Below are positions 1 to 64,000 of a DNA stretch of 64,000 nucleotides, in pieces. A model generated the notes under the pieces. It was not told where the DNA came from and ran no database searches. It saw only the letters and a program-made list of their open reading frames with translations. Position 1 is the stretch's first letter. Each line of letters starts with the position of its first letter. Source of the stretch: Magnetococcales bacterium (GTDB lineage: Bacteria > Pseudomonadota > Magnetococcia > Magnetococcales > JADFYX01); NCBI GenBank assembly GCA_002753565.1, contig PEAM01000001.1, forward strand, positions 62,001 through 126,000. Direction: 5' to 3'. The position numbers were made by a program, and so were the translations under genes.

Positions 1-491
1 AAAAGATAGACCGGCAGGCTGATGATCTGTTTCAGCAGGCGGTTCGGCTTAAAGATCAATCAAAAATCCCTCAAGCCATCGACCTGTTAAAACAGGTGTT
101 GAGTCTGGATGCCGGCCATGCTCGCGCCCGTCGTCGTCTGGCCCGGATCTATGTAGAGACTGGTAAGATCCGTGAAGCTCTGGAATTGCTTCGGGAGGCG
201 GTTGCTGGTCGCAATGCCACACAGCTTAGTGAAGAAGATCCCAATCTTTCCGCTTTTCTGGCGGCCCTCTACCAACGGGAGGAGGACCACTGGCATGCGA
301 TTGATCTCTATGAAAACCTGCTGTTACGCTATCCCAACAAAGGGGTTTGGCATATGGGTCTGGCTATCTCCCTGGAGCGGGTGAACGAGCCTTCGGATGC
401 CCTGCGGGCCTATACGGTGGCGATTAATAGTGGCGATTTAAGCCAAAAATTACGGACCTTTGTTCAAAAGCGTATCCGAGAACTGAAATAG
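1..491 (+). CDS. mshN: MshN-like TPR protein, 5' end outside the window
   Basis: The frame is open from base 3 to the stop at 489-491, so this is the C-terminal part of a gene that begins upstream. The visible protein consists of helical TPR-like repeats (A-x-x-x-Y/L spacing, e.g. the stretch ending in RAYTVAINSG) and has no catalytic motif. In MSHA pilus operons a TPR protein, MshN, sits immediately before the ATPase gene mshE, and here mshE follows after 13 bases. MshN is thought to act as a scaffold for pilus assembly in the envelope. The name rests on position plus repeat type, not on a diagnostic motif; another TPR protein is possible. Confidence 0.65.
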   Translation, partial: KIDRQADDLFQQAVRLKDQSKIPQAIDLLKQVLSLDAGHARARRRLARIYVETGKIREALELLREAVAGRNATQLSEEDPNLSAFLAALYQREEDHWHAIDLYENLLLRYPNKGVWHMGLAISLERVNEPSDALRAYTVAINSGDLSQKLRTFVQKRIRELK

Positions 492-504
492 GCTGCCTGC
501 CACC

Positions 505-2448
505 ATGGCTCCTCCCTGCCAGAAGCAGAACAGTACCCGCATGGGTGACCTGTTGGTCAAAAGCCGGGTTATCACCTCCGATCAACTTGATGAGGGGTTG
601 AGTTATCAGGATGAGGAGGGGGTTCGGCTGGGAGAGGGGTTGATTCGACTTGGCTTTCTGACCGAAAGGGAGCTTGAGGAGCTACTGCAACGACAGGGTA
701 GAAAAAGCCGGGTTGGGGAGCAGTTGGTCTTGGAGGGGCTGATCAGCTCGGCCCAACTTGCCGAGGCGTTGGCTGAGCAGAAGAGAAGTGGTGCCAAACT
801 GGGGCAGACACTGGAGCGGCTGAATGTTCTGGCCGAAAAGCCCTTTCTGCTTTTTCTAGCCCAACAGCTTGGTGTCCCCTTTGTTGACCTGGGACAGTTT
901 CCTCTGGATAGGGCTCTGGTTCAGCAGTTGCCCGAAGCCACCGCCAGGCGCTACCGGGCCATTGTGCTTTCGTCCCACCCCAACGACCTGTTGATCGGCA
1001 TGGCTGATCCTGCCGATCTTCCCGCCTATGACCAGCTGGTCAAAAGTTTGCGCACCCCCCTGCGCACCGCCCTGGTTTCTGAACGTTCCTTATTGAGGCT
1101 GTTTGACCTCTCCTATCGACGATCCGATGAGATGAGTCTGCATGTGGCCCGCCTGGAGGAGGAGGTGGGAGAGTATCGTGCCGAAAACCCCAGAGAACAA
1201 GAGGGAGAGGAGCTGGCTGACGCACCGGTGGTGCGTCTTATTGAGTCGCTTTTTGAGGATGCCGTAAGGCTTAATGCCTCGGACATTCATATCGAACCCG
1301 ATGCCAAGGTGCTGCGTATTCGCCAGCGGGTTGATGGGCTGCTGTTGGAGCAGGTGATCAAGGAGCGGCGGATTGCCCCGGCTCTGGTCTCCAAACTCAA
1401 GCTGATGGCGGGAATTGAGATTGCCGAAAAACGGCTGCCTCAAGATGGCCGTTTTCAGATGTCGGTCAAGGGGCGTCAGGTAGATGTCCGGCTCTCAACC
1501 CTGCCCATCCAAGATGGGGAGTCGGTGGTGTTGCGGCTGTTGGATCAATCTGGGGATCATCTCAACCTCGCCTTGGTGGGTATGGAGGCGGAGGTTCTGG
1601 CCCGTTTTCGGCAGCAGATCAGCCGCCCCAATGGCTTGATTTTAGTCACCGGCCCCACCGGCAGCGGAAAAACCACAACCCTCTATGGTGCGCTGAATGC
1701 CCTTAATGTGCCACAGACCAAAATCATTACGGTAGAGGAGCCGGTGGAGTATCGACTGCCCCGCATCAACCAGGTTCAGGTCCACAGCAAAATTGGCCTG
1801 ACCTACGCCACTATTTTGCGAACGGTTCTGCGTCAGGATCCGGATGTGGTGTTGGTGGGAGAGATGCGGGATCAGGAGACATCCCAGATGGCTGTTCGGG
1901 CTGCTCTGACCGGTCATCTGGTTTTTTCCAGCCTGCATACCATCAGTGCGGTCAGTACCACCATCCGACTGATTGAAATGGGGTTGGAGGGGTATGCTGT
2001 CGCCGCCTCTTTGCGCTGTGTTTTAGCGCAACGGCTGGTCAGAAGGGTCTGTCTGCACTGCGCCCACGCCCGACCGGCCACCCCGGAGGAGGTGCGATTG
2101 ATTCGCCGTTATCTGACCCAGGTCGAGGAGCCACTACAGTTTAAAGAAGGAGTGGGGTGTTCTCACTGCAACCAAACCGGCTTTCATGGTCGAATTGCGG
2201 TGGTGGAGCTGTTGGAGATGAACCGGGCGTTGGCGGATGCCCTGCGCCGGGAAGATCTCTCTCTGTTTGTGCGGGTAGCCCAAAAACGCCAAGGCTTTAC
2301 ACCTCTTCCTGTCTCTGCCCTCTCCTACGCTGTGCGTGGGATTATCTCTCTGATGGATGCCTTGCGTCTGGTTGCCGATGCTGAAGAAGAGCCCCTTGTT
2401 CTGCCCAGCCATGGGGAGGGCCATCCTCTCTCAAACAACCATGGCTAA
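505..2448 (+). CDS. mshE: MshE, extension ATPase of the MSHA type IV pilus
   Basis: GspE/PilB-family hexameric ATPase (647 aa) that powers pilus extension at the inner membrane. Walker A GPTGSGKTTT lies near residue 380, the Walker B-like VVLVGEMRD near 450, and a C-terminal zinc site is formed by two CxxC pairs (CLHC and CSHC). The N-terminus carries 24-residue motifs of the MshEN type (RLG-x2-L-I-x2-G-...-L-x3-L-x2-Q) that bind c-di-GMP in this family. Four copies are visible at residues 12-35, 41-64, 69-92 and 98-121, the second being an exact match; two copies are usual. A start at 541 (MGDLL) is possible but would leave the first motif at the very N-terminus. The stop overlaps mshG by 8 bases. 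Confidence 0.93.
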   Translation: MAPPCQKQNSTRMGDLLVKSRVITSDQLDEGLSYQDEEGVRLGEGLIRLGFLTERELEELLQRQGRKSRVGEQLVLEGLISSAQLAEALAEQKRSGAKLGQTLERLNVLAEKPFLLFLAQQLGVPFVDLGQFPLDRALVQQLPEATARRYRAIVLSSHPNDLLIGMADPADLPAYDQLVKSLRTPLRTALVSERSLLRLFDLSYRRSDEMSLHVARLEEEVGEYRAENPREQEGEELADAPVVRLIESLFEDAVRLNASDIHIEPDAKVLRIRQRVDGLLLEQVIKERRIAPALVSKLKLMAGIEIAEKRLPQDGRFQMSVKGRQVDVRLSTLPIQDGESVVLRLLDQSGDHLNLALVGMEAEVLARFRQQISRPNGLILVTGPTGSGKTTTLYGALNALNVPQTKIITVEEPVEYRLPRINQVQVHSKIGLTYATILRTVLRQDPDVVLVGEMRDQETSQMAVRAALTGHLVFSSLHTISAVSTTIRLIEMGLEGYAVAASLRCVLAQRLVRRVCLHCAHARPATPEEVRLIRRYLTQVEEPLQFKEGVGCSHCNQTGFHGRIAVVELLEMNRALADALRREDLSLFVRVAQKRQGFTPLPVSALSYAVRGIISLMDALRLVADAEEEPLVLPSHGEGHPLSNNHG

Positions 2449-3658
2449 ATTTTACTATAAGGGCAGGTTGGCGGGTAAGCGGGTTGAAGGGGTTCTGGAA
2501 GGGGTGGATCGGGATCAGGTGGCGGCACAACTAAAAAAACGGCGGGTGGTTCCCCTGACCATTACCGAGAAGCCGACTCCGCAGGGGGGTGGACAACCCC
2601 GGCTTGTTTTTTTTGGGCGACCCAAGGTGGAGGATATGCTTCTTTTTGCTCGCCAGATGGCCGCTCTGTCCCGTTCGGGTGTGCCCATGGTGCGTGCCTT
2701 TGAGGGGCTGATAGAGAGTACCCTCAACCGGGTGTTGAAACAGGCCATGGTGCGGATTCTGGCTGACCTTCAGGCCGGGCGGGATCTCTCCGTAGCCCTG
2801 GGGGAACATCCGCACCTTTTCGACCCTTTTTTCTTGAGAATGGTGCGGGTGGGTGAAGAGACCGGGCGCCTGGGCGATGCGTTTCAACAGATCTTCTCCT
2901 ACCTGGAAAATGACAAGGAGACCCGAAGACGCCTTGCCAGTGCCGTCCGTTATCCGGCCTTCGTGGTGATGACGGTTTTTCTGGCCCTGGGGGTGGTCAA
3001 CACCTATGTGATTCCGGCTTTTGTTGAGCTTTTTGACAAATTTGGTGCTGAACTTCCCTTCTCTACCTCGCTCTTGCTTGCTGCCTCCCGGTTTATCCAG
3101 GGGTGGGGATGGCCTGTTCTGTTTTTTCTGCTGCTGATTATTGTGCTGCAACAGCTCTCCCTGCGCACAGATTGGGGACGGCTCTTTTGGGATCGTCTGG
3201 TGTTGACCCTTCCGCTGGTCGGCTCTCTTTTGCATCGCATTATTCTGGCTCGTCTCTGTCGGGTTTTTGTGCTGGGCAGCCGCTCTGGCATGAGTATGGT
3301 CCAGGTGTTGTCGACAGTCGCCGATAGTGCGGATAACCGTTTTATTGCCGGGCAGATTGATGGGATTCGGCAGGGGGTGTCCCGTGGGGAGAGCTTAAAG
3401 CAGGCGGTGGAGGTGAGTGGGGTCTTTACGCCGCTGGTGGTACAGATGATCGCTGTCGGGGAGGAGACCGGCCAGGTTGAGCAGATGATGATGGAGGTGG
3501 CGGTTTATTATGAACAGGAGGTGGATTATGAAATCCATGCCTTGAGTGCCACCCTGGAGCCGATTTTGCTGCTCTGTCTGGCGGGTATTGTCCTGATTCT
3601 GGCTCTGGGTATTTTTCTGCCCCTGTGGGAATTGGGCTCTGGGGGAATCTCTCGCTGA
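2441..3658 (+). CDS. mshG: MshG, inner-membrane platform protein of the MSHA pilus
   Basis: GspF/PilC-family polytopic membrane protein (405 aa) that forms the inner-membrane platform on which the MshE motor works. Two tandem GspF domains are visible, each with the family feature of a helical cytoplasmic part (ARQMAALSRSGVPMVRAFEG in the first; LCRVFVLGSRSGMSMVQVL in the second) followed by hydrophobic segments. The conserved VGEETG appears in both halves. The start ATG at 2441 overlaps the mshE stop, giving MAKFYYKGRLAGKR, the normal family N-terminus; an upstream in-frame start would only add a tail overlapping mshE. Translational coupling with mshE is likely. Confidence 0.93.
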   Translation: MAKFYYKGRLAGKRVEGVLEGVDRDQVAAQLKKRRVVPLTITEKPTPQGGGQPRLVFFGRPKVEDMLLFARQMAALSRSGVPMVRAFEGLIESTLNRVLKQAMVRILADLQAGRDLSVALGEHPHLFDPFFLRMVRVGEETGRLGDAFQQIFSYLENDKETRRRLASAVRYPAFVVMTVFLALGVVNTYVIPAFVELFDKFGAELPFSTSLLLAASRFIQGWGWPVLFFLLLIIVLQQLSLRTDWGRLFWDRLVLTLPLVGSLLHRIILARLCRVFVLGSRSGMSMVQVLSTVADSADNRFIAGQIDGIRQGVSRGESLKQAVEVSGVFTPLVVQMIAVGEETGQVEQMMMEVAVYYEQEVDYEIHALSATLEPILLLCLAGIVLILALGIFLPLWELGSGGISR

Positions 3659-3853
3659 GAGGTGATAATGCTTTTTAGTCTAAGACATATTTTTTATTGT
3701 TAGAATAAAAGATAAATATAACACTAATCGATTTTTAAGCCGGGTATACTATTGAAAATAGGGATTTTCTTGACATTCAAGGCCTTTTGATGCTCCACTC
3801 CCTCTTTTGAAAACCTACCAAAAGAGAGCCCGCAAGAGGCTGGGGGTCTGGCG
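3659..3853 (+). other. AT-rich gap before the major pilin gene
   Basis: About 195 bases separate mshG from the first prepilin gene. The first half is very AT-rich, the second half is not. TTGACA occurs at 3770-3775, but no convincing -10 follows at the right distance. The major pilin usually needs far more product than the assembly genes, so a separate promoter here is plausible, but I cannot define it from sequence alone. Confidence 0.35.
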
Positions 3854-4264
3854 TTGAAAGTCACCACACCGATTTGCCCAAGAGGCACCCTCTCCCATCG
3901 ATCTGGGGGATTTACCCTGATTGAGTTGATCCTGGTTATTGTTATTCTGGGTATCTTGTCTGTGGTGGCCGCGCCCCAGTTTGTCGACTTGAGCAAGCGG
4001 GCGGAGATCTCCTCGGCTGATGCCGTGTATGCGGCGGCGGAGTCGGCAGCCTCGATCAATTTTGCTGCCAATCGAGCAGGAGAGAGCCGGACCCTGATCT
4101 CCAGCGGGGCCACCCTTCTGGCCGCATTTGATGGGGCGCCAGCCGGTTGGACCGCCTCGGGAAACACCCTTACCCACACCGGTAAGGATACCTTCACCTA
4201 TACCATTACCGTCAGCAGCAGCGAAACCACCTCCAATAAAGCGACGTTGACCTACAACTGGTAG
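3854..4264 (+). CDS. mshA: MshA-like type IV prepilin (probable major pilin)
   Basis: Class III-signal prepilin of 136 aa. The prepilin peptidase site is G19/F20, followed by FTLIELILVIVILGILS with the invariant Glu at +5, the hydrophobic helix that packs the pilus core. The mature part is about 117 aa and contains no cysteine, so the disulphide loop seen in many MshA pilins is absent. The only start that fits the leader is a TTG at 3854; no ATG or GTG lies between the upstream stop at 3788 and the leader. Position between mshG and the mshC-like gene is that of mshB/mshA in Vibrio; only one gene is present here, so I assign the major pilin. Confidence 0.8.
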   Translation: MKVTTPICPRGTLSHRSGGFTLIELILVIVILGILSVVAAPQFVDLSKRAEISSADAVYAAAESAASINFAANRAGESRTLISSGATLLAAFDGAPAGWTASGNTLTHTGKDTFTYTITVSSSETTSNKATLTYNW

Positions 4265-4433
4265 GAGCGAGGAGAGTATTCAATCGCTTTTTAGACTCCA
4301 CTGTCCTATACTGTCAGCCATGGAAACCGATGAAGGCTTGGGTTGAAATCGGTTGTGCTACCCGCAACCAACGGTGGTTTTCGGGTTGCTGGGCTATGCC
4401 AATGGGAACAGAGGGCAAAAGGATTGGTCAGCC

Positions 4434-4847
4434 ATGGGGAAAGATGGCGGTTTTTCTCTGATTGAACTGCTCTTGGTGATGGTTTTGTCCGCTATTGTCT
4501 TTGTGGTCGCAGCCCCTCGATGGCCGGGCGATGAGATCACCCTGCAAAGCCAGGCCGACCAACTCTCCGCCGATCTGGACCTGGCCCGTGCCTTGGCTAT
4601 CAGTCGGGGGGAGTCCATTACCATTCAGCGCGCCACCACGCCCGATAGCTACACCCTTACCGATAGCAGCGGCACCCCCCTCTACCCCTCTACCCAACTG
4701 GATGGTATCTCCCTTCAGACTTTTAGCATCACCTTCGACCCTTACGGCAATCCGGGATCGGCAGACCAGGAGATCGCCCTCTCACACCACGACGCTCGGA
4801 TGAGCCTGAGAGTGGTGGGTGAGAGTGGCGTGGTCATCTGGCTATGA
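4434..4847 (+). CDS. mshC: MshC-like minor prepilin
   Basis: Prepilin of 137 aa starting at ATG 4434 (an AAGGA lies about ten bases upstream). The very short leader MGKDGG is cut before FSLIELLLVMVLSAIV, with Glu at +5. The rest is a small beta-rich domain typical of GspH/MshC pseudopilins. An in-frame start further upstream (4353) would give a long leader unlike the family. The stop codon overlaps the next start as ATGA at 4844, indicating translational coupling of the minor pilins. Confidence 0.8.
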   Translation: MGKDGGFSLIELLLVMVLSAIVFVVAAPRWPGDEITLQSQADQLSADLDLARALAISRGESITIQRATTPDSYTLTDSSGTPLYPSTQLDGISLQTFSITFDPYGNPGSADQEIALSHHDARMSLRVVGESGVVIWL

Positions 4848-5293
4848 TCGGTTTGCAGGCAAACTCTAACCGGGGGTTTACCCTGATCGAGATGGTGATC
4901 ATCATCGTCTTGCTGGGGGTCTCGGCGGTGGGGATGATCCCCCTGTTTACCCAGGTTCTCACGTCTGCCCACGAAATCAGCGAACTGCACCAGGGCCAGC
5001 TGTTGGCCCAGGAGCGGATTGAAGAGGTGGTGGCTGCCCGGCGGGGTGCCGCGGGTTTCAGTGGTCTGACTGAGGCGCTGTTTGCCTCTGAGCGTGGCAT
5101 TGATCTGGGTGGGGCGGTTCGCTTTGATCGGTTGGTGCAGGTAGAGGGAGGGGTGTTTGACTCGGTTGCCAATACGTTACGCTGCAGCGGTTGGGACTAT
5201 AATAATGAGGAGTATAAATGCGTCATCGTCGAGGTTCGAACCGCCGGAGAGGGGCGGATTCTCTCTCAGCGTCGGGCTCTGTTTGCCAGGTAG
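4844..5293 (+). CDS. mshD: MshD-like minor prepilin
   Basis: Prepilin of 149 aa. The leader MIGLQANSNRG is cut before FTLIEMVIIIVLLGVSAV (Glu at +5). The body contains the QLLAQERIEEVVAARRG segment typical of MshD/GspI-like minor pilins, which help initiate the pilus tip. The start overlaps mshC by four bases and the 3' end overlaps the next prepilin gene by 76 bases in another frame. Confidence 0.78.
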   Translation: MIGLQANSNRGFTLIEMVIIIVLLGVSAVGMIPLFTQVLTSAHEISELHQGQLLAQERIEEVVAARRGAAGFSGLTEALFASERGIDLGGAVRFDRLVQVEGGVFDSVANTLRCSGWDYNNEEYKCVIVEVRTAGEGRILSQRRALFAR

Positions 5294-5760
5294 GCTTTAC
5301 CCTGATTGAGATGATCTTGGTCTTGGTTCTGGTGGCGATCCTGGCTGGAGCCGGTGCCCGGATGGTGGGGGCTGGATTGGATAGCTATCTGACCGCAAAA
5401 ACCCTCTCGCCCCTGGCGGATCAGGGGCGGCTGGCCATGGAGAGGATGATGGCAGAGTTGCGGGGGGCCTCTTGTCGCTCCCTCTCCCAGCCGGATGGAC
5501 AGAACTCTTTACAGTGGACCAACAGTGTCGGCCATCAGCTGCTTGTTTTTGCTGGTCGGGGGGGAGAAGATATTCTTATCATGCAGGTGGATGGGGGAGA
5601 GGAGAAGAGGCTCTTGTCTGGGGTTGATAACCGCACGGTGCGGTTTGAGGTAGGCTTGGACTGTCTGGTCACCTTGGAGATGACCCTGACCGGCACACTG
5701 AATGGCGGCGAACCGCTCTTTTTACCTCTGCGCAGCCGTATCTATCTGGGGGTTGGTTGA
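5218..5760 (+). CDS. mshO: MshO-like minor prepilin
   Basis: Prepilin of 180 aa with a long basic leader of 26 residues ending QVG before FTLIEMILVLVLVAILA. The helix continues into LADQGRLAMERMMAELR, as in GspJ/MshO-type minor pilins. ATG 5218 lies inside mshD but is the only usable start: no ATG, GTG or TTG occurs between it and the cleavage site. The 76-base overlap with mshD is therefore real and suggests coupled translation. Confidence 0.78.
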   Translation: MRHRRGSNRRRGADSLSASGSVCQVGFTLIEMILVLVLVAILAGAGARMVGAGLDSYLTAKTLSPLADQGRLAMERMMAELRGASCRSLSQPDGQNSLQWTNSVGHQLLVFAGRGGEDILIMQVDGGEEKRLLSGVDNRTVRFEVGLDCLVTLEMTLTGTLNGGEPLFLPLRSRIYLGVG

Positions 5761-5762
5761 AG

Positions 5763-6797
5763 ATGATCCGCACCGACCCGGCCCCCCCTTTTCATGGTCC
5801 TGGTGGCAGGGAGGGGGGGGCACTGTTGATCTCTGCCTTGATTGTCATGACCCTCATCGCCGCGTTGGCTGTGTCGGCTGCTCGGGTACAGGGGGTTCGT
5901 GCCGCTATTTCGTCGGCATTCTCTTTGGGCTACGCCTTGGACGACCTCAACCAGGCTGGGCTGGATCTGGCGGTTAGCGGCTTGAATGCCACCGCTTGTC
6001 AGCCAGAAAATATGCCAGGTGCCGCCATGGATGGATCGGGCCGGCGCACGTTTTCCAGAAGAGTGGAAGAGGAGGGGGCGGTTGCTGTTTCCCTCTGCCC
6101 GAAAGAGGCCGCCTGCTTTACGAGCGATTGGGGGGTTGACGGTAAACGTGCCGACTGGGTCGTTTTGATGACGGCGACCTTGGGTGCGCAGCAAAAGAGT
6201 ATCAAGGCCGGTCTGCAAGGAGGCTGTACTCTGCCTCGGATTCCCCGTTCGGTTTGGGATAAACCTTTTTTGGTCTCGACCCTTTCTGATACCGTGACTC
6301 TGGGTGGCAGTTGGGCTGTGGATTGTTGGAACAGCTCTACCTGTCTTCAGGCTAATGGTCAGAGCGGTGGGTGGACCATTCCGGGCCATGACGGCAACCT
6401 GATGGTTTTCAAGGCGATTGTCGATCAGGCCCCCCCATCGGGGGGGCGGCTTCAGGTGGCTCTACAGCTAACCGATGGGGCTTGGATTGTCTGTGGTGAT
6501 CAACCGGGGGGAGGAGGGGATGGCTTTCCTCTAACCATGGGGCAGAGCCTGACCTGTCATCATAGCGATGGCACCGACATAACCACGGTTTGTGATGGTT
6601 CTGTGAACCCGGAGTGTAATCTGGCCTTGGGGGCCATTGCCCTGGAGCTGGGCTATTTTGATCCAACACAGGTGGCCCATCTGACCCTGCGCATGAACGG
6701 TCAATCCAGCCTGGAGCAGACCCGGCTCTCCTCCCTGTTTTTGGGCAATGGCTCGCCTGGGAACTACGACCTGTTCACCCTCTCCCATTGGCAGTAG
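5763..6797 (+). CDS. mshP: MshP-position minor pilin with large cysteine-rich C-terminal domain
   Basis: A 344-aa protein at the mshP position, starting two bases after mshO. The N-terminus GGREGGALLISALIVMTLIAALAVSAAR is PilX/MshP-like: a single hydrophobic helix without the classical G-FTLIE cleavage motif, as in MshP. The remaining ~300 aa contain many cysteines (for example DCWNSSTC and MGQSLTCHHSD) and suggest a disulphide-rich extracellular domain, possibly replacing the separate MshQ of Vibrio, which is not found downstream. A run of eight G at 5813-5820 lies near the start of the coding sequence. An alternative TTG start at 5757 would add two residues. Confidence 0.65.
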   Translation: MIRTDPAPPFHGPGGREGGALLISALIVMTLIAALAVSAARVQGVRAAISSAFSLGYALDDLNQAGLDLAVSGLNATACQPENMPGAAMDGSGRRTFSRRVEEEGAVAVSLCPKEAACFTSDWGVDGKRADWVVLMTATLGAQQKSIKAGLQGGCTLPRIPRSVWDKPFLVSTLSDTVTLGGSWAVDCWNSSTCLQANGQSGGWTIPGHDGNLMVFKAIVDQAPPSGGRLQVALQLTDGAWIVCGDQPGGGGDGFPLTMGQSLTCHHSDGTDITTVCDGSVNPECNLALGAIALELGYFDPTQVAHLTLRMNGQSSLEQTRLSSLFLGNGSPGNYDLFTLSHWQ

Positions 6798-6941
6798 GGG
6801 GGGAAGGGGCTATACTGAGTTTGGTAGGAGCACAAGTCATGACGGTCGCTGAAGGGAGCCTCCTGACAGACCCCAGGCCGATTTGAACGGCAACCCTGAA
6901 GAAGACTATCCACCACCTCTATCCATCGGTAGCCAAACACC

Positions 6942-8147
6942 ATGCCATCCAAACGCCCCCCCCTTATCGCTCTGGCTCCGCACCCCTGGTGGAACCACTG
7001 GTTGAGCCGTCAGCAGTTGCTCTCCCGTTTGGGAGAGCGGGGTTGGCCGATACTCTATAGTTTTGGCCCTTTGAGTGTTTGGGAGCGACATACCCGCCAC
7101 TGGGGGGAGTGCCCTTGGTTGGGGCGGGTGGTAAGCCGAGACCATGTTCTGGTGGATTATCCGGGCCGGTTTCCCGCCACCTGGCCTAAATTTCCCGCCT
7201 GGGACGCTTGGTATAGCCGCCACTATGCCTTGAAACTCAAAAAGACCGTAGCCAGACAGGGGGGAGGCGATCAGCTGATTGCCCTGCTGTTTCACCCCTC
7301 CTTTCAGCCCTGGTTGGCGTGGCTCAAGCCCCGCCATGTGGCCTATCATGTGTATGATGCCTACCACATGATGGACAATTGGGACCAGGAGATGGCGATC
7401 ATGGAGCAGTCGCTTATTCAGCGGTCCGAGTTGATCACCACCTCCTCGGCCGGCATGGCAGCCAATCTACCGGGGAGTGGCCCCAAAAAGGCCCGTGTAC
7501 TGAATAATGGTGCCGATTCTGCCCGATTTTTGCGGGGGGTTGGCGCCCCCTGTCCGCAGGATATGGCCGCCATACCCCATCCCCGCATCGGCTATGTGGG
7601 CTCTATCAATGCCAAGATGGACATGGATATGATTCTCACCGTCAGCGAACATCAACCCGATTGGCATTGGGTCTTTTTAGGTCAGACCTACATGAATGGT
7701 GAAATCCCCGCTGTGCGCTCGGCACGAGACAAATGGGGCCGACTTCTAGAGCGGAACAACGTCCACTTTCTGGGGCGAAAAACCGCTGAGGAGATGCCAG
7801 CCTATGTCAATAACATGGATGTGTTGACCATCTGTTATAAAATTGCCCGGGTCGACCAGGGGGAGTCGGCCAGTTGGGTGGTCCACGGCTACCCCACCAA
7901 ACTGCACGAATTTCTGGCTACCGGACGGCCTGTGGTGGCAGGAAGTCAACAGGTGATTGTCGACCATTTTTCCCATGTGGTCCGCCTGGCCGATGATGCC
8001 GCCGGTTGGGAGGCCGCCATCGAGGAGGCTCTGACCACCGGTGGGGTGGGGGATGTTGCCAGCCGTCAAAAGGTGGCCATGGAGAACACCTGGGAGAGCC
8101 GGGTTGACCAGTTGGAGCGGTGGCTTGAGATGATGGTTGCAGGGTAG
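6942..8147 (+). CDS. Glycosyltransferase, GT-B fold (GT4/TuaH-like)
   Basis: A 401-aa cytosolic glycosyltransferase. The N-terminal half has the aromatic HPWWNHWLSRQQLLSRL segment found in TuaH-like enzymes, then the middle VLNNGAD and IGYVGSINAKMD, which mark the hinge before the nucleotide-sugar-binding domain. The C-terminal KLHEFLATGRPVVAG is the GT4-type motif contacting the donor phosphate. Donor and acceptor cannot be told. It lies 144 bases after the pilus operon and is followed after 5 bases by an acetyltransferase gene, so it probably starts a small glycan cassette. Confidence 0.8.
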   Translation: MPSKRPPLIALAPHPWWNHWLSRQQLLSRLGERGWPILYSFGPLSVWERHTRHWGECPWLGRVVSRDHVLVDYPGRFPATWPKFPAWDAWYSRHYALKLKKTVARQGGGDQLIALLFHPSFQPWLAWLKPRHVAYHVYDAYHMMDNWDQEMAIMEQSLIQRSELITTSSAGMAANLPGSGPKKARVLNNGADSARFLRGVGAPCPQDMAAIPHPRIGYVGSINAKMDMDMILTVSEHQPDWHWVFLGQTYMNGEIPAVRSARDKWGRLLERNNVHFLGRKTAEEMPAYVNNMDVLTICYKIARVDQGESASWVVHGYPTKLHEFLATGRPVVAGSQQVIVDHFSHVVRLADDAAGWEAAIEEALTTGGVGDVASRQKVAMENTWESRVDQLERWLEMMVAG

Positions 8148-8152
8148 ATCCT

Positions 8153-9013
8153 ATGAAGATTCCCCTCCCGGTGGCGTTAAAACGCCGTATCAAGGGTCAC
8201 CTTAAAAGGTGGCGAATGGCCTGGATTCGCCATCGGTATGGCTTTGGTCCGGAGCAGTTTTCTCAGGCATTGCAACAGTTGGGTTTGCAGGGTGGGGAGA
8301 CGGTGTTGGTCCATTCGGATATGGACTGTTTCGAACCCTTTTCTGGTCGACCCACCGAGATTATTACCCAGTTGGAGGAGCTGTTGGGTCCATCCGGTAC
8401 GTTGGTCATGCCCACCATTCCCTTTAGTGGTTCGGCCTTGGCGTGGGTTGAGGAGGGGGGGGGGTTTGATAACAGGCTCACCCCCTCTCGAACCGGGCTG
8501 TTGACGGAGTTTTTTCGCCGCTCATCCGGTGTAATCCGCAGCCAACACCCTACCCATCCGGTCGCTGCCAAAGGGTTGAGGGCGGCTGACCTGTGTGCCG
8601 ACCACCATCTTGCCCAAACCCCCTGCGGAAAGGGTTCTCCCTATCATCGCCTGTTGGCGGTAGATGGGTGGACCTTGCTGCTGGGATCGGGTATGGAGAG
8701 CATGACTTTTTATCATGCAGTAGAGGAGGTTATAGAGGATAAGATGCCTTTTTCTCCTTTTACAACAGCCTATTATACCATCGAATCTCGCACCCAAACC
8801 GGCGAGATGGTCCAGACCCGCACCCGCCTGTTCGACCCGGACCTCTCCCGTCGTCGCCGTATCAGCCGCCTGGTCTCTCAGCTTCAGTCAAAGCCAGGCC
8901 GGTGGCGGGAGGTTGACCTGGGCAAGATGACAATTATATTATTGAAAGCCAGTGAGGTGCTGGCCGCAGCAGAGGAGATGGCGTTGAAAGGGGCGTTTTG
9001 TTATGAAGAGTGA
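8153..9013 (+). CDS. AAC(3)-family N-acetyltransferase
   Basis: A 286-aa protein of the aminoglycoside 3-N-acetyltransferase family, which transfers acetyl from acetyl-CoA to amino groups of sugars. Visible family landmarks are VLVHSDM, the LVMPTIPF strand, IRSQHPTHPVAAKG with the conserved His, and LLLGSGMESMTFYHAVEE. Members next to glycosyltransferases and FkbH genes usually act on surface sugars and not on antibiotics; that is my inference here. The gene contains a run of ten G at 8455-8464 encoding Glu-Gly-Gly-Gly, a possible slippage site. It overlaps the next gene by 11 bases. Confidence 0.8.
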   Translation: MKIPLPVALKRRIKGHLKRWRMAWIRHRYGFGPEQFSQALQQLGLQGGETVLVHSDMDCFEPFSGRPTEIITQLEELLGPSGTLVMPTIPFSGSALAWVEEGGGFDNRLTPSRTGLLTEFFRRSSGVIRSQHPTHPVAAKGLRAADLCADHHLAQTPCGKGSPYHRLLAVDGWTLLLGSGMESMTFYHAVEEVIEDKMPFSPFTTAYYTIESRTQTGEMVQTRTRLFDPDLSRRRRISRLVSQLQSKPGRWREVDLGKMTIILLKASEVLAAAEEMALKGAFCYEE

Positions 9014-10880
9014 GCTTCGGGATCGGTTGATCCAACAGCTTGAAGAGGAGATGCTCTATCCGGCCATGCAGAGTGCGCGCGAGATTGTCGCCCAGGAGAG
9101 CGGTATAGGTCGGTGGCGATTTTTAAAAAAATGTGTGGCCAATCTGCCGGAAGGGGCCAAAGGGCTGAAGCCGGTACGTGTTGCCCTGCTGGCCTCCTTT
9201 TCCATTGAATTTATCCAGGATTCCCTGCTGGCTTTGGGGCTGGTGCATGGCCTGCAGATCAAACTTTATCCATCCGGTTTTGCCCAGTACCATCAAGAGA
9301 TAGTCGACCCCAACAGTCAACTCTATGCCTTCAAGCCGGATCTGGTTGTGCTGGCCTTGGAGGGGGAGCGGCTGGCTCCGGCCCTGTATGAAGATTTTTT
9401 AACTAACGCCACAAACCCGGCACAGACCCAGGCACAAGATCGACTGGTCAAAGAGGTGATGGGGCTGGTTTCGACTTTCCGCAGTCGGTGGGACGGTACG
9501 CTGCTGATCCATAACATGGATGACCCACAACAGGCCGCACTGGGTCTTTTGGACGGTCACCTGGATGGGGCTGGGCAGCGGTCGGGGGTGGCGGCGGTCA
9601 ATAGGCGGTTGCTGGAAGAGATCAAACAACTAAGCGGGGTTTTTCTCCTCGATTATGCCGCCCTGGTAGGCCGTTTTGGGCAGGAAAACTGGTATGACCG
9701 GCGGATGGCCCTCTATGCCCAGGCACCCATCTCCCAGGGGTTGATCCACCACCTGGCTGGGGAGTATCTGAAGGTGGTTCGTGGGGTTAAGGGGCTGGCT
9801 AAAAAATGTCTGGTCTTGGATCTGGATAACACCCTCTGGGGCGGGGTGCTGGGGGAGGAGGGGGTTGAAGGGGTCGCCTTGGGCGCCAACTATCCCGGCA
9901 GCGCTTACAGGGCTTTTCAGCGAGCGGTGTTAACGCTGTATAATCGGGGTGTTATTCTGGCTATTGCCAGCAAAAACAATGTGGATGATGTGGATGAACT
10001 GTTTGCCCAGAACCGATTCATGGTTTTGAAAAAAGAGCAGTTTACCCTCCGAGAGATCCACTGGCAGCCCAAGCCGCTCTCTCTTGAAAAAATTGCCAAG
10101 ACGCTGAATATCGGTTTGGAACATCTGGTTTTTATTGATGATAATCCGGTAGAGTGTGAGGCGGTGTGTGTCTCTCTGCCAGAGGTGACCGTGCTACCCT
10201 TTCCAGCCAACCGACCAGAAGAGGCGGTTGATCTGCTCTTTGCGGAGGGGCTGTTTGATAGCCTCTCTTTTTCCGAGGAAGATCGCAACCGCAGCCAGCT
10301 CTATCAGCAGCGGGCAGAGGCTGAACAGTTGCGGGGGTCCAGTGGATCTCTGGAGGATTTTTATCGCAGCCTGGAGATGGTGGTGACCATTGCAGCGGTA
10401 CAGCCTCAGACCCTGGCCCGCACCGCACAGCTGACCCAAAAAACCAACCAGTTCAACCTGACCACCTACCGTTATGGCGAGTCGGAGGTGGCGGAACGTA
10501 TGGCCGATCCAAGCTGGATTCTGCTTACCCTACAGGTTACAGACCGTTTTGGTGATAATGGTATTGTCGGGGTGGTGATGGCTCAGCAGGTTGATAAGGC
10601 ATTGCATCTGGACACTTTTTTACTAAGCTGCCGAGTGATTGGTCGCACCGTAGAGACCGCCCTGCTGGCGGAGTTGTGCCGACTTGCCGTGGCACGTGGT
10701 GTGACCTGTTTGATCGGTCAGGTTATTCCCACCCCCAAAAACCTGCCGGCCCGAGAACTCTACCAGCAGCATGGTTTTACCTTGGTCGATGAAGAGAAGC
10801 AGCTTTGGAAATTGACCCTATCCGACCATCAGGTTAAGCCTCTTCCTTGGTTGACGGTGGTGACGGAGGGCGTAGGATGA
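9003..10880 (+). CDS. FkbH-like HAD-type protein with C-terminal GNAT-like domain
   Basis: A 625-aa protein of the FkbH family. Known members load a three-carbon unit derived from 1,3-bisphosphoglycerate onto an acyl carrier protein, removing phosphate. The HAD core shows motif I DLDNTLWGG near residue 273, IASKNN, the motif III lysine in WQPKPLSL and FIDDNP near 379. The N-terminal ~260 aa resemble the SGNH-like module of this family and the C-terminal ~170 aa a GNAT-like acyltransferase (RTAQLTQKTNQFNLTT is typical). The acyl carrier protein gene at 11285 is the obvious partner. Confidence 0.88.
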   Translation: MKSELRDRLIQQLEEEMLYPAMQSAREIVAQESGIGRWRFLKKCVANLPEGAKGLKPVRVALLASFSIEFIQDSLLALGLVHGLQIKLYPSGFAQYHQEIVDPNSQLYAFKPDLVVLALEGERLAPALYEDFLTNATNPAQTQAQDRLVKEVMGLVSTFRSRWDGTLLIHNMDDPQQAALGLLDGHLDGAGQRSGVAAVNRRLLEEIKQLSGVFLLDYAALVGRFGQENWYDRRMALYAQAPISQGLIHHLAGEYLKVVRGVKGLAKKCLVLDLDNTLWGGVLGEEGVEGVALGANYPGSAYRAFQRAVLTLYNRGVILAIASKNNVDDVDELFAQNRFMVLKKEQFTLREIHWQPKPLSLEKIAKTLNIGLEHLVFIDDNPVECEAVCVSLPEVTVLPFPANRPEEAVDLLFAEGLFDSLSFSEEDRNRSQLYQQRAEAEQLRGSSGSLEDFYRSLEMVVTIAAVQPQTLARTAQLTQKTNQFNLTTYRYGESEVAERMADPSWILLTLQVTDRFGDNGIVGVVMAQQVDKALHLDTFLLSCRVIGRTVETALLAELCRLAVARGVTCLIGQVIPTPKNLPARELYQQHGFTLVDEEKQLWKLTLSDHQVKPLPWLTVVTEGVG

Positions 10881-10930
10881 TGGATAGGAATGAGACGTCC
10901 CAATCTTTAGGTGAAAGTCTATCGCAACTA

Positions 10931-11142
10931 TAGATATTTCTAGCCAAATTTGTACAAAACTATTAAGGATGGGTCTGGGAAGGCATGAATGCCTTCCCAG
11001 CGGGTTTGGGCAGCGCCCAAGGTCCTAGGCCTTTGACTTTGTTTTTTTTATTTTTAAAAGCGTGGGGATTTGGGGGCCTGCAAGGCCTCCCAAGGTGTTG
11101 ACTTTGCCTTAAACCGTTGTCCAAATCTGGTTTTAATTGACT
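10931..11142 (+). repeat. Dispersed structured repeat, copy A
   Basis: About 210 bases that recur at 37067-37283 (same orientation) and 53066-53276 (inverted). It contains a 12-bp perfect inverted repeat with a two-base loop at 10974-10999, a second stem TTGGGC/GCCCAA and a third one around TTGGGGGCC/GGCCTCCCAA, then a conserved tail ACTTTGCCTTAAACCGTTGT. A TTTGTACAAA palindrome lies near the head. It begins 50 bases after the fkbH-like stop, in the same orientation as that gene. It is not coding: reading frames through it are on the opposite strand or unconserved. Confidence 0.85.
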
Positions 11143-11150
11143 AAACTCTG

Positions 11151-11205
11151 TATCGATATTCCAAAGCAAATGGGTGCAAAACAGTTGCGGGTGGGTCTGG
11201 GCAGT
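11151..11205 (+). repeat. Partial second head of the dispersed repeat
   Basis: Right after copy A, the sequence ATCGATATTCCAAAGC leading to GTTGCGGGTGGGTCTGGG matches the head region of the repeat family (compare 37067-37118 and the right end of copy C) and then stops before the first stem. It looks like a truncated tandem copy, or what is left of an earlier insertion. Confidence 0.55.
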
Positions 11206-11284
11206 AGCTAAGATTTCAAGCCGTTGATTACCGATGTCCAATTTGGTTTTAACCGACAGTCGTGTGGTGAAGAGAGGTGAGAGC

Positions 11285-11509
11285 GTGGAAGAGACGATCA
11301 AGCAGCTGATGGCAGATATCTTGGATCTGGACCCAAAAGCCATTGACCATACTACCCGAGCCGATGGGGTGGATGGTTGGGACTCCTTTAACCATCTTAA
11401 TCTTTGTCTGGCTATTGAGCAGGCGTTGGGTGTTCAGTTGGAGGTGCAGGAGATGGAGACGATGCTCTCGTTTCCTGCCATCATGGCGGTTGTTCGATCG
11501 AAGGAATAA
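11285..11509 (+). CDS. Stand-alone acyl carrier protein
   Basis: A 74-aa acidic four-helix acyl carrier protein. The phosphopantetheine attachment serine is in GWDSFNHLNL, followed by helix II/III as expected. GTG 11285 is chosen because an AGAGGTGAG lies just upstream and it gives a normal ACP length; an in-frame ATG at 11234 would add 17 residues without family support. FkbH-like enzymes need such a carrier, and the only gene between them is none: the ~400-base gap holds the repeat. So this is probably the carrier for the three-carbon unit made by the fkbH-like product. Confidence 0.8.
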   Translation: MEETIKQLMADILDLDPKAIDHTTRADGVDGWDSFNHLNLCLAIEQALGVQLEVQEMETMLSFPAIMAVVRSKE

Positions 11510-11524
11510 AAAGGGAAGGGGCCG

Positions 11525-12271
11525 CTATCCTCTTCTGGGAATGGGTAACCGGTTGAAGGGGTGTTCCTCCTCCTCTTCCGCCTTTTTTCGTTTGTCAAAC
11601 CCAGCAATCAACACCACCGCCTCCCCTCTAAACGCCTCCTCTCCCAACGTCAAGAGGATCTCTGACAGCTTGCCGCGGAAAAACTGCTGGTACTGTTTGG
11701 TCAGATCTTTGGCGACACATCCGTCCCGGTCACCCAACACCTCTTGGGCCAGGGATAGAAATTCTTTGATGTGTCGGGGAGAGAGGTAGAAAATCAGGGT
11801 GTGTTGGCTCTTTTTTTCTTGCTCCAACAGCTTTGCTTGCCGAACCGGTCTGCGGGGGGGAAAGCCGAGAAACAGATGCGAGCTGCTCGCAAGGCCTGAG
11901 CCCACCAAGGCGGTAGTCAGGGCTGAGGGGCCGGGAATAATGTCAATCTCAATGCTGTTTTCCAGTGCGGTAGAGAGGACCCGATAACCCGGATCACTGA
12001 TTCCCGGCATACCGGCACTACTGCAGAGACCGACGGTCTCTCCGCGCTCCAGCAGCTTCAAAATGCCATTGGCAGACCCCTTTTCGTTGCCGTCATTACA
12101 TTTGATAAACCGTTTGGGAAAGGGGATCTGGTAGTGGTAGAAGAGTTTTTTCGTCTCGTTAGGCTCTTCACAGGCGATGATATCCACCTCGGCCAACCCA
12201 GCCAACGCCCGCTGGCCCAGATCGGCCAGGTTGCCTATGGGTGTGCCGATAATCAGTAGTTTTCCAGCCAT
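11525..12271 (-). CDS. RsmI-like tetrapyrrole-methylase-family methyltransferase
   Basis: A 248-aa SAM-dependent methyltransferase of the RsmI fold, which in its classical form methylates the 2'-OH of C1402 in 16S rRNA. GTPIGNLADLGQRAL, SAGMPGISDPGYR and IPGPSALTTALVGSGL follow the family. However, the usual EDTR motif near residue 35 is replaced by EEPNET, and the SDAGTPG loop reads SSAGMPG. The tail ends in an acidic stretch and a basic end. It may be a divergent RsmI or the RsmI-like side family with another target. The downstream end faces the acyl carrier protein gene across 15 bases. Confidence 0.75.
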   Translation of the reverse strand: MAGKLLIIGTPIGNLADLGQRALAGLAEVDIIACEEPNETKKLFYHYQIPFPKRFIKCNDGNEKGSANGILKLLERGETVGLCSSAGMPGISDPGYRVLSTALENSIEIDIIPGPSALTTALVGSGLASSSHLFLGFPPRRPVRQAKLLEQEKKSQHTLIFYLSPRHIKEFLSLAQEVLGDRDGCVAKDLTKQYQQFFRGKLSEILLTLGEEAFRGEAVVLIAGFDKRKKAEEEEEHPFNRLPIPRRG

Positions 12272-12285
12272 TTTATAGGCACCCT

Positions 12286-12678
12286 TTAGCTTTCCGACAG
12301 GGTAAGGGAGGCCGAGTTGATGCAGTAGCGTTTTCCGGTTGGCGCTGGTCCATCATCAAAAACATGGCCCAGATGGGCTTGGCAGTTGGTGCAGACAACC
12401 TCCACACGGCGCATGAAAAGTTTGTTGTCCTCTTTTAAGCCAACATTTTTTTCATCGACCGGAGCAAAAAAACTTGGCCACCCCGTGCCGGAATCAAATT
12501 TGGTTTGGGATGAGAACAGGGGAGTATCGCAGCAGACACAGCGGTAGGTCCCCGGCTTTTTACAGTCGTGGTAGGCTCCGGTAAAGGGGCGTTCGGTACC
12601 CTGTTTGCGACAGATCTGAAACTGTTCCGGGGTTAACGCTTTGGCCCATTCGCTATCGGACAACACTTTTTTATTCAT
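12286..12678 (-). CDS. msrB: Peptide-methionine (R)-S-oxide reductase MsrB
   Basis: A 130-aa MsrB that reduces the R form of methionine sulphoxide in proteins. Two zinc-binding CxxC pairs are present (CVCC and CTNC), the substrate-binding GTGWPSFF, and the catalytic cysteine in RYCINSASL. There is no signal peptide, so it acts in the cytosol. It lies 14 bases before the RsmI-like gene on the same strand. Confidence 0.95.
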
Positions 12679-12743
12679 GATTGACCTCTTGGCAACAAGC
12701 TAACAGAGAGGGGTTGAAAAGGTTCAACACAGTATGGAGAGGA

Positions 12744-13826
12744 TTATTTCCATCCCCGGATGACCGTGTATTGACTGGTCTGCTTAATGGTCTCTACCTG
12801 TTTTAAAACCTGGGAGAGGGCGCTGGTATGGTCGAGAAAACGGTTGCCGACCAACCAGAATGAACCCCCTTTTTCCAGTAGATCCACCCCCTGCTTAATG
12901 AAGGAGTGAACGGCACTGTGGTCGTTGCGAACCCCTCGATGAAAAGGGGGGTTGGAGAGGATGGTGGTGTAGCGGTTTTGCGCCAGCGTGGTACCAATGC
13001 CATCCTCGGCAATAATCTGGCAGCGGTGGCTCAACTGGTTTAAATCCATGGTGTGCTGGGCACAATGGACGGCATTGATTTGGTCGTCACTGAGGATAAA
13101 ACGGGTATCGGGCCACCGTTTAGCCAGGACGGCACTGAGAAGCCCGGTTCCACAACCCCAGTCCAAAACCAGTGGGCCGGGATCAAGCCCTTTTTGCGCC
13201 ATGGCCGATAAAAGCAGCAGAGAGGCCGGGTCTGGCTCCTGCCAGGAAAAAAGACCCGGTCGGCTGGCGATGGTCAACCCTTCACAGGGAAAAGTCAAAA
13301 AACCCTCTGGATCGTAGGCCAGGTTGGTGCGGGCTGTTTTCTTGCCGGGCTTTTCGACATAGCGGCTCTCCCTGGTGAGGGAGATGAGGCGGAGATGGCC
13401 TTTATAAAAGGCGGTTTTGCTATGGCTGAACCGTTTGCCAATAGAGAGAATGCCGGCCTCCTTGCTGCCAAAAATCCACACCCGACCGGTTGCAGAGATG
13501 GCTTGCAGAGCGGCCTCGATGGCAACTCGGGCCGCCTCCCGTCCCTGGTTGAGTTCCATCAGGATATGGTCGGCAGGCTCCCGGTTGGAGGGGTGGTCAC
13601 TCAGTACGGTAGCCCCTTGAGGGAGAACAGCCATGCCCGCTTGGGCAAGAGAGGCTCGGGCGGCAACCAGTGCACCAGAAAAGCCCGCTTCAGCCAGAGT
13701 GCCCAGCAGAAAAAGGGTCGAGGTAATCTCCTGGTGGGTCAGGTACAGATGGGTGACCGATGCCAGGGGGCAGTGCTGAGCCAGGGCGGAAAAAAACCGC
13801 TGGCTGGCACGTTCGTTGGGATTCAT
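12744..13826 (-). CDS. RsmC/RlmG-like rRNA guanine-N2 methyltransferase
   Basis: A 360-aa class I SAM methyltransferase with the two-domain layout of RsmC: a degenerate N-terminal methylase-like domain (~1-170) and a catalytic C-terminal domain with the SAM loop VLDWGCGTGLLSAVLA and the N2-guanine-type motif SNPPFHRG. Family members methylate G1207 of 16S rRNA (RsmC) or G1835 of 23S rRNA (RlmG); sequence by eye does not decide which. The gene follows the nitronate monooxygenase gene by 6 bases, so both are likely co-transcribed. Confidence 0.85.
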   Translation of the reverse strand: MNPNERASQRFFSALAQHCPLASVTHLYLTHQEITSTLFLLGTLAEAGFSGALVAARASLAQAGMAVLPQGATVLSDHPSNREPADHILMELNQGREAARVAIEAALQAISATGRVWIFGSKEAGILSIGKRFSHSKTAFYKGHLRLISLTRESRYVEKPGKKTARTNLAYDPEGFLTFPCEGLTIASRPGLFSWQEPDPASLLLLSAMAQKGLDPGPLVLDWGCGTGLLSAVLAKRWPDTRFILSDDQINAVHCAQHTMDLNQLSHRCQIIAEDGIGTTLAQNRYTTILSNPPFHRGVRNDHSAVHSFIKQGVDLLEKGGSFWLVGNRFLDHTSALSQVLKQVETIKQTSQYTVIRGWK

Positions 13827-13832
13827 TGTTGG

Positions 13833-14942
13833 TTAATCCGGGGCAGGTCGGCCATTCTTGATCTCTTCGAAAACATCACGCACATGCATCATACGAGTAT
13901 GGCGCACGGCATTGGTGCCTGTAAAAATCAGTCCATCCTCCAAACTGCCCTGCTGAGAGTTATGGAGGGCGGTGGCAATGCAGAAGGTCAGTTTATCTTC
14001 CCGGCAGCTACAGTGGTCCAGGCAGGTTGCAAAACATTTGTCGGCTACATCGCCGCCTCGGAACAGGGTTCGGGTAAAGGGGGTGTTCAGTGCCCGTCCC
14101 GGCAGACCGGCGGGAGAGTCAACAATGACAATATCGGCAGCGGTCGCCTTGATGAAGGCATTTTTAAAGTTTTCGTGGGCATCACATTCGTAGGTGCAGA
14201 GAAAACGGCTGGCCATCTGCACCCCTTTGGCACCCAGGTCGAAGGCGTGGTCAATATCTTTTCTGTCCCAGACACCCCCAGCGGTGATGATGGGGATTTC
14301 ATCATTGTACTCTTTTCGGGACCACTCAGCCAGTTGGGGTACGACCACATCGGAAGAGTGTTTTTTGTTAAAAAGTTGGTCACGACTCACCCCCAGATGA
14401 CCGCCGGCGGTGTTGGGGTCTTCGAAGACAAAAGCGTCTGGGCGGCGTTTATAGAGTTTCAGCCACCGTTTGGTCAGCAGCTTGGCCGCCCGTAGGGAGG
14501 AGACGATGGGGAGCAGGGCGGTTTGGGGACGAGAGGCGGCAAACTCAGGCAGTCTGAGGGGAAGCCCGGCACCGCAGACGATCATGTCGGCTTCACACTC
14601 AACCGAGGTTCGCACCATGGTCTCAAAGTCTCGGATGGCGACCATGCAGTTGGTGCCGATCACCCCTTCAGGGCTGATCTCCCGTGCCAGGGTAAACTCA
14701 TCTTGCAGCGCTTTGATGTTGGCTTTGTAGTAATCCTTGCCCTTTTTGTAGTGTTTGGAGGCGAGGGAGAGAGCCACGGTTGCGATGATTCCACCCCCCC
14801 CTTCATTGGCGACCGCAGCAGCCAGTCCATGGGCAGAGACACGCACACCCATACCCCCCTGAATGATGGGAACCTTCAGGGTATGCTCACCAATTTGCAG
14901 AGCGGGTAAAGGGGGAACGCTAGAGGTAGTGGTCGTTGTCAT
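13833..14942 (-). CDS. Nitronate monooxygenase (2-nitropropane dioxygenase family)
   Basis: A 369-aa FMN-binding TIM-barrel protein. PIIQGGMGVRVSAHGLA is the N-terminal FMN-site motif; FEDPNTAGGHLGV, IPIITAGGVWDRKDI and GAKGVQMASRFL match the phosphate-binding strands. Family members oxidise alkyl nitronates, but many have other roles. A cysteine-rich insert near the C-terminus (CFATCLDHCSC) is seen in a subgroup that may bind metal. It begins a run with the rsmC-like gene. Confidence 0.85.
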   Translation of the reverse strand: MTTTTTSSVPPLPALQIGEHTLKVPIIQGGMGVRVSAHGLAAAVANEGGGGIIATVALSLASKHYKKGKDYYKANIKALQDEFTLAREISPEGVIGTNCMVAIRDFETMVRTSVECEADMIVCGAGLPLRLPEFAASRPQTALLPIVSSLRAAKLLTKRWLKLYKRRPDAFVFEDPNTAGGHLGVSRDQLFNKKHSSDVVVPQLAEWSRKEYNDEIPIITAGGVWDRKDIDHAFDLGAKGVQMASRFLCTYECDAHENFKNAFIKATAADIVIVDSPAGLPGRALNTPFTRTLFRGGDVADKCFATCLDHCSCREDKLTFCIATALHNSQQGSLEDGLIFTGTNAVRHTRMMHVRDVFEEIKNGRPAPD

Positions 14943-15002
14943 AAGTAAACAATACGCTATAAAATGGACTGAAAAAAACAGTCTGATTTATTGAATTTGA
15001 GT

Positions 15003-16058
15003 CTATTTCAGCTCCCAATCGGCCCACTGGGGTTTGTGAACTGAAAGGTTGCGTCCCGCAGCAGTGAGCTGGTTGCCTTTGCTGACATCACTCAGTCGAA
15101 GGGTGCTCAGCCCAATACACTTTCCGCCTTGACAGATGGTACTGGTCAGGATTCCGGCCTCTTTTCCTGAGGGCGTTAAAATGGGTGTTTCCGCCGCCAC
15201 CGGACCATCTCCCTCTAGGATGACTTGAAACAGTCGTTTTTTCAAGGTTCCCCGGTGATGGGTGCGGGCGGTTGTCTCCTGACCCACAAAGCACCCTTTT
15301 TGAAAACTCACTCCGTTCATTTCCAACAGCCCCCCTTCCAGCGGGAGGGATTGACCGAAAATCAGCTCTTTTCCCCCTTTGGGCAGCCCCTGTTGAATAC
15401 GATACTGTTCCCAGGCATCGGCTCCGGCAGTGGGGATGCTTTGGGACCATTTTTCCCAAACAGCCGGGTAGTCCGCCCCTTTAACCCGTAGTCGCCAGCC
15501 AAAATCGCCATGGCGAGGATCTCTCCAGAGTTGTTGGTCACCCTCCAGGTTGAAGGTGGCCCCCAGTGGTGCCTCGTGGAGGGGCAGTTGGGGAAACAGG
15601 GCAGCTATGGCCTCTGTGGCTTGAGGACCAGCTACGGCCAGGGTTCCGTACTCTGAACTGACATCGTGCAACGCCGCTTTGGTACGCATCAGATAAAAGC
15701 TGAGAGCGGCAATCAGCCTGGCCGCCTGTTGGGGTTCGGTATCGAGAAAAAGAGACTCTTCAAACGTGCCGACGCTAAAATCCCACTGAAAACGGCCTTG
15801 GGGGGTGAGCATGGCGGTATAGAGGGTTTTGTCGGGGCTGACATCTTTGATTTGGTTGGTGGTCAGCCCTTGCAAAAAAGCGACCCGCTCCGGGCCGGAT
15901 ATGGTCACCACCCCCCGATGGCTAAAATCCATCATGGCGGCATGATGGGTTAATTTATCAACCTCTTCGGCTACCTCAGAAAACCGTTCAGGAACCGGCT
16001 CTCCACCGTCTAAACGCCAGGGAATGGTGTCAGTCAGATGGGATTTTAACAGGCTCAT
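15003..16058 (-). CDS. ygfZ: YgfZ, folate-dependent Fe-S cluster repair/assembly protein
   Basis: A 351-aa member of the YgfZ/GcvT family that uses tetrahydrofolate to support biogenesis of certain Fe-S enzymes. The diagnostic KGCFVGQE with its conserved cysteine is present, as is GVVTISGPERVAFLQGLTTN near the N-terminus. ATG 16058 is chosen because AAGGAG lies nine bases upstream; the upstream in-frame start at 16085 has no such site. The gene is divergent from thiC, whose product is itself a radical-SAM-type Fe-S enzyme. Confidence 0.92.
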   Translation of the reverse strand: MSLLKSHLTDTIPWRLDGGEPVPERFSEVAEEVDKLTHHAAMMDFSHRGVVTISGPERVAFLQGLTTNQIKDVSPDKTLYTAMLTPQGRFQWDFSVGTFEESLFLDTEPQQAARLIAALSFYLMRTKAALHDVSSEYGTLAVAGPQATEAIAALFPQLPLHEAPLGATFNLEGDQQLWRDPRHGDFGWRLRVKGADYPAVWEKWSQSIPTAGADAWEQYRIQQGLPKGGKELIFGQSLPLEGGLLEMNGVSFQKGCFVGQETTARTHHRGTLKKRLFQVILEGDGPVAAETPILTPSGKEAGILTSTICQGGKCIGLSTLRLSDVSKGNQLTAAGRNLSVHKPQWADWELK

Positions 16059-16164
16059 AAATAAAAACTCCTTGTCAATGACCACTTGGGGTCAGCACAA
16101 TGAACGTGTATCTGTTAGTCTCAGGATAGGATTGCTAAGTTCCAAATGCCATATTTAAAAATAA

Positions 16165-17571
<1,407 letters not shown>

Positions 17572-17609
17572 AGGGGTTTTGTTCGAGTAAGGGGCCTTTT
17601 CTGGTGGAA

Positions 17610-18704
17610 CTAGATAGGCAGAATCGGCCCCTCTCCCCCCCAACTCAAAGCAGCCCCACAGCCGGGGCTCTCATAGAGGTCGATGCGGTCCAGTTGTGGC
17701 AGTCTGTCAACCAGCCTCTCCTTCATCCACCCCAGAATCGACGCCAGATCGCCGTCAGCCATGCCGGGCAGGTCGTTGAGCAGATGGTGATCAAGTTGGT
17801 TGTAGAGGGGAGAGAAAAGGGCCTTGACCTCGCCATAATCCACCGTCCACCCCATCACCGCATCCAATGGCGCCAGAAGGTGGAGCCGGGTGAGGTAGCT
17901 GTGGCCGTGGAGTCGCCGTGTGGCATCTGTTTGGCTGGCACGTTGCAGCCTCAGGGCTCCCTCAAATCGTCGCTCTTTCCAAATTCTAAACTGTCTGCCG
18001 TCGTAGTTGCATCCCGCCGTGACGGTCTCATAGACGGTTATCCAGGATAGCTCGGCCAGGGCAGGCTTGAGTCGTTGCCAGAGCCAGGCAGCCAACCGCT
18101 CGCTGGTGGGGTTTTCCAGGCCGGGAATGTCGTTGAGGCAGCGGTTGTGAAGCTGTTGAAAAAGAGGCTGCCAAAGGTGAGATAGGCGGTCAAAATCCAC
18201 CCCCATATTCTCTCCTCCCAACCGCTGATTGGCATGGAGAATGACCTCAAATCCATGACCATGCATGCGCCCGCAAGGGTGTCTGGGTGGCACATGGGGT
18301 AGCTGGTGGGCGGCCTCAAAGCGAAACTTTCGCCAGATATGGGCATCATCTCCCGCCGCTAAATCCGCCCCGGTCTCTCGAGTGCTCTGGATGCCGACGG
18401 ACTCCAGTCCGGGAATCGGCAACCGTTGCCAGAGCCATCGGGCAAGATTTTCGTCGGTTGGGTTGGTCAGATGGTCGTTCAAGCAGCCATAATTCAAGGG
18501 GTCGACCGCCTGGGCCACCGCTTGGCTCAGGGCCTGGCTCTCGCCACCGGGAAAGGGGGCCCAGCCGTTTGGGAGCCGGGCTCTTATCCGGGCAAAAAAG
18601 CTGTGACCGTGGAGATGGTGGGAGGGGTGGCTCTCTGGTAAAAAGGGGATGCGCAGAGCCGATTCAAAGGGGGCAGAAGAGAGGTAGAGCAGATGATCAT
18701 CCAT
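17610..18704 (-). CDS. Triple-domain QueD-like (6-carboxytetrahydropterin synthase family) protein
   Basis: A 364-aa protein made of three tandem PTPS/QueD domains (about residues 9-123, 124-241 and 243-355); QueD normally has one of ~120 aa. Each domain keeps the HGH zinc pair (32-34, 148-150, 266-268). Domain 2 is closest to QueD: FEAAH with zinc His133, HPCGRMHGH with catalytic Cys144, and Glu226; but the LDHH catalytic Asp-His is replaced by His186-Asn187. Domain 3 has Asp305-His306 but Leu251 instead of the third zinc His and Thr262 instead of Cys. Domain 1 lacks both sets. QueD makes the pterin precursor of preQ0 for queuosine. ATG 18704 follows queC by ten bases; a start at 18758 would overlap it. 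Confidence 0.85.
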   Translation of the reverse strand: MDDHLLYLSSAPFESALRIPFLPESHPSHHLHGHSFFARIRARLPNGWAPFPGGESQALSQAVAQAVDPLNYGCLNDHLTNPTDENLARWLWQRLPIPGLESVGIQSTRETGADLAAGDDAHIWRKFRFEAAHQLPHVPPRHPCGRMHGHGFEVILHANQRLGGENMGVDFDRLSHLWQPLFQQLHNRCLNDIPGLENPTSERLAAWLWQRLKPALAELSWITVYETVTAGCNYDGRQFRIWKERRFEGALRLQRASQTDATRRLHGHSYLTRLHLLAPLDAVMGWTVDYGEVKALFSPLYNQLDHHLLNDLPGMADGDLASILGWMKERLVDRLPQLDRIDLYESPGCGAALSWGGEGPILPI

Positions 18705-18714
18705 GGTTTGGCTC

Positions 18715-19398
18715 TTAAAAGGTGGCGAGGAGAGGGTCGACCACTCCCGCCATGGCAAACCCTTTGGCCCGCAGTTGACAGGCGGGGCAGGTGGTGCAGG
18801 GGGGGTGCTGGCCCTGATAACAGGTGTGGCTGTAAGCCAGGGCGGGTAAGGCTCCCAGTTTTTGAGCCAAAAGGACGGTCTCCTCTTTGGATTGGAACAT
18901 GAGTGGCGTATGCAGGGTGAGGGAAAAGTCCATACCCAGAGTCAGGCTTTTTTGCAGGGCTTTCATGGTCTCCTCACGACAATCAGGATAGCCGCTGTAG
19001 TCGGTCTGGGCTACCCCGGTCACCAGATGGTGGATCTGTCGACCATAGGCATAAGCGGCAGCAAACGTAAGAAAAATCAGGTTTCGACCTGGTACAAAAG
19101 TGTTGGGCAGGTCCGGTGCAGAGGCGGGCAGGCTCTCTACATCGATCTGCTTATCGGTGAGGGCGTTGCCTCCCAGGGCAGAAAAGGTGTTGATGGGCAG
19201 AACCGTGTTGGGTACCTGGGCGATCTTCGCTATTTTGGCGGCTGCGGCGATTTCTCTGTGGTGGCGCTGTCCATAGTCGAAGGTGAGGGTCTCTACCTGT
19301 CGAGGCCCAAAATGGTCCAGGGCCCAGTAGAGACAGGTGGTCGAATCCTGTCCGCCAGAGAGAATCACCAGGGCTTTGGGGTCTGATTGAAGGGTCAT
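18715..19398 (-). CDS. queC: 7-cyano-7-deazaguanine synthase QueC
   Basis: A 227-aa ATP-dependent enzyme that turns carboxydeazaguanine into preQ0, the queuosine precursor. The PP-loop SGGQDSTTCL is near residue 14, FVPGRN in the middle, and a zinc site with four cysteines is at the end (CYQ...CTTCPAC). It sits between a gene of unknown function (2-base gap upstream) and the triple QueD gene (10-base gap), all on the minus strand, so one transcript is likely. queE is not in the window. Confidence 0.96.
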   Translation of the reverse strand: MTLQSDPKALVILSGGQDSTTCLYWALDHFGPRQVETLTFDYGQRHHREIAAAAKIAKIAQVPNTVLPINTFSALGGNALTDKQIDVESLPASAPDLPNTFVPGRNLIFLTFAAAYAYGRQIHHLVTGVAQTDYSGYPDCREETMKALQKSLTLGMDFSLTLHTPLMFQSKEETVLLAQKLGALPALAYSHTCYQGQHPPCTTCPACQLRAKGFAMAGVVDPLLATF

Positions 19399-19400
19399 GG

Positions 19401-19877
19401 TCAGGTGGTTTCCAGCCTCTGTAGCAGGGTGGTTAAGGCCTGTCGAACGGAGTCATGGGTATACTCATCATCGGGATGGGGTGACTCTCCGGGCTGTTGA
19501 AAATGGGGCCTTTCCTGGTAGAGTTGGCCCCAGCGGACATCGACCTGACGCACAAACTCAAACAGGAGTGGATCGTTATCGAGCAGCGGTTGAACCACCG
19601 TTTTTAAAGCGGTGCCGGGAGCGTGAGCATAATCTTCTAAAGAGAGGGACGACCCTTTGAGGCGGCGGATAAGAACCGAATGGATGGCGCCGGAGGGATC
19701 GGGACACTGTTTTTTGATCAGCTCGACCAGGGCCGTGATCACCTGCTGCTGCCTGGGAATGGGGGATACCCCTTTAAGCAGACCGCCCCCAGCCGCTTGA
19801 CCGAGGGCATTTTCCATGGAAAATTTTCGTTGTGATCTCAGGGATTTTTCTATCTCTTCATCCTGATCTTTGCCCAT
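19401..19877 (-). CDS. Unknown protein upstream of queC
   Basis: A 158-aa soluble, acidic protein that I do not recognise. No signal peptide, membrane segment or catalytic motif is visible; several predicted helices and a Glu/Asp/Pro-rich middle (HFQQPGESPHPDDEYTHDSV) are present. A clear AAGGAGAAG lies just before the ATG, so it is expressed as a real gene. It is the first gene of a probable three-gene operon with queC and the triple queD. A role in queuosine synthesis is possible from context only. Confidence 0.7.
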   Translation of the reverse strand: MGKDQDEEIEKSLRSQRKFSMENALGQAAGGGLLKGVSPIPRQQQVITALVELIKKQCPDPSGAIHSVLIRRLKGSSLSLEDYAHAPGTALKTVVQPLLDNDPLLFEFVRQVDVRWGQLYQERPHFQQPGESPHPDDEYTHDSVRQALTTLLQRLETT

Positions 19878-20059
19878 CTCTTCTCCTTATGCTCCCTTGC
19901 CTGGGTGGGTAACGGTTGGCTTGGTCAAAGAGATGAGTATAGGCCAAAGAGGGCGGGTTGCACCATGAATCGAAATTCTTATACTGGTTATGTTACCGCA
20001 GATAGCAGGTCCCAGATTGAAAAAGCTCTTTTGGTGTCACCTCTTGATTGAATGTTGCC

Positions 20060-21382
20060 ATGAGTACCATAAATCCCACACCCGACCAATCGACAGCCAT
20101 CGCTCAGATGGAGGCATTTTTTGAGCCTTTGATGGGAGGAAAACCCTTTTTTCTTCTCTCTGGTTATGCCGGAACCGGGAAAACCTATACCATTACCGAG
20201 TTTGTTAAAGGGTTGGATAAGGAGGTGCAGGTTATTTTAACCGCTCCCACCAATAAAGCAGTGCGGGTTTTAGACCGTATGGCCGAGAAGGCCGGGTTGC
20301 AGGTGGACACCGCCACCATCCACTCTCTATTAGGGTTGGTGTTGAGCTATGAGAAGGATAAACAGGTATTAAAGAAAAAACGGGCGGCGACCATCAGTAA
20401 GTACGATCTGGTTATTGTCGACGAATGCTCCATGATTGGTGACGAACTTTGGCGCACCATCGAAGCGGTGTTGGTGGATCTCTCCACTCAGGTTATCTTT
20501 GTTGGTGATCCTCTGCAACTTCCGCCGGTCAATGAGTCCGACTCCCCCACCTTTTCCTTGCCGGACCGAGCTGAGTTGACCCAGATCATTCGTCAGGAGG
20601 AGGGGAACCCCATTATTGAGCTATCTGCCGCCATTCGAAATATCATGGAGACCGGTGGTCGACTGCCGGTTCGACGTTTTCTCTCGGAGCCAGGCAGTAA
20701 GTCCGGGCTCTTCCTGATGCCGGGTCGACGTTTTGAGAAGTGGTTTCCGGGTGCGTTTAAACAAGAGCGGTATCGTTTGGACCGGGATGCGTTTCGGGTG
20801 GTGGCATGGACCAATAAAGGGGTCAACCACTACAATGATCAGATTCGCTCTTTTTTGGTTGAAAGATCAGGTAGCCAGCCTTTTTTACCCGCCGAGCGGG
20901 CGGTGACGGCCGATGCGGTTCATATAAGGGTGGGAAAGAGCAAGACCAAACTGGTTTTGAATACCGATAGCGAGGGGGAGGTGTTGCGCTGCGAAAAAAC
21001 CATACACCCCTGGCATGAGGAGCCCCTGCCGGTTTGGGAGGTGCTTTTTCGCCCGTTCGACAGTGCGGGGACTGTCACCCTCTATCTGCCGGACCCCGGT
21101 CAGGAGAGAGGTATTCGGGATCGTCTGTCACGTTTGGCTCAAGAGGCCAAGGCAGGTAAAATCCCGTGGTGGGATTTTTGGAACCTGCGCAACTCTCTGG
21201 CCGACCTGCGCCCCTGTCACGCCATCACCGTCCACCGCTCCCAAGGTTCCACCTTCAGCAATGTCTTTGTCGACTCCGAAAACATTCTGGCCAACCCCAA
21301 CCGTCAGGAGGCACTGCAGTGTCTCTATGTGGCGGTTACCCGAGCTTCAGATTGTGTGGTTTTAAACAGTGCGCTGATCTAA
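20060..21382 (+). CDS. SF1B DNA helicase, Dda/RecD-like
   Basis: A 440-aa superfamily 1 helicase. Walker A GYAGTGKT is at residues 35-42, Walker B VIVDECSMIGD near 130, motif III FVGDPLQLPPV, and C-terminal motifs TVHRSQGSTF and LYVAVTRAS (UvrD_C_2). This layout, with no long N-terminal part, resembles phage T4 Dda and short RecD-like helicases that unwind DNA 5' to 3'. The ATG at 20060 is preferred over a TTG four codons upstream, although no strong ribosome site is seen. No nuclease or phage genes adjoin it. Confidence 0.85.
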   Translation: MSTINPTPDQSTAIAQMEAFFEPLMGGKPFFLLSGYAGTGKTYTITEFVKGLDKEVQVILTAPTNKAVRVLDRMAEKAGLQVDTATIHSLLGLVLSYEKDKQVLKKKRAATISKYDLVIVDECSMIGDELWRTIEAVLVDLSTQVIFVGDPLQLPPVNESDSPTFSLPDRAELTQIIRQEEGNPIIELSAAIRNIMETGGRLPVRRFLSEPGSKSGLFLMPGRRFEKWFPGAFKQERYRLDRDAFRVVAWTNKGVNHYNDQIRSFLVERSGSQPFLPAERAVTADAVHIRVGKSKTKLVLNTDSEGEVLRCEKTIHPWHEEPLPVWEVLFRPFDSAGTVTLYLPDPGQERGIRDRLSRLAQEAKAGKIPWWDFWNLRNSLADLRPCHAITVHRSQGSTFSNVFVDSENILANPNRQEALQCLYVAVTRASDCVVLNSALI

Positions 21383-21765
21383 ACCCACCCGACAAATAGG
21401 AAGAGTGCGGCAAATAACGGATACGGTTCTAATTGTGGGTTGGATGGAAAAAAGGCCGTAGTGCGAAAAAAAAATGTCTGTCAAAAGAGAGTCGGTGAGA
21501 GGCCAGACTGTTTAAATTATCACATGTTTCTAACTATCGATAATAGGGTGTGGCAAATTGGTGACGGTTTGATGTCGAATATATCACAGGTTGAAGGATT
21601 AAAAACAACCAATAAAAACAATGAGAAAGATGCGTGTCTTGCTCAACTAAGCAGGGTGGCACATCACATGCATTGAACTGGCTCATCCAAGGCAAAGCGG
21701 GTTGTGACACTCGGTTGGGTATGGAAAACAGACCTAAAAAGTAAACAGGTCGCGAATATTTTTTC

Positions 21766-21795
21766 TTGACTTGCCCTTTGGCCACGGTGTAGAAA
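21766..21795 (+). promoter_or_regulatory. Probable sigma-70 promoter of the porin gene
   Basis: TTGACT at 21766-21771 and TAGAAA at 21790-21795 are 18 bases apart, a good vegetative promoter spacing. The next gene is the porin at 21952, so its mRNA would have a leader of about 150 bases that includes the CA repeat. Confidence 0.5.
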
Positions 21796-21847
21796 ATAAG
21801 TCACGGTACGTTGCAAACGAGACACACCGAGTTATTAACCCTTGATT

Positions 21848-21866
21848 CACACACACACACACACAC
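21848..21866 (+). repeat. CA dinucleotide microsatellite in the porin leader
   Basis: Nineteen bases of alternating C and A (nine full CA units plus C), between the candidate promoter and the porin start. Such tracts can gain or lose units by slippage and so change leader folding or spacing. Confidence 0.95.
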
Positions 21867-21951
21867 TTTATTAAGGGTATTAATTTAGATGAAGAAGTCT
21901 GGGTTGGTCCAGACGGTTTCAAAACAAATTCTAGAAAAGGAAGAAAGTTAC

Positions 21952-23208
21952 ATGAAAAAGTCTCTAATTCTCGGTGCAGCTGCTATGGCCGCCATGGTTG
22001 CCGCTCCCCAAGCCGACGCCTCAGAAATTTCGCTCGGTGGTTACTACCAACTTCGTATGATGGACAGTGACGCCACTATGCTTGAAACGGCTGGTGACGA
22101 CAACGACAAAGCCTGGTACCACCGTATGCAGCTTAACGTCGATGCCAAGGTCAGCGAAAAGTCCCACGCTCATTTGCGTATTCGTCCAGTGGACGGTTCT
22201 ATGGCAACAACAGGTGCAAACGGTCTCAACTCCAGTGCTACTGCAGCATGGAGCGTAAAACAGGTCTGGATGGAAACTGAGATGTACGGTGTTGGCGTTA
22301 AAGTTGGTCACCTTCCACTCAGAATCAATGACGGTATCTTGATTGCTCATAACGGAAGTGGTTTCTCTTCCATCGTGCTCTCCAAGACTTTCGGCGATAC
22401 AACGTTGGTCGGTTTGAACAACCGGGTTTCTGAAGGCGCAACCGGCGCTGGTGACAACACCCTGACAGCCGATGACGACGATGTTGATCTGTATGGTCTG
22501 AGTGTTGTGGGTAAAATTGGTAGCAGCAGCTATCAGTTGACCTATGCTCACTTGGAGTCTGGTGCTAGCTCAGTTTTGGCTGGTGCAGACAACGACTGGA
22601 TCGCTGGTACACTGGGTACTTCCCTCGGAAGCGTCAAGTTGACTGGTACGGTAATCTGGGAAGGTGGCCAGGATGGTACGACTTCCGCCAATATGCAAGC
22701 TGAAGACTCCGGTGTTCTGGCTGCTGTGCGCTTGAGCGGTAAAACCGGTTTCGGCGGATGGAAAGGTTACGGTTTCTACTCCAGTGAAGACTTCACCCAC
22801 CCAGTAGGAGCCAGCAACTACCACGTCTGGTCGTTGGCATGGGATCAAGGCGGCGTTAATGGTCGCGACATGTTGGGCGGTGGCTGGATTGGTGGTACAA
22901 ACTCCAATGCCAACTTCCTGCAGAACGTCTGGAGTGTTGGTGCAAGCCTCGACATCAAAGCCGGTTCCTGGACAATCAGCCCAGCAATCGACTATGCATC
23001 CTTGGTTGAAAATAACGTTGATGGCTTGGGTGCCGCTATCTCCGACAGCGCATGGGGCGGTTCTCTGACTGCTACCACCAAGCTGGACGAAGGCACAACC
23101 TTCAGCCTGATCGCAATCGGCGCAAGCCCAAGCGACGACGACAACAACGCGACACCAAGTGTTGACAACATGCATTCCTTGCAAGCTGAATTCAAAATCA
23201 AGTTCTAA
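21952..23208 (+). CDS. Outer-membrane porin
   Basis: A 418-aa beta-barrel porin. ATG 21952 follows an AAGGAAG and gives a clean signal peptide (MKKSLILGAAAMAAMVAAPQ, cut after ADA), which the in-frame start at 21889 would spoil. The mature chain alternates polar and non-polar residues, begins ISLGGYYQLRM and ends in Phe (EFKIKF), the usual BAM recognition end. It shows the general Gram-negative porin style but I cannot assign a substrate. A strong terminator follows. Codon choice and C/A-rich third positions differ from the neighbours, as expected for a highly expressed gene. Confidence 0.85.
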   Translation: MKKSLILGAAAMAAMVAAPQADASEISLGGYYQLRMMDSDATMLETAGDDNDKAWYHRMQLNVDAKVSEKSHAHLRIRPVDGSMATTGANGLNSSATAAWSVKQVWMETEMYGVGVKVGHLPLRINDGILIAHNGSGFSSIVLSKTFGDTTLVGLNNRVSEGATGAGDNTLTADDDDVDLYGLSVVGKIGSSSYQLTYAHLESGASSVLAGADNDWIAGTLGTSLGSVKLTGTVIWEGGQDGTTSANMQAEDSGVLAAVRLSGKTGFGGWKGYGFYSSEDFTHPVGASNYHVWSLAWDQGGVNGRDMLGGGWIGGTNSNANFLQNVWSVGASLDIKAGSWTISPAIDYASLVENNVDGLGAAISDSAWGGSLTATTKLDEGTTFSLIAIGASPSDDDNNATPSVDNMHSLQAEFKIKF

Positions 23209-23256
23209 TTCATCAGAACTTAAAAGGCGATACCAATCGCCTGCTTGAAGCCAATT

Positions 23257-23287
23257 GGGGGTGGATTTTATCCACCCCCTTTTTTTT
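23257..23287 (+). terminator. Rho-independent terminator of the porin gene
   Basis: A nine-base perfect stem (GGGGGTGGA/TCCACCCCC) with a five-base loop is followed by eight T, 48 bases after the porin stop. Confidence 0.95.
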
Positions 23288-23357
23288 GTGTTTTATTTCG
23301 AGTAACGGTACACTTTTCAATTTGAATAACACGATCAACTCTTCCAGGTATTTTGAT

Positions 23358-23615
23358 ATGGCAACGTTCTCGACCGATGATCCTGCTTTGCGGCCCACAC
23401 CTATTGTCTCTCCAGAAGATCTGGGTCGGATGATCCGGCTCACCCGAGAGAGGGCCAATCTGACCCAGGAGAGTACCGCTGCCTTGCTAAATCTGGGCAG
23501 GCGATTTGTTGGTGAGGTGGAGCGGGGGAAGCCCAGTACGGAGTTGGGGCGGGTGTTGAAACTATTAAATGGTATGGGCTTGGACCTCCAGGTCGTAGCC
23601 AGAAGTCAGGAATAG
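23358..23615 (+). CDS. hipB: HipB-like helix-turn-helix antitoxin
   Basis: An 85-aa HTH protein (Cro/C1 type). GRMIRLTRERANLTQESTAA is the recognition region, followed by VGEVERGKPSTELGRVLKLL, the HipB-typical dimer helix. ATG 23358 is preferred; an in-frame upstream start inside the porin terminator region (23286) is unlikely. HipB neutralises HipA and represses the hip operon; hipA starts four bases after this stop. No operator could be defined. Confidence 0.85.
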   Translation: MATFSTDDPALRPTPIVSPEDLGRMIRLTRERANLTQESTAALLNLGRRFVGEVERGKPSTELGRVLKLLNGMGLDLQVVARSQE

Positions 23616-23619
23616 TGCC

Positions 23620-24810
23620 ATGCTGAAGGTCTATCTGCATCAGGTTTTTGTCGGTTTTCTGAGCCAGGAGGAGGCGAAGCTCTCTTTTTGTTATGATGAG
23701 GGCTATCTCCAAGAGAACAACCCCCCTCTCTCTTACCATCTTCCGCTCTCCCGTCAACCGTATCATCATGAAAAAGCCGGCGCTTTTTTTACCAACCTGC
23801 TGCCTGCAGGAGCTTTTAGGCGGAAGATCTGTACCAGCCTGAAGATCGATGAGCGGGACGATTTTTCTCTGCTGGCCGCCCTGGGAGAGGAGTGTGCCGG
23901 TGCGGTCTCTGTGTTGGGCCGGGAGGTTGAGCAGAAAGAGGCTTCGGCGTGGAGGTATCGTCGACTGGAAAAGATTGAGGATGAAGATCTGTTTGGGGTG
24001 GGACGATCCTCCTCCACCTTGGCGGGAAGTCGATACAAGACAGCTCTCTCTTTTGACGGTACCGACCTCTATCTGCCGGAAAAGGGTGCCCCCAGCAGCC
24101 ATATTATCAAGATGGACCCGGATGGAGAGGGCCGTTTGGCTGTGAATGAGCTCTATTGTAACCGGTTGGCTGGGGCGGTTGGTCTGCCGGTGCCCCATGC
24201 CCGACTGTTTCAGGGGCACTATTTGGTCGAGCGCTATGACCGAGCCGTTGTGGAGGGTCAATTTTGTTATCTCCATCAAGAAAATGTCCATCAGGCTTTG
24301 GGGCTATGGCCTGCCCAGAGGTACCAGGCGGAAGGGGGGGCAGGATTGAAGGGGTGTTTTGAGCTGTTGTCTGCTTCGTTGATGCCGGTTTTGGATAAAA
24401 AGGATCTCTTAAACTGGGTTCTGTTTAATTATTTAATTGGCAATACGGAGGGGCATGGGCAGAATCTCTCTATTCTCCATACCAGGAACGGGTTTCGGCT
24501 TGCCCCGTTTACCGGTCTGCTTTGCCGAGGGATAGATTCAAAAGGTGATGCTGTCAATGCCATGAAATTAGGCGGGACGAACCGGTTGGAGCGGATAAGA
24601 CGGCCTCAATGGGTGCGGTTTGCCCATGAAGAGGCTGATATCAGTGATAAATATGTGCTAAAAATACTGAACAAAATGGCTGCCCAACTGATCAAGATGG
24701 CCCCAACCGTTGCCAAACAGCTCCGAGCAGAGAGCAAGGATGACATTATCCGTGAAATGGAGGAGTATATGGTTGGTCACAGTCGGAAAGTCATGAACAT
24801 GCTCCGGTAG
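23620..24810 (+). CDS. hipA: HipA-like kinase with altered catalytic residues
   Basis: A 396-aa HipA-family protein. HipA kinases phosphorylate glutamyl-tRNA synthetase and cause growth arrest. The couple_hipA N-terminal domain and the ATP loop TLAGSRYK (Lys140) are present, as is HIIK (Lys164). However, the catalytic loop reads GNTEGHGQN, with Glu277 where E. coli HipA has catalytic Asp309, and the Mg-binding Tyr-Asp-x is Thr298-Gly299 in place of Asp332. By family knowledge both changes should impair phosphotransfer. The chain is otherwise intact and the gene is not disrupted. Confidence 0.85.
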   Translation: MLKVYLHQVFVGFLSQEEAKLSFCYDEGYLQENNPPLSYHLPLSRQPYHHEKAGAFFTNLLPAGAFRRKICTSLKIDERDDFSLLAALGEECAGAVSVLGREVEQKEASAWRYRRLEKIEDEDLFGVGRSSSTLAGSRYKTALSFDGTDLYLPEKGAPSSHIIKMDPDGEGRLAVNELYCNRLAGAVGLPVPHARLFQGHYLVERYDRAVVEGQFCYLHQENVHQALGLWPAQRYQAEGGAGLKGCFELLSASLMPVLDKKDLLNWVLFNYLIGNTEGHGQNLSILHTRNGFRLAPFTGLLCRGIDSKGDAVNAMKLGGTNRLERIRRPQWVRFAHEEADISDKYVLKILNKMAAQLIKMAPTVAKQLRAESKDDIIREMEEYMVGHSRKVMNMLR

Positions 24811-24891
24811 ATGGTGGGATGGTCCCGGCTTCACTCGTGTTATTGAGGGAAGGAATCTGTGTATGGTTGATTTGGGATTGATGGGTTTATC

Positions 24892-25434
24892 ATGAACATG
24901 GCCAATGGACTCTCGATGGCTCGACTGCTTGCGGCTGTTCCTCTGTGTTGGCTGCTCCTTTCTCACTTTTATATGGAGGCGTTGACTCTTTTTGCACTGG
25001 CAAGTCTGACAGATGCCATTGATGGCTATGTGGCCAAGCGATTCCACCAGGAGACGGAGCTGGGACGCTATTTGGACCCCTTGGCCGATAAGGTGTTGTT
25101 GATGACAGCCTTTATCACCTTATCATCCATCCATCTGATTCCCTTATGGATTACCCTGATTATTATCACCCGTGATCTTCTTTTGATTGGGGGGGTGCTT
25201 TTTTCCAAGGCGATGATGGATGTTTGGCAGGTTAGACCGCTGAGCATCAGTAAGCTCAACACCTTTTTTCAGGTTGTTCTCATTCTTTTGATTCTCCTCA
25301 AACAAGGGGTGCCTGCCCTTGAAACGGTTGTGGATGTGCATATATGGGCGACGGCTGTTTCGACGATTCTCTCTTTTGGCGCCTATGTTGCCCAGTGGCA
25401 TTTTCCTGTCAAGTGGATTCAATCGATAAAATAG
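24892..25434 (+). CDS. CDP-alcohol phosphatidyltransferase (PgsA-like)
   Basis: A 180-aa integral membrane enzyme that makes a phospholipid headgroup, most likely phosphatidylglycerophosphate. The family signature is DAIDGYVAKRF followed by GRYLDPLADK (D-x2-D-G-x2-A-K/R ... G-x3-D-x3-D), with six hydrophobic segments. PgsA, cardiolipin-type and related enzymes share this signature, so the exact alcohol is not certain. It is followed by a DUF411 gene and is not obviously part of the hip operon. Confidence 0.8.
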   Translation: MNMANGLSMARLLAAVPLCWLLLSHFYMEALTLFALASLTDAIDGYVAKRFHQETELGRYLDPLADKVLLMTAFITLSSIHLIPLWITLIIITRDLLLIGGVLFSKAMMDVWQVRPLSISKLNTFFQVVLILLILLKQGVPALETVVDVHIWATAVSTILSFGAYVAQWHFPVKWIQSIK

Positions 25435-25543
25435 CACAGGCGAATAAGAGGTGTTATTATTTAGAGGGAAGGGTAGAGTAGAGATACCCGGCTGTTTTTT
25501 AAAAAAAGAGTCGATAAACTAACCAGGGATAGGGAGCAGGATC

Positions 25544-26029
25544 ATGGCACCACAGATAACCGATTGGCAAAAAAAGGGGTTTGGCTGGATGATGGCCGCC
25601 TTGGTGGTGATGGTTGGCGGGTTGACTTTCTCTGCTGAACTGATGGCTGAGGAGCAGGGGGAGGTGATGGTTTATAAATCCCCCTATTGTGGCTGTTGCG
25701 GTGGTTGGGTTAAGCACATGGAAGAGAGTGGTTTCCGGGTCAAAGTGGAAAACAGCGACGAAATGGGCGTGATCAAAAGCCGTTTGGGGGTTCCAGAGAC
25801 GATGAACTCCTGCCACACGGCGGTGATTGATGGCTATGTGATTGAGGGACACGTTCCGGCGTCGGATGTGCGCAAACTGCTTAAAGAGCGCCCGGCTGTG
25901 GATGGTCTGGCAGCCCCCGGCATGCCCATGGGCTCTCCCGGAATGGAGGTTGAGGGTGAAGCGCCTGACGCCTACGATGTGCTCACCTTTACCAAAGAGG
26001 GCAAAACCGGCCTGTTCAGTCGCCACTAG
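25544..26029 (+). CDS. DUF411 (CopG-like) periplasmic copper-binding protein
   Basis: A 161-aa protein with an N-terminal hydrophobic segment (residues ~13-34, signal/anchor) and a DUF411 domain. The copper-site cysteines are in YCGCCGGW and SCHTAV, and EGHVPASDV follows, as in the CopG family, which binds copper in the periplasm and helps copper resistance. A GGGAGCAGGAT lies before the ATG. No other copper genes are in the window. Confidence 0.88.
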   Translation: MAPQITDWQKKGFGWMMAALVVMVGGLTFSAELMAEEQGEVMVYKSPYCGCCGGWVKHMEESGFRVKVENSDEMGVIKSRLGVPETMNSCHTAVIDGYVIEGHVPASDVRKLLKERPAVDGLAAPGMPMGSPGMEVEGEAPDAYDVLTFTKEGKTGLFSRH

Positions 26030-26046
26030 TGGGTGATAGGGGGATG

Positions 26047-28545
26047 TTATAACCCCTTGTTTAATTGACTGTATCGGTTGTATATCTCCTTGATGGACTC
26101 AAAATTGTCTCGATAGATCTCCTCGGGGGGAATCTGGAAGCCGAACATTTGGTCCAGCATGGTCACCAGTTCGACGATGGAGAGGGAGTCCAGCACGCCG
26201 CTGCTGACCAGCTTGTTCCAGTCGGGATGTTCAATCAGGGGAGCGAAGACCCGGATCTTCTGTTTAACCAACTCCAGATAGTGTTCATAGCTGCCATCCC
26301 AGGTTAACGACTCTACCGGGGGGTCGTTGGCCTCATCATCCAGATAGCCAAACCGCTCTTCCAGAAGGTTCCAATAGAGATCGGTATGTCCCTCCTGTTT
26401 AAGATGGGCGGCATCGGCCAGTCGGCTTGGCTCCATGAGGCCATTTTCTTCCAGCAGGGGGGTGCAGACATCGATAAACTGGATAAGCTGTTCGGTGCAT
26501 AGCTCTTGCATTTTTTCATAAAAAATCTTTTGCCAACGATAGCGATCCTCCGGGTTGCCGGTAATGGGCCAGTTGGGATCTTTGTTATCGATATTCTCGG
26601 GATGGGTTGGAATGCCGGTCATATAGGCCAGTCGTCCCGGCCACACCTGTTTCAGGGTGGAAAAAAAGTCTCGGTAGCCACGAATAGAGTGCTCGATTCG
26701 TTCTTGGGGGTTATCGCTGGCGGCAAAGAGAGAGCGGCACTCCGGCTCTCCACAGTGGATAATCAGAATATCCCGTCGTTTGAGTTGGGGGATTAACTGT
26801 CCAAAAAAAGAGAAGGAACTTTTCCAGTTGCCCGACCAGAGCAGACCTACCCAGTGGGCGTGGATTTTTCGAAAGCGGTTATGGTGGGAGGTGATGGTGG
26901 TCCAAAAAAGCCGGACATGGCTGTCGCCAACCAGATGGATCTCTCCCTCTAGAGCGGTTTGGAATCGATCCCGGTTGGCGGCACGGGCTATTTTGCCGCT
27001 GGATGTCTTGCGCAGCCACCCTTTGGGGAGGCAAAACAGCTCAACCCGGATATCGAAAAGGGACTCCAACTGCTGGCAAAGCTCCGAGCGGACTCGGTTT
27101 CGTTGGGTGAGGGAGAGGGGGGTTAGTGGCTCAAAGAGAACCTGAATTTTTTCGGAGTCCAACCCCTCATCCCGACACCCCAAGGCCGCCACCCGACCAG
27201 CCTGGACATGAGGATGCTGACTGACCACCTCTTCTAAATCCTGGGGGTAGATGTTTTTTCCGTTGTGGATAATCAGATCTTTGCTGCGTCCACACAGGTA
27301 GAGCTCTCCCTGGTGCATAAAGCCCAGATCACCGGTCGGAAACCACCCTTGGGTTTGCAGGGATGGCTGCTGATAGTAGCCGGAGACAGTGCAGGCTCCC
27401 TGCAGCATTACCTCCCCCACCTGCTCACTCTCTCGCCTGGTCTGGATTGTTATCTGTACCCCATCCAGGGGTGTCCCACAACTAAACACCACCTGCTCCT
27501 GGCTCTGGGGAGAGGGATCACCCAGGTTCCAGCTTTTGATAGGAATAAGTTGTCGTCTTTGCAGGGCGATTCTCTCAACCAGCAGGGCGGTTGGGGGGCG
27601 GTTGAGGGGGGTTTGGGTAGCGGCAAAAACATGCTCGGCCAGAGCATAGCTGATGCCCAACTGTCTGGGTTGCACCGAAAAGGTTTGGCAAAACCGTTCA
27701 AACGCACCCGCCGAGACCGGTTCGGAACAGTTGATGAAACAGCGAACCCCAGAGAGATCGAAACGGCGTGTAGAGCGGCTCAAAAAAGAGAAGGCAAAAT
27801 TGGGAAGCCAGCAGAGGGTCCCGCTCTGACGCTGGAGCAGATGCAAGAAAGAGTCGGGATGGGCGGCCCAGTCGAAGGTATCGATGTGGGTTAAAGGGGT
27901 TTGGGTCAGCAGAGGCAGCAGATGGGCGGTTATCAGCCCCATATCGTGATAGAGCGGTAGCCAGTTGATAATATGGTCTTCTTGGGGGTTCAGATTAAGC
28001 CGTTGGCTGTAGTGCTTAATCTGATGATTGAGCTCTGTGCGGGTGATGGCGACCGCTTTTTGCAGACCGGTGGTGCCGGAGCTGCACTGTAGAAAGAGGG
28101 GGCTGTCTGCCTCTTGTTGAAAACCGGGATAGTGGGCGATAGGGGTGTGACCGGCGGGGGCCAGATCTGCTGCCGTGATGAGATCTACCGAGATGGATTG
28201 GTCCCTGGGTTCACCAATAAAGCAGCAGCTTTTAAAGCGTTTTCGATAGTTGTCGATCTTCTCCTGATAGCTTGATCCCTGAATTTTTTGGCTGGGATAG
28301 GAGAGGAACACCGGCAGTTTGCCTGCCAGTATTGCCCCAAGCCAGGCGGCGATCATGGTCGGGTTGGTACGACCAAAAACAGCGACGACAGTCTCTGGTC
28401 GTTGTAGCAGATAATCGGCCCATTGGCGGCAGCGGATCAAAAAATCTTTGGAGGTGACAGGCGTTAGTTGATCTGATTGAGGATCATAGAGTGAAAACAG
28501 GGTAGTGGGAGCGCCTGTTAAGCGATGAAAAAATGCGTGGATCAT
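26047..28545 (-). CDS. FAAL - SGNH hydrolase-like - acyl carrier protein fusion
   Basis: An 832-aa three-part protein. Residues ~1-530 are a fatty acyl-AMP ligase-type adenylation domain: SSGTTG (155-160), LYHDMGLI (198-205), YALAEHVFAA (300-309), GRSKDLIIHNGKN, and the C-terminal catalytic Lys of KTSSGKIAR (518). Residues ~534-735 look like an SGNH/GDSL domain with GDSH (540-543) and the DxxH block (711-714). Residues ~750-832 are an acyl carrier protein with the phosphopantetheine Ser787 in VLDSLSIVE. So one chain could activate a fatty acid, load it on its own carrier, and transfer or release it. Start ATG 28545 follows AAAGGCAACC; an upstream in-frame start (28659) would overlap the divergent gene. 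Confidence 0.82.
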   Translation of the reverse strand: MIHAFFHRLTGAPTTLFSLYDPQSDQLTPVTSKDFLIRCRQWADYLLQRPETVVAVFGRTNPTMIAAWLGAILAGKLPVFLSYPSQKIQGSSYQEKIDNYRKRFKSCCFIGEPRDQSISVDLITAADLAPAGHTPIAHYPGFQQEADSPLFLQCSSGTTGLQKAVAITRTELNHQIKHYSQRLNLNPQEDHIINWLPLYHDMGLITAHLLPLLTQTPLTHIDTFDWAAHPDSFLHLLQRQSGTLCWLPNFAFSFLSRSTRRFDLSGVRCFINCSEPVSAGAFERFCQTFSVQPRQLGISYALAEHVFAATQTPLNRPPTALLVERIALQRRQLIPIKSWNLGDPSPQSQEQVVFSCGTPLDGVQITIQTRRESEQVGEVMLQGACTVSGYYQQPSLQTQGWFPTGDLGFMHQGELYLCGRSKDLIIHNGKNIYPQDLEEVVSQHPHVQAGRVAALGCRDEGLDSEKIQVLFEPLTPLSLTQRNRVRSELCQQLESLFDIRVELFCLPKGWLRKTSSGKIARAANRDRFQTALEGEIHLVGDSHVRLFWTTITSHHNRFRKIHAHWVGLLWSGNWKSSFSFFGQLIPQLKRRDILIIHCGEPECRSLFAASDNPQERIEHSIRGYRDFFSTLKQVWPGRLAYMTGIPTHPENIDNKDPNWPITGNPEDRYRWQKIFYEKMQELCTEQLIQFIDVCTPLLEENGLMEPSRLADAAHLKQEGHTDLYWNLLEERFGYLDDEANDPPVESLTWDGSYEHYLELVKQKIRVFAPLIEHPDWNKLVSSGVLDSLSIVELVTMLDQMFGFQIPPEEIYRDNFESIKEIYNRYSQLNKGL

Positions 28546-28751
28546 GGTTGCCTTTTTGACAGTTGTTCCTGCCCCTTGATCCGTGGGCTGATGGGGCCTG
28601 TGGCCCAGCCCAGAAGAGTGGAGAAGGTGTGATGGATAAAAACAAACAAAAACAAGCAAAAATCACACCTCTCTTGTTGCCGGGGTCGGATTGGTCTCAA
28701 TTTTGCGCAATCCATGGTATCGATCTATTGTCAACAAGAGGGTTAACTATT

Positions 28752-29189
28752 ATGAAAAGTCAGGGTTTTGTGTTCCGTGTTGAAGAGGAGGGGATGGGGA
28801 GTTACGATTTTTTCTACCACCGAGAAGCTCGTTCAGAGTACCTCATTGGGCGGACAGTGGGTGATGTCAAGTTTGACACTCTGCAGGTGCAGCTTCAGGA
28901 TAGAGCGGTTTCCCGAAAGCACTGCCGTATTTTTCATCATGCCCGCTGTGGTTGGATGGTAGAGGATAAGGGTAGCACCAACGGCACCTGGGTTCGTCAG
29001 GAGGGCCACCATTTTGCACCGTTCAAACGGGTAACCGAGGCGGTTCCCGTCGATTCTGGTTCGGTGCTGCGGGTGGGTAATACTGAATTAACGCTCCAAT
29101 CCATCCCATTGACCCACACCAAGCGCCCACCCTCTGTGTTCTCTCCTCCCCTGGCTCAGGGCGTTGAACGGAGCCAGATGTGCGCCTGA
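28752..29189 (+). CDS. FHA-domain protein
   Basis: A 145-aa protein with one forkhead-associated domain, a phosphothreonine-binding module: YLIGRTVGD, DRAVSRKHCRI and DKGSTNGTWV are its classical motifs. No other domain or signal is seen; the C-terminus is a short proline-rich tail. ATG 28752 has a good AGAGGG ribosome site; an in-frame ATG at 28632 would add a 40-residue unconserved part. It is divergent from the FAAL fusion and overlaps nothing real. A kinase partner is not apparent nearby. Confidence 0.8.
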   Translation: MKSQGFVFRVEEEGMGSYDFFYHREARSEYLIGRTVGDVKFDTLQVQLQDRAVSRKHCRIFHHARCGWMVEDKGSTNGTWVRQEGHHFAPFKRVTEAVPVDSGSVLRVGNTELTLQSIPLTHTKRPPSVFSPPLAQGVERSQMCA

Positions 29190-29193
29190 TCAA

Positions 29194-29613
29194 ATGATCT
29201 GGGGGTTGGTTGGGCTGTTTTTCAGTGCATTGTTGGCGGCAACCATCCTGCCCCTCTCTTCCGAAGCCGTGTTGGCCGGGCTGTTTTTGGCTGGCGACAT
29301 TGACCCTCTTCTGCTCTGGGGGGTGGCTACCGCTGGCAATGTCGGAGGCTCACTGGTCAACTGGTATCTGGGTCGGATGGCGCTACGCTACTCTGACCGA
29401 TCCTGGTTTCCTCTCAAGGCGGATCAACTAGAGAAGAGTAAGCAGAACTATCTACGCTGGGGGCGCTGGTCGCTTTTGTTGGCTTGGGTGCCGGTGATCG
29501 GAGATCCTCTGACTCTGGTGGCGGGTCTGTTCCGTACGCCCCTCCCTTTTTTTACCCTACTGGTTTTGGTAGGAAAAGGGGGCCGTTATGCCCTTTTGCT
29601 GTGGCTGTTATAG
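29194..29613 (+). CDS. YqaA-like (DedA/SNARE-associated family) membrane protein
   Basis: A 139-aa membrane protein with four hydrophobic segments. The pattern PLSSEAVLAGL, GNVGGSLVNWYLGR and WGRWSLLLAWVPVIGDPLTLVAG matches the YqaA/DedA family, membrane proteins linked to lipid carrier or ion homeostasis. ATG 29194 starts just before the first hydrophobic segment; the gene lies 4 bases after the FHA gene, so they may be co-translated. Confidence 0.8.
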   Translation: MIWGLVGLFFSALLAATILPLSSEAVLAGLFLAGDIDPLLLWGVATAGNVGGSLVNWYLGRMALRYSDRSWFPLKADQLEKSKQNYLRWGRWSLLLAWVPVIGDPLTLVAGLFRTPLPFFTLLVLVGKGGRYALLLWLL

Positions 29614-29629
29614 AGATTCCCATGCAAAA

Positions 29630-32600
29630 CTAAGGGGAGACCAGCTCGATATGGCTCTGGCCCCCCCCTTGGTTGGTCACTTGAATTTGCAGGCCGATCC
29701 GTTCGGTCAAGGCGGCAATATGAGAGATGACGCCTACCTGACGGCCGGTGGACTGCAACGCCTCCAGGGCCGAGATCGCCATGTTCAGGCTGTTCTCGTC
29801 CAGTGCCCCAAATCCCTCATCGATAAAAAGAGTCTGAACCTGAATCCCCCGATTGCCGCTCATTCCCGCCAATCCCAAGGCCATGGCCAGAGAGGTCAGA
29901 AACCGTTCACCACCGGAAAGGTTGGCCACACCCCGGCGCTCTCCTCCCATCTCCAGGTCTATTACCTGTAGAGAGAGGTCCCCCTCCACAGCCCGTTGCA
30001 GACGATAGCGTGGCGTTAATTCGGCCAGGTGCTCGTTGGCTAACTCTATCAGGCGGTCCAGGGTCAGGCTTTGGGCAAACTTGCGGAATTTACTGCCATC
30101 ACTGGAGCCAATGAGTAGATTGAGCTTGTTCCACAAGTCGACTACCTCCTGCTGCTGGTCCCGTTTGGCAAGCAGCGCGGCGGCCCGCTCTTTTTTCTGG
30201 TTGTCGCTTTGCAAAATACCCAGAGCCAAGGCGAGCCTCTCCTCCCCTTGTTCCAAAGCGTGTTGATGCTCTGGGCGCTCTTTTTCCACCTGCTCCCATG
30301 TTCTCTGTGGTGGGTTGTTAGCGGCTTGTTCTTGCCGTATTTTTTGCCGATATTCCAGGCGATCCTGCCATTGGGTTACCCCTTTTTGCAACCGCTCCAG
30401 CTTAGTGTGCTCTTCGGCTATTTTTTCTTCATCCCAACGTAACAACCGGGTTAGCTCAGCATGAGAGAGGCCAGCGGATTGAAGTTGGTTTTCCCAGTTA
30501 TTTTTGGCAACAGTCAACCCCTTTTCTGCCAGAGAGAGCTGTTGGCTGTGGCTCTCTTTGAGGGCGGTTAAGCGGGCCAGTTGGGACTGTGTTTGGGCGG
30601 CGGCTGACTGGGCGGCCTGTTGGCTTTTGAGAGCTTGATCCAGTTGGGCCTCCAGCCGACCTTTAACCTGTTGGGTAGGCTCTCCTCCCCAGAGTGAAGC
30701 ACGCTGTTTTTGTACCGTTGCCAGACGTTGGTCAACGCTGGCTCTCTCCTGCTTGGTACGTTGCAGAGCCTCTGTTGCCGCCTGTACCTCTCCGGTCAGG
30801 CTCTGCAGGTCAGACTCAAGCTTGAGCAGGCTCTCCTGGGTCAGTTGGGTGTCAGCCTGCCGACCCATCCACCGTTCCCTGTCTTGGCGGCATTGGGTAA
30901 TGATCTGCTCTGGGTTGATCCGTGCCACCTGCTGCCATTGGGGCGGAAGAATATGCAGGCTTGCAAGCCGCTGTTGCCGTGCCTTTTGATCCTGTTGCAA
31001 AATGGCCAAGGTTTGTAAGGCAGCAGCCATGGTGTGGCGGGCTCTCTCCCCTTCGGATTGGTGGGTGATCAGCTCTCTCTCCACCTGATTCAACCGGGCC
31101 TGCTTGTCGGCAATGGCTTGGTCCAAGCGCTCTTTTTCCTGTCGATGGGTATGGCTCGCCTCAATCTGTTTTTCCTGCTGTTGCCCCTGCTGCTCCAGTC
31201 TCTTCAGAATGGCTTGGAGCGCTTTTTGATCCAGAGAAAGAGGCTCTTTTGAGTGTAGGTTGGCTGGTTGAAAGAGAGGCTCTGTCAACAGGGGTTTGCT
31301 CTTTTGATAAAGAGCGTGCCACTGTGCCATGGCGGCATCCCTCTCTGTTTTTGCGCGCTCCATGCTCTGCTGAAGATGCTGCTGTTGGGTGCGGTTTTGT
31401 TGCAGATTTTTTATCTGTTGCTCTTTTTGTTGGCGTAGTTGACCCTCCTGTTCCATCCACTTGGCTAACCGCTGGGCTTGAGCCTGGGCACGCTGAGAGA
31501 GCTGCTGGCTGCTCGCTACAAAGGGGTGTTCTGTTGCGCCACAAACAGGGCAGGGTTGTTGGGTGCAGAGCATCTCTCGCAAAGCCTCCGCCACCTCTCC
31601 GGCTGAGGCCTGCAGCAGCTGGTCGGCCCGCCGAGCCTCCTCCAGGCGGATGGTGAGGCGCTCCAGCTGCTGTACCGTCTCGGCCTGGGCGCTCTCTTGC
31701 TGTTTTTCCTCTTGTTGGTGGGTCAGGTGCTGGGCTTGATTTTGCCGGGTTTTCTCTTGGAGTTCACCCATGTTCTGGTGGATGAGCAGGTGCTGAGAGA
31801 GGGCTTCGGCCTGGCTTTTGGTGCGCCTTTGACTCTCTTGCAGGGTGAGCAGATCGGGGGTTTGGGCCATCAGTTTGAAAAGGGCCATTCGTTGGCGCTC
31901 TTCTTGGGCTAAGGATGGCTCTATTTTTTTTCTCTCCTGAAGCAGAGCAGCCTGGTTTTCTTGAGACTGTTCAGCCTCTTTTTGTGCAATAGCAATCTGT
32001 TGTTCTCTTTTTTTAATCTCTGCTTCGCTCTGGAAAAAATGGTGGATCTCATCAACTATTTCATCCAGCCGCTGCTCCAGGCAGGCAAAAGCCCGGTTCT
32101 CTTGCAGCCAAAGGGTGTTTTCCTGGTTACTCTTTTGTACCACCTGCCTTTTGTCAGAGAGGCTCTCTTGTTGGTTTTGGTTGGCCAGAACACGCTGCTG
32201 GTCGCTGAGGGCTCTGGTGTCCAGCTCTCCCAAAGCGTCGCGCTCCCGGTTGATTCGGGTATCGAGATCGGCCGCTTTTTTCAGGTCGTCCTGCGCCTGA
32301 TTCAGAGTGGCTTGAGCGGTTATAAACTGCTGGGTGGCTTGGATCTGCTCAGCCTGGATGCGGCTCTCCTGTTGTGCCATCTTGTGCTGTTGGGCAGCCG
32401 AGCGTTCCAGCGCCTCTTTGAGTTGAGCGTGGTTGGTTTCGGCTGCGATCAGCCGGTCGTGGTCCGGGCGCAGAGCCTGGGCTTTTTTTACCCGGCCCAG
32501 CATCTCCTGTTGAGGCCGGCTCTCTTTTTCAGCCTTCCGGGCCTCCTCCAGCGCCACCTGGGCCTGGGTGACCTCTTGGGTGAGTCTCTGCTGCTGGAGG

Positions 32601-33400
32601 TACCACGCCTGCTCTTTTTGCAGCTGTTCCAGAACGGTTTTGTGGGTTGTCACCTCTGTTTTAATCTGGTCAACCTGCTGCTCTGCCGCCCCCCGCTCTT
32701 CTGTCGAAAGGGGGCTGTTTTCACCCAGTTGGGTGGTGATCAGGGCAAGCTTTTCCCGCTCCTCCTTGGCCCGTTTATAGGTTGATTCTGAAATGTGTGA
32801 ATAGAGAGTGGTTCCGGTCAGGGCCTCCAGCAGAATGGCTCGTTCGCTCTCCTTGGCCTTTAAAAAAGCATCAAACTCCCCTTGGGAGAGAAGAACCGTA
32901 CGGCTAAACTGCTCAAACTCCAACCCGATGCGTTCTCGGATCTCCTTGAGGGTTTCGGTCTTCTTGCCGCCAATCTGCTCCCCGTCCGGCAGGGTGGTGA
33001 GGGTGATCTGTTGGGCCATGAGTTTGCCGGTAACCTTGCGCCGGGCACGTCGGACCTCCCACCGTGCCCGATATTTTTTCTGGTCACGCCCCAAAAAATC
33101 TACCTCGGCATGCCCTTCCGCCGTGCCGGTGCGTAAGATGGTTCGGACATCATGGGCACGTAACAGGGTGTGATCATCTCGGTCCGAATCCCGTTCAGCG
33201 ATCTTCTCCAGCTTGCTGGTACGGGGAATACGATCATAGAGGGCCAGACAGATGGCATCCAGCAGGGTGCTTTTACCTGAGCCGGTGCGACCGGTAATGG
33301 CAAAAATGCCCGCCTCTCCCAGAGGAGGGGCTTCAAAATCGAGGGCAAAGTGACCCGCCAGACTGGCCAGATTGGCACCCCGAACCGCCAAAATCTTCAC
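29630..33400 (-). CDS. sbcC: SbcC, ATPase subunit of the SbcCD nuclease
   Basis: A 1256-aa SMC-like protein, the ATPase of the SbcCD complex that opens DNA hairpins and trims protein-blocked ends. The N-terminal Walker A is TGRTGSGKST; long Q/E-rich coiled coils flank a central zinc hook (CPVCG near residue 620); the C-terminal half has LSGGERFLTSLAMAL and LFIDEGFGALD. Its start overlaps the sbcD stop by four bases, so the two are translationally coupled. Confidence 0.95.
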   Translation of the reverse strand: MKILAVRGANLASLAGHFALDFEAPPLGEAGIFAITGRTGSGKSTLLDAICLALYDRIPRTSKLEKIAERDSDRDDHTLLRAHDVRTILRTGTAEGHAEVDFLGRDQKKYRARWEVRRARRKVTGKLMAQQITLTTLPDGEQIGGKKTETLKEIRERIGLEFEQFSRTVLLSQGEFDAFLKAKESERAILLEALTGTTLYSHISESTYKRAKEEREKLALITTQLGENSPLSTEERGAAEQQVDQIKTEVTTHKTVLEQLQKEQAWYLQQQRLTQEVTQAQVALEEARKAEKESRPQQEMLGRVKKAQALRPDHDRLIAAETNHAQLKEALERSAAQQHKMAQQESRIQAEQIQATQQFITAQATLNQAQDDLKKAADLDTRINRERDALGELDTRALSDQQRVLANQNQQESLSDKRQVVQKSNQENTLWLQENRAFACLEQRLDEIVDEIHHFFQSEAEIKKREQQIAIAQKEAEQSQENQAALLQERKKIEPSLAQEERQRMALFKLMAQTPDLLTLQESQRRTKSQAEALSQHLLIHQNMGELQEKTRQNQAQHLTHQQEEKQQESAQAETVQQLERLTIRLEEARRADQLLQASAGEVAEALREMLCTQQPCPVCGATEHPFVASSQQLSQRAQAQAQRLAKWMEQEGQLRQQKEQQIKNLQQNRTQQQHLQQSMERAKTERDAAMAQWHALYQKSKPLLTEPLFQPANLHSKEPLSLDQKALQAILKRLEQQGQQQEKQIEASHTHRQEKERLDQAIADKQARLNQVERELITHQSEGERARHTMAAALQTLAILQQDQKARQQRLASLHILPPQWQQVARINPEQIITQCRQDRERWMGRQADTQLTQESLLKLESDLQSLTGEVQAATEALQRTKQERASVDQRLATVQKQRASLWGGEPTQQVKGRLEAQLDQALKSQQAAQSAAAQTQSQLARLTALKESHSQQLSLAEKGLTVAKNNWENQLQSAGLSHAELTRLLRWDEEKIAEEHTKLERLQKGVTQWQDRLEYRQKIRQEQAANNPPQRTWEQVEKERPEHQHALEQGEERLALALGILQSDNQKKERAAALLAKRDQQQEVVDLWNKLNLLIGSSDGSKFRKFAQSLTLDRLIELANEHLAELTPRYRLQRAVEGDLSLQVIDLEMGGERRGVANLSGGERFLTSLAMALGLAGMSGNRGIQVQTLFIDEGFGALDENSLNMAISALEALQSTGRQVGVISHIAALTERIGLQIQVTNQGGGQSHIELVSP

Positions 33401-34662
33401 GACCTCTCCTTGGTGGTTGGGTCGGCGTTGATGAGAGGGATGACAATTTCGTCAAAAGCTTTGCAGAGGGCCACCTCTGGCGCTTGGTTGAACCGTTGCT
33501 GATGCAGTAGTCGAAAAACCGCTCCCGGCTCGATCTCATCCAGTGATTTTTCACGCGCCACATCCGCCAAGGGTCTCTGTTGACCCGGGGTCTCTGTACG
33601 GATGCCGGCCAGTCGGACCGGTTTGCCTGCCAAGGCTTGGTCAATCTGGCTGCGTAAGCCCGGCTCCGGGCCAGTCAGTTGGATGGCTACCTCCAGAAAA
33701 GGCCAAAAATCGTGACCCGGGTCCGGGTCGGCCAGAGGCAGCGCCTCCAGAGCCGCCAAAGCCTGAGCCAGGGGGAGGGCGCCACGGCTGGGAACCCGCA
33801 GATAGGGGACAGTGCGTGGTACCTTGAGAGATGTCTGCTTGGCTATCTGACCACCATCATCCAGGGTGATCAGCCGGACGGCATGGCAATAGTCCCGCTC
33901 CGTCACCGAAAGGGGCAGGGGAGAGCCGCTATAACGTACCCTCTCCCGTCCACCAACCCGCTGACCCCGATGGAGATGACCCAAGGCTACGTAGGTAACC
34001 GATTCGGGAAAAAGGCTTGCCGGAAGCGCCTGTTCACCCCCTCCGATAATCCGTCGCTCACTCAATTGGGATATCTCCCCACCCTGCATATAGCAGTGAC
34101 CGGTCAAAATAAGTCCACAGTTTGGCCCCATCCTTTTGTCGGCTTCGGCAAGGGTCTGTTCATAAATCCACCGCACCCCTTCAATAAGCGGGTCGCCCTC
34201 AAACTGGGACGGGGGGGGGAGGTCTCCTGGTCTCAGATAGGGAATAGCCGCCAGTATGGCCCGCTGTTGCCCGTTTTTATCTTGGAGTGGAATGAAAATT
34301 TTCTCCCAATCCAGCCCACTCTTCCCTTTGGGAAGCCGACCCAGAGAGTGAACACCAAAAGTGTGAAACAGGGGGTTGGGAGCCTCCAACCGGTTGGCGG
34401 AGTCATGGTTGCCACCAATGAGAACCGTCTGAAGATGTGGGAGGTTTTGGTGGTTGGTACGAATAAACTGGTAGAGCTGGTTCTGGGCAGCAGAGGAGGG
34501 GTTGACGGTATCGAAAAGATCGCCTGCCACAATCAGAACATCCACCTCCTGCTCGTGCAAGGTAGCAGAAAGCCACTGTAAAAAGGCCCCCTGTTCCTGA
34601 GTCCGGCTAAAACCGTGCAGCTCGTGACCCAGGTGCCAGTCGGCGGTATGGATGATCTTCAT
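33397..34662 (-). CDS. sbcD: SbcD, nuclease subunit of the SbcCD complex
   Basis: A 421-aa Mre11-type metallophosphoesterase. MKIIHTADWHLGH holds the first metal ligands, VAGDLFDTVNPS the second, GGNHDS the third, and ALGHLHRGQ a later one. Start ATG 34662 gives the normal family N-terminus; an in-frame ATG four codons upstream is possible. It lies between a P-loop/GAF membrane protein (31-base gap upstream) and sbcC, all on the minus strand. Confidence 0.93.
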   Translation of the reverse strand: MKIIHTADWHLGHELHGFSRTQEQGAFLQWLSATLHEQEVDVLIVAGDLFDTVNPSSAAQNQLYQFIRTNHQNLPHLQTVLIGGNHDSANRLEAPNPLFHTFGVHSLGRLPKGKSGLDWEKIFIPLQDKNGQQRAILAAIPYLRPGDLPPPSQFEGDPLIEGVRWIYEQTLAEADKRMGPNCGLILTGHCYMQGGEISQLSERRIIGGGEQALPASLFPESVTYVALGHLHRGQRVGGRERVRYSGSPLPLSVTERDYCHAVRLITLDDGGQIAKQTSLKVPRTVPYLRVPSRGALPLAQALAALEALPLADPDPGHDFWPFLEVAIQLTGPEPGLRSQIDQALAGKPVRLAGIRTETPGQQRPLADVAREKSLDEIEPGAVFRLLHQQRFNQAPEVALCKAFDEIVIPLINADPTTKERS

Positions 34663-34693
34663 GCCAAAACCCATATGGCGGGACGTTTCCAGG

Positions 34694-36019
34694 TTAAGGT
34701 AACATTTTGATCAACTCAGCAAACGGCGGGCCCAAGAGATAGTAGTTGATACCGAGAGAGATCAACAGGGCAGCAATCAGGATGGCCATGATGATGCGGG
34801 AGAGCGTCGAGGAGTCGGCGGCTTTGGTGGATAAAATTTCAGAAAAATCCATCATCTCCCGGCGCAGATAGACATTCTCCACCGCCAGCTCCAGATGGTG
34901 GGCCACCTTTTCCACCAGCAGGCGGTCCTCCTCCACAAAATATTGGCGATTTTTTTTGTTCAGCAGTTGAATGGCCCCCGTTGCCCGGTCCTCCATGATA
35001 CTCATGATGGGTACCAACAGGGAGTTTCGTAAAACAAACGTGGGATCTGCCAACTCCATGTCTCGGAAAGGCTCTTCCATGTCCATGTTTTCATGAACCA
35101 TGTACTCTCCGGTAGAGATCACATGGTTAACCTGGGGCCACATGCGGCACTCTTTGATTTTCTCTTCAGTCAGGTTGGTGCCCGACATCAACCAGGCCCC
35201 CTCTTCACCCGAGTTGCTCAGAAAAATATTGCACCGTTCCACATTCAGGGCCTCCGGCAACAGCCGGGCAAAAAGATCCACCAACTCCCGGTTGCCTCGG
35301 GCGCTCCAGGAACGATTCATGATCCGTTGACGCAGCCGAAGTTGATCGTGAAGATGATAAATATCCTGTTTGGGAACCGTCCCCCCCCGGTTAATACCCA
35401 GCTCGTCACCCTCCCCCTCATCTTTGATGCGCATGGGGGGGCCACCAAGGCTGTTTCGGACGTAGACCTTCATGCCGCTCTGGTGAAAATAGAGGGCCAG
35501 GGCACTGTAAAAATCGGACTCTTCGGTTACTTTGTGAAGGGTGAGATCTTTATCAACATGGTGAGTTCCTGTATCGGATCGGTTTTTGCGAAGCTCATAA
35601 AGCTGCTCCGGTGGGAGAAGGATAAACTCCACTACCATTTTTTTTCTGAAGTTACCCGAAAGCAGCGTGCCCTTGGGGGGAGGCAGGCGAACCCGTAAAA
35701 AATCGATCTCCAGATAGCTGGAATCATCCAAGGTGTCGACATCGTAAACCGGGACCGCCTTATCATAACCACAGAAAGGGACGCCAAAATGCAACTCTCG
35801 AGGTTTGTGGGCCAGAATGGGAGATTTCCACCAGTCGTTGGCGGAGATATCGACATACCCCTCTTCCGGCCAGCCATTGATGGCATTGAGGATGGTGGTC
35901 TTTCCCGATCCAGGTGGGCCGGTGATGATCAGCTGCTGAGGGGAGAGATCTCTGGGAAAAGGGATTCCTCCCTCAATAACTGTCTCCTTGATCTCTTCCA
36001 AAATCATATGATTTGTCAC
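34694..36019 (-). CDS. P-loop NTPase - GAF - membrane tail protein
   Basis: A 441-aa protein of unrecognised role. A P-loop (GPPGSGKT, 34-41) starts an N-terminal ATPase or kinase-like domain (~25-200). After a linker comes a GAF-like sensory domain (~244-385, with NSLLVPIM and GAIQLLNKKN), and a single C-terminal membrane helix (~409-428) that should tail-anchor it to the inner membrane. The start is probably GTG 36019, with GAGGGTGAAAG upstream; ATG 36007 is an alternative. It is upstream of sbcD in the same direction, suggesting a common operon. I found no further match to name it. Confidence 0.65.
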   Translation of the reverse strand: MTNHMILEEIKETVIEGGIPFPRDLSPQQLIITGPPGSGKTTILNAINGWPEEGYVDISANDWWKSPILAHKPRELHFGVPFCGYDKAVPVYDVDTLDDSSYLEIDFLRVRLPPPKGTLLSGNFRKKMVVEFILLPPEQLYELRKNRSDTGTHHVDKDLTLHKVTEESDFYSALALYFHQSGMKVYVRNSLGGPPMRIKDEGEGDELGINRGGTVPKQDIYHLHDQLRLRQRIMNRSWSARGNRELVDLFARLLPEALNVERCNIFLSNSGEEGAWLMSGTNLTEEKIKECRMWPQVNHVISTGEYMVHENMDMEEPFRDMELADPTFVLRNSLLVPIMSIMEDRATGAIQLLNKKNRQYFVEEDRLLVEKVAHHLELAVENVYLRREMMDFSEILSTKAADSSTLSRIIMAILIAALLISLGINYYLLGPPFAELIKMLP

Positions 36020-36196
36020 GTTTATCTTTCACCCTCTTCTGGTTTGATCAATGTTCCCATTCATGTCATGGACCCCCCTGTCAAAATGGAGTCCCCGGCT
36101 TCACCGTAAAAAAATTTTTCAATTCCCCGCCATCATGTTTTAATGAAGCCGCTTTCCGGAAAAGACCAAATATCCGCATTATAAAACGAGGACATC

Positions 36197-36958
36197 GTGT
36201 ATACAACCATAACCAATTTGGAAACCTATCTTCATGACCTTCTGCATGTCGCACATTTTTCCGATTATTGCCCCAATGGTATTCAGGTTCGGGGACGGAA
36301 ACGGATAGAACGGGTGATGACCGGTGTCTCTGCTTGTCAAGATCTGATCCGTTTTGCCATCTCCTGGCAGGCCGATCTGCTCCTGGTGCATCACGGCATC
36401 TTGTGGGATAAAGATTCTCGTGTTGTAACAGGAAGCTACAAAGATAGGTTGCAGTTGTTGTTAAAGAACGATCTTAACCTGATGGCCTTCCATCTGCCAC
36501 TGGATGCCCATCCGGTTTTGGGGAACAATGCTCAGATTCTTCAACAATTGGACCTGACCCAAACAGGGCCGTTTGGGCGATATCGGGGTGGAACACTCTC
36601 CTTCATGGGTCAATGCCAGCAGCCTCTCTCATTAACCAATTTTTCCAAGAAGGTGAAGCAAAGGTTTGGCGGATCACCGTTGGTTCTTCCCTTTGGCCCT
36701 AAAAAAATCAAGCGGGTCGCCGTCTGCAGTGGTGGCGCTCCGGAGTTGGTTCGGGAGGCAAAAGAGCGGGGTGCAGATCTGTTCCTGACCGGTGAGGCCA
36801 GCGAATTTGTCTATCACTTTGCCAAAGAGGAGAAGATCAGCTTGATTGCCGCCGGTCACCATCGAACCGAAAAGGGGGGCGTTAAAGTCTTGGGAGACCA
36901 CCTGGCCGAAGTGTTTGGACTGGAACATCGATTTAAAAATGTACCCAATCCCATATGA
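36197..36958 (+). CDS. Nif3-like dinuclear metal-centre protein (YbgI family)
   Basis: A 253-aa protein of the NIF3/YbgI family, two-metal proteins of unsettled function (one member is annotated as GTP cyclohydrolase I type 2). Metal-ligand motifs VHHGILW, HLPLDAH and the C-terminal AGHHRTE are present. The start is GTG 36197, supported by a GAGGA six bases before. It is divergent from the GAF protein gene; a copy of the dispersed repeat begins 108 bases after its stop. Confidence 0.88.
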   Translation: MYTTITNLETYLHDLLHVAHFSDYCPNGIQVRGRKRIERVMTGVSACQDLIRFAISWQADLLLVHHGILWDKDSRVVTGSYKDRLQLLLKNDLNLMAFHLPLDAHPVLGNNAQILQQLDLTQTGPFGRYRGGTLSFMGQCQQPLSLTNFSKKVKQRFGGSPLVLPFGPKKIKRVAVCSGGAPELVREAKERGADLFLTGEASEFVYHFAKEEKISLIAAGHHRTEKGGVKVLGDHLAEVFGLEHRFKNVPNPI

Positions 36959-37066
36959 GAACCCGACTTGCATCTCTACCATGAGCCTCCAGGGGGTTAT
37001 CCCTGCAGGCTCAATTGGTACCATTATTGGTGTAACCCAGAGGCACGCCCAACGGCCGTTTCCAGG

Positions 37067-37283
37067 TATAGAGATTCCAAACAAAATTTGTACAAAACGA
37101 TTGCGGATGGGTCTGGGAAGGCATGAATGCCTTCCCAGCGGGTTTGGGTAACGCCTAAGGCTATAAGTATTTGACTTTGCTTTCTTTTTTAATTTTAAAA
37201 GCGTGGGAGTTTGGGGGCCTGCAAGGCCTCCCAAGGTGTTGACTTTGCCTTAAACCGTTGTCAAAATCTGGTTTCAATTAACT
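37067..37283 (+). repeat. Dispersed structured repeat, copy B
   Basis: Closely matches copy A at 10931-11142: TTTGTACAAAA at the head, the same GGAAGGCAT/ATGCCTTCC stem, a TTTGGG...GCCTAA stem kept by wobble pairs, GGGGGCCTGCAAGGCCTCCC, and the GCCTTAAACCGTTGT tail. It lies downstream of, and in the same orientation as, the Nif3-like gene. Confidence 0.85.
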
Positions 37284-37311
37284 ATATAAACCAAGTGATT
37301 CAGACGCACTT

Positions 37312-37500
37312 TTACTGTTTTTCTCCTTTGTCGTGACCAACCCACTGCCCTAGGGTCGTCAGTCGGTTGGAGAGGCTGCGCAGCTCTTTGGGAACCAGGT
37401 CTTCCAATAGTCTGAACCGATTTTCCAAATTTTCAATCCGTTTTTCCAGCTCAGAAATTCTTTTTTTATCAGATGGTTGGTCAGAAGTTGAACTTTCCAT
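37312..37500 (-). CDS. Small coiled-coil protein of unknown function
   Basis: A 62-aa protein starting at ATG 37500, with a perfect AAGGAG seven bases upstream; a longer in-frame form (start 37593) has no such site. The middle, KRISELEKRIENLENRFRLL, is a heptad coiled coil reminiscent of SlyX-like proteins. Nothing catalytic is seen. It sits alone near the end of repeat copy B, with an AT-rich gap upstream. Confidence 0.65.
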   Translation of the reverse strand: MESSTSDQPSDKKRISELEKRIENLENRFRLLEDLVPKELRSLSNRLTTLGQWVGHDKGEKQ

Positions 37501-38183
37501 GTTTTTCTCCTTGGAAAAATTTTGGCGATTGAACTTGCTATTTTTTTTCTCTTTATCTGCGCGACTCTTGTTGGAACCTGTTTTTTTGCCCATGGTACTT
37601 ACGCATCCTTATGAATAAAGCCGGTGGTGATACCGACCACAGTATATAATAGAGGGATAAAAGGACTTTATCTCGATGAGAACATAGCTAACAAGGAGAG
37701 CCTGTACTGTTGAGTAGCGTTGGTTTCATTAAAAATAGCACACTATTAGGTATATAGGGATAAACTGTTTTATGGCAGAGTGTAGTACGACGCGTTATAA
37801 CGATTGCCAGATGAGTTGAAAGTAACACCATGTACAAGTGTTCATTTTGCCAGAAGACATGACCCTTCATTGGTTGTAAATCGAAAAGGTTAAGTTAACC
37901 TGAGAAGAGGCATGGTTCAATTAAAAGGACCCTGTTGAATAGTGTGTCAGTAACATTATGAAAAATAATTAACACTATTAAAAATAGAATTTGTGTTTAT
38001 AGGAAAACTGTTCTATAGTGCTTTTCCAATGTTAATGTTAAGTTAATACATGGTAATGAATTTTATCTTCCCAGTTTGGCAGAGAGCGCAAGCTCCCCTG
38101 TCATGGGTCAGCGTGAAGCCGAGCCTCCCCCCCCCCTCTGTGCTTGGCTTCCGCTGGCCCAAACCTGTTCTCTTTTTCCTTCA
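37501..38183 (+). other. AT-rich region without a supported gene
   Basis: About 680 bases. I see no reading frame with a ribosome site. A run of ten C at 38127-38136 lies near the far end. No RNA gene or strong terminator was recognised. Confidence 0.5.
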
Positions 38184-38807
38184 TTAAAACGGCCAAATCG
38201 ACCCACTCTCTTCAAGTCGATCCCGACATTTTTGTAGCTGGGTATAATAACGAGAAGCGTTGCGTTTGACCTTTTTGGCCACCTGCATCAGCCACTTTTT
38301 TTTCAGATAGGTTTTCTGTCTGTAGCCGTTATGCCCTTCATGGTAGGCCAGATATTGTGCCTCGGCATCCCATCGGGAGATGCCCAGTCGGGTGAAGCTG
38401 ATATCGGTATACCAGCCGATAAAGTCGACAGCATCATCAAAGTTGTCCCGATCGGCACCGCTGTTACCGGTTTTTTCCTTGTACCACTTCCAGGTGCCGT
38501 CCAGTACCTGGGCATAGCCGAAGGCCGTAGAGCTACGTGGGCCGGGAATAAACCAAAAGAGTCTTTTTCTGGGTGGTTTGGCGTTATGGGTGAATTTGGA
38601 CTCCTGATGGATGATGGCAAGTTGGACGTGTATGGGCAGTTTCCACTTTTTCTCAACTTGGCGCATACTGTCATACCAGCTATTTTCATCGGCAAAGATG
38701 GAGCAGGCGTTGTCGATATTGCTGGGGCGTGATGCACAGCCACCTATCAGTAAAAGTAGTATCCCCCAAACTACCCACCGGTTTCTTATTGTTCCAACTC
38801 GGCCCAT
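38184..38807 (-). CDS. Lytic transglycosylase-like lipoprotein
   Basis: A 207-aa SLT-domain protein that should cleave peptidoglycan with anhydromuramic-acid formation. A lipobox (LLLLIGGC) near residue 24 indicates an outer-membrane lipoprotein. The catalytic Glu is in IIHQESKF, and GYAQVLDGTW plus AYHEGHNGY complete the active-site groove. ATG 38807 is chosen; an in-frame start at 38873 would put 22 more residues before the signal peptide. Confidence 0.82.
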   Translation of the reverse strand: MGRVGTIRNRWVVWGILLLLIGGCASRPSNIDNACSIFADENSWYDSMRQVEKKWKLPIHVQLAIIHQESKFTHNAKPPRKRLFWFIPGPRSSTAFGYAQVLDGTWKWYKEKTGNSGADRDNFDDAVDFIGWYTDISFTRLGISRWDAEAQYLAYHEGHNGYRQKTYLKKKWLMQVAKKVKRNASRYYTQLQKCRDRLEESGSIWPF

Positions 38808-38892
38808 CCCAACCCCCAAAATCTTACTATCGTTATTCCTTTTAATGATAATGATAACATGGTTGAGCAGCAAAAACTCGGGATCAAAAAAA

Positions 38893-38921
38893 GGGTGAAT
38901 CCACTTTAGGCGGATTCACCC
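38893..38921 (-). terminator. Rho-independent terminator after the Na/Pi cotransporter gene
   Basis: Stem GGGTGAATCC/GGATTCACCC with a nine-base loop, followed on the minus strand by a run of T (A-run at 38886-38892). A second, longer hairpin lies at 38934-38966, between this and the stop. Confidence 0.9.
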
Positions 38922-38978
38922 CAACTTTTCATCTCAAGAGAGCGGCTACACGCGCCGCTCTCTTGAAAAACAGCAGGC

Positions 38979-40814
38979 TTAAGCTCGTGCTTTAGCCGCA
39001 GCTAATACAGCCTCTTTACTCCGTGCAACCACTTTGGCAACCCGTTTGGTGTGGTAGTAGATACGTTTCAGGTTTTCACGAATATCCATCTGCAACGTAT
39101 AGGCGGTCAAGTCCGCCATGGGTGCATCGCCATCACCTTGGAGCGCATCCATCTGTTTGGTCTGACAGATGCTATCCATGTCGTTGATCTCATCTTTCAT
39201 GGCCATAACGGCGAGAGCGGTCTCTTCGTTATCGGTAATAAACGCCGTGGAGGCCGATTGGAAGGCGGTGGAGATTTTGGCATGATAGGCGGTCAAGGTG
39301 GCAATGGCCTCAGGACCCATGACAACCTTGTTTTTCGCACACACTTCTGCTAAGTGGGTGAAGTTGTTTTCGATGATATCACCAATATTCTCCATCTCGC
39401 TGGTTGCCGTAATGGTTGCCATCACCTCTTCAGCTACCTTGGCAGGCAGGTTGGCGCTACCGATTTTGGAGAGGTAAGAGGCAACGGCCTGATGGATCTC
39501 ATCCACCCGGTCATCCATCTTGGCGACCTCTTTCATTTTTTCCAGGTCGCCTTTAAAAACAGCGTCAGGAATGTCGGCAATCATCTTCTCCAACACATCC
39601 GACATCACATTGACCTCTCGCCGCACCATGCTCAGGGCCAAAGAGGGGGTGCTGATCAACGCTTCATCCAGATATTTGGGACGGTAGGAGATGCCAGACA
39701 TGGCATCTTCGACAGAGTCGCTTTCTGGAGCCGGTGGTACAACAAACTCACACCAACGCACAAAGAGACCACCCAACGGTAGAAAGGCAAAGGCCATGGC
39801 TACGTTGAAAATGGTGTGGGCATTGGCTACCTGACGGGGAACCTCCGCCGCCAGTCGCTCTTGACCGGACAGGTCGGGATAGACCGGAGAGACGGTGCGA
39901 ACCAAGTCGGCCAGCATGGGAATCAGCCAGACAGCAATGGCCACACCGGCAATTTTAAAGGTCACATGGGCGACCGCAACCCGAACAGCCGCACGGGGTT
40001 TGCCCATGGCAGCCAAACCGGCGGTCATACAGGTACCGATGTTGGCACCAAAGGCCAAGGCGATACCACCCTCCAGAGAGATCAACCCCTGCATGGCCAG
40101 GGCAACAATCACACCCATGGTAGCCGAAGAGGACTGAATCAAGCCGGTGAAGGCAGCGGAGATCAGGATACCGATGACGGGATTATCCACGCTTCTCATC
40201 ATGTCGATGAAAGGCTCGTAGGAGCGCAGCGGCTTCATGGCGTTGCTCATCTCGCCCATACCGAAGAAGATCATACCCAGGCCCATGACCAGATAGCCAT
40301 ACTGCTTTTTCTTCTCTTCCTTGGCAGTAAAGATCTGTACAAAACCGATGGCAATCAACAGGGAGGCATATTTGGTTACTTTAAAAGCAACAATCTGGGC
40401 GGTAATGGTGGTCCCGATGTCGGCACCAAGAATCACGCCAATAGCCTGGGAGAGGGACATCAGGTCTGCGGTCACAAAACCCACCAGCAACACGGTAGTG
40501 ACCGAACTGGACTGGATGATGGCCGTGACGATGGCGCCGGTGATCAGACCCATGATCCGGTTGGTGGTCAGGGTGCCGAGAATCTCTTTCATCTTCTCCC
40601 CGGCGACGATCTTCAGGGCATCGCCCATCCGCTCCATACCATAAAGGAAGATGGCCAGACCGCCAAACAGCTTCATGGTGATGGTAAAGACGTCAATACC
40701 GCCACCATCACCGCCAGCTTGAGCAGCCCAGGGGGTGAAAACCGCTGCGGTTGCCATCGCAATGAGGGCAACCGGCAGCAGCCGCTTAAACCATAATTGA
40801 TCTAAAATATTCAT
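38979..40814 (-). CDS. Na/phosphate cotransporter with PhoU-like C-terminal domain
   Basis: A 611-aa membrane transporter. Two inverted repeats each carry the QSSS motif (IIQSSSVTTV and LIQSSSATMG) that forms the sodium/phosphate path, with about eight to ten membrane helices up to residue ~370. A PhoU-like helical domain follows (~400-600), thought to control transport. ATG 40814 has GAAGGAG nine bases upstream; an in-frame start at 40877 lacks this. A universal stress protein gene precedes it on the same strand. Confidence 0.9.
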   Translation of the reverse strand: MNILDQLWFKRLLPVALIAMATAAVFTPWAAQAGGDGGGIDVFTITMKLFGGLAIFLYGMERMGDALKIVAGEKMKEILGTLTTNRIMGLITGAIVTAIIQSSSVTTVLLVGFVTADLMSLSQAIGVILGADIGTTITAQIVAFKVTKYASLLIAIGFVQIFTAKEEKKKQYGYLVMGLGMIFFGMGEMSNAMKPLRSYEPFIDMMRSVDNPVIGILISAAFTGLIQSSSATMGVIVALAMQGLISLEGGIALAFGANIGTCMTAGLAAMGKPRAAVRVAVAHVTFKIAGVAIAVWLIPMLADLVRTVSPVYPDLSGQERLAAEVPRQVANAHTIFNVAMAFAFLPLGGLFVRWCEFVVPPAPESDSVEDAMSGISYRPKYLDEALISTPSLALSMVRREVNVMSDVLEKMIADIPDAVFKGDLEKMKEVAKMDDRVDEIHQAVASYLSKIGSANLPAKVAEEVMATITATSEMENIGDIIENNFTHLAEVCAKNKVVMGPEAIATLTAYHAKISTAFQSASTAFITDNEETALAVMAMKDEINDMDSICQTKQMDALQGDGDAPMADLTAYTLQMDIRENLKRIYYHTKRVAKVVARSKEAVLAAAKARA

Positions 40815-40928
40815 ACTTACAAGCTCCTTCAGGAATAGATAATGGAGCGGCTTTTTTAAAAAAGCTCTTTTCTCCATGGGGATTGTTTGGCTAAGCCATA
40901 CAAGATGACCTCCGCAACAGCTGAGTGA

Positions 40929-41393
40929 TTATTTCTGCACAACCAGAACCGGTATTTTCGACAACTGTACAACGCGCTGGGCATTGGAGCCGATCAGGAG
41001 TTTGGCGAGGCCGCTGCGACCGCTGGTACCGACAACAATGACACTGGCGTTGGATTTTTTGGCCGCTTTAATGATCGCGCTGGCGGGCAGGCCGGAAGAG
41101 GTGGAGGTGGTAATTTTGATCTTGTTCTTCTTGGCAAAAGAGCCGGCACCACTCTCTTTGATAAACTCTTTCATCATATCTTCTGCAGCATCCGACATGA
41201 GATGAACCGATTTTTTCTTGTCTTTCTTCTTGTGATAAAAGCCAGGGTTTTCGGGAAGGTCGTGAATCACATGGTGAAGGATAACGTCAGCGCCTGCCAT
41301 TTTGGCAAGTGCCAGCCCTTCATCAACGGCCACACGGCTGTCGGATGAAAAATCTACAGCAATTAAAATGATCTTACACTTATTAAGAGACAC
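40929..41393 (-). CDS. Universal stress protein (UspA family)
   Basis: A 154-aa UspA-family protein. The ATP-binding motif is the GTSGRSGLAKLLIGSNA segment (G-x2-G-x9-G-S/N). A lysine-rich loop (YHKKKDKKKS) interrupts the middle. These proteins are induced under stress and growth arrest. It lies ~115 bases upstream of the phosphate transporter gene on the same strand, so the two may be related in regulation. Confidence 0.9.
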   Translation of the reverse strand: MSLNKCKIILIAVDFSSDSRVAVDEGLALAKMAGADVILHHVIHDLPENPGFYHKKKDKKKSVHLMSDAAEDMMKEFIKESGAGSFAKKNKIKITTSTSSGLPASAIIKAAKKSNASVIVVGTSGRSGLAKLLIGSNAQRVVQLSKIPVLVVQK

Positions 41394-41738
41394 TGTTCAC
41401 CTCCTGCATCAAAGAGTTAGCCTGGCTGTATACCAGCACCTATGTCAAGCACTGGCAAACCCAAACCCTCGCCAGACTCATCAAGGCCGCTGAGCTTATA
41501 CCCATAAGATTCAATTATGCAAGCCGGTTTGTACAAAATGGTGGGAATTGTTGAGGAAGTATGCTGCCAATTTATACAGTTAAAATATATGAAAATACCG
41601 TTTCAAAGGAAGTCTGCTTAGAATGACTCTGACTTCTTTCTGTCCTCAACTTACTGTAAAATTTAATATTTATATAATTAACATATAAATAGTGTGCAGG
41701 ATTATCCGGCCCGAAAAAGCCGGATAATCCTGCCTTTT
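41394..41738 (+). other. Intergenic region between usp and rpe with stem-loop
   Basis: About 345 bases. A 15-bp perfect stem (41696-41710 with 41719-41733) with an eight-base loop is followed on the plus strand by CTTTTTT. Around 41520-41545 a TTTGTACAAAA recurs, like the head of the dispersed repeat. The rest is AT-rich with no gene. Confidence 0.6.
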
Positions 41739-41740
41739 TT
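41696..41740. terminator. Strong stem-loop at the rpe 3' end
   Basis: GCAGGATTATCCGGC pairs perfectly with 41719-41733 around the loop CCGAAAAA; CTTTTTT follows on the plus strand and overlaps the rpe stop. On the minus strand the hairpin follows the rpe stop but is not followed by a T run. It may end plus-strand transcripts and stabilise the rpe mRNA. Confidence 0.65.
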
Positions 41741-42404
41741 ACAGCTTGCCACGGTGGGCATTTTGTCGCAATTCCGAGATAATAACGCCATAATCAGGTT
41801 GAGAGAAGACCGCCGAGCCGGCCACAAAGACATCGGCACCAGCCGCAGCAACCTCACCAATATTTTGTGGCTTGATACCCCCATCCACCTCCAGCTCCAC
41901 TGAAAGCCCGCGATCGGTGATCATTTTGCGGACTTTTTTAATCTTCTGAAGGGTTTGGGGTATGAAAGATTGACCACCAAAACCGGGATTGACGCTCATT
42001 AAAACCACCATATCCACCAGATGCAGCACATTGGAGAGTATGCACAGAGGGGTAGCAGGGTTGAGCGCAATCCCCGGACGACAGCCCTGATCTCGAATGA
42101 GATTCAAGGTGCGGTCCAGGTGGGTGGTGGCTTCGGCATGAACGGTAATAATCTCAGCGCCAGCTTTGGCAAAGGCCGGAATGTAGGCATCCACCGGGGA
42201 GATCATCAGGTGGACATCCAGTGGCTTGCTGGCAGCACGATGGATGGCATCCACTACCAAGGGACCAATGGTCAGGTTGGGGACAAAATGGCCATCCATG
42301 ACATCGACATGAATATAGTCGGCCCCCCCCTTTTCTACGGCTTGAATCTCTTCTCCCAGACGGGAAAAATCGGCGGAAAGGACGGAGGGTGATAGTTTGA
42401 TCAT
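41739..42404 (-). CDS. rpe: Ribulose-phosphate 3-epimerase
   Basis: A 221-aa TIM-barrel enzyme that interconverts ribulose 5-phosphate and xylulose 5-phosphate (pentose phosphate and Calvin pathways). SPSVLSADFSRLGEEI, VDVMDGHFVPNLTIG, VLMSVNPGFGGQSFI and VDGGIKPQNI are the family signatures with the metal ligands and phosphate site. Its start overlaps the htpX stop by four bases. Confidence 0.97.
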   Translation of the reverse strand: MIKLSPSVLSADFSRLGEEIQAVEKGGADYIHVDVMDGHFVPNLTIGPLVVDAIHRAASKPLDVHLMISPVDAYIPAFAKAGAEIITVHAEATTHLDRTLNLIRDQGCRPGIALNPATPLCILSNVLHLVDMVVLMSVNPGFGGQSFIPQTLQKIKKVRKMITDRGLSVELEVDGGIKPQNIGEVAAAGADVFVAGSAVFSQPDYGVIISELRQNAHRGKL

Positions 42405-43255
42405 CGTTGATTGGCTGCCATCTGTTGGAGTCGCATAATGCGCTCCCCCATGGGAGGGTGGGTGGAAAAAAGTTGGGCCACACTACTGGCCGACAAGGGG
42501 TTGACAATAAAAAGGTGAGCCGAGGCCGGGTGGGTTTCTGCCTCACGCAGGGGAATTTGCCGACTACCAGACTCCAGCTTGTTGAGGGCCGAGGCCAGCC
42601 ACAGGGGGTTGCCACACATCAGCGCCCCGCCATCATCCGCTCCATACTCTCGGGAGCGGGAGACCGCCATCTGTATGAGTGAGGCAGCCAGGGGCGCCAA
42701 TAACATCATCAGTACACCACCCAGGCCGTTGCCTCCCTCTTCCTCTGAGTTGTTGCTAAACAGGGAGGAGAACATGGCCATCTGGGCCATGGAGGTGATG
42801 GCACCCGCAAAAGTGGCGGAGATGGTGCCGACCAGAATATCCCGATTTTTAACATGGGCCAGCTCATGAGCCATAACCCCGGCCAACTCCTCTCGGCTGA
42901 GAATGCGCAGAAGTCCTGAGGTGGCGGCTACCGCCGCATGTTCAGGGTCTCGCCCGGTGGCAAAAGCATTGGGGGAGGCGTCGTCGATAATAAAAACCCT
43001 CGGCATGGGGAGCCCTCCACGCCGAGCCAGCTCTGTCACAATACCAACCAGTTCCGGCGCCTCTTGTGGGCCAACCTCCCTGGCTCCGTACATGTTGAGA
43101 ACCGCCGTATCGGAGTTCCAGTAGGCCCAGAAGTTAATACCGACGGCAAAGAGCAGAGCCAGCATCATACCGCTCTGTCCGCCCAACAGTTGACCCGCCA
43201 CCAGAAAGAGGGCGGTCAGGGCAGCCATCAACATGAAAGTTCGCATATCGGTCAT
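42401..43255 (-). CDS. htpX: Membrane zinc metalloprotease HtpX
   Basis: A 284-aa inner-membrane protease that helps clear misfolded membrane proteins. Two N-terminal membrane segments, the zinc site HELAH, a third ligand in SREYGADDGG, and two hydrophobic segments between them are as in the family. The rpe start lies in its stop region, so they are co-transcribed. Confidence 0.95.
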   Translation of the reverse strand: MTDMRTFMLMAALTALFLVAGQLLGGQSGMMLALLFAVGINFWAYWNSDTAVLNMYGAREVGPQEAPELVGIVTELARRGGLPMPRVFIIDDASPNAFATGRDPEHAAVAATSGLLRILSREELAGVMAHELAHVKNRDILVGTISATFAGAITSMAQMAMFSSLFSNNSEEEGGNGLGGVLMMLLAPLAASLIQMAVSRSREYGADDGGALMCGNPLWLASALNKLESGSRQIPLREAETHPASAHLFIVNPLSASSVAQLFSTHPPMGERIMRLQQMAANQR

Positions 43256-43318
43256 GGCATCGTACTCATCTGTTAAACTTGAAAAGGGCTGTTGTCAGTG
43301 GAGGCTTGACCTGTCCTC

Positions 43319-43969
43319 TTAACCGCACTTGGAGTAACCACACTCCAGGCAGGTGTCACAACCGTCCAGGCGGGCAACGGAAAACTGGCTGCATTTAGGG
43401 CATTGCGATGCCCCGACAATACCGGAGTCTTTGGCGGTTTTTCGTTTGGCTTTCAGGGATTCGGAGAGCTCTGCTTCTCTAATCAGGCCGATGCGGATCA
43501 TGTGGGTTTCGATACACTCCCCAATTTCAGCCACCAGGCTGGGCATATATTTGCCACCCGGCTTAAAATAGCCTCCCCGTGGGTCGACCACCGAACGCAA
43601 CTCTTCCACCAAAAAGCTGGCATCGCCGCCATGACGAAAGACCGCGGAGAGTACTCGGGTCAGGGCAACAATCCAGGCAAAGTTCTCCATATTTTTGGAG
43701 TTGATGAAAATTTCAAACGGACGTCGTTTGCCCTTCACTGAAATATCGTTGATGGTCACATAGAGGGCGTGCTCCGATAGAGGGGTTTTGATCTTATAGG
43801 TGGCCCCCTCCAGGTTTTCCGGGCGTTGCAGCAGCGGCTGCAGTTCAATCACTTCGGCAATGGTGCCGCTTTCACTTTTCTTGGGGGCAGGCTCCGGCGC
43901 CGCTTCTGGTTCGTTGGTTTTAGAAACGACTTGATACTCAACAATTTTTCTGTCAATTTTGACTGACAT
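43319..43969 (-). CDS. nrdJb: NrdJb, C-terminal subunit of split B12-dependent ribonucleotide reductase
   Basis: A 216-aa protein. The middle is a TSCPD-type domain (YVTINDISVKGKRRPFEIF), and the C-terminus has a zinc-ribbon-like cysteine cluster (CPKCSQ ... CDTCLECGYSKCG) that in class II reductases carries electrons to the active site. In some proteobacteria NrdJ is split into NrdJa and NrdJb. Its gene follows nrdJa by about 35 bases, in line with this. Confidence 0.85.
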   Translation of the reverse strand: MSVKIDRKIVEYQVVSKTNEPEAAPEPAPKKSESGTIAEVIELQPLLQRPENLEGATYKIKTPLSEHALYVTINDISVKGKRRPFEIFINSKNMENFAWIVALTRVLSAVFRHGGDASFLVEELRSVVDPRGGYFKPGGKYMPSLVAEIGECIETHMIRIGLIREAELSESLKAKRKTAKDSGIVGASQCPKCSQFSVARLDGCDTCLECGYSKCG

Positions 43970-44004
43970 TCGAAAGGCCCTTCATGCAGGAATGTTAGAT
44001 TGAT

Positions 44005-46128
44005 TTATAACTTACCATAATAACCCTCTTTGAGGGCATCGAAAAGATTGGCGGCAGTATGATTCTCTCCGTCATACTCAACAATTTCATCGCCTTTTAC
44101 TTCGATAACGTCACCATCATCCAGAGTAAACCGATAGGTGGTCGCTGCCAGATCTTCCGACTTCACCAGGACACCCTGGAAGGCCTCCGGGTTAAAGCGG
44201 AAAGTGGTGCACCCTTTCAACCCTTTATCGAAAGCATAGTGGTAGATCTTCTTGAACTCTTCAAAAGGGTAGTCCGTCGGCACATTGATGGTTTTGGAGA
44301 TGGAGGAGTCGATCCACTTTTGCGCGGCGGCCTGAATATCCACATGGGCTCGGGGAGAGATCTTGTTGGTATCGATAAAGTTGGCGGTTGGGCGGTTTTC
44401 AGGCTCCTCTGCCTGAGGGTCTGCCAGGGGGTTGATGGCAGCACGATAGGCTAAGAGTTCATAGGAGAGCACATCCACCTTCTCCTTGGTTTTTCGCCCC
44501 TCTTGGATCACATTCCGGCTATAGATATGGGAAAAGCTTGGCTCAATGCCGTTGGAGGCGTTATTGGCCAGAGAGAGGGAGATGGTGCCGGTAGGGGCGA
44601 TGGAGGTGTGGTGAGAAAAGCGGCTGCCAAACTCGGCAATCTGCTTGCGCAGCGCTTCAGGAAACTGCGCCAGATAGCGGCTGTAGTTGGCCATCAGAAC
44701 CTTGCCCGGCAGAAGATCTCCCTCCCGAATGCCATCTTCCACCATTTGAGGCCGCTGGGCCAGCATGGCGGCGGTGACGGTAAAGGTCTCTTCCATGATC
44801 GGAGCCGGACCTTTCTCTCCTGCCAGATCCACCCCCTCTTCCCAGCCGGTGATGGCCATCTCTCGGGCAATTCTGTCGGTAAACGCCACCGAGGCCTCAT
44901 CACCGTAGGTCATACCCAACATGATGATGGTGGAGCCAAGCCCCAAAAAGCCCATGCCATGACGACGTTTCCGCTCAATCTCTTCGCCCTGTTCTGGGAG
45001 GGGAAGTCCGTGAATCTCCACCACATTATCCATCATTCGGGTGAAAATCCGTACCACCTCCTTATACCGGTCCCAGTCAAAGCTGGCCTGGTCCGAAAAG
45101 GGGTTTTCAACAAAACGGGTCAGATTGACCGATCCCAACAGACAGGCTCCATGGGGCGGAAGGGGCTGCTCACCACAGGGGTTGGTGGCGCGAATATCCT
45201 CACAGAACCAGTTGTTGTTCATCTCATTGACCTTATCGATGAGAATAAAGCCCGGTTCGGCAAAATCGTAGGTAGAGCGCATGATCAGATCCCAGAGGCT
45301 GCGGGCCGAGACCTTCTTATAGACCCGGCAGGCCACCTCATGGCGTTCATTGGTCTGATACCCTTGGGTAATGGGCCAGGGCCGGTAGATAATAGGGCAG
45401 TTGGGGTCGCCCACCTCTTGACCATTGGCTGGGAAGATAAGTTCCCACTCTTTATCCTCTTTAACCGCCTGCATGAACGAGTCGGTAATCAGGCAGGAGA
45501 GGTTAAACTGCCTCAGACGGCCATCTTCCCGTTTGGCAGAGATGAAATCGCGAATATCAGGATGGGCAATATCGAAGGTGGCCATCTGTGCCCCCCGACG
45601 CCCACCCGCCGAGGAGATGGTGCGGCACATGGCATCAAAAATATCCATGAAGGTCAGAGGGCCAGAGGTACTGGCGCCTGCACCTGCCACCAACGCCCCT
45701 TTGGGCCGCAGGGTGGAAAACTCATAGCCGATGCCACAACCGGCCTTCAGGGTGAGACCGGCCTCTCGGACCATATTGAGAATATCGACCATGGAGTCTT
45801 CCATGATCCCCGAGACGGTACAGTTGATGGTGCTGGTCGATGGTTTATGCTCTTTGGCCCCGGCATTGGAGACAATACGACCCGCCGGAATGGCGCCATT
45901 TCGCAAGGCCCATAAAAATTTTTCGTTCCACTCTTTGCGCAGGCGGGGTTTTTCGGCATCTGCCAGCGCTTTTGCCACCCGTTTGTAGGTACCGTCGATA
46001 TCTTTGTCGATCGGTTTTCCCTTCTGGTTCTTAAGGCGATACTTGCTATCCCAGATATCTTGGGAGGCCGGCTGTAATTCGAGAATTTTCGTCTCTCGCG
46101 ACAAACTATTTTTTGTCCCGCTGGGCAT
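44005..46128 (-). CDS. nrdJa: NrdJa, adenosylcobalamin-dependent ribonucleotide reductase
   Basis: A 707-aa class II ribonucleotide reductase that makes deoxynucleotides without oxygen or an iron subunit. Active-site signature NPCGEQPLPPHGACLLGSVN and the loop with STINCTVSG and AGCGIGYEFS are present. No ATP-cone is visible at the N-terminus. ATG 46128 fits an AAGGA eight bases upstream; the ORF start at 46137 is less likely. Split from nrdJb, as in Pseudomonas. Confidence 0.93.
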   Translation of the reverse strand: MPSGTKNSLSRETKILELQPASQDIWDSKYRLKNQKGKPIDKDIDGTYKRVAKALADAEKPRLRKEWNEKFLWALRNGAIPAGRIVSNAGAKEHKPSTSTINCTVSGIMEDSMVDILNMVREAGLTLKAGCGIGYEFSTLRPKGALVAGAGASTSGPLTFMDIFDAMCRTISSAGGRRGAQMATFDIAHPDIRDFISAKREDGRLRQFNLSCLITDSFMQAVKEDKEWELIFPANGQEVGDPNCPIIYRPWPITQGYQTNERHEVACRVYKKVSARSLWDLIMRSTYDFAEPGFILIDKVNEMNNNWFCEDIRATNPCGEQPLPPHGACLLGSVNLTRFVENPFSDQASFDWDRYKEVVRIFTRMMDNVVEIHGLPLPEQGEEIERKRRHGMGFLGLGSTIIMLGMTYGDEASVAFTDRIAREMAITGWEEGVDLAGEKGPAPIMEETFTVTAAMLAQRPQMVEDGIREGDLLPGKVLMANYSRYLAQFPEALRKQIAEFGSRFSHHTSIAPTGTISLSLANNASNGIEPSFSHIYSRNVIQEGRKTKEKVDVLSYELLAYRAAINPLADPQAEEPENRPTANFIDTNKISPRAHVDIQAAAQKWIDSSISKTINVPTDYPFEEFKKIYHYAFDKGLKGCTTFRFNPEAFQGVLVKSEDLAATTYRFTLDDGDVIEVKGDEIVEYDGENHTAANLFDALKEGYYGKL

Positions 46129-46314
46129 GAAATACATCCTTAACGAAAATAAGCAGTTAGCTTGTTAAATCATTAAAATCAATATGTTATAGGAGAGATA
46201 ACACTCTAACACTCCCCTCCATCAAAAGGGAAGTGTTGCTTTTCATCCAAGAGGGGGCTTGGTCGGGAACCCCTCATTTTTTTTCTGTAAATTGGTCTGT
46301 TTTTTTTTGCCAAA

Positions 46315-46348
46315 AGAAAAAAGCCTCCCCCCTTAACAGTAGAGGGGC
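46315..46348 (-). terminator. Probable terminator after engB
   Basis: On the minus strand, CCCCT...AGGGGGG forms a short stem and is followed by a run of T (A run at 46315-46321), about 50 bases after the engB stop. Confidence 0.6.
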
Positions 46349-46394
46349 GATGGATTGCTGGATGGGGATGGAGAAGCGTTTCACATTAATGGGA

Positions 46395-47066
46395 TTAGGC
46401 TGAAGAAGGCGACTCCTGGTCGACCGCCAGCAGAGACTCAATACGGCTCCAGAGCAGGGGAATCCCCTCCCCGGTGAGGGCCGAAACCGGGACCACCGGA
46501 AGAATGGAGAAGCCGGGGGTTTTTTGGAGGGTCAGGGTCAACGCTTTGATGGCTTGCCGTCTGGGGTTGGCGCGCAGTTTGTCAATCTTTGTCGCCACCG
46601 GCAGGTAGGAGACCCCCTGGGTGGCCAGGTGTTCCATCAAGGCCCGATCCAGATCGGTCACCCCTCGACGCAGATCCAACAGCAGAATCACCCCACGCAG
46701 ATTGCGCCGAGTGGAAAAATAGCCACCGATGGAGCGGTCCCAAACCTCCCGTTTCTGTTTTTGGATGCGAGCAAACCCATAGCCGGGCAGGTCGACAAAC
46801 GACCAGCATTGATTGATGAGAAAAAAGTTGATCTCTCGTGTTCGCCCCGGTGTTTTGCTGACCCGAGCCAGTTTGCGCCGCCCCAGCAGGCGGTTGAGAA
46901 GAGAGGATTTGCCGACATTGGATCGGCCGGCAAAGGCGGTTTCGGGTAAGTTTTCGGGTGGAAACCCTTGGGCGTTGACGGCGCCGGTGATAAATTCCGC
47001 CTGAAAGACGTTAGGGGGCTTTTCTGGTTTTTTGACTGTTTTATCAGTGACTTGTTTGCTGATCAT
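46395..47066 (-). CDS. engB: Ribosome biogenesis GTPase EngB/YsxC
   Basis: A 223-aa GTPase needed for assembly of the large ribosomal subunit. G1 GRSNVGKSS, the TPGRTREINFF switch, G3 DLPGYG and G4 TKID are present in order. It is divergent from dusB, with a 92-base gap. Confidence 0.95.
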   Translation of the reverse strand: MISKQVTDKTVKKPEKPPNVFQAEFITGAVNAQGFPPENLPETAFAGRSNVGKSSLLNRLLGRRKLARVSKTPGRTREINFFLINQCWSFVDLPGYGFARIQKQKREVWDRSIGGYFSTRRNLRGVILLLDLRRGVTDLDRALMEHLATQGVSYLPVATKIDKLRANPRRQAIKALTLTLQKTPGFSILPVVPVSALTGEGIPLLWSRIESLLAVDQESPSSA

Positions 47067-47164
47067 GGTCTTATCGTTCTCTCGTAGACATCTTTTAAGT
47101 TGATTTGTTCTCTGTTTGTCGATAAAAATGCCTAATTATTAGGCAGAGAAGGATTGTCTTGATC

Positions 47165-48193
47165 ATGCTACTTACCCGCTCCCAAACATTTGACCCCATT
47201 GTAACCCTCTTTTCCCAAAAGAAAAAAGGTCGGCTCTCCATTCCCCTTATCCTGGCACCCATGGCGGGGGTGACCGATCTCCCTTTTCGTCAGCTTGCCC
47301 ATCGGTATGGGGCCGACTTGACCGTTTCAGAGATGGTGGCCTCTCAGGCGATGATCCGTCAAACCCCCAAGAGCCTTAAAATTGCCACCAGCAGCCGGGA
47401 AGAGGGGCTTGAGGCGGTACAGATTGCCGGGTCCGACCCTGAAGTGATGGCGGAGGCGGCTCGGATGAATGTGGCGTTGGGGGCGCAGATCATCGATATC
47501 AATATGGGGTGCCCGGTCAAAAAAATTGTCAAAAACGGTGCCGGCTCGGCACTGCTTCGGGATGAGAAGCGGATTGGAGAGATCTTGCTGGCGGTTATCG
47601 CGGCCGTGCCGGTACCGGTTACCATCAAAATTCGATTGGGGTGGGATGAAACCCTGCTCAATGCGGTATCGGTCGCTCGACTGGCAGAGTCTTTGGGGGT
47701 GCGTTGTGTGACGGTCCATGGTCGAACCCGTGCCCAGATGTATCGGGGTAAGGCAGATTGGGAGGCCATTGGTCGAGTCAAGGCGGCTGTCTCCATTCCG
47801 GTTATCGGCAACGGCGATGTCACCACCCCGCAAGAGGCCAGAGAGATGCAAGAGGTGGCAGGGGTGGACGGTATCATGATCGGGCGGGGGAGTTATGGTC
47901 GCCCTTGGATTTTTCGGCAGGTGGCTGCTTATCTCTCGGGTGAAACAGGGGATGACCAGCCCAGCCTGCAAGAGCGGGAGCAGGTGGTAGTCGACCATTT
48001 CCAGGCGATGATCCGCTTTTATGGTGAGACCATCGGTAACCGGATGGCCCGTAAACATCTGGCTTGGTACACCAAAGGGATGGTCGGTGGTGCCCAGTTC
48101 AGGAAAGAGGTCAACCAATCGGCTGATTCAGAGCGTAGTCTGGCTCTGACCCTGGCCTTTTTTAAAGATCAACAGCAGCGGAGGGCCGCCTGA
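47165..48193 (+). CDS. dusB: tRNA-dihydrouridine synthase DusB
   Basis: A 342-aa flavoenzyme that reduces uridine in the tRNA D-loop. APMAGVTDLPFR, GCPVKKIVKNGAGSALLRD with its catalytic cysteine, VHGRTRAQMY and GNGDVTTPQEA are the family signatures. The start may be ATG 47165 or TTG 47159 (an AAGGA is near). The genes dusB, ntrB and ntrC follow with almost no gap, the classical nifR3-ntrBC order of alphaproteobacteria. Confidence 0.95.
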   Translation: MLLTRSQTFDPIVTLFSQKKKGRLSIPLILAPMAGVTDLPFRQLAHRYGADLTVSEMVASQAMIRQTPKSLKIATSSREEGLEAVQIAGSDPEVMAEAARMNVALGAQIIDINMGCPVKKIVKNGAGSALLRDEKRIGEILLAVIAAVPVPVTIKIRLGWDETLLNAVSVARLAESLGVRCVTVHGRTRAQMYRGKADWEAIGRVKAAVSIPVIGNGDVTTPQEAREMQEVAGVDGIMIGRGSYGRPWIFRQVAAYLSGETGDDQPSLQEREQVVVDHFQAMIRFYGETIGNRMARKHLAWYTKGMVGGAQFRKEVNQSADSERSLALTLAFFKDQQQRRAA

Positions 48194-49264
48194 ATGGGAG
48201 AGAGCAGCGACGATCTTTTTTCTAATGAAGTGTTGTGGAATCTCCTGGATTGCGGCTTGATAGCGGTTGACTCCCAATGCATCGTTCGCAACATGAACGC
48301 TTCGGCAGAGAGACTTTTTGGCAAGTCGGGTCGTCATGTGTTGGGGGAGACCTTGGAGAAGCTGCTGCCGGGACATCCGGTGGCTCTGGATCTGATTACG
48401 CGGGCCTACAACCTGAAAATGCCCTGTCGACTGCGGAACTCGCAACTGTTTCCCGCTCCGGGTGTCTCCCTGTCGGTCTCTCTGACCGCTGTGCCGCTGT
48501 TAAATGTCAACGGGGAGCCGGAAGGGGCGCTTTTGCAGTTGGAAGAGGTGGGAGAGGCAGAGCGACTGGAAGGGGACCAACGACTGAGTGATACCCTGGA
48601 CTCTCTGGGCAATATGGCCATGGCGGTTGCCCACGAGGTAAAAAACCCCCTGGCCGGTATTCGGGGTGCGGCGCAACTGCTGGAGATGGAGGTGACCGAG
48701 AAATCGGCTGTAGCCTGCACCGACCTGATTCGCACCGAGGTGGACCGGATCAGCCGTCTGCTGGACAAACTGTTGGGATTGGCTGACGATCAGCTTCTTC
48801 AGGAGCAAGAGGTCAATATTCATGAGATCTTAAACCATGTCATCCAGGTGTGTGAGCATGGTGAACCGGTTCCCATCCGAGATTTTGATCCCTCCCTGCC
48901 GACGATTCGCGGTGATCGAGATCAGCTTATCCAGCTTTTTTTGAATTTAACTCAAAATGCCATAGAGGCAGCCGGCCCCCATGGCGAGGTTCTTCTCAGC
49001 AGCCGTATTTCAGACCGAATCCGCTTTGAACACGGTCGCAGACGACATTTTATCATGGTAGAAGTGAGAGATACTGGTCAGGGGATCTCCCAGGCCCTTC
49101 TTAAAAGAATTTTTCTGCCCTTTGTCACATCCAAACACAAGGGGACGGGGCTTGGTCTGGCGATCTCTCAAAAGATAGTCAATGAGCATGGGGGGTTGAT
49201 CGAGGTGGAGAGTGAACCAGGTCGAACGATTTTCCGAGTCTTTCTCCATGTGTACGGCTCATGA
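48194..49264 (+). CDS. ntrB: Nitrogen regulation sensor kinase NtrB
   Basis: A 356-aa cytosolic histidine kinase that phosphorylates NtrC under nitrogen limitation, under control of PII. A PAS domain (~15-120) precedes the H box AHEVKNPLAGIRGAAQLL (His147) and the ATPase domain with NLTQNAIEAA, DTGQGI and GTGLGLAISQ. It has no membrane segment. It starts at the dusB stop and its end overlaps the ntrC start by four bases. Confidence 0.93.
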   Translation: MGESSDDLFSNEVLWNLLDCGLIAVDSQCIVRNMNASAERLFGKSGRHVLGETLEKLLPGHPVALDLITRAYNLKMPCRLRNSQLFPAPGVSLSVSLTAVPLLNVNGEPEGALLQLEEVGEAERLEGDQRLSDTLDSLGNMAMAVAHEVKNPLAGIRGAAQLLEMEVTEKSAVACTDLIRTEVDRISRLLDKLLGLADDQLLQEQEVNIHEILNHVIQVCEHGEPVPIRDFDPSLPTIRGDRDQLIQLFLNLTQNAIEAAGPHGEVLLSSRISDRIRFEHGRRRHFIMVEVRDTGQGISQALLKRIFLPFVTSKHKGTGLGLAISQKIVNEHGGLIEVESEPGRTIFRVFLHVYGS

Positions 49265-50727
49265 ATAATCAGACAAAAACCATTCTGGTTGCCGATGATG
49301 ACGGAGCTATCCGCTTTGTGTTGGAGGCAGCACTTACCAAGGCCGGCTTTAAGGTCCACACCTTTGAAGATGGCCGGGATCTGTTGGCCTTTTCTGCTCA
49401 AGGTCGGGGTGATCTGGTCATCACCGATATTGTCATGCCATCCGGTTCCGGGCTGGACCTGCTCAAGACCATCCATGCCAGCCGCCCGACCCTGCCGGTG
49501 ATCGTCATCACGGCACAAAGCACCTTGAAAAATGCGGTCCGAGCCTTTGAACGGGGGGCGTTTGACTATCTGTCCAAGCCGTTTGATATCATCAAGTTGG
49601 TCGATCTGGTCAAACGGGCTTTGGCTCAGGGCAGTGGTCGGAGTAAGCCGGTTCGGCGGGTGGATGCCGACCGTTTCGGGGGCTTTATCGGCTCTTCCCT
49701 GGCCATGCAGGAGCTTTTCCGTACCATTGGCAGGCTCTCCAACTCAGAGATGACCGTTCTCATCCACGGTGAGTCGGGTACCGGCAAAGAGTTGGTGGCC
49801 CGAGCGGTCCATGCCCATAGTCCCCGTCGCAACGGTCCCATGACCACCATCAATATGGCGGCGATTCCCAAAAATTTGATCGAAAGTGAGCTTTTCGGCC
49901 ATGAAAAGGGGGCCTTTACCGGTGCCATCTCCCGTCGCACCGGCCATTTCGAGAGGGCCAAGGAGGGGACGCTCTTTTTGGATGAGATTGGTGATATGCC
50001 CATGGAGGCCCAAACGCGTCTTTTACGGGTCATTCAAAATGGTACCTTTACCCGTGTGGGAGGGAATGAAAACCTCAAAGCCAATGTCCGTATCATCGCC
50101 GCAACCCATCAAGACCTCCCGGCTGCCATTCGCGATGGTCGTTTCCGAGAGGATCTATACTATCGACTGAACGTGGTTCCCCTCCATGTCCCCTCCCTGA
50201 GGGCCAGGCGTGAGGATATTCCTCTTCTGGCGGAGTTTTTTTTGGCAAAAGTGACCCGTGATATGGGTGCCCAGCCCAAAAGGTTTTCGCCCGAGGCGAT
50301 GGATCATCTCATGAGCTATAACTGGCCGGGCAATGTGCGGGAGTTGGAAAATCTGGTTCAGAGGCTGATGGTTCTGGTCCCTCATGATGCGATTCTTCCC
50401 GAGCATATGGATCTGTCGGTGCCGGTGGAGCCTTCACCGTCCAGAGAGGTCAAGCTTCCTCCTCTGGAGCAGCCGGTTCAACGGGCCGATTCTATCCTGC
50501 CGGGTCCACCCTTGAAAGAGGCGGTGATCTCACTTGTCGAACACCATTTTGCCTCGCCCGATGGCAGGGATATAAAAAATATGTATCAAGTCATTGTGCA
50601 GAAGGTTGAGGAGGCGCTGATTGTGCGGGTCTTGCAGGAAACCCGCGGAAACAGGGTGAAAGCGGCTGGTATACTGGGTATAAATCGCAACACCCTCAGA
50701 AAAAAAATACAGGAGTTGGGCCTTTAG
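49261..50727 (+). CDS. ntrC: Nitrogen regulation response regulator NtrC
   Basis: A 488-aa sigma-54 activator. The receiver domain has Asp56 in VITDIVMP; the AAA+ domain has GESGTGKE and the sigma-54 contact loop GAFTGA; a Fis-type helix-turn-helix (NRVKAAGILGINRNTLRKKI) ends it. It is translationally coupled to ntrB. Direct targets are not visible in the window. Confidence 0.95.
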   Translation: MNNQTKTILVADDDGAIRFVLEAALTKAGFKVHTFEDGRDLLAFSAQGRGDLVITDIVMPSGSGLDLLKTIHASRPTLPVIVITAQSTLKNAVRAFERGAFDYLSKPFDIIKLVDLVKRALAQGSGRSKPVRRVDADRFGGFIGSSLAMQELFRTIGRLSNSEMTVLIHGESGTGKELVARAVHAHSPRRNGPMTTINMAAIPKNLIESELFGHEKGAFTGAISRRTGHFERAKEGTLFLDEIGDMPMEAQTRLLRVIQNGTFTRVGGNENLKANVRIIAATHQDLPAAIRDGRFREDLYYRLNVVPLHVPSLRARREDIPLLAEFFLAKVTRDMGAQPKRFSPEAMDHLMSYNWPGNVRELENLVQRLMVLVPHDAILPEHMDLSVPVEPSPSREVKLPPLEQPVQRADSILPGPPLKEAVISLVEHHFASPDGRDIKNMYQVIVQKVEEALIVRVLQETRGNRVKAAGILGINRNTLRKKIQELGL

Positions 50728-50753
50728 TTGGAGTAGTAAAGTGAATAGAGGTG

Positions 50754-50782
50754 TTGACAGGGATTTTGGATTGAAATAAGGT
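50754..50782 (+). promoter_or_regulatory. Possible promoter of the F0 ATP synthase operon
   Basis: A perfect TTGACA at 50754-50759 is followed, 17 bases on, by the weak TAAGGT at 50777-50782. It lies in the gap between ntrC and atpI, the right place for a promoter of the atp operon. Confidence 0.4.
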
Positions 50783-50807
50783 ACGTTGGTTCACAGGGGT
50801 TGCTGTT

Positions 50808-51116
50808 ATGTCTGAATTGAAAAAAGAGCCTGAGGTGCGGGCTCCGGAAGTTCCCCAAAATCACTTCCCAGAGGGGTCGGGAACAGATTTGGCAGACAAG
50901 ACAGAAAAAAAAGGCGACGACTCCGGTAGAAATGCCGGCCTCGGTATGGCCATGCGTCTGGGAACAGAGTTGGTGGTTGCCACCATGATTGGAACAGGGA
51001 TGGGTTATTGGCTGGATAGCCAGTTGGGGACAGAACCCTGGTTACTCATTTTTTTTCTGATTCTTGGTTCGGTGGCTGGGTTTAAAAATGTTTATCGGAT
51101 TGTCAACCCGGGCTGA
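50808..51116 (+). CDS. atpI: ATP synthase AtpI/AtpZ-like protein
   Basis: A 102-aa membrane protein with a charged N-terminal third and two hydrophobic helices (~50-95, with GTGMGYWLDSQLGTEPWLL). It is the small AtpI/AtpZ-type protein that heads F0 operons and may help c-ring assembly or ion supply. atpB follows after ~80 bases. Confidence 0.85.
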   Translation: MSELKKEPEVRAPEVPQNHFPEGSGTDLADKTEKKGDDSGRNAGLGMAMRLGTELVVATMIGTGMGYWLDSQLGTEPWLLIFFLILGSVAGFKNVYRIVNPG

Positions 51117-51197
51117 ACCGCGGTAGTCAATCGACCAGGTAGTGACCCTTTGGTCATTGGCAGTCAATCGATATAAGTCAAGGAACCGGTCGGAACG

Positions 51198-51983
51198 ATG
51201 ACACTGATCTCCTCCGCAATAGCATCTGAGGTTGCTCAAGCAGCTGCTGAGCCGAAAATGGAGCCTCTTCACCATTTTCAAGTCCATAAATTTGTGGATT
51301 TTTCCCTGCTGGGAATCGACCTGTCGGTATCCAACTCCGTGCTCTGGATGTGGATTGCTGCTGGTTTGGCTTTCCTCTTTTTTACCTACGGTTTGAGAAA
51401 TACCAAGCAGGTTCCCGGACGGATGCAGAGTCTGGTTGAGTTGGGCTACCTTTTTATTCTCGACATGGTCGATGATATCATCGGTAAAAAGGATGGGAGA
51501 AAATTTTTCCCTTATATTTTCTCTCTCTTCTATTTTATTCTTTTTTGTAATCTTTCCGGATTGATCCCCGGCTCGTTCACGGTGACATCACAAATTATTG
51601 TGACCGGTACTTTTGCAGCCATTATCGTCGGATTTGCCCTGTTGTTTGGTTTTTACAACCATGGCATACACTACTTTAAGTTTTTTGTTCCAACGGGTGT
51701 TCCGGTTCTGCTTATGCCACTGATGGTCCCTATTGAGATCATCTCGTTTTTAGCGCGTCCGGTTTCACTCAGCGTCCGTCTGTTTGCCAATATGACGGCG
51801 GGTCACACCATGTTGGCTGTGATGTTTTTCTATGTGGTTACCCTGCCGATTTTTGGGGCTTGGTTGCCCTTTGGGTTTACCGTCGTGTTTACAGGCGTGG
51901 AAATCTTTATCGGCTTTATCCAAGCTTACATCTTTACAATTCTCACCTGTGTCTATATTAATGATGCTATTCATTTGCATTGA
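51198..51983 (+). CDS. atpB: ATP synthase F0 subunit a
   Basis: A 261-aa membrane subunit that forms the proton half-channels. SLSVRLFANMTAGH carries the essential arginine; five to six hydrophobic helices are visible. It lies between atpI and atpE. Confidence 0.95.
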   Translation: MTLISSAIASEVAQAAAEPKMEPLHHFQVHKFVDFSLLGIDLSVSNSVLWMWIAAGLAFLFFTYGLRNTKQVPGRMQSLVELGYLFILDMVDDIIGKKDGRKFFPYIFSLFYFILFCNLSGLIPGSFTVTSQIIVTGTFAAIIVGFALLFGFYNHGIHYFKFFVPTGVPVLLMPLMVPIEIISFLARPVSLSVRLFANMTAGHTMLAVMFFYVVTLPIFGAWLPFGFTVVFTGVEIFIGFIQAYIFTILTCVYINDAIHLH

Positions 51984-52053
51984 TGATGATGGATAACGCT
52001 GAGATTTTGGCTTTTTTAACTTTTTTTGATTTGATCTTAGGAGAACAAAAATA

Positions 52054-52281
52054 ATGGATAGCTCTGCCGCTGCTCTTATCGGTATGGGACTGGCCGCTGC
52101 CGGTTTTGCCGGTTCCGGTATAGGTCTTGGAACATTGTTCGGCAAAGCCATTGAGGCTATTGCCCGTCAGCCGGGTGCTGAATCTCAGGTTTCCAAATAC
52201 ATCTGGATTGGTATGGCCTTCGTGGAAGCGGTTGCGCTGTATGGTCTGGTTGTGGTCTTCATCATCATGGGTAAAGGGTAA
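52054..52281 (+). CDS. atpE: ATP synthase F0 subunit c
   Basis: A 75-aa two-helix proteolipid. The polar loop ARQPGAE follows helix 1 and the proton-binding Glu is in GMAFVEAVALYG in helix 2. The Na-type ligand pattern is absent, so a proton ring is inferred. It sits five bases before the subunit b-type gene; the gap before it is 70 bases. Confidence 0.95.
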   Translation: MDSSAAALIGMGLAAAGFAGSGIGLGTLFGKAIEAIARQPGAESQVSKYIWIGMAFVEAVALYGLVVVFIIMGKG

Positions 52282-52285
52282 GGCG

Positions 52286-52849
52286 ATGATATCCGTTGCA
52301 CACGCAGCGGCTGAGGAGCATGCCAAATCGGCAGGTATGCCCCAGTTCGAGCCCTCAATGTTTGAGCATCAGATCGTCTGGTCGGTTATTTCGTTTCTGA
52401 TCCTTCTTCATCTGCTGAAAAAACACGTTCTTCCAGCCATCAACGACCTCCTGGATGCCCGTGCCAAAAAGATTGAAGAGGATCTCGATAGTGCGAAGTT
52501 AGCTCGCAAACAGGCTGAAAAATCTCAGACCGATCTGAATAATCAACTGGCTTCCGCACGCCAAATGGCTTCAGAAACCATGGATCAGGCACGTGTCGAT
52601 GCAGCTCGCCATAGAGAACAAGCTGTGGAGGAGTTGAATGCGGAACTAGCCAAAAAGAAAAATGCTGCTCTACTTGAAATCGAAGCAGCCAAGAAGAAGG
52701 CCCTTGCTGAAGTGCAGGCGACTGTGGTTGATCTAACCATGTTGGCTACAGAAAAGCTGATTGCCAAAAGTGTCACCAAAAGTTCGGCCAGTTCCATGGT
52801 CGAGGAGGCCTTGAAAGAGATCAAAGGGAGCGATGCCAGTTTGCATTGA
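52286..52849 (+). CDS. atpF: ATP synthase F0 subunit b (b'-like)
   Basis: A 187-aa stator subunit. One membrane helix (IVWSVISFLILLHLL) precedes a long charged coiled coil. The start MISVAHAAAEEHAKSAGMPQ resembles the b' type of alphaproteobacteria. ATG 52286 lies four bases after the atpE stop with GTAAGG just upstream; a longer in-frame start at 52127 would overlap atpE. In most alphaproteobacteria a second b gene follows, but here a terminator does. Confidence 0.92.
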   Translation: MISVAHAAAEEHAKSAGMPQFEPSMFEHQIVWSVISFLILLHLLKKHVLPAINDLLDARAKKIEEDLDSAKLARKQAEKSQTDLNNQLASARQMASETMDQARVDAARHREQAVEELNAELAKKKNAALLEIEAAKKKALAEVQATVVDLTMLATEKLIAKSVTKSSASSMVEEALKEIKGSDASLH

Positions 52850-52971
52850 GTCTCTATTCTCATAGGGTGAGAAGGGGGTGGCTGTCGGGTTTGTGACAGT
52901 GGATTCCACTCTCTCCTGATCTGTTGTGGTCTGTTGATCTTTGGATCATGAAGAGCACATTGAGAGATAAA

Positions 52972-53002
52972 AAAACCACCCTGAAGCTTGGGGTGGTTTT
53001 TT
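52972..53002 (+). terminator. Terminator of the F0 operon
   Basis: AAAACCACCC pairs with GGGTGGTTTT around a short loop and is followed by T; it ends the atpI-B-E-F group about 120 bases after the atpF stop. A longer A run before the stem makes it work on the minus strand too. Confidence 0.9.
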
Positions 53003-53065
53003 GTTGTGCGGGGTATGTGTGGGATTATTGTGTTGGGTTCGAGTGTTTGATTGAAAAGGGGTTAT

Positions 53066-53276
53066 AGACAGTTAAAACCAGATTTGGACAACGGTTTAAG
53101 GCAAAGTCAACACCTTGGGAGTCCTTTGCAGGCCTCCAAACCCCCACACTTATCAACTAAAAAAAGCAAAATCAAAGGCTTGGGACCTTGGGCGCTGTTC
53201 AAACCCGCTGGGAAGGCATTTGCCTTCCCAGACCCATCCGCTGCTGTTCTGTGGCAATGTGGATTGGAATATCGAC
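53066..53276 (-). repeat. Dispersed structured repeat, copy C (inverted)
   Basis: The reverse complement matches copies A and B: CGATATTCCAAT head, GGATGGGTCTGGGAAGG, the GGAAGGCA/TGCCTTCC stem, GCCCAAGGTCCC, GGCCTGCAAAGG, and the GCCTTAAACCGTTGT tail. It is more diverged than A and B. It starts one base after the TetR-like stop codon, on the same strand as that gene. Confidence 0.85.
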
Positions 53277-53277
53277 G

Positions 53278-53904
53278 TTATTCGGTAACGGCTAGCATAA
53301 AGAGTTGCCAGGAGCTGTCGATCTCGTCTACTGGAGAATGTTTGAATCCACTCATTACAAACCGCAGTGTGGCAGCCTGGATCATGCCGACAAAAAGATT
53401 GGCAACAGCATCCAGGTCCAGTTGGGTAGAGATTTCCTGGCGCTCCTGCCCCAAAGAGAGAAGTTTTTTGACCCGTTTTTTATACTCTGAAACAACACGG
53501 ATCATCTGCTGGGTCTCCTCTTTGGAAACCACACCCTCCACAAGAAAAACCCGGCAAAGTCCCGGATGTTCGGCAAAAAAGAGTAGATGATAGTGGTAGA
53601 GTCGGTTAAGCTGTTGAAGTGGAGAGTCCTTACCCTCCTGCAATTGATAGGCAGGCTTGAGTAGATGCTCTTCGACATAATCTGTCAACGCCTTGAAAAT
53701 GGCAGATTTACCAGAAAAATGACGATATAAGGCCGCTTCCGACAAACCTACTTCCGCTGCCAAGGCTGCTGTGGTAACTTTATCATTGCCTTTCTCCAGA
53801 AGAGTCATAACGGCTTGGAGAATTTCAACTTTTCTTCCGGGCCGACGCCTGCGATCGGTTTTATTTGCTTTGGTTTTTGGCGGCGCTTCTTGTGATACAA
53901 TCAT
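53278..53904 (-). CDS. TetR-family regulator, SlmA-like
   Basis: A 208-aa TetR-type protein. The helix-turn-helix is TTAALAAEVGLSEAALYRHF followed by SGKSAIFKALTDYVEEHL, the pattern of SlmA, a nucleoid-occlusion regulator of FtsZ. A basic N-terminus (TDRRRRPGRK) precedes it. Whether it acts in division or as a drug-efflux repressor is not decided; SlmA is the nearest named pattern. It is divergent from the Bax-inhibitor gene. Confidence 0.8.
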   Translation of the reverse strand: MIVSQEAPPKTKANKTDRRRRPGRKVEILQAVMTLLEKGNDKVTTAALAAEVGLSEAALYRHFSGKSAIFKALTDYVEEHLLKPAYQLQEGKDSPLQQLNRLYHYHLLFFAEHPGLCRVFLVEGVVSKEETQQMIRVVSEYKKRVKKLLSLGQERQEISTQLDLDAVANLFVGMIQAATLRFVMSGFKHSPVDEIDSSWQLFMLAVTE

Positions 53905-54064
53905 TTTTAACCTACGGAAGTAGTGGTAGAGGAGATTAATTGAGCCAATGTGATTTTTATTGCATTTCCAGATTTTAGCACTATATCTTAAACAAGGTTT
54001 CTATCGATGTTTGGTTATAATGTTTAAATGGTTGTTTACCTATTGTCTAGCGTAATATTGATTT

Positions 54065-54086
54065 TTTTGCAACAATTTTGCAACAA
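54065..54086 (+). repeat. 11-bp direct repeat in the tetR-yccA divergent region
   Basis: TTTTGCAACAA occurs twice head to tail at 54065-54075 and 54076-54086, between the TetR-like gene and the Bax-inhibitor-like gene. The exact one-turn spacing suits a regulator site, but no other copy is seen. Confidence 0.5.
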
Positions 54087-54133
54087 TAGGTTTACAATTA
54101 GGACTAACCATTAGGCTGAAAAAGAGGTTAAAA

Positions 54134-54826
54134 ATGAACAATTTCAATCAGATGAACTCAAACAACAATCCTCAGTCCCCCTGGGCCAAACCCGAGGCTG
54201 TGGTTCAGAGCGACTCAAGTGCTGTAACCTATCTCAAACAGGTCTACTCACTGTTGGCCGCCAGCCTGCTGGTTGCGGTTGCGGCTGGTTGGGTGGGAAT
54301 GCGACTACCTTTTGCCCATGAACACCCCTATATCCTCATGTTCATGTTTTTGGGGGCGGTTTTTTTGGCCTTTAAGGTACAAAATACCGCTACCCTGTTT
54401 TTGGCAACCGGTATCTCCGGGCTCTCTCTGGGGCCGGTGATTGCTGTCTATGTCGGGGCAGGCATGTCAAATATTGTCGGACAGGCCGTCCTGCTGACCG
54501 GCGGTATTTTTATTGGGCTGACCTTTTATGCCATGACCACCAAGAAGGATTTTTCCTGGATGGGTGGTATGCTGTTTGCCGGAGTGTTGGTGGTGGTGTT
54601 GGGAGGGTTGATCAATATTTTTGTGGGTTCTACGGCGCTCTCTTTTGGTCTTTCTGCGGTGGGTGCGTTGGTCTTCTCTGGGCTGATTTTGTGGGAGACC
54701 CAACAGTTGCGGAACAACCCGTGGGCCGTTCCGCCTACTGTGGCAGCGCTCTCCATGTATCTTAATGTTATCAATCTGTTCCTCAGCCTGCTGCGTATTC
54801 TTGGCATCATGGGCGGGGATGACTAA
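54134..54826 (+). CDS. Bax inhibitor-1/YccA family membrane protein
   Basis: A 230-aa protein with seven membrane helices. The AVTYLKQVYSLLAASLLVAV start and the C-terminal SMYLNVINLFLSLLRILG are typical of the bacterial BI-1/YccA family, which modulates the FtsH protease or leaks calcium. The next gene overlaps its stop by eight bases. Confidence 0.9.
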   Translation: MNNFNQMNSNNNPQSPWAKPEAVVQSDSSAVTYLKQVYSLLAASLLVAVAAGWVGMRLPFAHEHPYILMFMFLGAVFLAFKVQNTATLFLATGISGLSLGPVIAVYVGAGMSNIVGQAVLLTGGIFIGLTFYAMTTKKDFSWMGGMLFAGVLVVVLGGLINIFVGSTALSFGLSAVGALVFSGLILWETQQLRNNPWAVPPTVAALSMYLNVINLFLSLLRILGIMGGDD

Positions 54827-55370
54827 AACCGAGGCTGAAAAACGGGATTCTGCCATTAAAGAGATCCTACACCGGGCGGGCTGGGATGGTATTCAGCCCG
54901 CTTTGGTGGTTCAGGGGCGAGATCAAACCCTCTCCTTGTGGGGGGTGGAGGGGTGTGAATCGGTCTGGCCGGTTTCGACCGGTTTAGCCGGCTTTGGTAA
55001 CCAGGAGAACAGCGGATGTACCCCCATCGGTCTCCACCGGATAGCTGCTTGTATCGGTGAAGGGGCTCCTCTGGGAGCCGTTTTCAAGGGCCGGGAGTGG
55101 ACCGGAGAGGTGGTTGTTGACCGGCAAGAGCCTGGTGGGGATTATATCACTACCCGGATTCTCTGGCTGGATGGGCTGGAGCCTGGTAAGAATCAAGGCG
55201 GGAGTGTGGATACCCACTCTCGCTATATCTACCTACATGGAACCCCCTATCATACTCAATTGGGTAAGCCGGTCTCAGCGGGTTGTATTAGAATGCGCAA
55301 TCAAGAGATTCTGGCCCTTTTTGATCGGGTTGAGGTGGGTACCCTGGTTTTGATACTTTCTGCGAATTAA
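54819..55370 (+). CDS. L,D-transpeptidase (YkuD) family protein
   Basis: A 183-aa YkuD-domain protein. The catalytic His and Cys are in YLHGTPY and SAGCIRM. No clear signal peptide is seen, so export is uncertain. These enzymes crosslink peptidoglycan or attach lipoproteins. It overlaps the Bax-inhibitor gene by eight bases; a longer start at 54765 lies deep in that gene. Confidence 0.82.
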   Translation: MTKTEAEKRDSAIKEILHRAGWDGIQPALVVQGRDQTLSLWGVEGCESVWPVSTGLAGFGNQENSGCTPIGLHRIAACIGEGAPLGAVFKGREWTGEVVVDRQEPGGDYITTRILWLDGLEPGKNQGGSVDTHSRYIYLHGTPYHTQLGKPVSAGCIRMRNQEILALFDRVEVGTLVLILSAN

Positions 55371-55374
55371 TTCT

Positions 55375-56457
55375 ATGTCTCCCATTTTTCAAGGTCTTTC
55401 CCGACGACTTCATGACCCCAATATTCGTGGGTTGATTGTCGTTCTTTTATTGGGGGTTGGTCTGTTTGCCTTTTTTGGTGAGGCGCTGGCGCCCTATTTT
55501 GCGGCGGTGGTTGTGGCCTATCTGATGGAGGGGCAGATTCGCCTGCTGGAAAAAATCAAACTGCCACGGATTGTCGCAGTATTGATGGTTTTCAGTCTTT
55601 TCTTTCTGCTTTTAAATCTACTGCTCTTTAAGCTCTTACCAACCTTGGTGGCGGAGCTCTCCCGGATATCCAACGAAATCCCCCGGATTACCGAAACCCT
55701 CAAGCGTTTGATGCAGCAGCTGAGTAACTATCTCTCCGACTTTGTCGACCCAGAATTTGCTGAGAGTATTTTGGTGGGGTTGGTGGAGCTTTCCCAGGAG
55801 TATGCCGCCGAAGCGGCAACGTTGGCCCTGCAAGGGGGATTGCCGGGGTTGATATCGGTTGTTATCTATCTGTTTCTGGTACCGTTTCTGGTTTTTTTCT
55901 TCATGAAAGACAAAGAGCTGCTATTAGACTCCTTTATCCGTTTCATGCCTCAGGAGAGAGGTTTGATCAACCAGGTACTCAAGGAGGTTGATACGGCGGT
56001 CGGCGGGTATATTCGTGGCAAGTTCTGGGAGATGTTGCTTTTAGGAGCAACCAGCTATCTGGGCTTTGCCTTCATCGGTTTTAAATACGCTTTTTTGATT
56101 GGCATCCTCACAGGTCTCTCGGTGTTGATCCCTTTTTTGGGCTTGGCCGTTGTCACGGTTCCGGTCATTGTGCTGGGTATTTTTCAGTGGGGTCTCTCTT
56201 GGGAGGCCATGCACCCGTTGGTTGTCTATGCTATTTTGCAGATACTGGATGGTAACGCCATCGCACCGCTGATATTGGGTGAGACTGTGAAGGTTCATCC
56301 CACCACCATTATGCTTTCGGTGCTCTTTTTTGGCTCCTTGTGGGGGGTTGTCGGTGTATTTTTTGCGGTACCTCTTTGGGTTTTGGTCAAAAGTGTTTTA
56401 GAAGCGGTGCTTTTTACGGATCGACCCGAAATTGAGGCACCCCCCCATGAGGCCTGA
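55375..56457 (+). CDS. AI-2E (PerM) family transporter
   Basis: A 360-aa membrane protein of the AI-2 exporter/PerM family. Hydrophobic helices flank a soluble middle (~85-150) and the conserved FFFMKDKELLL, GKFWEMLLLGATSYLGF and QILDGNAIAPLILG follow. Substrates of the family vary (AI-2, Na+/H+). It begins four bases after the L,D-transpeptidase stop. Confidence 0.87.
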   Translation: MSPIFQGLSRRLHDPNIRGLIVVLLLGVGLFAFFGEALAPYFAAVVVAYLMEGQIRLLEKIKLPRIVAVLMVFSLFFLLLNLLLFKLLPTLVAELSRISNEIPRITETLKRLMQQLSNYLSDFVDPEFAESILVGLVELSQEYAAEAATLALQGGLPGLISVVIYLFLVPFLVFFFMKDKELLLDSFIRFMPQERGLINQVLKEVDTAVGGYIRGKFWEMLLLGATSYLGFAFIGFKYAFLIGILTGLSVLIPFLGLAVVTVPVIVLGIFQWGLSWEAMHPLVVYAILQILDGNAIAPLILGETVKVHPTTIMLSVLFFGSLWGVVGVFFAVPLWVLVKSVLEAVLFTDRPEIEAPPHEA

Positions 56458-57694
56458 GGCAGCCATTCAGCAGGCCTCCTCCCTCCTAACCGACATTTTT
56501 TCCAAGCAGACAGGGGCAGACCGCCTTCTTAACGGCTATTTTCGCACCGAGCGGATTGGCCAGAGTGAGCGGGCTTTGCTGGGAGATCTCATCTATGGGG
56601 TTCTTCGCCATCGCCGTTTGTTGGAGGCGATGTTTTTTGATCTGGAGCCTGATCGTCCGCCAACGATTCCAGAGCTTGTGACCTGTGGTTGGATTCATCA
56701 ACAGGAGATGTCTCTGCCGGATCTGGCTGGCTGGCTAGCCCTTTCTCCAGAGAGAGATCAGTTTAGACCAGCCTCTCAACTCCCTTTGGCAGAGCAGTAT
56801 TCTGTGCCGGACTGGATGTGGGCAGCTTTTTGTGCCCAGTGGGGAGAGGGGGAGGCGGGGAGGCTGATGTTGGCCTTGAACAGTCAGCCGACGGTTGATC
56901 TGCGCATCAACGCCATGAAAATAGATCGTCAAGGTGCCCAGGCTCTTTTGAAGGAGGCCGGCATTCTGGCCTCGCCAACCCCTTTTTCTCCCGATGGTCT
57001 GCGTCTTGAGCGGCGCTATGCCCTTAAAAATCTGGCCTGTTTCAAGGAGGGATTGTTGGAGGTTCAAGATGAAGGGAGTCAGTTGATTTCACGGCTGCTC
57101 AAACCTCAGCCCAACCAGACGGTAATCGATCTTTGTGCTGGCGGGGGAGGGAAAAGCCTCCATCTGGCAACTCTGATGAGGGATAAGGGGCGGGTTATTG
57201 CCACCGATCATGATGCCCGCCGTCTTGCCCCCCTCAAGGCCCGGCAGCGTCGGGCTGGTCTGCGGTCCATCCACACCATGCCCATTCGTCACGAGGGCGA
57301 CGCCAAGCTGCGCAAATGGACCGGCAAAGCTCAGGGGGTTTTGGTCGATGCGCCCTGCTCGGGCAGCGGAACCCTGCGCCGAAACCCCGAGATCAAATGG
57401 CGATTGACCCCGGAGCAGGTGGCCAATTATCGTCAGAGACAAGGGGCCTTGCTGGATGCTGGCGCCCGGTTGGTGCAAAAAAAGGGGCGCCTGGTTTATG
57501 CCACCTGTTCGTTGTTGGCGGAGGAGAACCAGGAAATTGTGGCGGATTTTCAAAAACACAACCGCTGCTTTTCTCTCATTCCCGTTGGAGATGACAGTGA
57601 GGGGTTGCCCCTTGACGGTCCTTTCCTTACTCTGCTTCCTCATCTATCCCAGACCGACGGTTTTTTTGCGGCGGTTTTTCAAAGAAAATCCTGA
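56447..57694 (+). CDS. rsmB: 16S rRNA (cytosine-967-C5)-methyltransferase RsmB
   Basis: A 415-aa enzyme that methylates C967 of 16S rRNA. A NusB-like domain (~5-140) precedes the methylase with [16 protein letters not shown], the motif [20 protein letters not shown] with its cysteine, and the catalytic cysteine in [11 protein letters not shown]. The start is ATG 56447, which overlaps the transporter stop by 11 bases. Confidence 0.9.
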
Positions 57695-57711
57695 AACGGA
57701 GAGTTTTTTTT

Positions 57712-59331
57712 ATGGCGACCATCAAACGAGCCTTGATCAGTGTGTCCGATAAAACCGGACTGGCCCCTTTTGCCCAGGGTTTGGCAGCCCATGGCGTACA
57801 TATTTTATCGACGGGGGGAACCTCTCGTTTTATGAAAAATTCTGGTGTTTCGGTGTTGGATGTTTCTCAATTTACCGGATTTCCAGAGATCATGGATGGT
57901 CGGGTCAAGACGCTTCACCCCAAAATCCATGGGGGGCTGCTTGGGGTTCGGAGTAAACAGAGCCACCAGATGCAGATGAGCGAGCATAACATTCAACCCA
58001 TCGATATGTTGGTGGTCAATCTCTATCCCTTCGAGGAGACAGTTGCCAAGCCGGGCTGCTCTCTGGAGGATGCCATTGAAAACATCGATATTGGTGGTCC
58101 TGCCATGTTGCGTTCGGCGGCGAAAAACTACTCATCGGTGACGGTGATCACCGATCCGGCCGATTATGAACGGGTTTTAGAGGAGATGCGAACCAACAAG
58201 GGTACGGTCTCTTTGGCGACCAACGCCTATCTTGCCCGCAAGGTTTTTGCTCGAACCGCCGCTTATGACGGAGCCATCTCCAACTGGCTCTCCTCTTTGG
58301 ATGCGCAGGGTGAGCCGGGTATTTTCCCCGAGGTTTTTACCGTTCAATACCAAAAAAAACAGGAGATGCGCTACGGGGAGAACCCCCATCAAAAGGCCGC
58401 TTTTTATACCGAGGCCCACAGCAACCAGGGGGCTTCGGTCTCGCAGGCCGAACAGTTGCAGGGTAAGGCGCTCTCCTTCAACAACATCCATGATGCCAAT
58501 GGGGCTTTTGAGTTGGTGAAGGAGTTTACTGATCCGGCGGTTGTGGTGGTCAAACACACCAACCCCTGTGGGGTGGCGGTGGATTCCGATCTGCTTGCTG
58601 CCTACCGCAAAGCTCGGGATACCGACCCGACCTCTTCTTTTGGCGGTATCATTGCCTGTAATCGTCAGGTAACCAAGGCCATGGCAGAAGAGATCGCCAG
58701 CACCTTCGTTGAGGCGGTCATCTGTCCGGGTTTCGAGGCCGAGGCAAAAGAGGTTTTACAGGCCAAGAAAAACTTGCGACTTTTGGTTACCCCGGAGTTG
58801 GGTCGGTCGGTCTCTGTTGAAGAGAACGGACGGGTTCTGCCTGAAACCATGGATATGAAGCGGGTGGTTGGTGGGCTTCTGCTCCAGGAGCGGGATTTGC
58901 AGAGTGTGGATGAGGCCGATTTGAAGGTGGTAACCAAACGGGCGCCAACGGCCGCCGAGATGAAGGATCTTCTCTTTGCCTGGAAGGTGGTCAAGCATGT
59001 CAAGTCCAACGCCATTGTCTATGTGAAGGATCTGTGTACTGTCGGTGTTGGGGCTGGGCAGATGAGCCGGGTGGACTCCTCAAGAATTGCCGTCTGGAAA
59101 GGCCGAGAGACAGCCAAAGGATTTAATCGAGCGGGGGACCCGATTGCGGGGACGGTTTTGGCTTCTGATGCCTTCTTCCCTTTTGCTGATGGGGTCGAGG
59201 CGGCGGCTGATGCAGGGGCTACGGCAGTGATTCAACCTGGCGGTTCAATTCGGGACCAGGAGGTTATTGATGCAGCCGACAAGGCGGGTCTTGCCATGGT
59301 CTTTACCGGCTATCGTCACTTTAAACATTAA
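57712..59331 (+). CDS. purH: Bifunctional AICAR transformylase/IMP cyclohydrolase PurH
   Basis: A 539-aa enzyme for the last two steps of IMP synthesis. The N-terminal IMP cyclohydrolase domain has [16 protein letters not shown] and [15 protein letters not shown]; the C-terminal transformylase has [13 protein letters not shown] and the Lys-His of [13 protein letters not shown]. It ends well before a DUF2892 gene and is not directly linked to purD-purE, which lie 2.7 kb further on. Confidence 0.97.
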
Positions 59332-59468
59332 ACCTGGGAATCTAATCTATTCTAGCCAATAGTCTCCCATTTTAGTTTGATTTGACGATAATTGGAACTT
59401 TTGCCTCTGGCTCGACTCTTAGCTTTGCGACTCTCAATAGACTGTAGTGCCATTTAAAGGGGATTGAT

Positions 59469-59678
59469 GTGAAAGCGAATATTGGTGGAATAGATAGAAT
59501 TTTGCGGGTGGTGGTTGGTTTGGTTCTGATTGCGTTGGTTTTTGTCGGACCACAGACCCCTTGGGGTTGGGTGGGTGTTGTACCTCTTCTGACCGGGTTG
59601 GTTAAATTTTGCCCGTTTTACCCTCTGCTGGGGTTGAACACCTGCCCCTGTCAAGAGGAGCCTGCCCAAGAGGGTTGA
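59469..59678 (+). CDS. DUF2892-family small membrane protein
   Basis: A 69-aa protein with two hydrophobic helices (VVVGLVLIALVFVG and VGVVPLLTGLV) and the CPFYPLLGLNTCPC tail of the DUF2892 family, often near rhodanese genes. The start is GTG 59469, with AAAGGGGAT upstream. A bidirectional terminator follows. Confidence 0.88.
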   Translation: MKANIGGIDRILRVVVGLVLIALVFVGPQTPWGWVGVVPLLTGLVKFCPFYPLLGLNTCPCQEEPAQEG

Positions 59679-59710
59679 ATCCTGTTTTCCTGTTAGGCAA
59701 ATAAAAAAAA

Positions 59711-59734
59711 GACCCGGTATTTATCTTCCGGGTC
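59711..59734. terminator. Bidirectional terminator between the DUF2892 gene and a response regulator gene
   Basis: GACCCGG/CCGGGTC with a ten-base loop is flanked by eight A on one side and eight T on the other, so it can end transcripts from both convergent genes. Confidence 0.95.
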
Positions 59735-59743
59735 TTTTTTTTG

Positions 59744-60115
59744 TCAGGGGTTGATCAGTTCGTGGACGACAGCGAGAATCTCCTTTCGGGAGAAGGGTTT
59801 AGCCAATATACGGCATGCACCACACAGTTGGGCCAGATCCAGGGCAAACTGCGCCTTCTCCCCCGGACCACCGCCGGAAATGGCGATGATGGGAAGGTCG
59901 GATTGCCTGTTGGTCAACTCTTCTATGGTCTCTAAACCATCCTTCTCTGGCATGAGAATATCCGTTACCACCAGATCGGCCGGGTTATCCTTGAAACGTT
60001 GAACCCCTTCTGAGCCATTGTTGGCGGTATCGACTTCAAAGCCTGCTTTTTCCAACATCTGTTTAAGTACTTCCCGAACCTGACGCTCATCTTCGATGAT
60101 GAGTATTCGAGCCAT
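59744..60115 (-). CDS. Single-domain response regulator (CheY-like)
   Basis: A 123-aa receiver domain without an output. Asp52 is the phosphoacceptor in VVTDILMPEKDG; EDE near residue 8-10, and Lys in AKPFSRKE complete the site. It lies ~44 bases after the sensor kinase gene on the same strand, so it is probably that kinase's partner. Confidence 0.93.
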   Translation of the reverse strand: MARILIIEDERQVREVLKQMLEKAGFEVDTANNGSEGVQRFKDNPADLVVTDILMPEKDGLETIEELTNRQSDLPIIAISGGGPGEKAQFALDLAQLCGACRILAKPFSRKEILAVVHELINP

Positions 60116-60159
60116 GTTGATCTCCTTATCCTAGCGGTTGGTTTTGGGTAGGCAGGCTC

Positions 60160-61989
60160 TCAGTTTCCAGGTTGAACCGTCACACCAGAGTGTTGTTCCT
60201 CAGTGGCCGGTTGGATCTCCAGCCTGGGGAAGTAGACCTGAAAGGTGGTGCCTTCTCCTTCACCGCTTTCGACATGGATGATACCCTGGTGATTTTGGAC
60301 GATACCATGGACGACAGATAGTCCAAGGCCCGACCCCTTTCCGGTCCCTTTGGTTGAGAAAAACGGTTCATAGATCCGGTCCAGATTGTGTTTTGCAATG
60401 CCGCAACCGTTATCTCGAATGGTCAGAACCATATGGTGGCTACCCTGGAGGGTAGCCAACGTCACACTCTCCTGTTCCATTCTATTCTCGATGGGCGCTT
60501 TTTCCAAACGAATTTCCAGTTTACCATCCTTTTCCCACATGGCTTGGGCGGCATTGGTGCAGAGATTCATCACCACCTGATGGATTCGGGTTGGATCGGC
60601 CAGCACCTGGAACTCCTCCTCATCCCGGTGGTAGTGGAGGGCAATATTGGAAGGAAGAACCGCTTTAAGCAGTTTGACCGCCTCGGTCACCGGCTCACTG
60701 AGAAAAAGAGGCACCGGTGTTCGTTCCCCTCGTCGGCTAAAGGTCAAAAGCTGTTTGATCAGGTCTCTGGCACGGGTAGCTGCGACCATCACCTCCTGGA
60801 GATTCCGATAGGTCAGGCTCTGCGGGGGTATGTCATCCATGGCAAGATCGGTATAGGAGAGAATCGCCGTCAGGATGTTGTTGAAGTCATGAGAGATCCC
60901 CCCCGCCAGGGTGCCAACCGCCTCCAGCCGCTGAGAGCGCCTGAGCTGCCGTCCCAGCTCGACTTCATGGGTCACATCCCGAACAATGGCGACAAAGCTG
61001 GTCAGGGTGCCGGATTGATCGCGGATTGGCGAGATGATGACATCGACATGGATAAAGTCACCATTTTTTTTTCGGGTGATAAAACGGTCCTTCCAGATCT
61101 CCCCACGACGGACCACCTGCACCATTTTTTCGTAGAAAATCGGGTCCTGCTGGTCACTTTTCAATAGAGCGACCGACTGGTTGGTGACATCCTCTTTGCT
61201 GTAGAGAGAGCAGCGTTCGAAGGCGGTGTTGACATATTGGATGATACCTTGATGATCTGTGATGATGGTCATGTCGGCGGTCTGGCTTAGAGCGGCTGCC
61301 AGTCGAGCTACCTTCTCCTCGGTTGCTCGGCGTTGCGTGATATCCCGAAAGGTGACCACCGCACCGACCAGACGCTGTTTTTTATGGATGGGTGTGCAGG
61401 TGTACTCCACCGGGAAAGGGGTGGCATCCCCTTGCTGAAAGAGTTCATCTTGGCTGGTATGGCTGTTTTCATCTTGAAAAGTAGCCGATATCGCGTTAGT
61501 TTCCCCCAATTCCATGGAAGAAGTGACGGTTTTGGGTAGCACAATTTTCTGATAGTGTTGGCCCATTATCTGAGAGCGAGACTGTTGCAGCATCCGTTCG
61601 GCAGAGGGGTTGATGAAGGTAACCTTTCCTTCACCATCCAGTCCGAAAAGCCCATCGGCTGCCGCTTCTAGGATCAGCTGGTTCTGGCTGCTCAGGCCGA
61701 GGATGGTGGCCTCGTTCTGTCGTAAGGCAACGGTTAACTGGTAGAGCCGGTAGGTTAAAAAAATCAGGTAGGGGAGGAGGCAGAGAATCAGCATGGAGAC
61801 CACCTCATCCAGATACCAGACGTCATACTGTCTCACCCAGGAGATAAAGATATCAAAAATATCGTAATAGGCTGTTACGATGAGGGATGGCAGAAAAATG
61901 ATGAGAAAAATGATACTGTTCGAACGGGTTCTGTTTTTAACGGGAGAGGCGAGGGTGTCTGGCGAAGGGGAAGTGGGAAAAGAGAGCAT
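60160..61989 (-). CDS. Membrane PAS-PAS sensor histidine kinase
   Basis: A 609-aa kinase. Two membrane helices (about 26-45 and 62-82) border a short periplasmic loop. Two PAS domains follow (~100-220 with DGLFGLDGEGKVTFIN, and ~225-345 with IITDHQGIIQYVNTAF), then the H box GGISHDFNNIL (His367) and the ATPase domain with NLCTNAAQAM, DNGCGI and GSGLGLSVVHG. The signal is not known. The partner regulator follows on the same strand. Confidence 0.93.
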   Translation of the reverse strand: MLSFPTSPSPDTLASPVKNRTRSNSIIFLIIFLPSLIVTAYYDIFDIFISWVRQYDVWYLDEVVSMLILCLLPYLIFLTYRLYQLTVALRQNEATILGLSSQNQLILEAAADGLFGLDGEGKVTFINPSAERMLQQSRSQIMGQHYQKIVLPKTVTSSMELGETNAISATFQDENSHTSQDELFQQGDATPFPVEYTCTPIHKKQRLVGAVVTFRDITQRRATEEKVARLAAALSQTADMTIITDHQGIIQYVNTAFERCSLYSKEDVTNQSVALLKSDQQDPIFYEKMVQVVRRGEIWKDRFITRKKNGDFIHVDVIISPIRDQSGTLTSFVAIVRDVTHEVELGRQLRRSQRLEAVGTLAGGISHDFNNILTAILSYTDLAMDDIPPQSLTYRNLQEVMVAATRARDLIKQLLTFSRRGERTPVPLFLSEPVTEAVKLLKAVLPSNIALHYHRDEEEFQVLADPTRIHQVVMNLCTNAAQAMWEKDGKLEIRLEKAPIENRMEQESVTLATLQGSHHMVLTIRDNGCGIAKHNLDRIYEPFFSTKGTGKGSGLGLSVVHGIVQNHQGIIHVESGEGEGTTFQVYFPRLEIQPATEEQHSGVTVQPGN

Positions 61990-62104
61990 TTTTTTCGCCT
62001 AATCAAAAGGGGGTTATCCTATCCTCATGGCTGTTTATCCAGTTTTGCATTAATCTTTACGTTTCGTCCAGTCCTTCTTGATCTTGGGAGTTAGAGTAGA
62101 AAAA

Positions 62105-63394
62105 ATGGGTAAAAGAATCTTGTTGGTGGGTGGTGGCGGTCGGGAACATGCCTTGGCTTGGAAGATCGTCCAGTCGCCCCTGTTGGAAAAACTCTACTGC
62201 GCACCGGGTAATGCCGGCATCGCCCAGTTTGCTGAGTGTGTGCCCATTGATGGGGAGGATCTGCCAGCCATCAAACAGTTTGCGCTGGATAAAAAAATTG
62301 ATCTGGCTGTCATCGGCCCAGAAGGGCCGTTGGTGGCGGGTTTGTCGGATCTGCTTCGAGAGGCCGGTATCGATGTTTTTGGCCCCTCCAAGGCGGCGGC
62401 GGCGATTGAAGGCTCCAAATCCTTCATGAAGAGGCTATTCGCCCAGTATGCCATCCCGACGGCCAGCTATCAGGTGTTTACCGAGCCAGAGGCCGCCAGA
62501 TCCTATATCCGCAAGCAGGGTGCGCCGATTGTGGTCAAGACTTCGGGCTTGGCAGCCGGCAAAGGGGCTATTGTCTGCCACACCCTGGAGGAGGCGTTGA
62601 CGGCGGTGCAGCGAGTAATGGTGGACCGGGAGTTCGGCTCGGCAGGAGATGAGGTGGTTGTGGAGGAGTTTTTAACCGGTGAGGAGCTCTCTTTTATTGC
62701 GTTTGTCGATGGGGAGAATGTCTTGCCCCTGGCCGGTTCTCAAGATCACAAAGCGGTGGGTGAGGGGGATACCGGCCCCAATACCGGTGGGATGGGGGCT
62801 TACTCCCCGGCACCAATTCTCACCCCCGCTCTACACGCCCAGACTATCAATCAGGTCATGATTCCCACCGTTCGAGCCATGGCGGCAGAAGGGCGGCCTT
62901 TCAAAGGGGTTCTCTATGCCGGGTTGATGATCGACAAGGGCGAGCTGAAGGTGTTGGAGTTTAACGCCCGCTTTGGTGATCCCGAGACCCAGCCCCTCTT
63001 GATGCGGATGAAGTCGGATATCGTCCCGCTTATGCAGGCTTCGGCGGCTGGATCTCTGGCGGGGGTGGAGATTGAATGGGACGATCGGACGGCGCTCTGT
63101 GTGGTGATGGCGGCGGGAGGGTATCCTGGCAGTTATGAAAAAGGTATCCCCATCGCTGGTCTGGAGGCGGCAGGTGCCTTGGAAGATGTGGCGGTTTTTC
63201 ACGCCGGCACCACCCTTTCGCCAGCGGGTGAGGTGGTGACGGCTGGGGGGCGGGTTTTGGGGGTGACGGCTCTGGGAGATGGGGTGGTTGCTGCACAACA
63301 ACGGGCCTATGAGGCGGTGGATAAGATTCAATGGGATAAGGCATATTATCGCCGAGATATCGGCTATCGAGCAGTGGAGAGGGAAGCGAAATGA
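62105..63394 (+). CDS. purD: Phosphoribosylamine-glycine ligase PurD
   Basis: A 429-aa enzyme of the second step of purine synthesis. The ATP-grasp fold is visible: VGGGGREHALAWK at the N-terminus, APIVVKTSGLAAGKGAIV, TGPNTGGMGAYSPAP and LEFNARFGDPETQ. ATG 62105 gives the typical length; an in-frame start at 62078 would add nine residues. The purE start overlaps its stop by four bases. Confidence 0.96.
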   Translation: MGKRILLVGGGGREHALAWKIVQSPLLEKLYCAPGNAGIAQFAECVPIDGEDLPAIKQFALDKKIDLAVIGPEGPLVAGLSDLLREAGIDVFGPSKAAAAIEGSKSFMKRLFAQYAIPTASYQVFTEPEAARSYIRKQGAPIVVKTSGLAAGKGAIVCHTLEEALTAVQRVMVDREFGSAGDEVVVEEFLTGEELSFIAFVDGENVLPLAGSQDHKAVGEGDTGPNTGGMGAYSPAPILTPALHAQTINQVMIPTVRAMAAEGRPFKGVLYAGLMIDKGELKVLEFNARFGDPETQPLLMRMKSDIVPLMQASAAGSLAGVEIEWDDRTALCVVMAAGGYPGSYEKGIPIAGLEAAGALEDVAVFHAGTTLSPAGEVVTAGGRVLGVTALGDGVVAAQQRAYEAVDKIQWDKAYYRRDIGYRAVEREAK

Positions 63395-63915
63395 GTAACC
63401 GTGCAGTGGTAGGAATTTTAATGGGATCAGACTCCGATTGGGGGGTGATGCAGGAGGCCGGTAAGGCGTTGCAGGGGTTGGGTATTCCCTTCGAAATGAT
63501 GGTCACCTCAGCCCACCGGACACCAGAAAAAACCCACAACTATACCCACTCTGCCGTCGAGCGGGGTCTGAAGGTTCTGATTGTTGGAGCCGGAGCCGCC
63601 GCCCATCTGGCCGGGGTGGTCTCGGCCATCACTCCCCTGCCGGTTATCGGTGTGCCCCTGTCGGCAACCGACCTCAAGGGAATGGATGCGTTGCTGTCGA
63701 CGGTTCAGATGCCGGGTGGTATACCGGTGGCCTGTATGGCAATCGGCAAGGCCGGTGCTAAAAATGCTGCTATCTATGCAGCCCGTATTCTGGCATTATC
63801 CGACCCGGAGTTGGCAGAGAGGCTCGAAAGCTATCGCCAAGAGATGGTAGCCGCCGTCGAGGAGAAGGATCGGGCATTGCAGTTACAGTTCCAGGCGTTG
63901 CAGAATATTGGCTGA
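63391..63915 (+). CDS. purE: N5-carboxyaminoimidazole ribonucleotide mutase PurE
   Basis: A 174-aa PurE (class I type) that moves the carboxyl group of N5-CAIR. GILMGSDSDW, SAHRTPEK, GAGAAAHLAGVVSA and GVPLSATDLKGMDALLS, PGGIPVACMAIG are the family signatures. purK, the usual partner, may lie beyond the window end. Confidence 0.97.
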   Translation: MSNRAVVGILMGSDSDWGVMQEAGKALQGLGIPFEMMVTSAHRTPEKTHNYTHSAVERGLKVLIVGAGAAAHLAGVVSAITPLPVIGVPLSATDLKGMDALLSTVQMPGGIPVACMAIGKAGAKNAAIYAARILALSDPELAERLESYRQEMVAAVEEKDRALQLQFQALQNIG

Positions 63916-63930
63916 GTGTGGGGTATATTG

Positions 63931-64000
63931 ATGGCAGAGGACCCGATTGAAGAGTTGCTGGAGTTGGAAAATCTGTTTGTCGAAGAGGATATTATTCGGC
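63931..64000 (+). CDS. Start of an unknown gene, cut by the window end
   Basis: ATG 63931 opens a frame that reads MAEDPIEELLELENLF and continues to the last base. It begins 15 bases after the purE stop, preceded by GTGTGGGGTA. Only 23 residues are visible, acidic and helical; they do not look like the start of PurK. No function can be given. Confidence 0.55.
   Translation, partial: MAEDPIEELLELENLFVEEDIIR

Follow-up and report, generated by a model that had tools for sequence, protein, structure and literature searches.

The repeat and its surroundings

The window, the whole stretch of 64,000 nucleotides analysed here (G000:C76:62001-126000), belongs to the 3.87 Mb genome of a Magnetococcales species (G000), assembled in 92 contigs. 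It contains three copies of a structured repeat and, directly 3' of the first, a fourth, degenerate unit. The gene caller used was home-made and missed the gene at 52127-52849; neighbouring genes in the window were checked with Pfam and NCBIfam. The features are as follows.

9003-10880 (+), FkbH-like gene, co-directional with copy 1
10929-11145 (+), repeat copy 1, full length (nhmmer 241 bits, model 2-216; alignment A1)
10929-10957 (+), left terminal inverted repeat of copy 1, TATAGATATTTCTAGCCAAATTTGTACAA (sequence; consensus of 82 left ends)
10976-11001 (+), hairpin A of copy 1, an 11-bp perfect stem, CTGGGAAGGCA(TGAA)TGCCTTCCCAG (sequence, fold, pair counts)
11006-11020 (+), hairpin B of copy 1, TTGGGC(AGC)GCCCAA (sequence, fold, pair counts)
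11071-11094 (+), hairpin C of copy 1, TTGGGGGCCT(GCA)AGGCCTCCCAA, with one bulged T (sequence, fold, pair counts)
11117-11145 (+), right terminal inverted repeat of copy 1 (sequence; consensus of 57 right ends)
~11150-11260 (+), degenerate, internally deleted second unit of the repeat (sequence)
11234-11509 (+), acyl-carrier-protein-like (ACP-like) gene, co-directional with copy 1
36197-36958 (+), DUF34/NIF3 gene, convergent with the SLT gene beyond copy 2
37067-37286 (+), repeat copy 2, full length (nhmmer 238 bits, model 2-217)
38184-38873 (-), SLT gene
52127-52849 (+), ATP-synthase-B-like gene, convergent with the TetR-like gene beyond copy 3
52968-53003 (no strand assigned), intrinsic terminator distinct from copy 3, ACCACCC..GGGTGGT, T-runs on both strands (sequence, terminator scan)
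53063-53277 (-), repeat copy 3, with a degenerate left end, CGTCGATATTCC (nhmmer 206 bits, model 4-217)
53278-53904 (-), TetR-like gene

A preliminary description of this DNA had reported three copies with these hairpins and an exact 20-base tail, and all of these are present (chance matches, 0 in 100 shuffles). It had the copies in the right places, but their ends are corrected to those listed above, and it overlooked both the terminal inverted repeats and the unit at ~11150-11260. The latter is built of a left terminal inverted repeat, GGGTCTGGGCAG and a right terminal inverted repeat, with a partial nhmmer match at C76:73152-73204. No coding was found in the ~217 bp element, as had been stated. 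A second stem preserved by wobble pairing had also been proposed; this holds in copy 2 but fails in copy 3, where two A-C mispairs occur (TTGAAC/GCCCAA). The terminator at 52968-53003 sits outside copy 3 and is no part of the repeat. Copy 1 and its degenerate neighbour lie between the FkbH-like and ACP-like genes (window 9003-11509), which may plausibly belong to one pathway.

An IS630-type family with terminal inverted repeats

Pattern and HMM searches of G000 recovered the element, full or partial, at 99 merged places or 101 clusters, and truncated, tandem and nested copies were common. The consensus reads TATAGAGATTTCAAACCAAATTTGTACAAAACGATTGC, hairpin A, GCGGG, hairpin B, an AT-rich spacer, hairpin C and GTGTTGACTTTGCC...CCAAATTTGGTTTTAACTGACTATA. 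Its terminal inverted repeats (TIRs) are imperfect, 24 of 29 positions matching, and both ends carry TA. Base counts over 82 left and 57 right ends showed that conservation begins sharply at TATAG and stops at CTATA, with random flanks. In the predicted consensus fold the two ends pair and the hairpins are stacked between them; the fold of copy 1 was 3.3 sd more stable than dinucleotide shuffles. Hairpin modules have grown into tandem arrays at three loci (L002 1712-1912, L121 938-1139 and L118), and deletions between hairpins A and B fall at their common GGGTYTGGG motif (e.g., L095 and L041). The repeat had no match in an Rfam covariance-model search, an exact 22-mer of its tail matched nothing in the genome-contig and viral-contig collections, and a description of this Magnetococcales repeat was not found in literature searches.

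Relatives of G000 carry IS630-family transposase genes (NF033545, E = 8e-38 and 5e-29), and several of these are flanked by ends of the same type. In genome G002, of the same genus, an IS630 transposase gene has an inward-facing terminus TATAGCAGTTCCAAACCAAAATCTTACA (L232), while at L234 inward-facing termini TATAGCCATCTCAAATCAAAGTTAGACA and TATCATCACCGCAAACCATAGTTGGACA are found at both ends of an IS630 gene, ~885 bp apart. The end signature also occurs, facing inward, at the IS630 transposase genes of L257 and L248. Over 30 IS630-like loci, 17 matches to termini of this type were counted, against a shuffle mean of 0.2.

Evidence for insertion came from an empty-site comparison at ten loci, which was informative at one, gene order being unconserved at the others. 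The copy at C79:133673 is absent from the same gene pair in the sister species G001 and G004; in G000 it lies directly behind a conserved intrinsic terminator, and both sister species keep the genes and the terminator without the element. TA occurs at both ends of most copies, and the pre-insertion stretch at the empty site is too diverged for a single TA to be read. The claim of a MITE-like mobile element was therefore borne out by ~100 copies, TIRs with TA, the IS630 TIR signature and a site empty in two sister species.

Because of its ends, its copy number, the IS630-matched termini and the empty site, we regard the repeat as a non-autonomous IS630-type MITE, probably moved in trans by an IS630 transposase and with a 3' bias that would come from tolerance of insertions; we put the probability of this reading at about 0.88. 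An IS630 transposase acting in trans would recognize the TATAG..AAACCAAA..GACA terminal inverted repeats and insert the element at TA dinucleotides, and insertions would be kept mainly behind genes and in convergent gaps, where promoters and coding sequence are left undisturbed. Searches of G000 recovered neither an IS630 (DDE_3) gene nor an autonomous copy bounded by these TIRs, so the mobilizer may be absent there or unassembled; an assembly in 92 contigs could miss it. On C79, the stretches between head-to-head copies contain ordinary genes and no transposase, and the idea that they form larger elements was rejected.

Other Magnetococcales have TIR-bounded families of their own: TATAGTAAATTCAAACC...AAAATCACTATA in G004, of the same genus, and TATAGACATACCAAACCAAAATC...GATTTTGGTTTGGATTGACTATA in G015, of another family. 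In G015 a second family of 242 bp shares the TIR signature (TATAGCAACTCCAATCCAGAATTGGACA) and has an unrelated interior; its copies at L224-L227 (1501-1742) are 82-97% identical. Extra TIR-like matches in G015 proved to be this second family, and an autonomous copy there was rejected. The interior ATTCCCGCGAATGCGGGAATCC hairpin of the second family resembles dRS3-type repeats.

The family is new and its kind, an IS630-type MITE, is ordinary. ISY100 is a Tc1/mariner/IS630 element with a strong TA preference (PMC2170065, PMC6400869). Like IS630/Tc1-mariner MITEs, the Magnetococcales element is short and non-coding, with imperfect TIRs, TA ends, many copies and IS630-matching termini in relatives; unlike them, it lacks a detected transposase copy in its own genome (G000), and its three G-rich hairpin modules are conserved above the TIRs. 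RUP and BOX of pneumococcus, Correia elements and the QMITEs of Coxiella are small interspersed intergenic repeats whose transcripts form stable stem-loops (PMC10969869), and their likeness to this element is one of build only. For the Magnetococcales, the result is an IS630-type MITE family with ~100 copies in one genome, a candidate mobilizer in a genome of the same genus, and one empty site.

REP sequences are hairpin repeats that favor 3' ends, and a REP-like repeat mobilized by a RAYT/Y1 (HUH) transposase recognizing GGGT-footed hairpins would account for the repeated modules, each with a GGGT foot beside its hairpin, in an order where many genomes have Y1 transposase genes. However, a Y1_Tnp gene was not found in G000, and 30 Y1 loci of relatives were without a real module, one weak look-alike (L191) aside, in a search run with positive controls. 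The element shares hairpins and 3' bias with REP/RAYT systems and differs in its TIR/TA frame and in having no RAYT association; REPs are not known to have terminal inverted repeats with TA. With no Y1 gene in G000 and no real module at the 30 Y1 loci, a RAYT/REP origin was rejected as very improbable.

Position relative to genes and 3'-end function

In 80 gaps both neighbouring genes were called: 53 were convergent and 2 divergent, and in co-directional gaps the element was on the same strand as the genes in 19 and on the opposite strand in 6, or 7 with C76:4483, which the caller had first placed inside a gene. Convergent and divergent gaps are about equally numerous in a genome, so a ratio of 53:2 is strongly skewed (p = 9e-14), and the copies avoid promoters. 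The concentration at 3' ends of unrelated genes noted in the preliminary description is thus real. Its further statement that the repeat always takes the gene's orientation is mostly geometry: each copy does follow a stop codon, but copies 2 and 3 lie in convergent gaps, where either orientation would do so. Only co-directional gaps test orientation for this reason, and there a weak bias towards the gene strand remains (19:7, p ~0.03). Insertion tolerance is the simplest reading of the 3' preference, and a strong pattern of 3'-end position and orientation can arise from tolerance, not function.

The repeat had also been read as a terminator or 3'-UTR element used by genes. If it were a functional 3'-end device, its hairpins would stop transcription or shield the 3' ends of mRNAs, and selection would keep copies behind genes; the strong 3' bias and the weak same-strand bias in co-directional gaps would fit this, as would stems that vary less than spacers (see below) and a weak terminator-like stem, CAAGGTC..GACTTTG-CT8 before the T-tract, found on the + strand of 19/61 copies and on the - strand of 0/61. 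Yet hairpins A, B and C are followed by no U-run, which an intrinsic terminator would have, and terminator scans of copies 2 and 3 found none. The terminator at C79:133673 is kept by two sister species that lack the element, and convergent gaps with the element are no different from those without it in how often they have a terminator of their own (18/56 element-bearing, counting terminators outside the element, vs 3/13 element-free, p = 0.74). Copy 1, moreover, stands between co-directional FkbH-like and ACP-like genes that plausibly cooperate, and few compensatory changes were seen in the stems. A terminator function is not supported, with no good evidence that genes use the repeat in this way, and we consider a 3'-end device of any kind unlikely. 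SPRITE, a rho-independent-terminator-like repeat of S. pneumoniae (PMC10969869), is alike by description as a small terminator-like repeat near genes; unlike SPRITE, the Magnetococcales element has no canonical terminator and is bounded by IS630-type TIRs.

Hairpin conservation, related hairpins and IS110 junctions

Among 21 copies picked by TIR only, stems varied at 3.0% and spacers at 7.3% (p = 4e-6), and the right TIR at 13%. Conservation is thus higher in the internal stems than in the TIRs, a pattern not expected of a MITE that is purely dead. Covariation, however, gives weak support within the genome to the selected RNA structure proposed in the preliminary description: the changes counted in stem A are 2 two-sided, 7 one-sided and 7 pair-breaking. 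The conservation may be due to template switching that corrects palindromes, to gene conversion or to selection. The arms of hairpin A are entirely different in G004, yet they remain complementary (GCAGGGAG..CTCCCTGC). This rewriting with pairing kept, together with the conserved multi-hairpin fold, would suit a family of independent structured RNAs, akin to small RNAs or riboswitches, that multiplied by duplication and not by transposition. That origin is nevertheless hard to credit given the missing Rfam match, the TIR/TA ends, the IS630-matched termini, the empty site and the occurrence of truncated and tandem copies.

Hairpins of this kind also occur further afield. The exact pattern CCCAGCGGGTTTGGGCNNNGCCCAA, with 22 fixed bases, was found in 28 stretches in a collection of 84,980 species, its holders being Magnetococcales, two Oscillospiraceae MAGs (at many places), one Azospirillaceae MAG and three Bacillaceae-type genomes, in whose contigs it adjoins genes that look by eye like plasmid relaxases. 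A hairpin pair GGGGTCTGGGG..CCCCAGCGGGTTTGGGCNNNGCCCAAGG, near-identical to the core of the element, is present in Bacillus badius (L057), Pullulanibacillus camelliae (L066) and Ectobacillus funiculus (L082), close upstream of genes that by eye, with no database used, are plasmid relaxase/mobilization-like. Either common descent or convergence may account for the likeness between the hairpins in Firmicutes and the MITE core. A more speculative view, which we think doubtful, sees in the hairpin core, a series of GGGTYTGGG..CCCAR modules, a portable nucleic-acid unit under selection that might protect the 3' ends of mRNAs or act as a roadblock in both directions, carried by IS630-type MITEs of different Magnetococcales families and recurring in other phyla near plasmid mobilization genes.

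Six copies in G000 are joined to a shared second repeat, some of them with remnants of the IS110 family (NF033542, E = 3e-14), a family of RNA-guided transposases. These copies lie at C71:38987-39204, C76:51382-51563, C90:19604-19782, C86:63190, C87:21327 and C3:41959 (loci L029, L095, L088, L097, L098 and L126). Intact junctions share a single position within the right TIR, AAC|TGACTATA, and this fixed junction suggests either site-specific IS110 insertion into the MITE end or a single composite that later spread.
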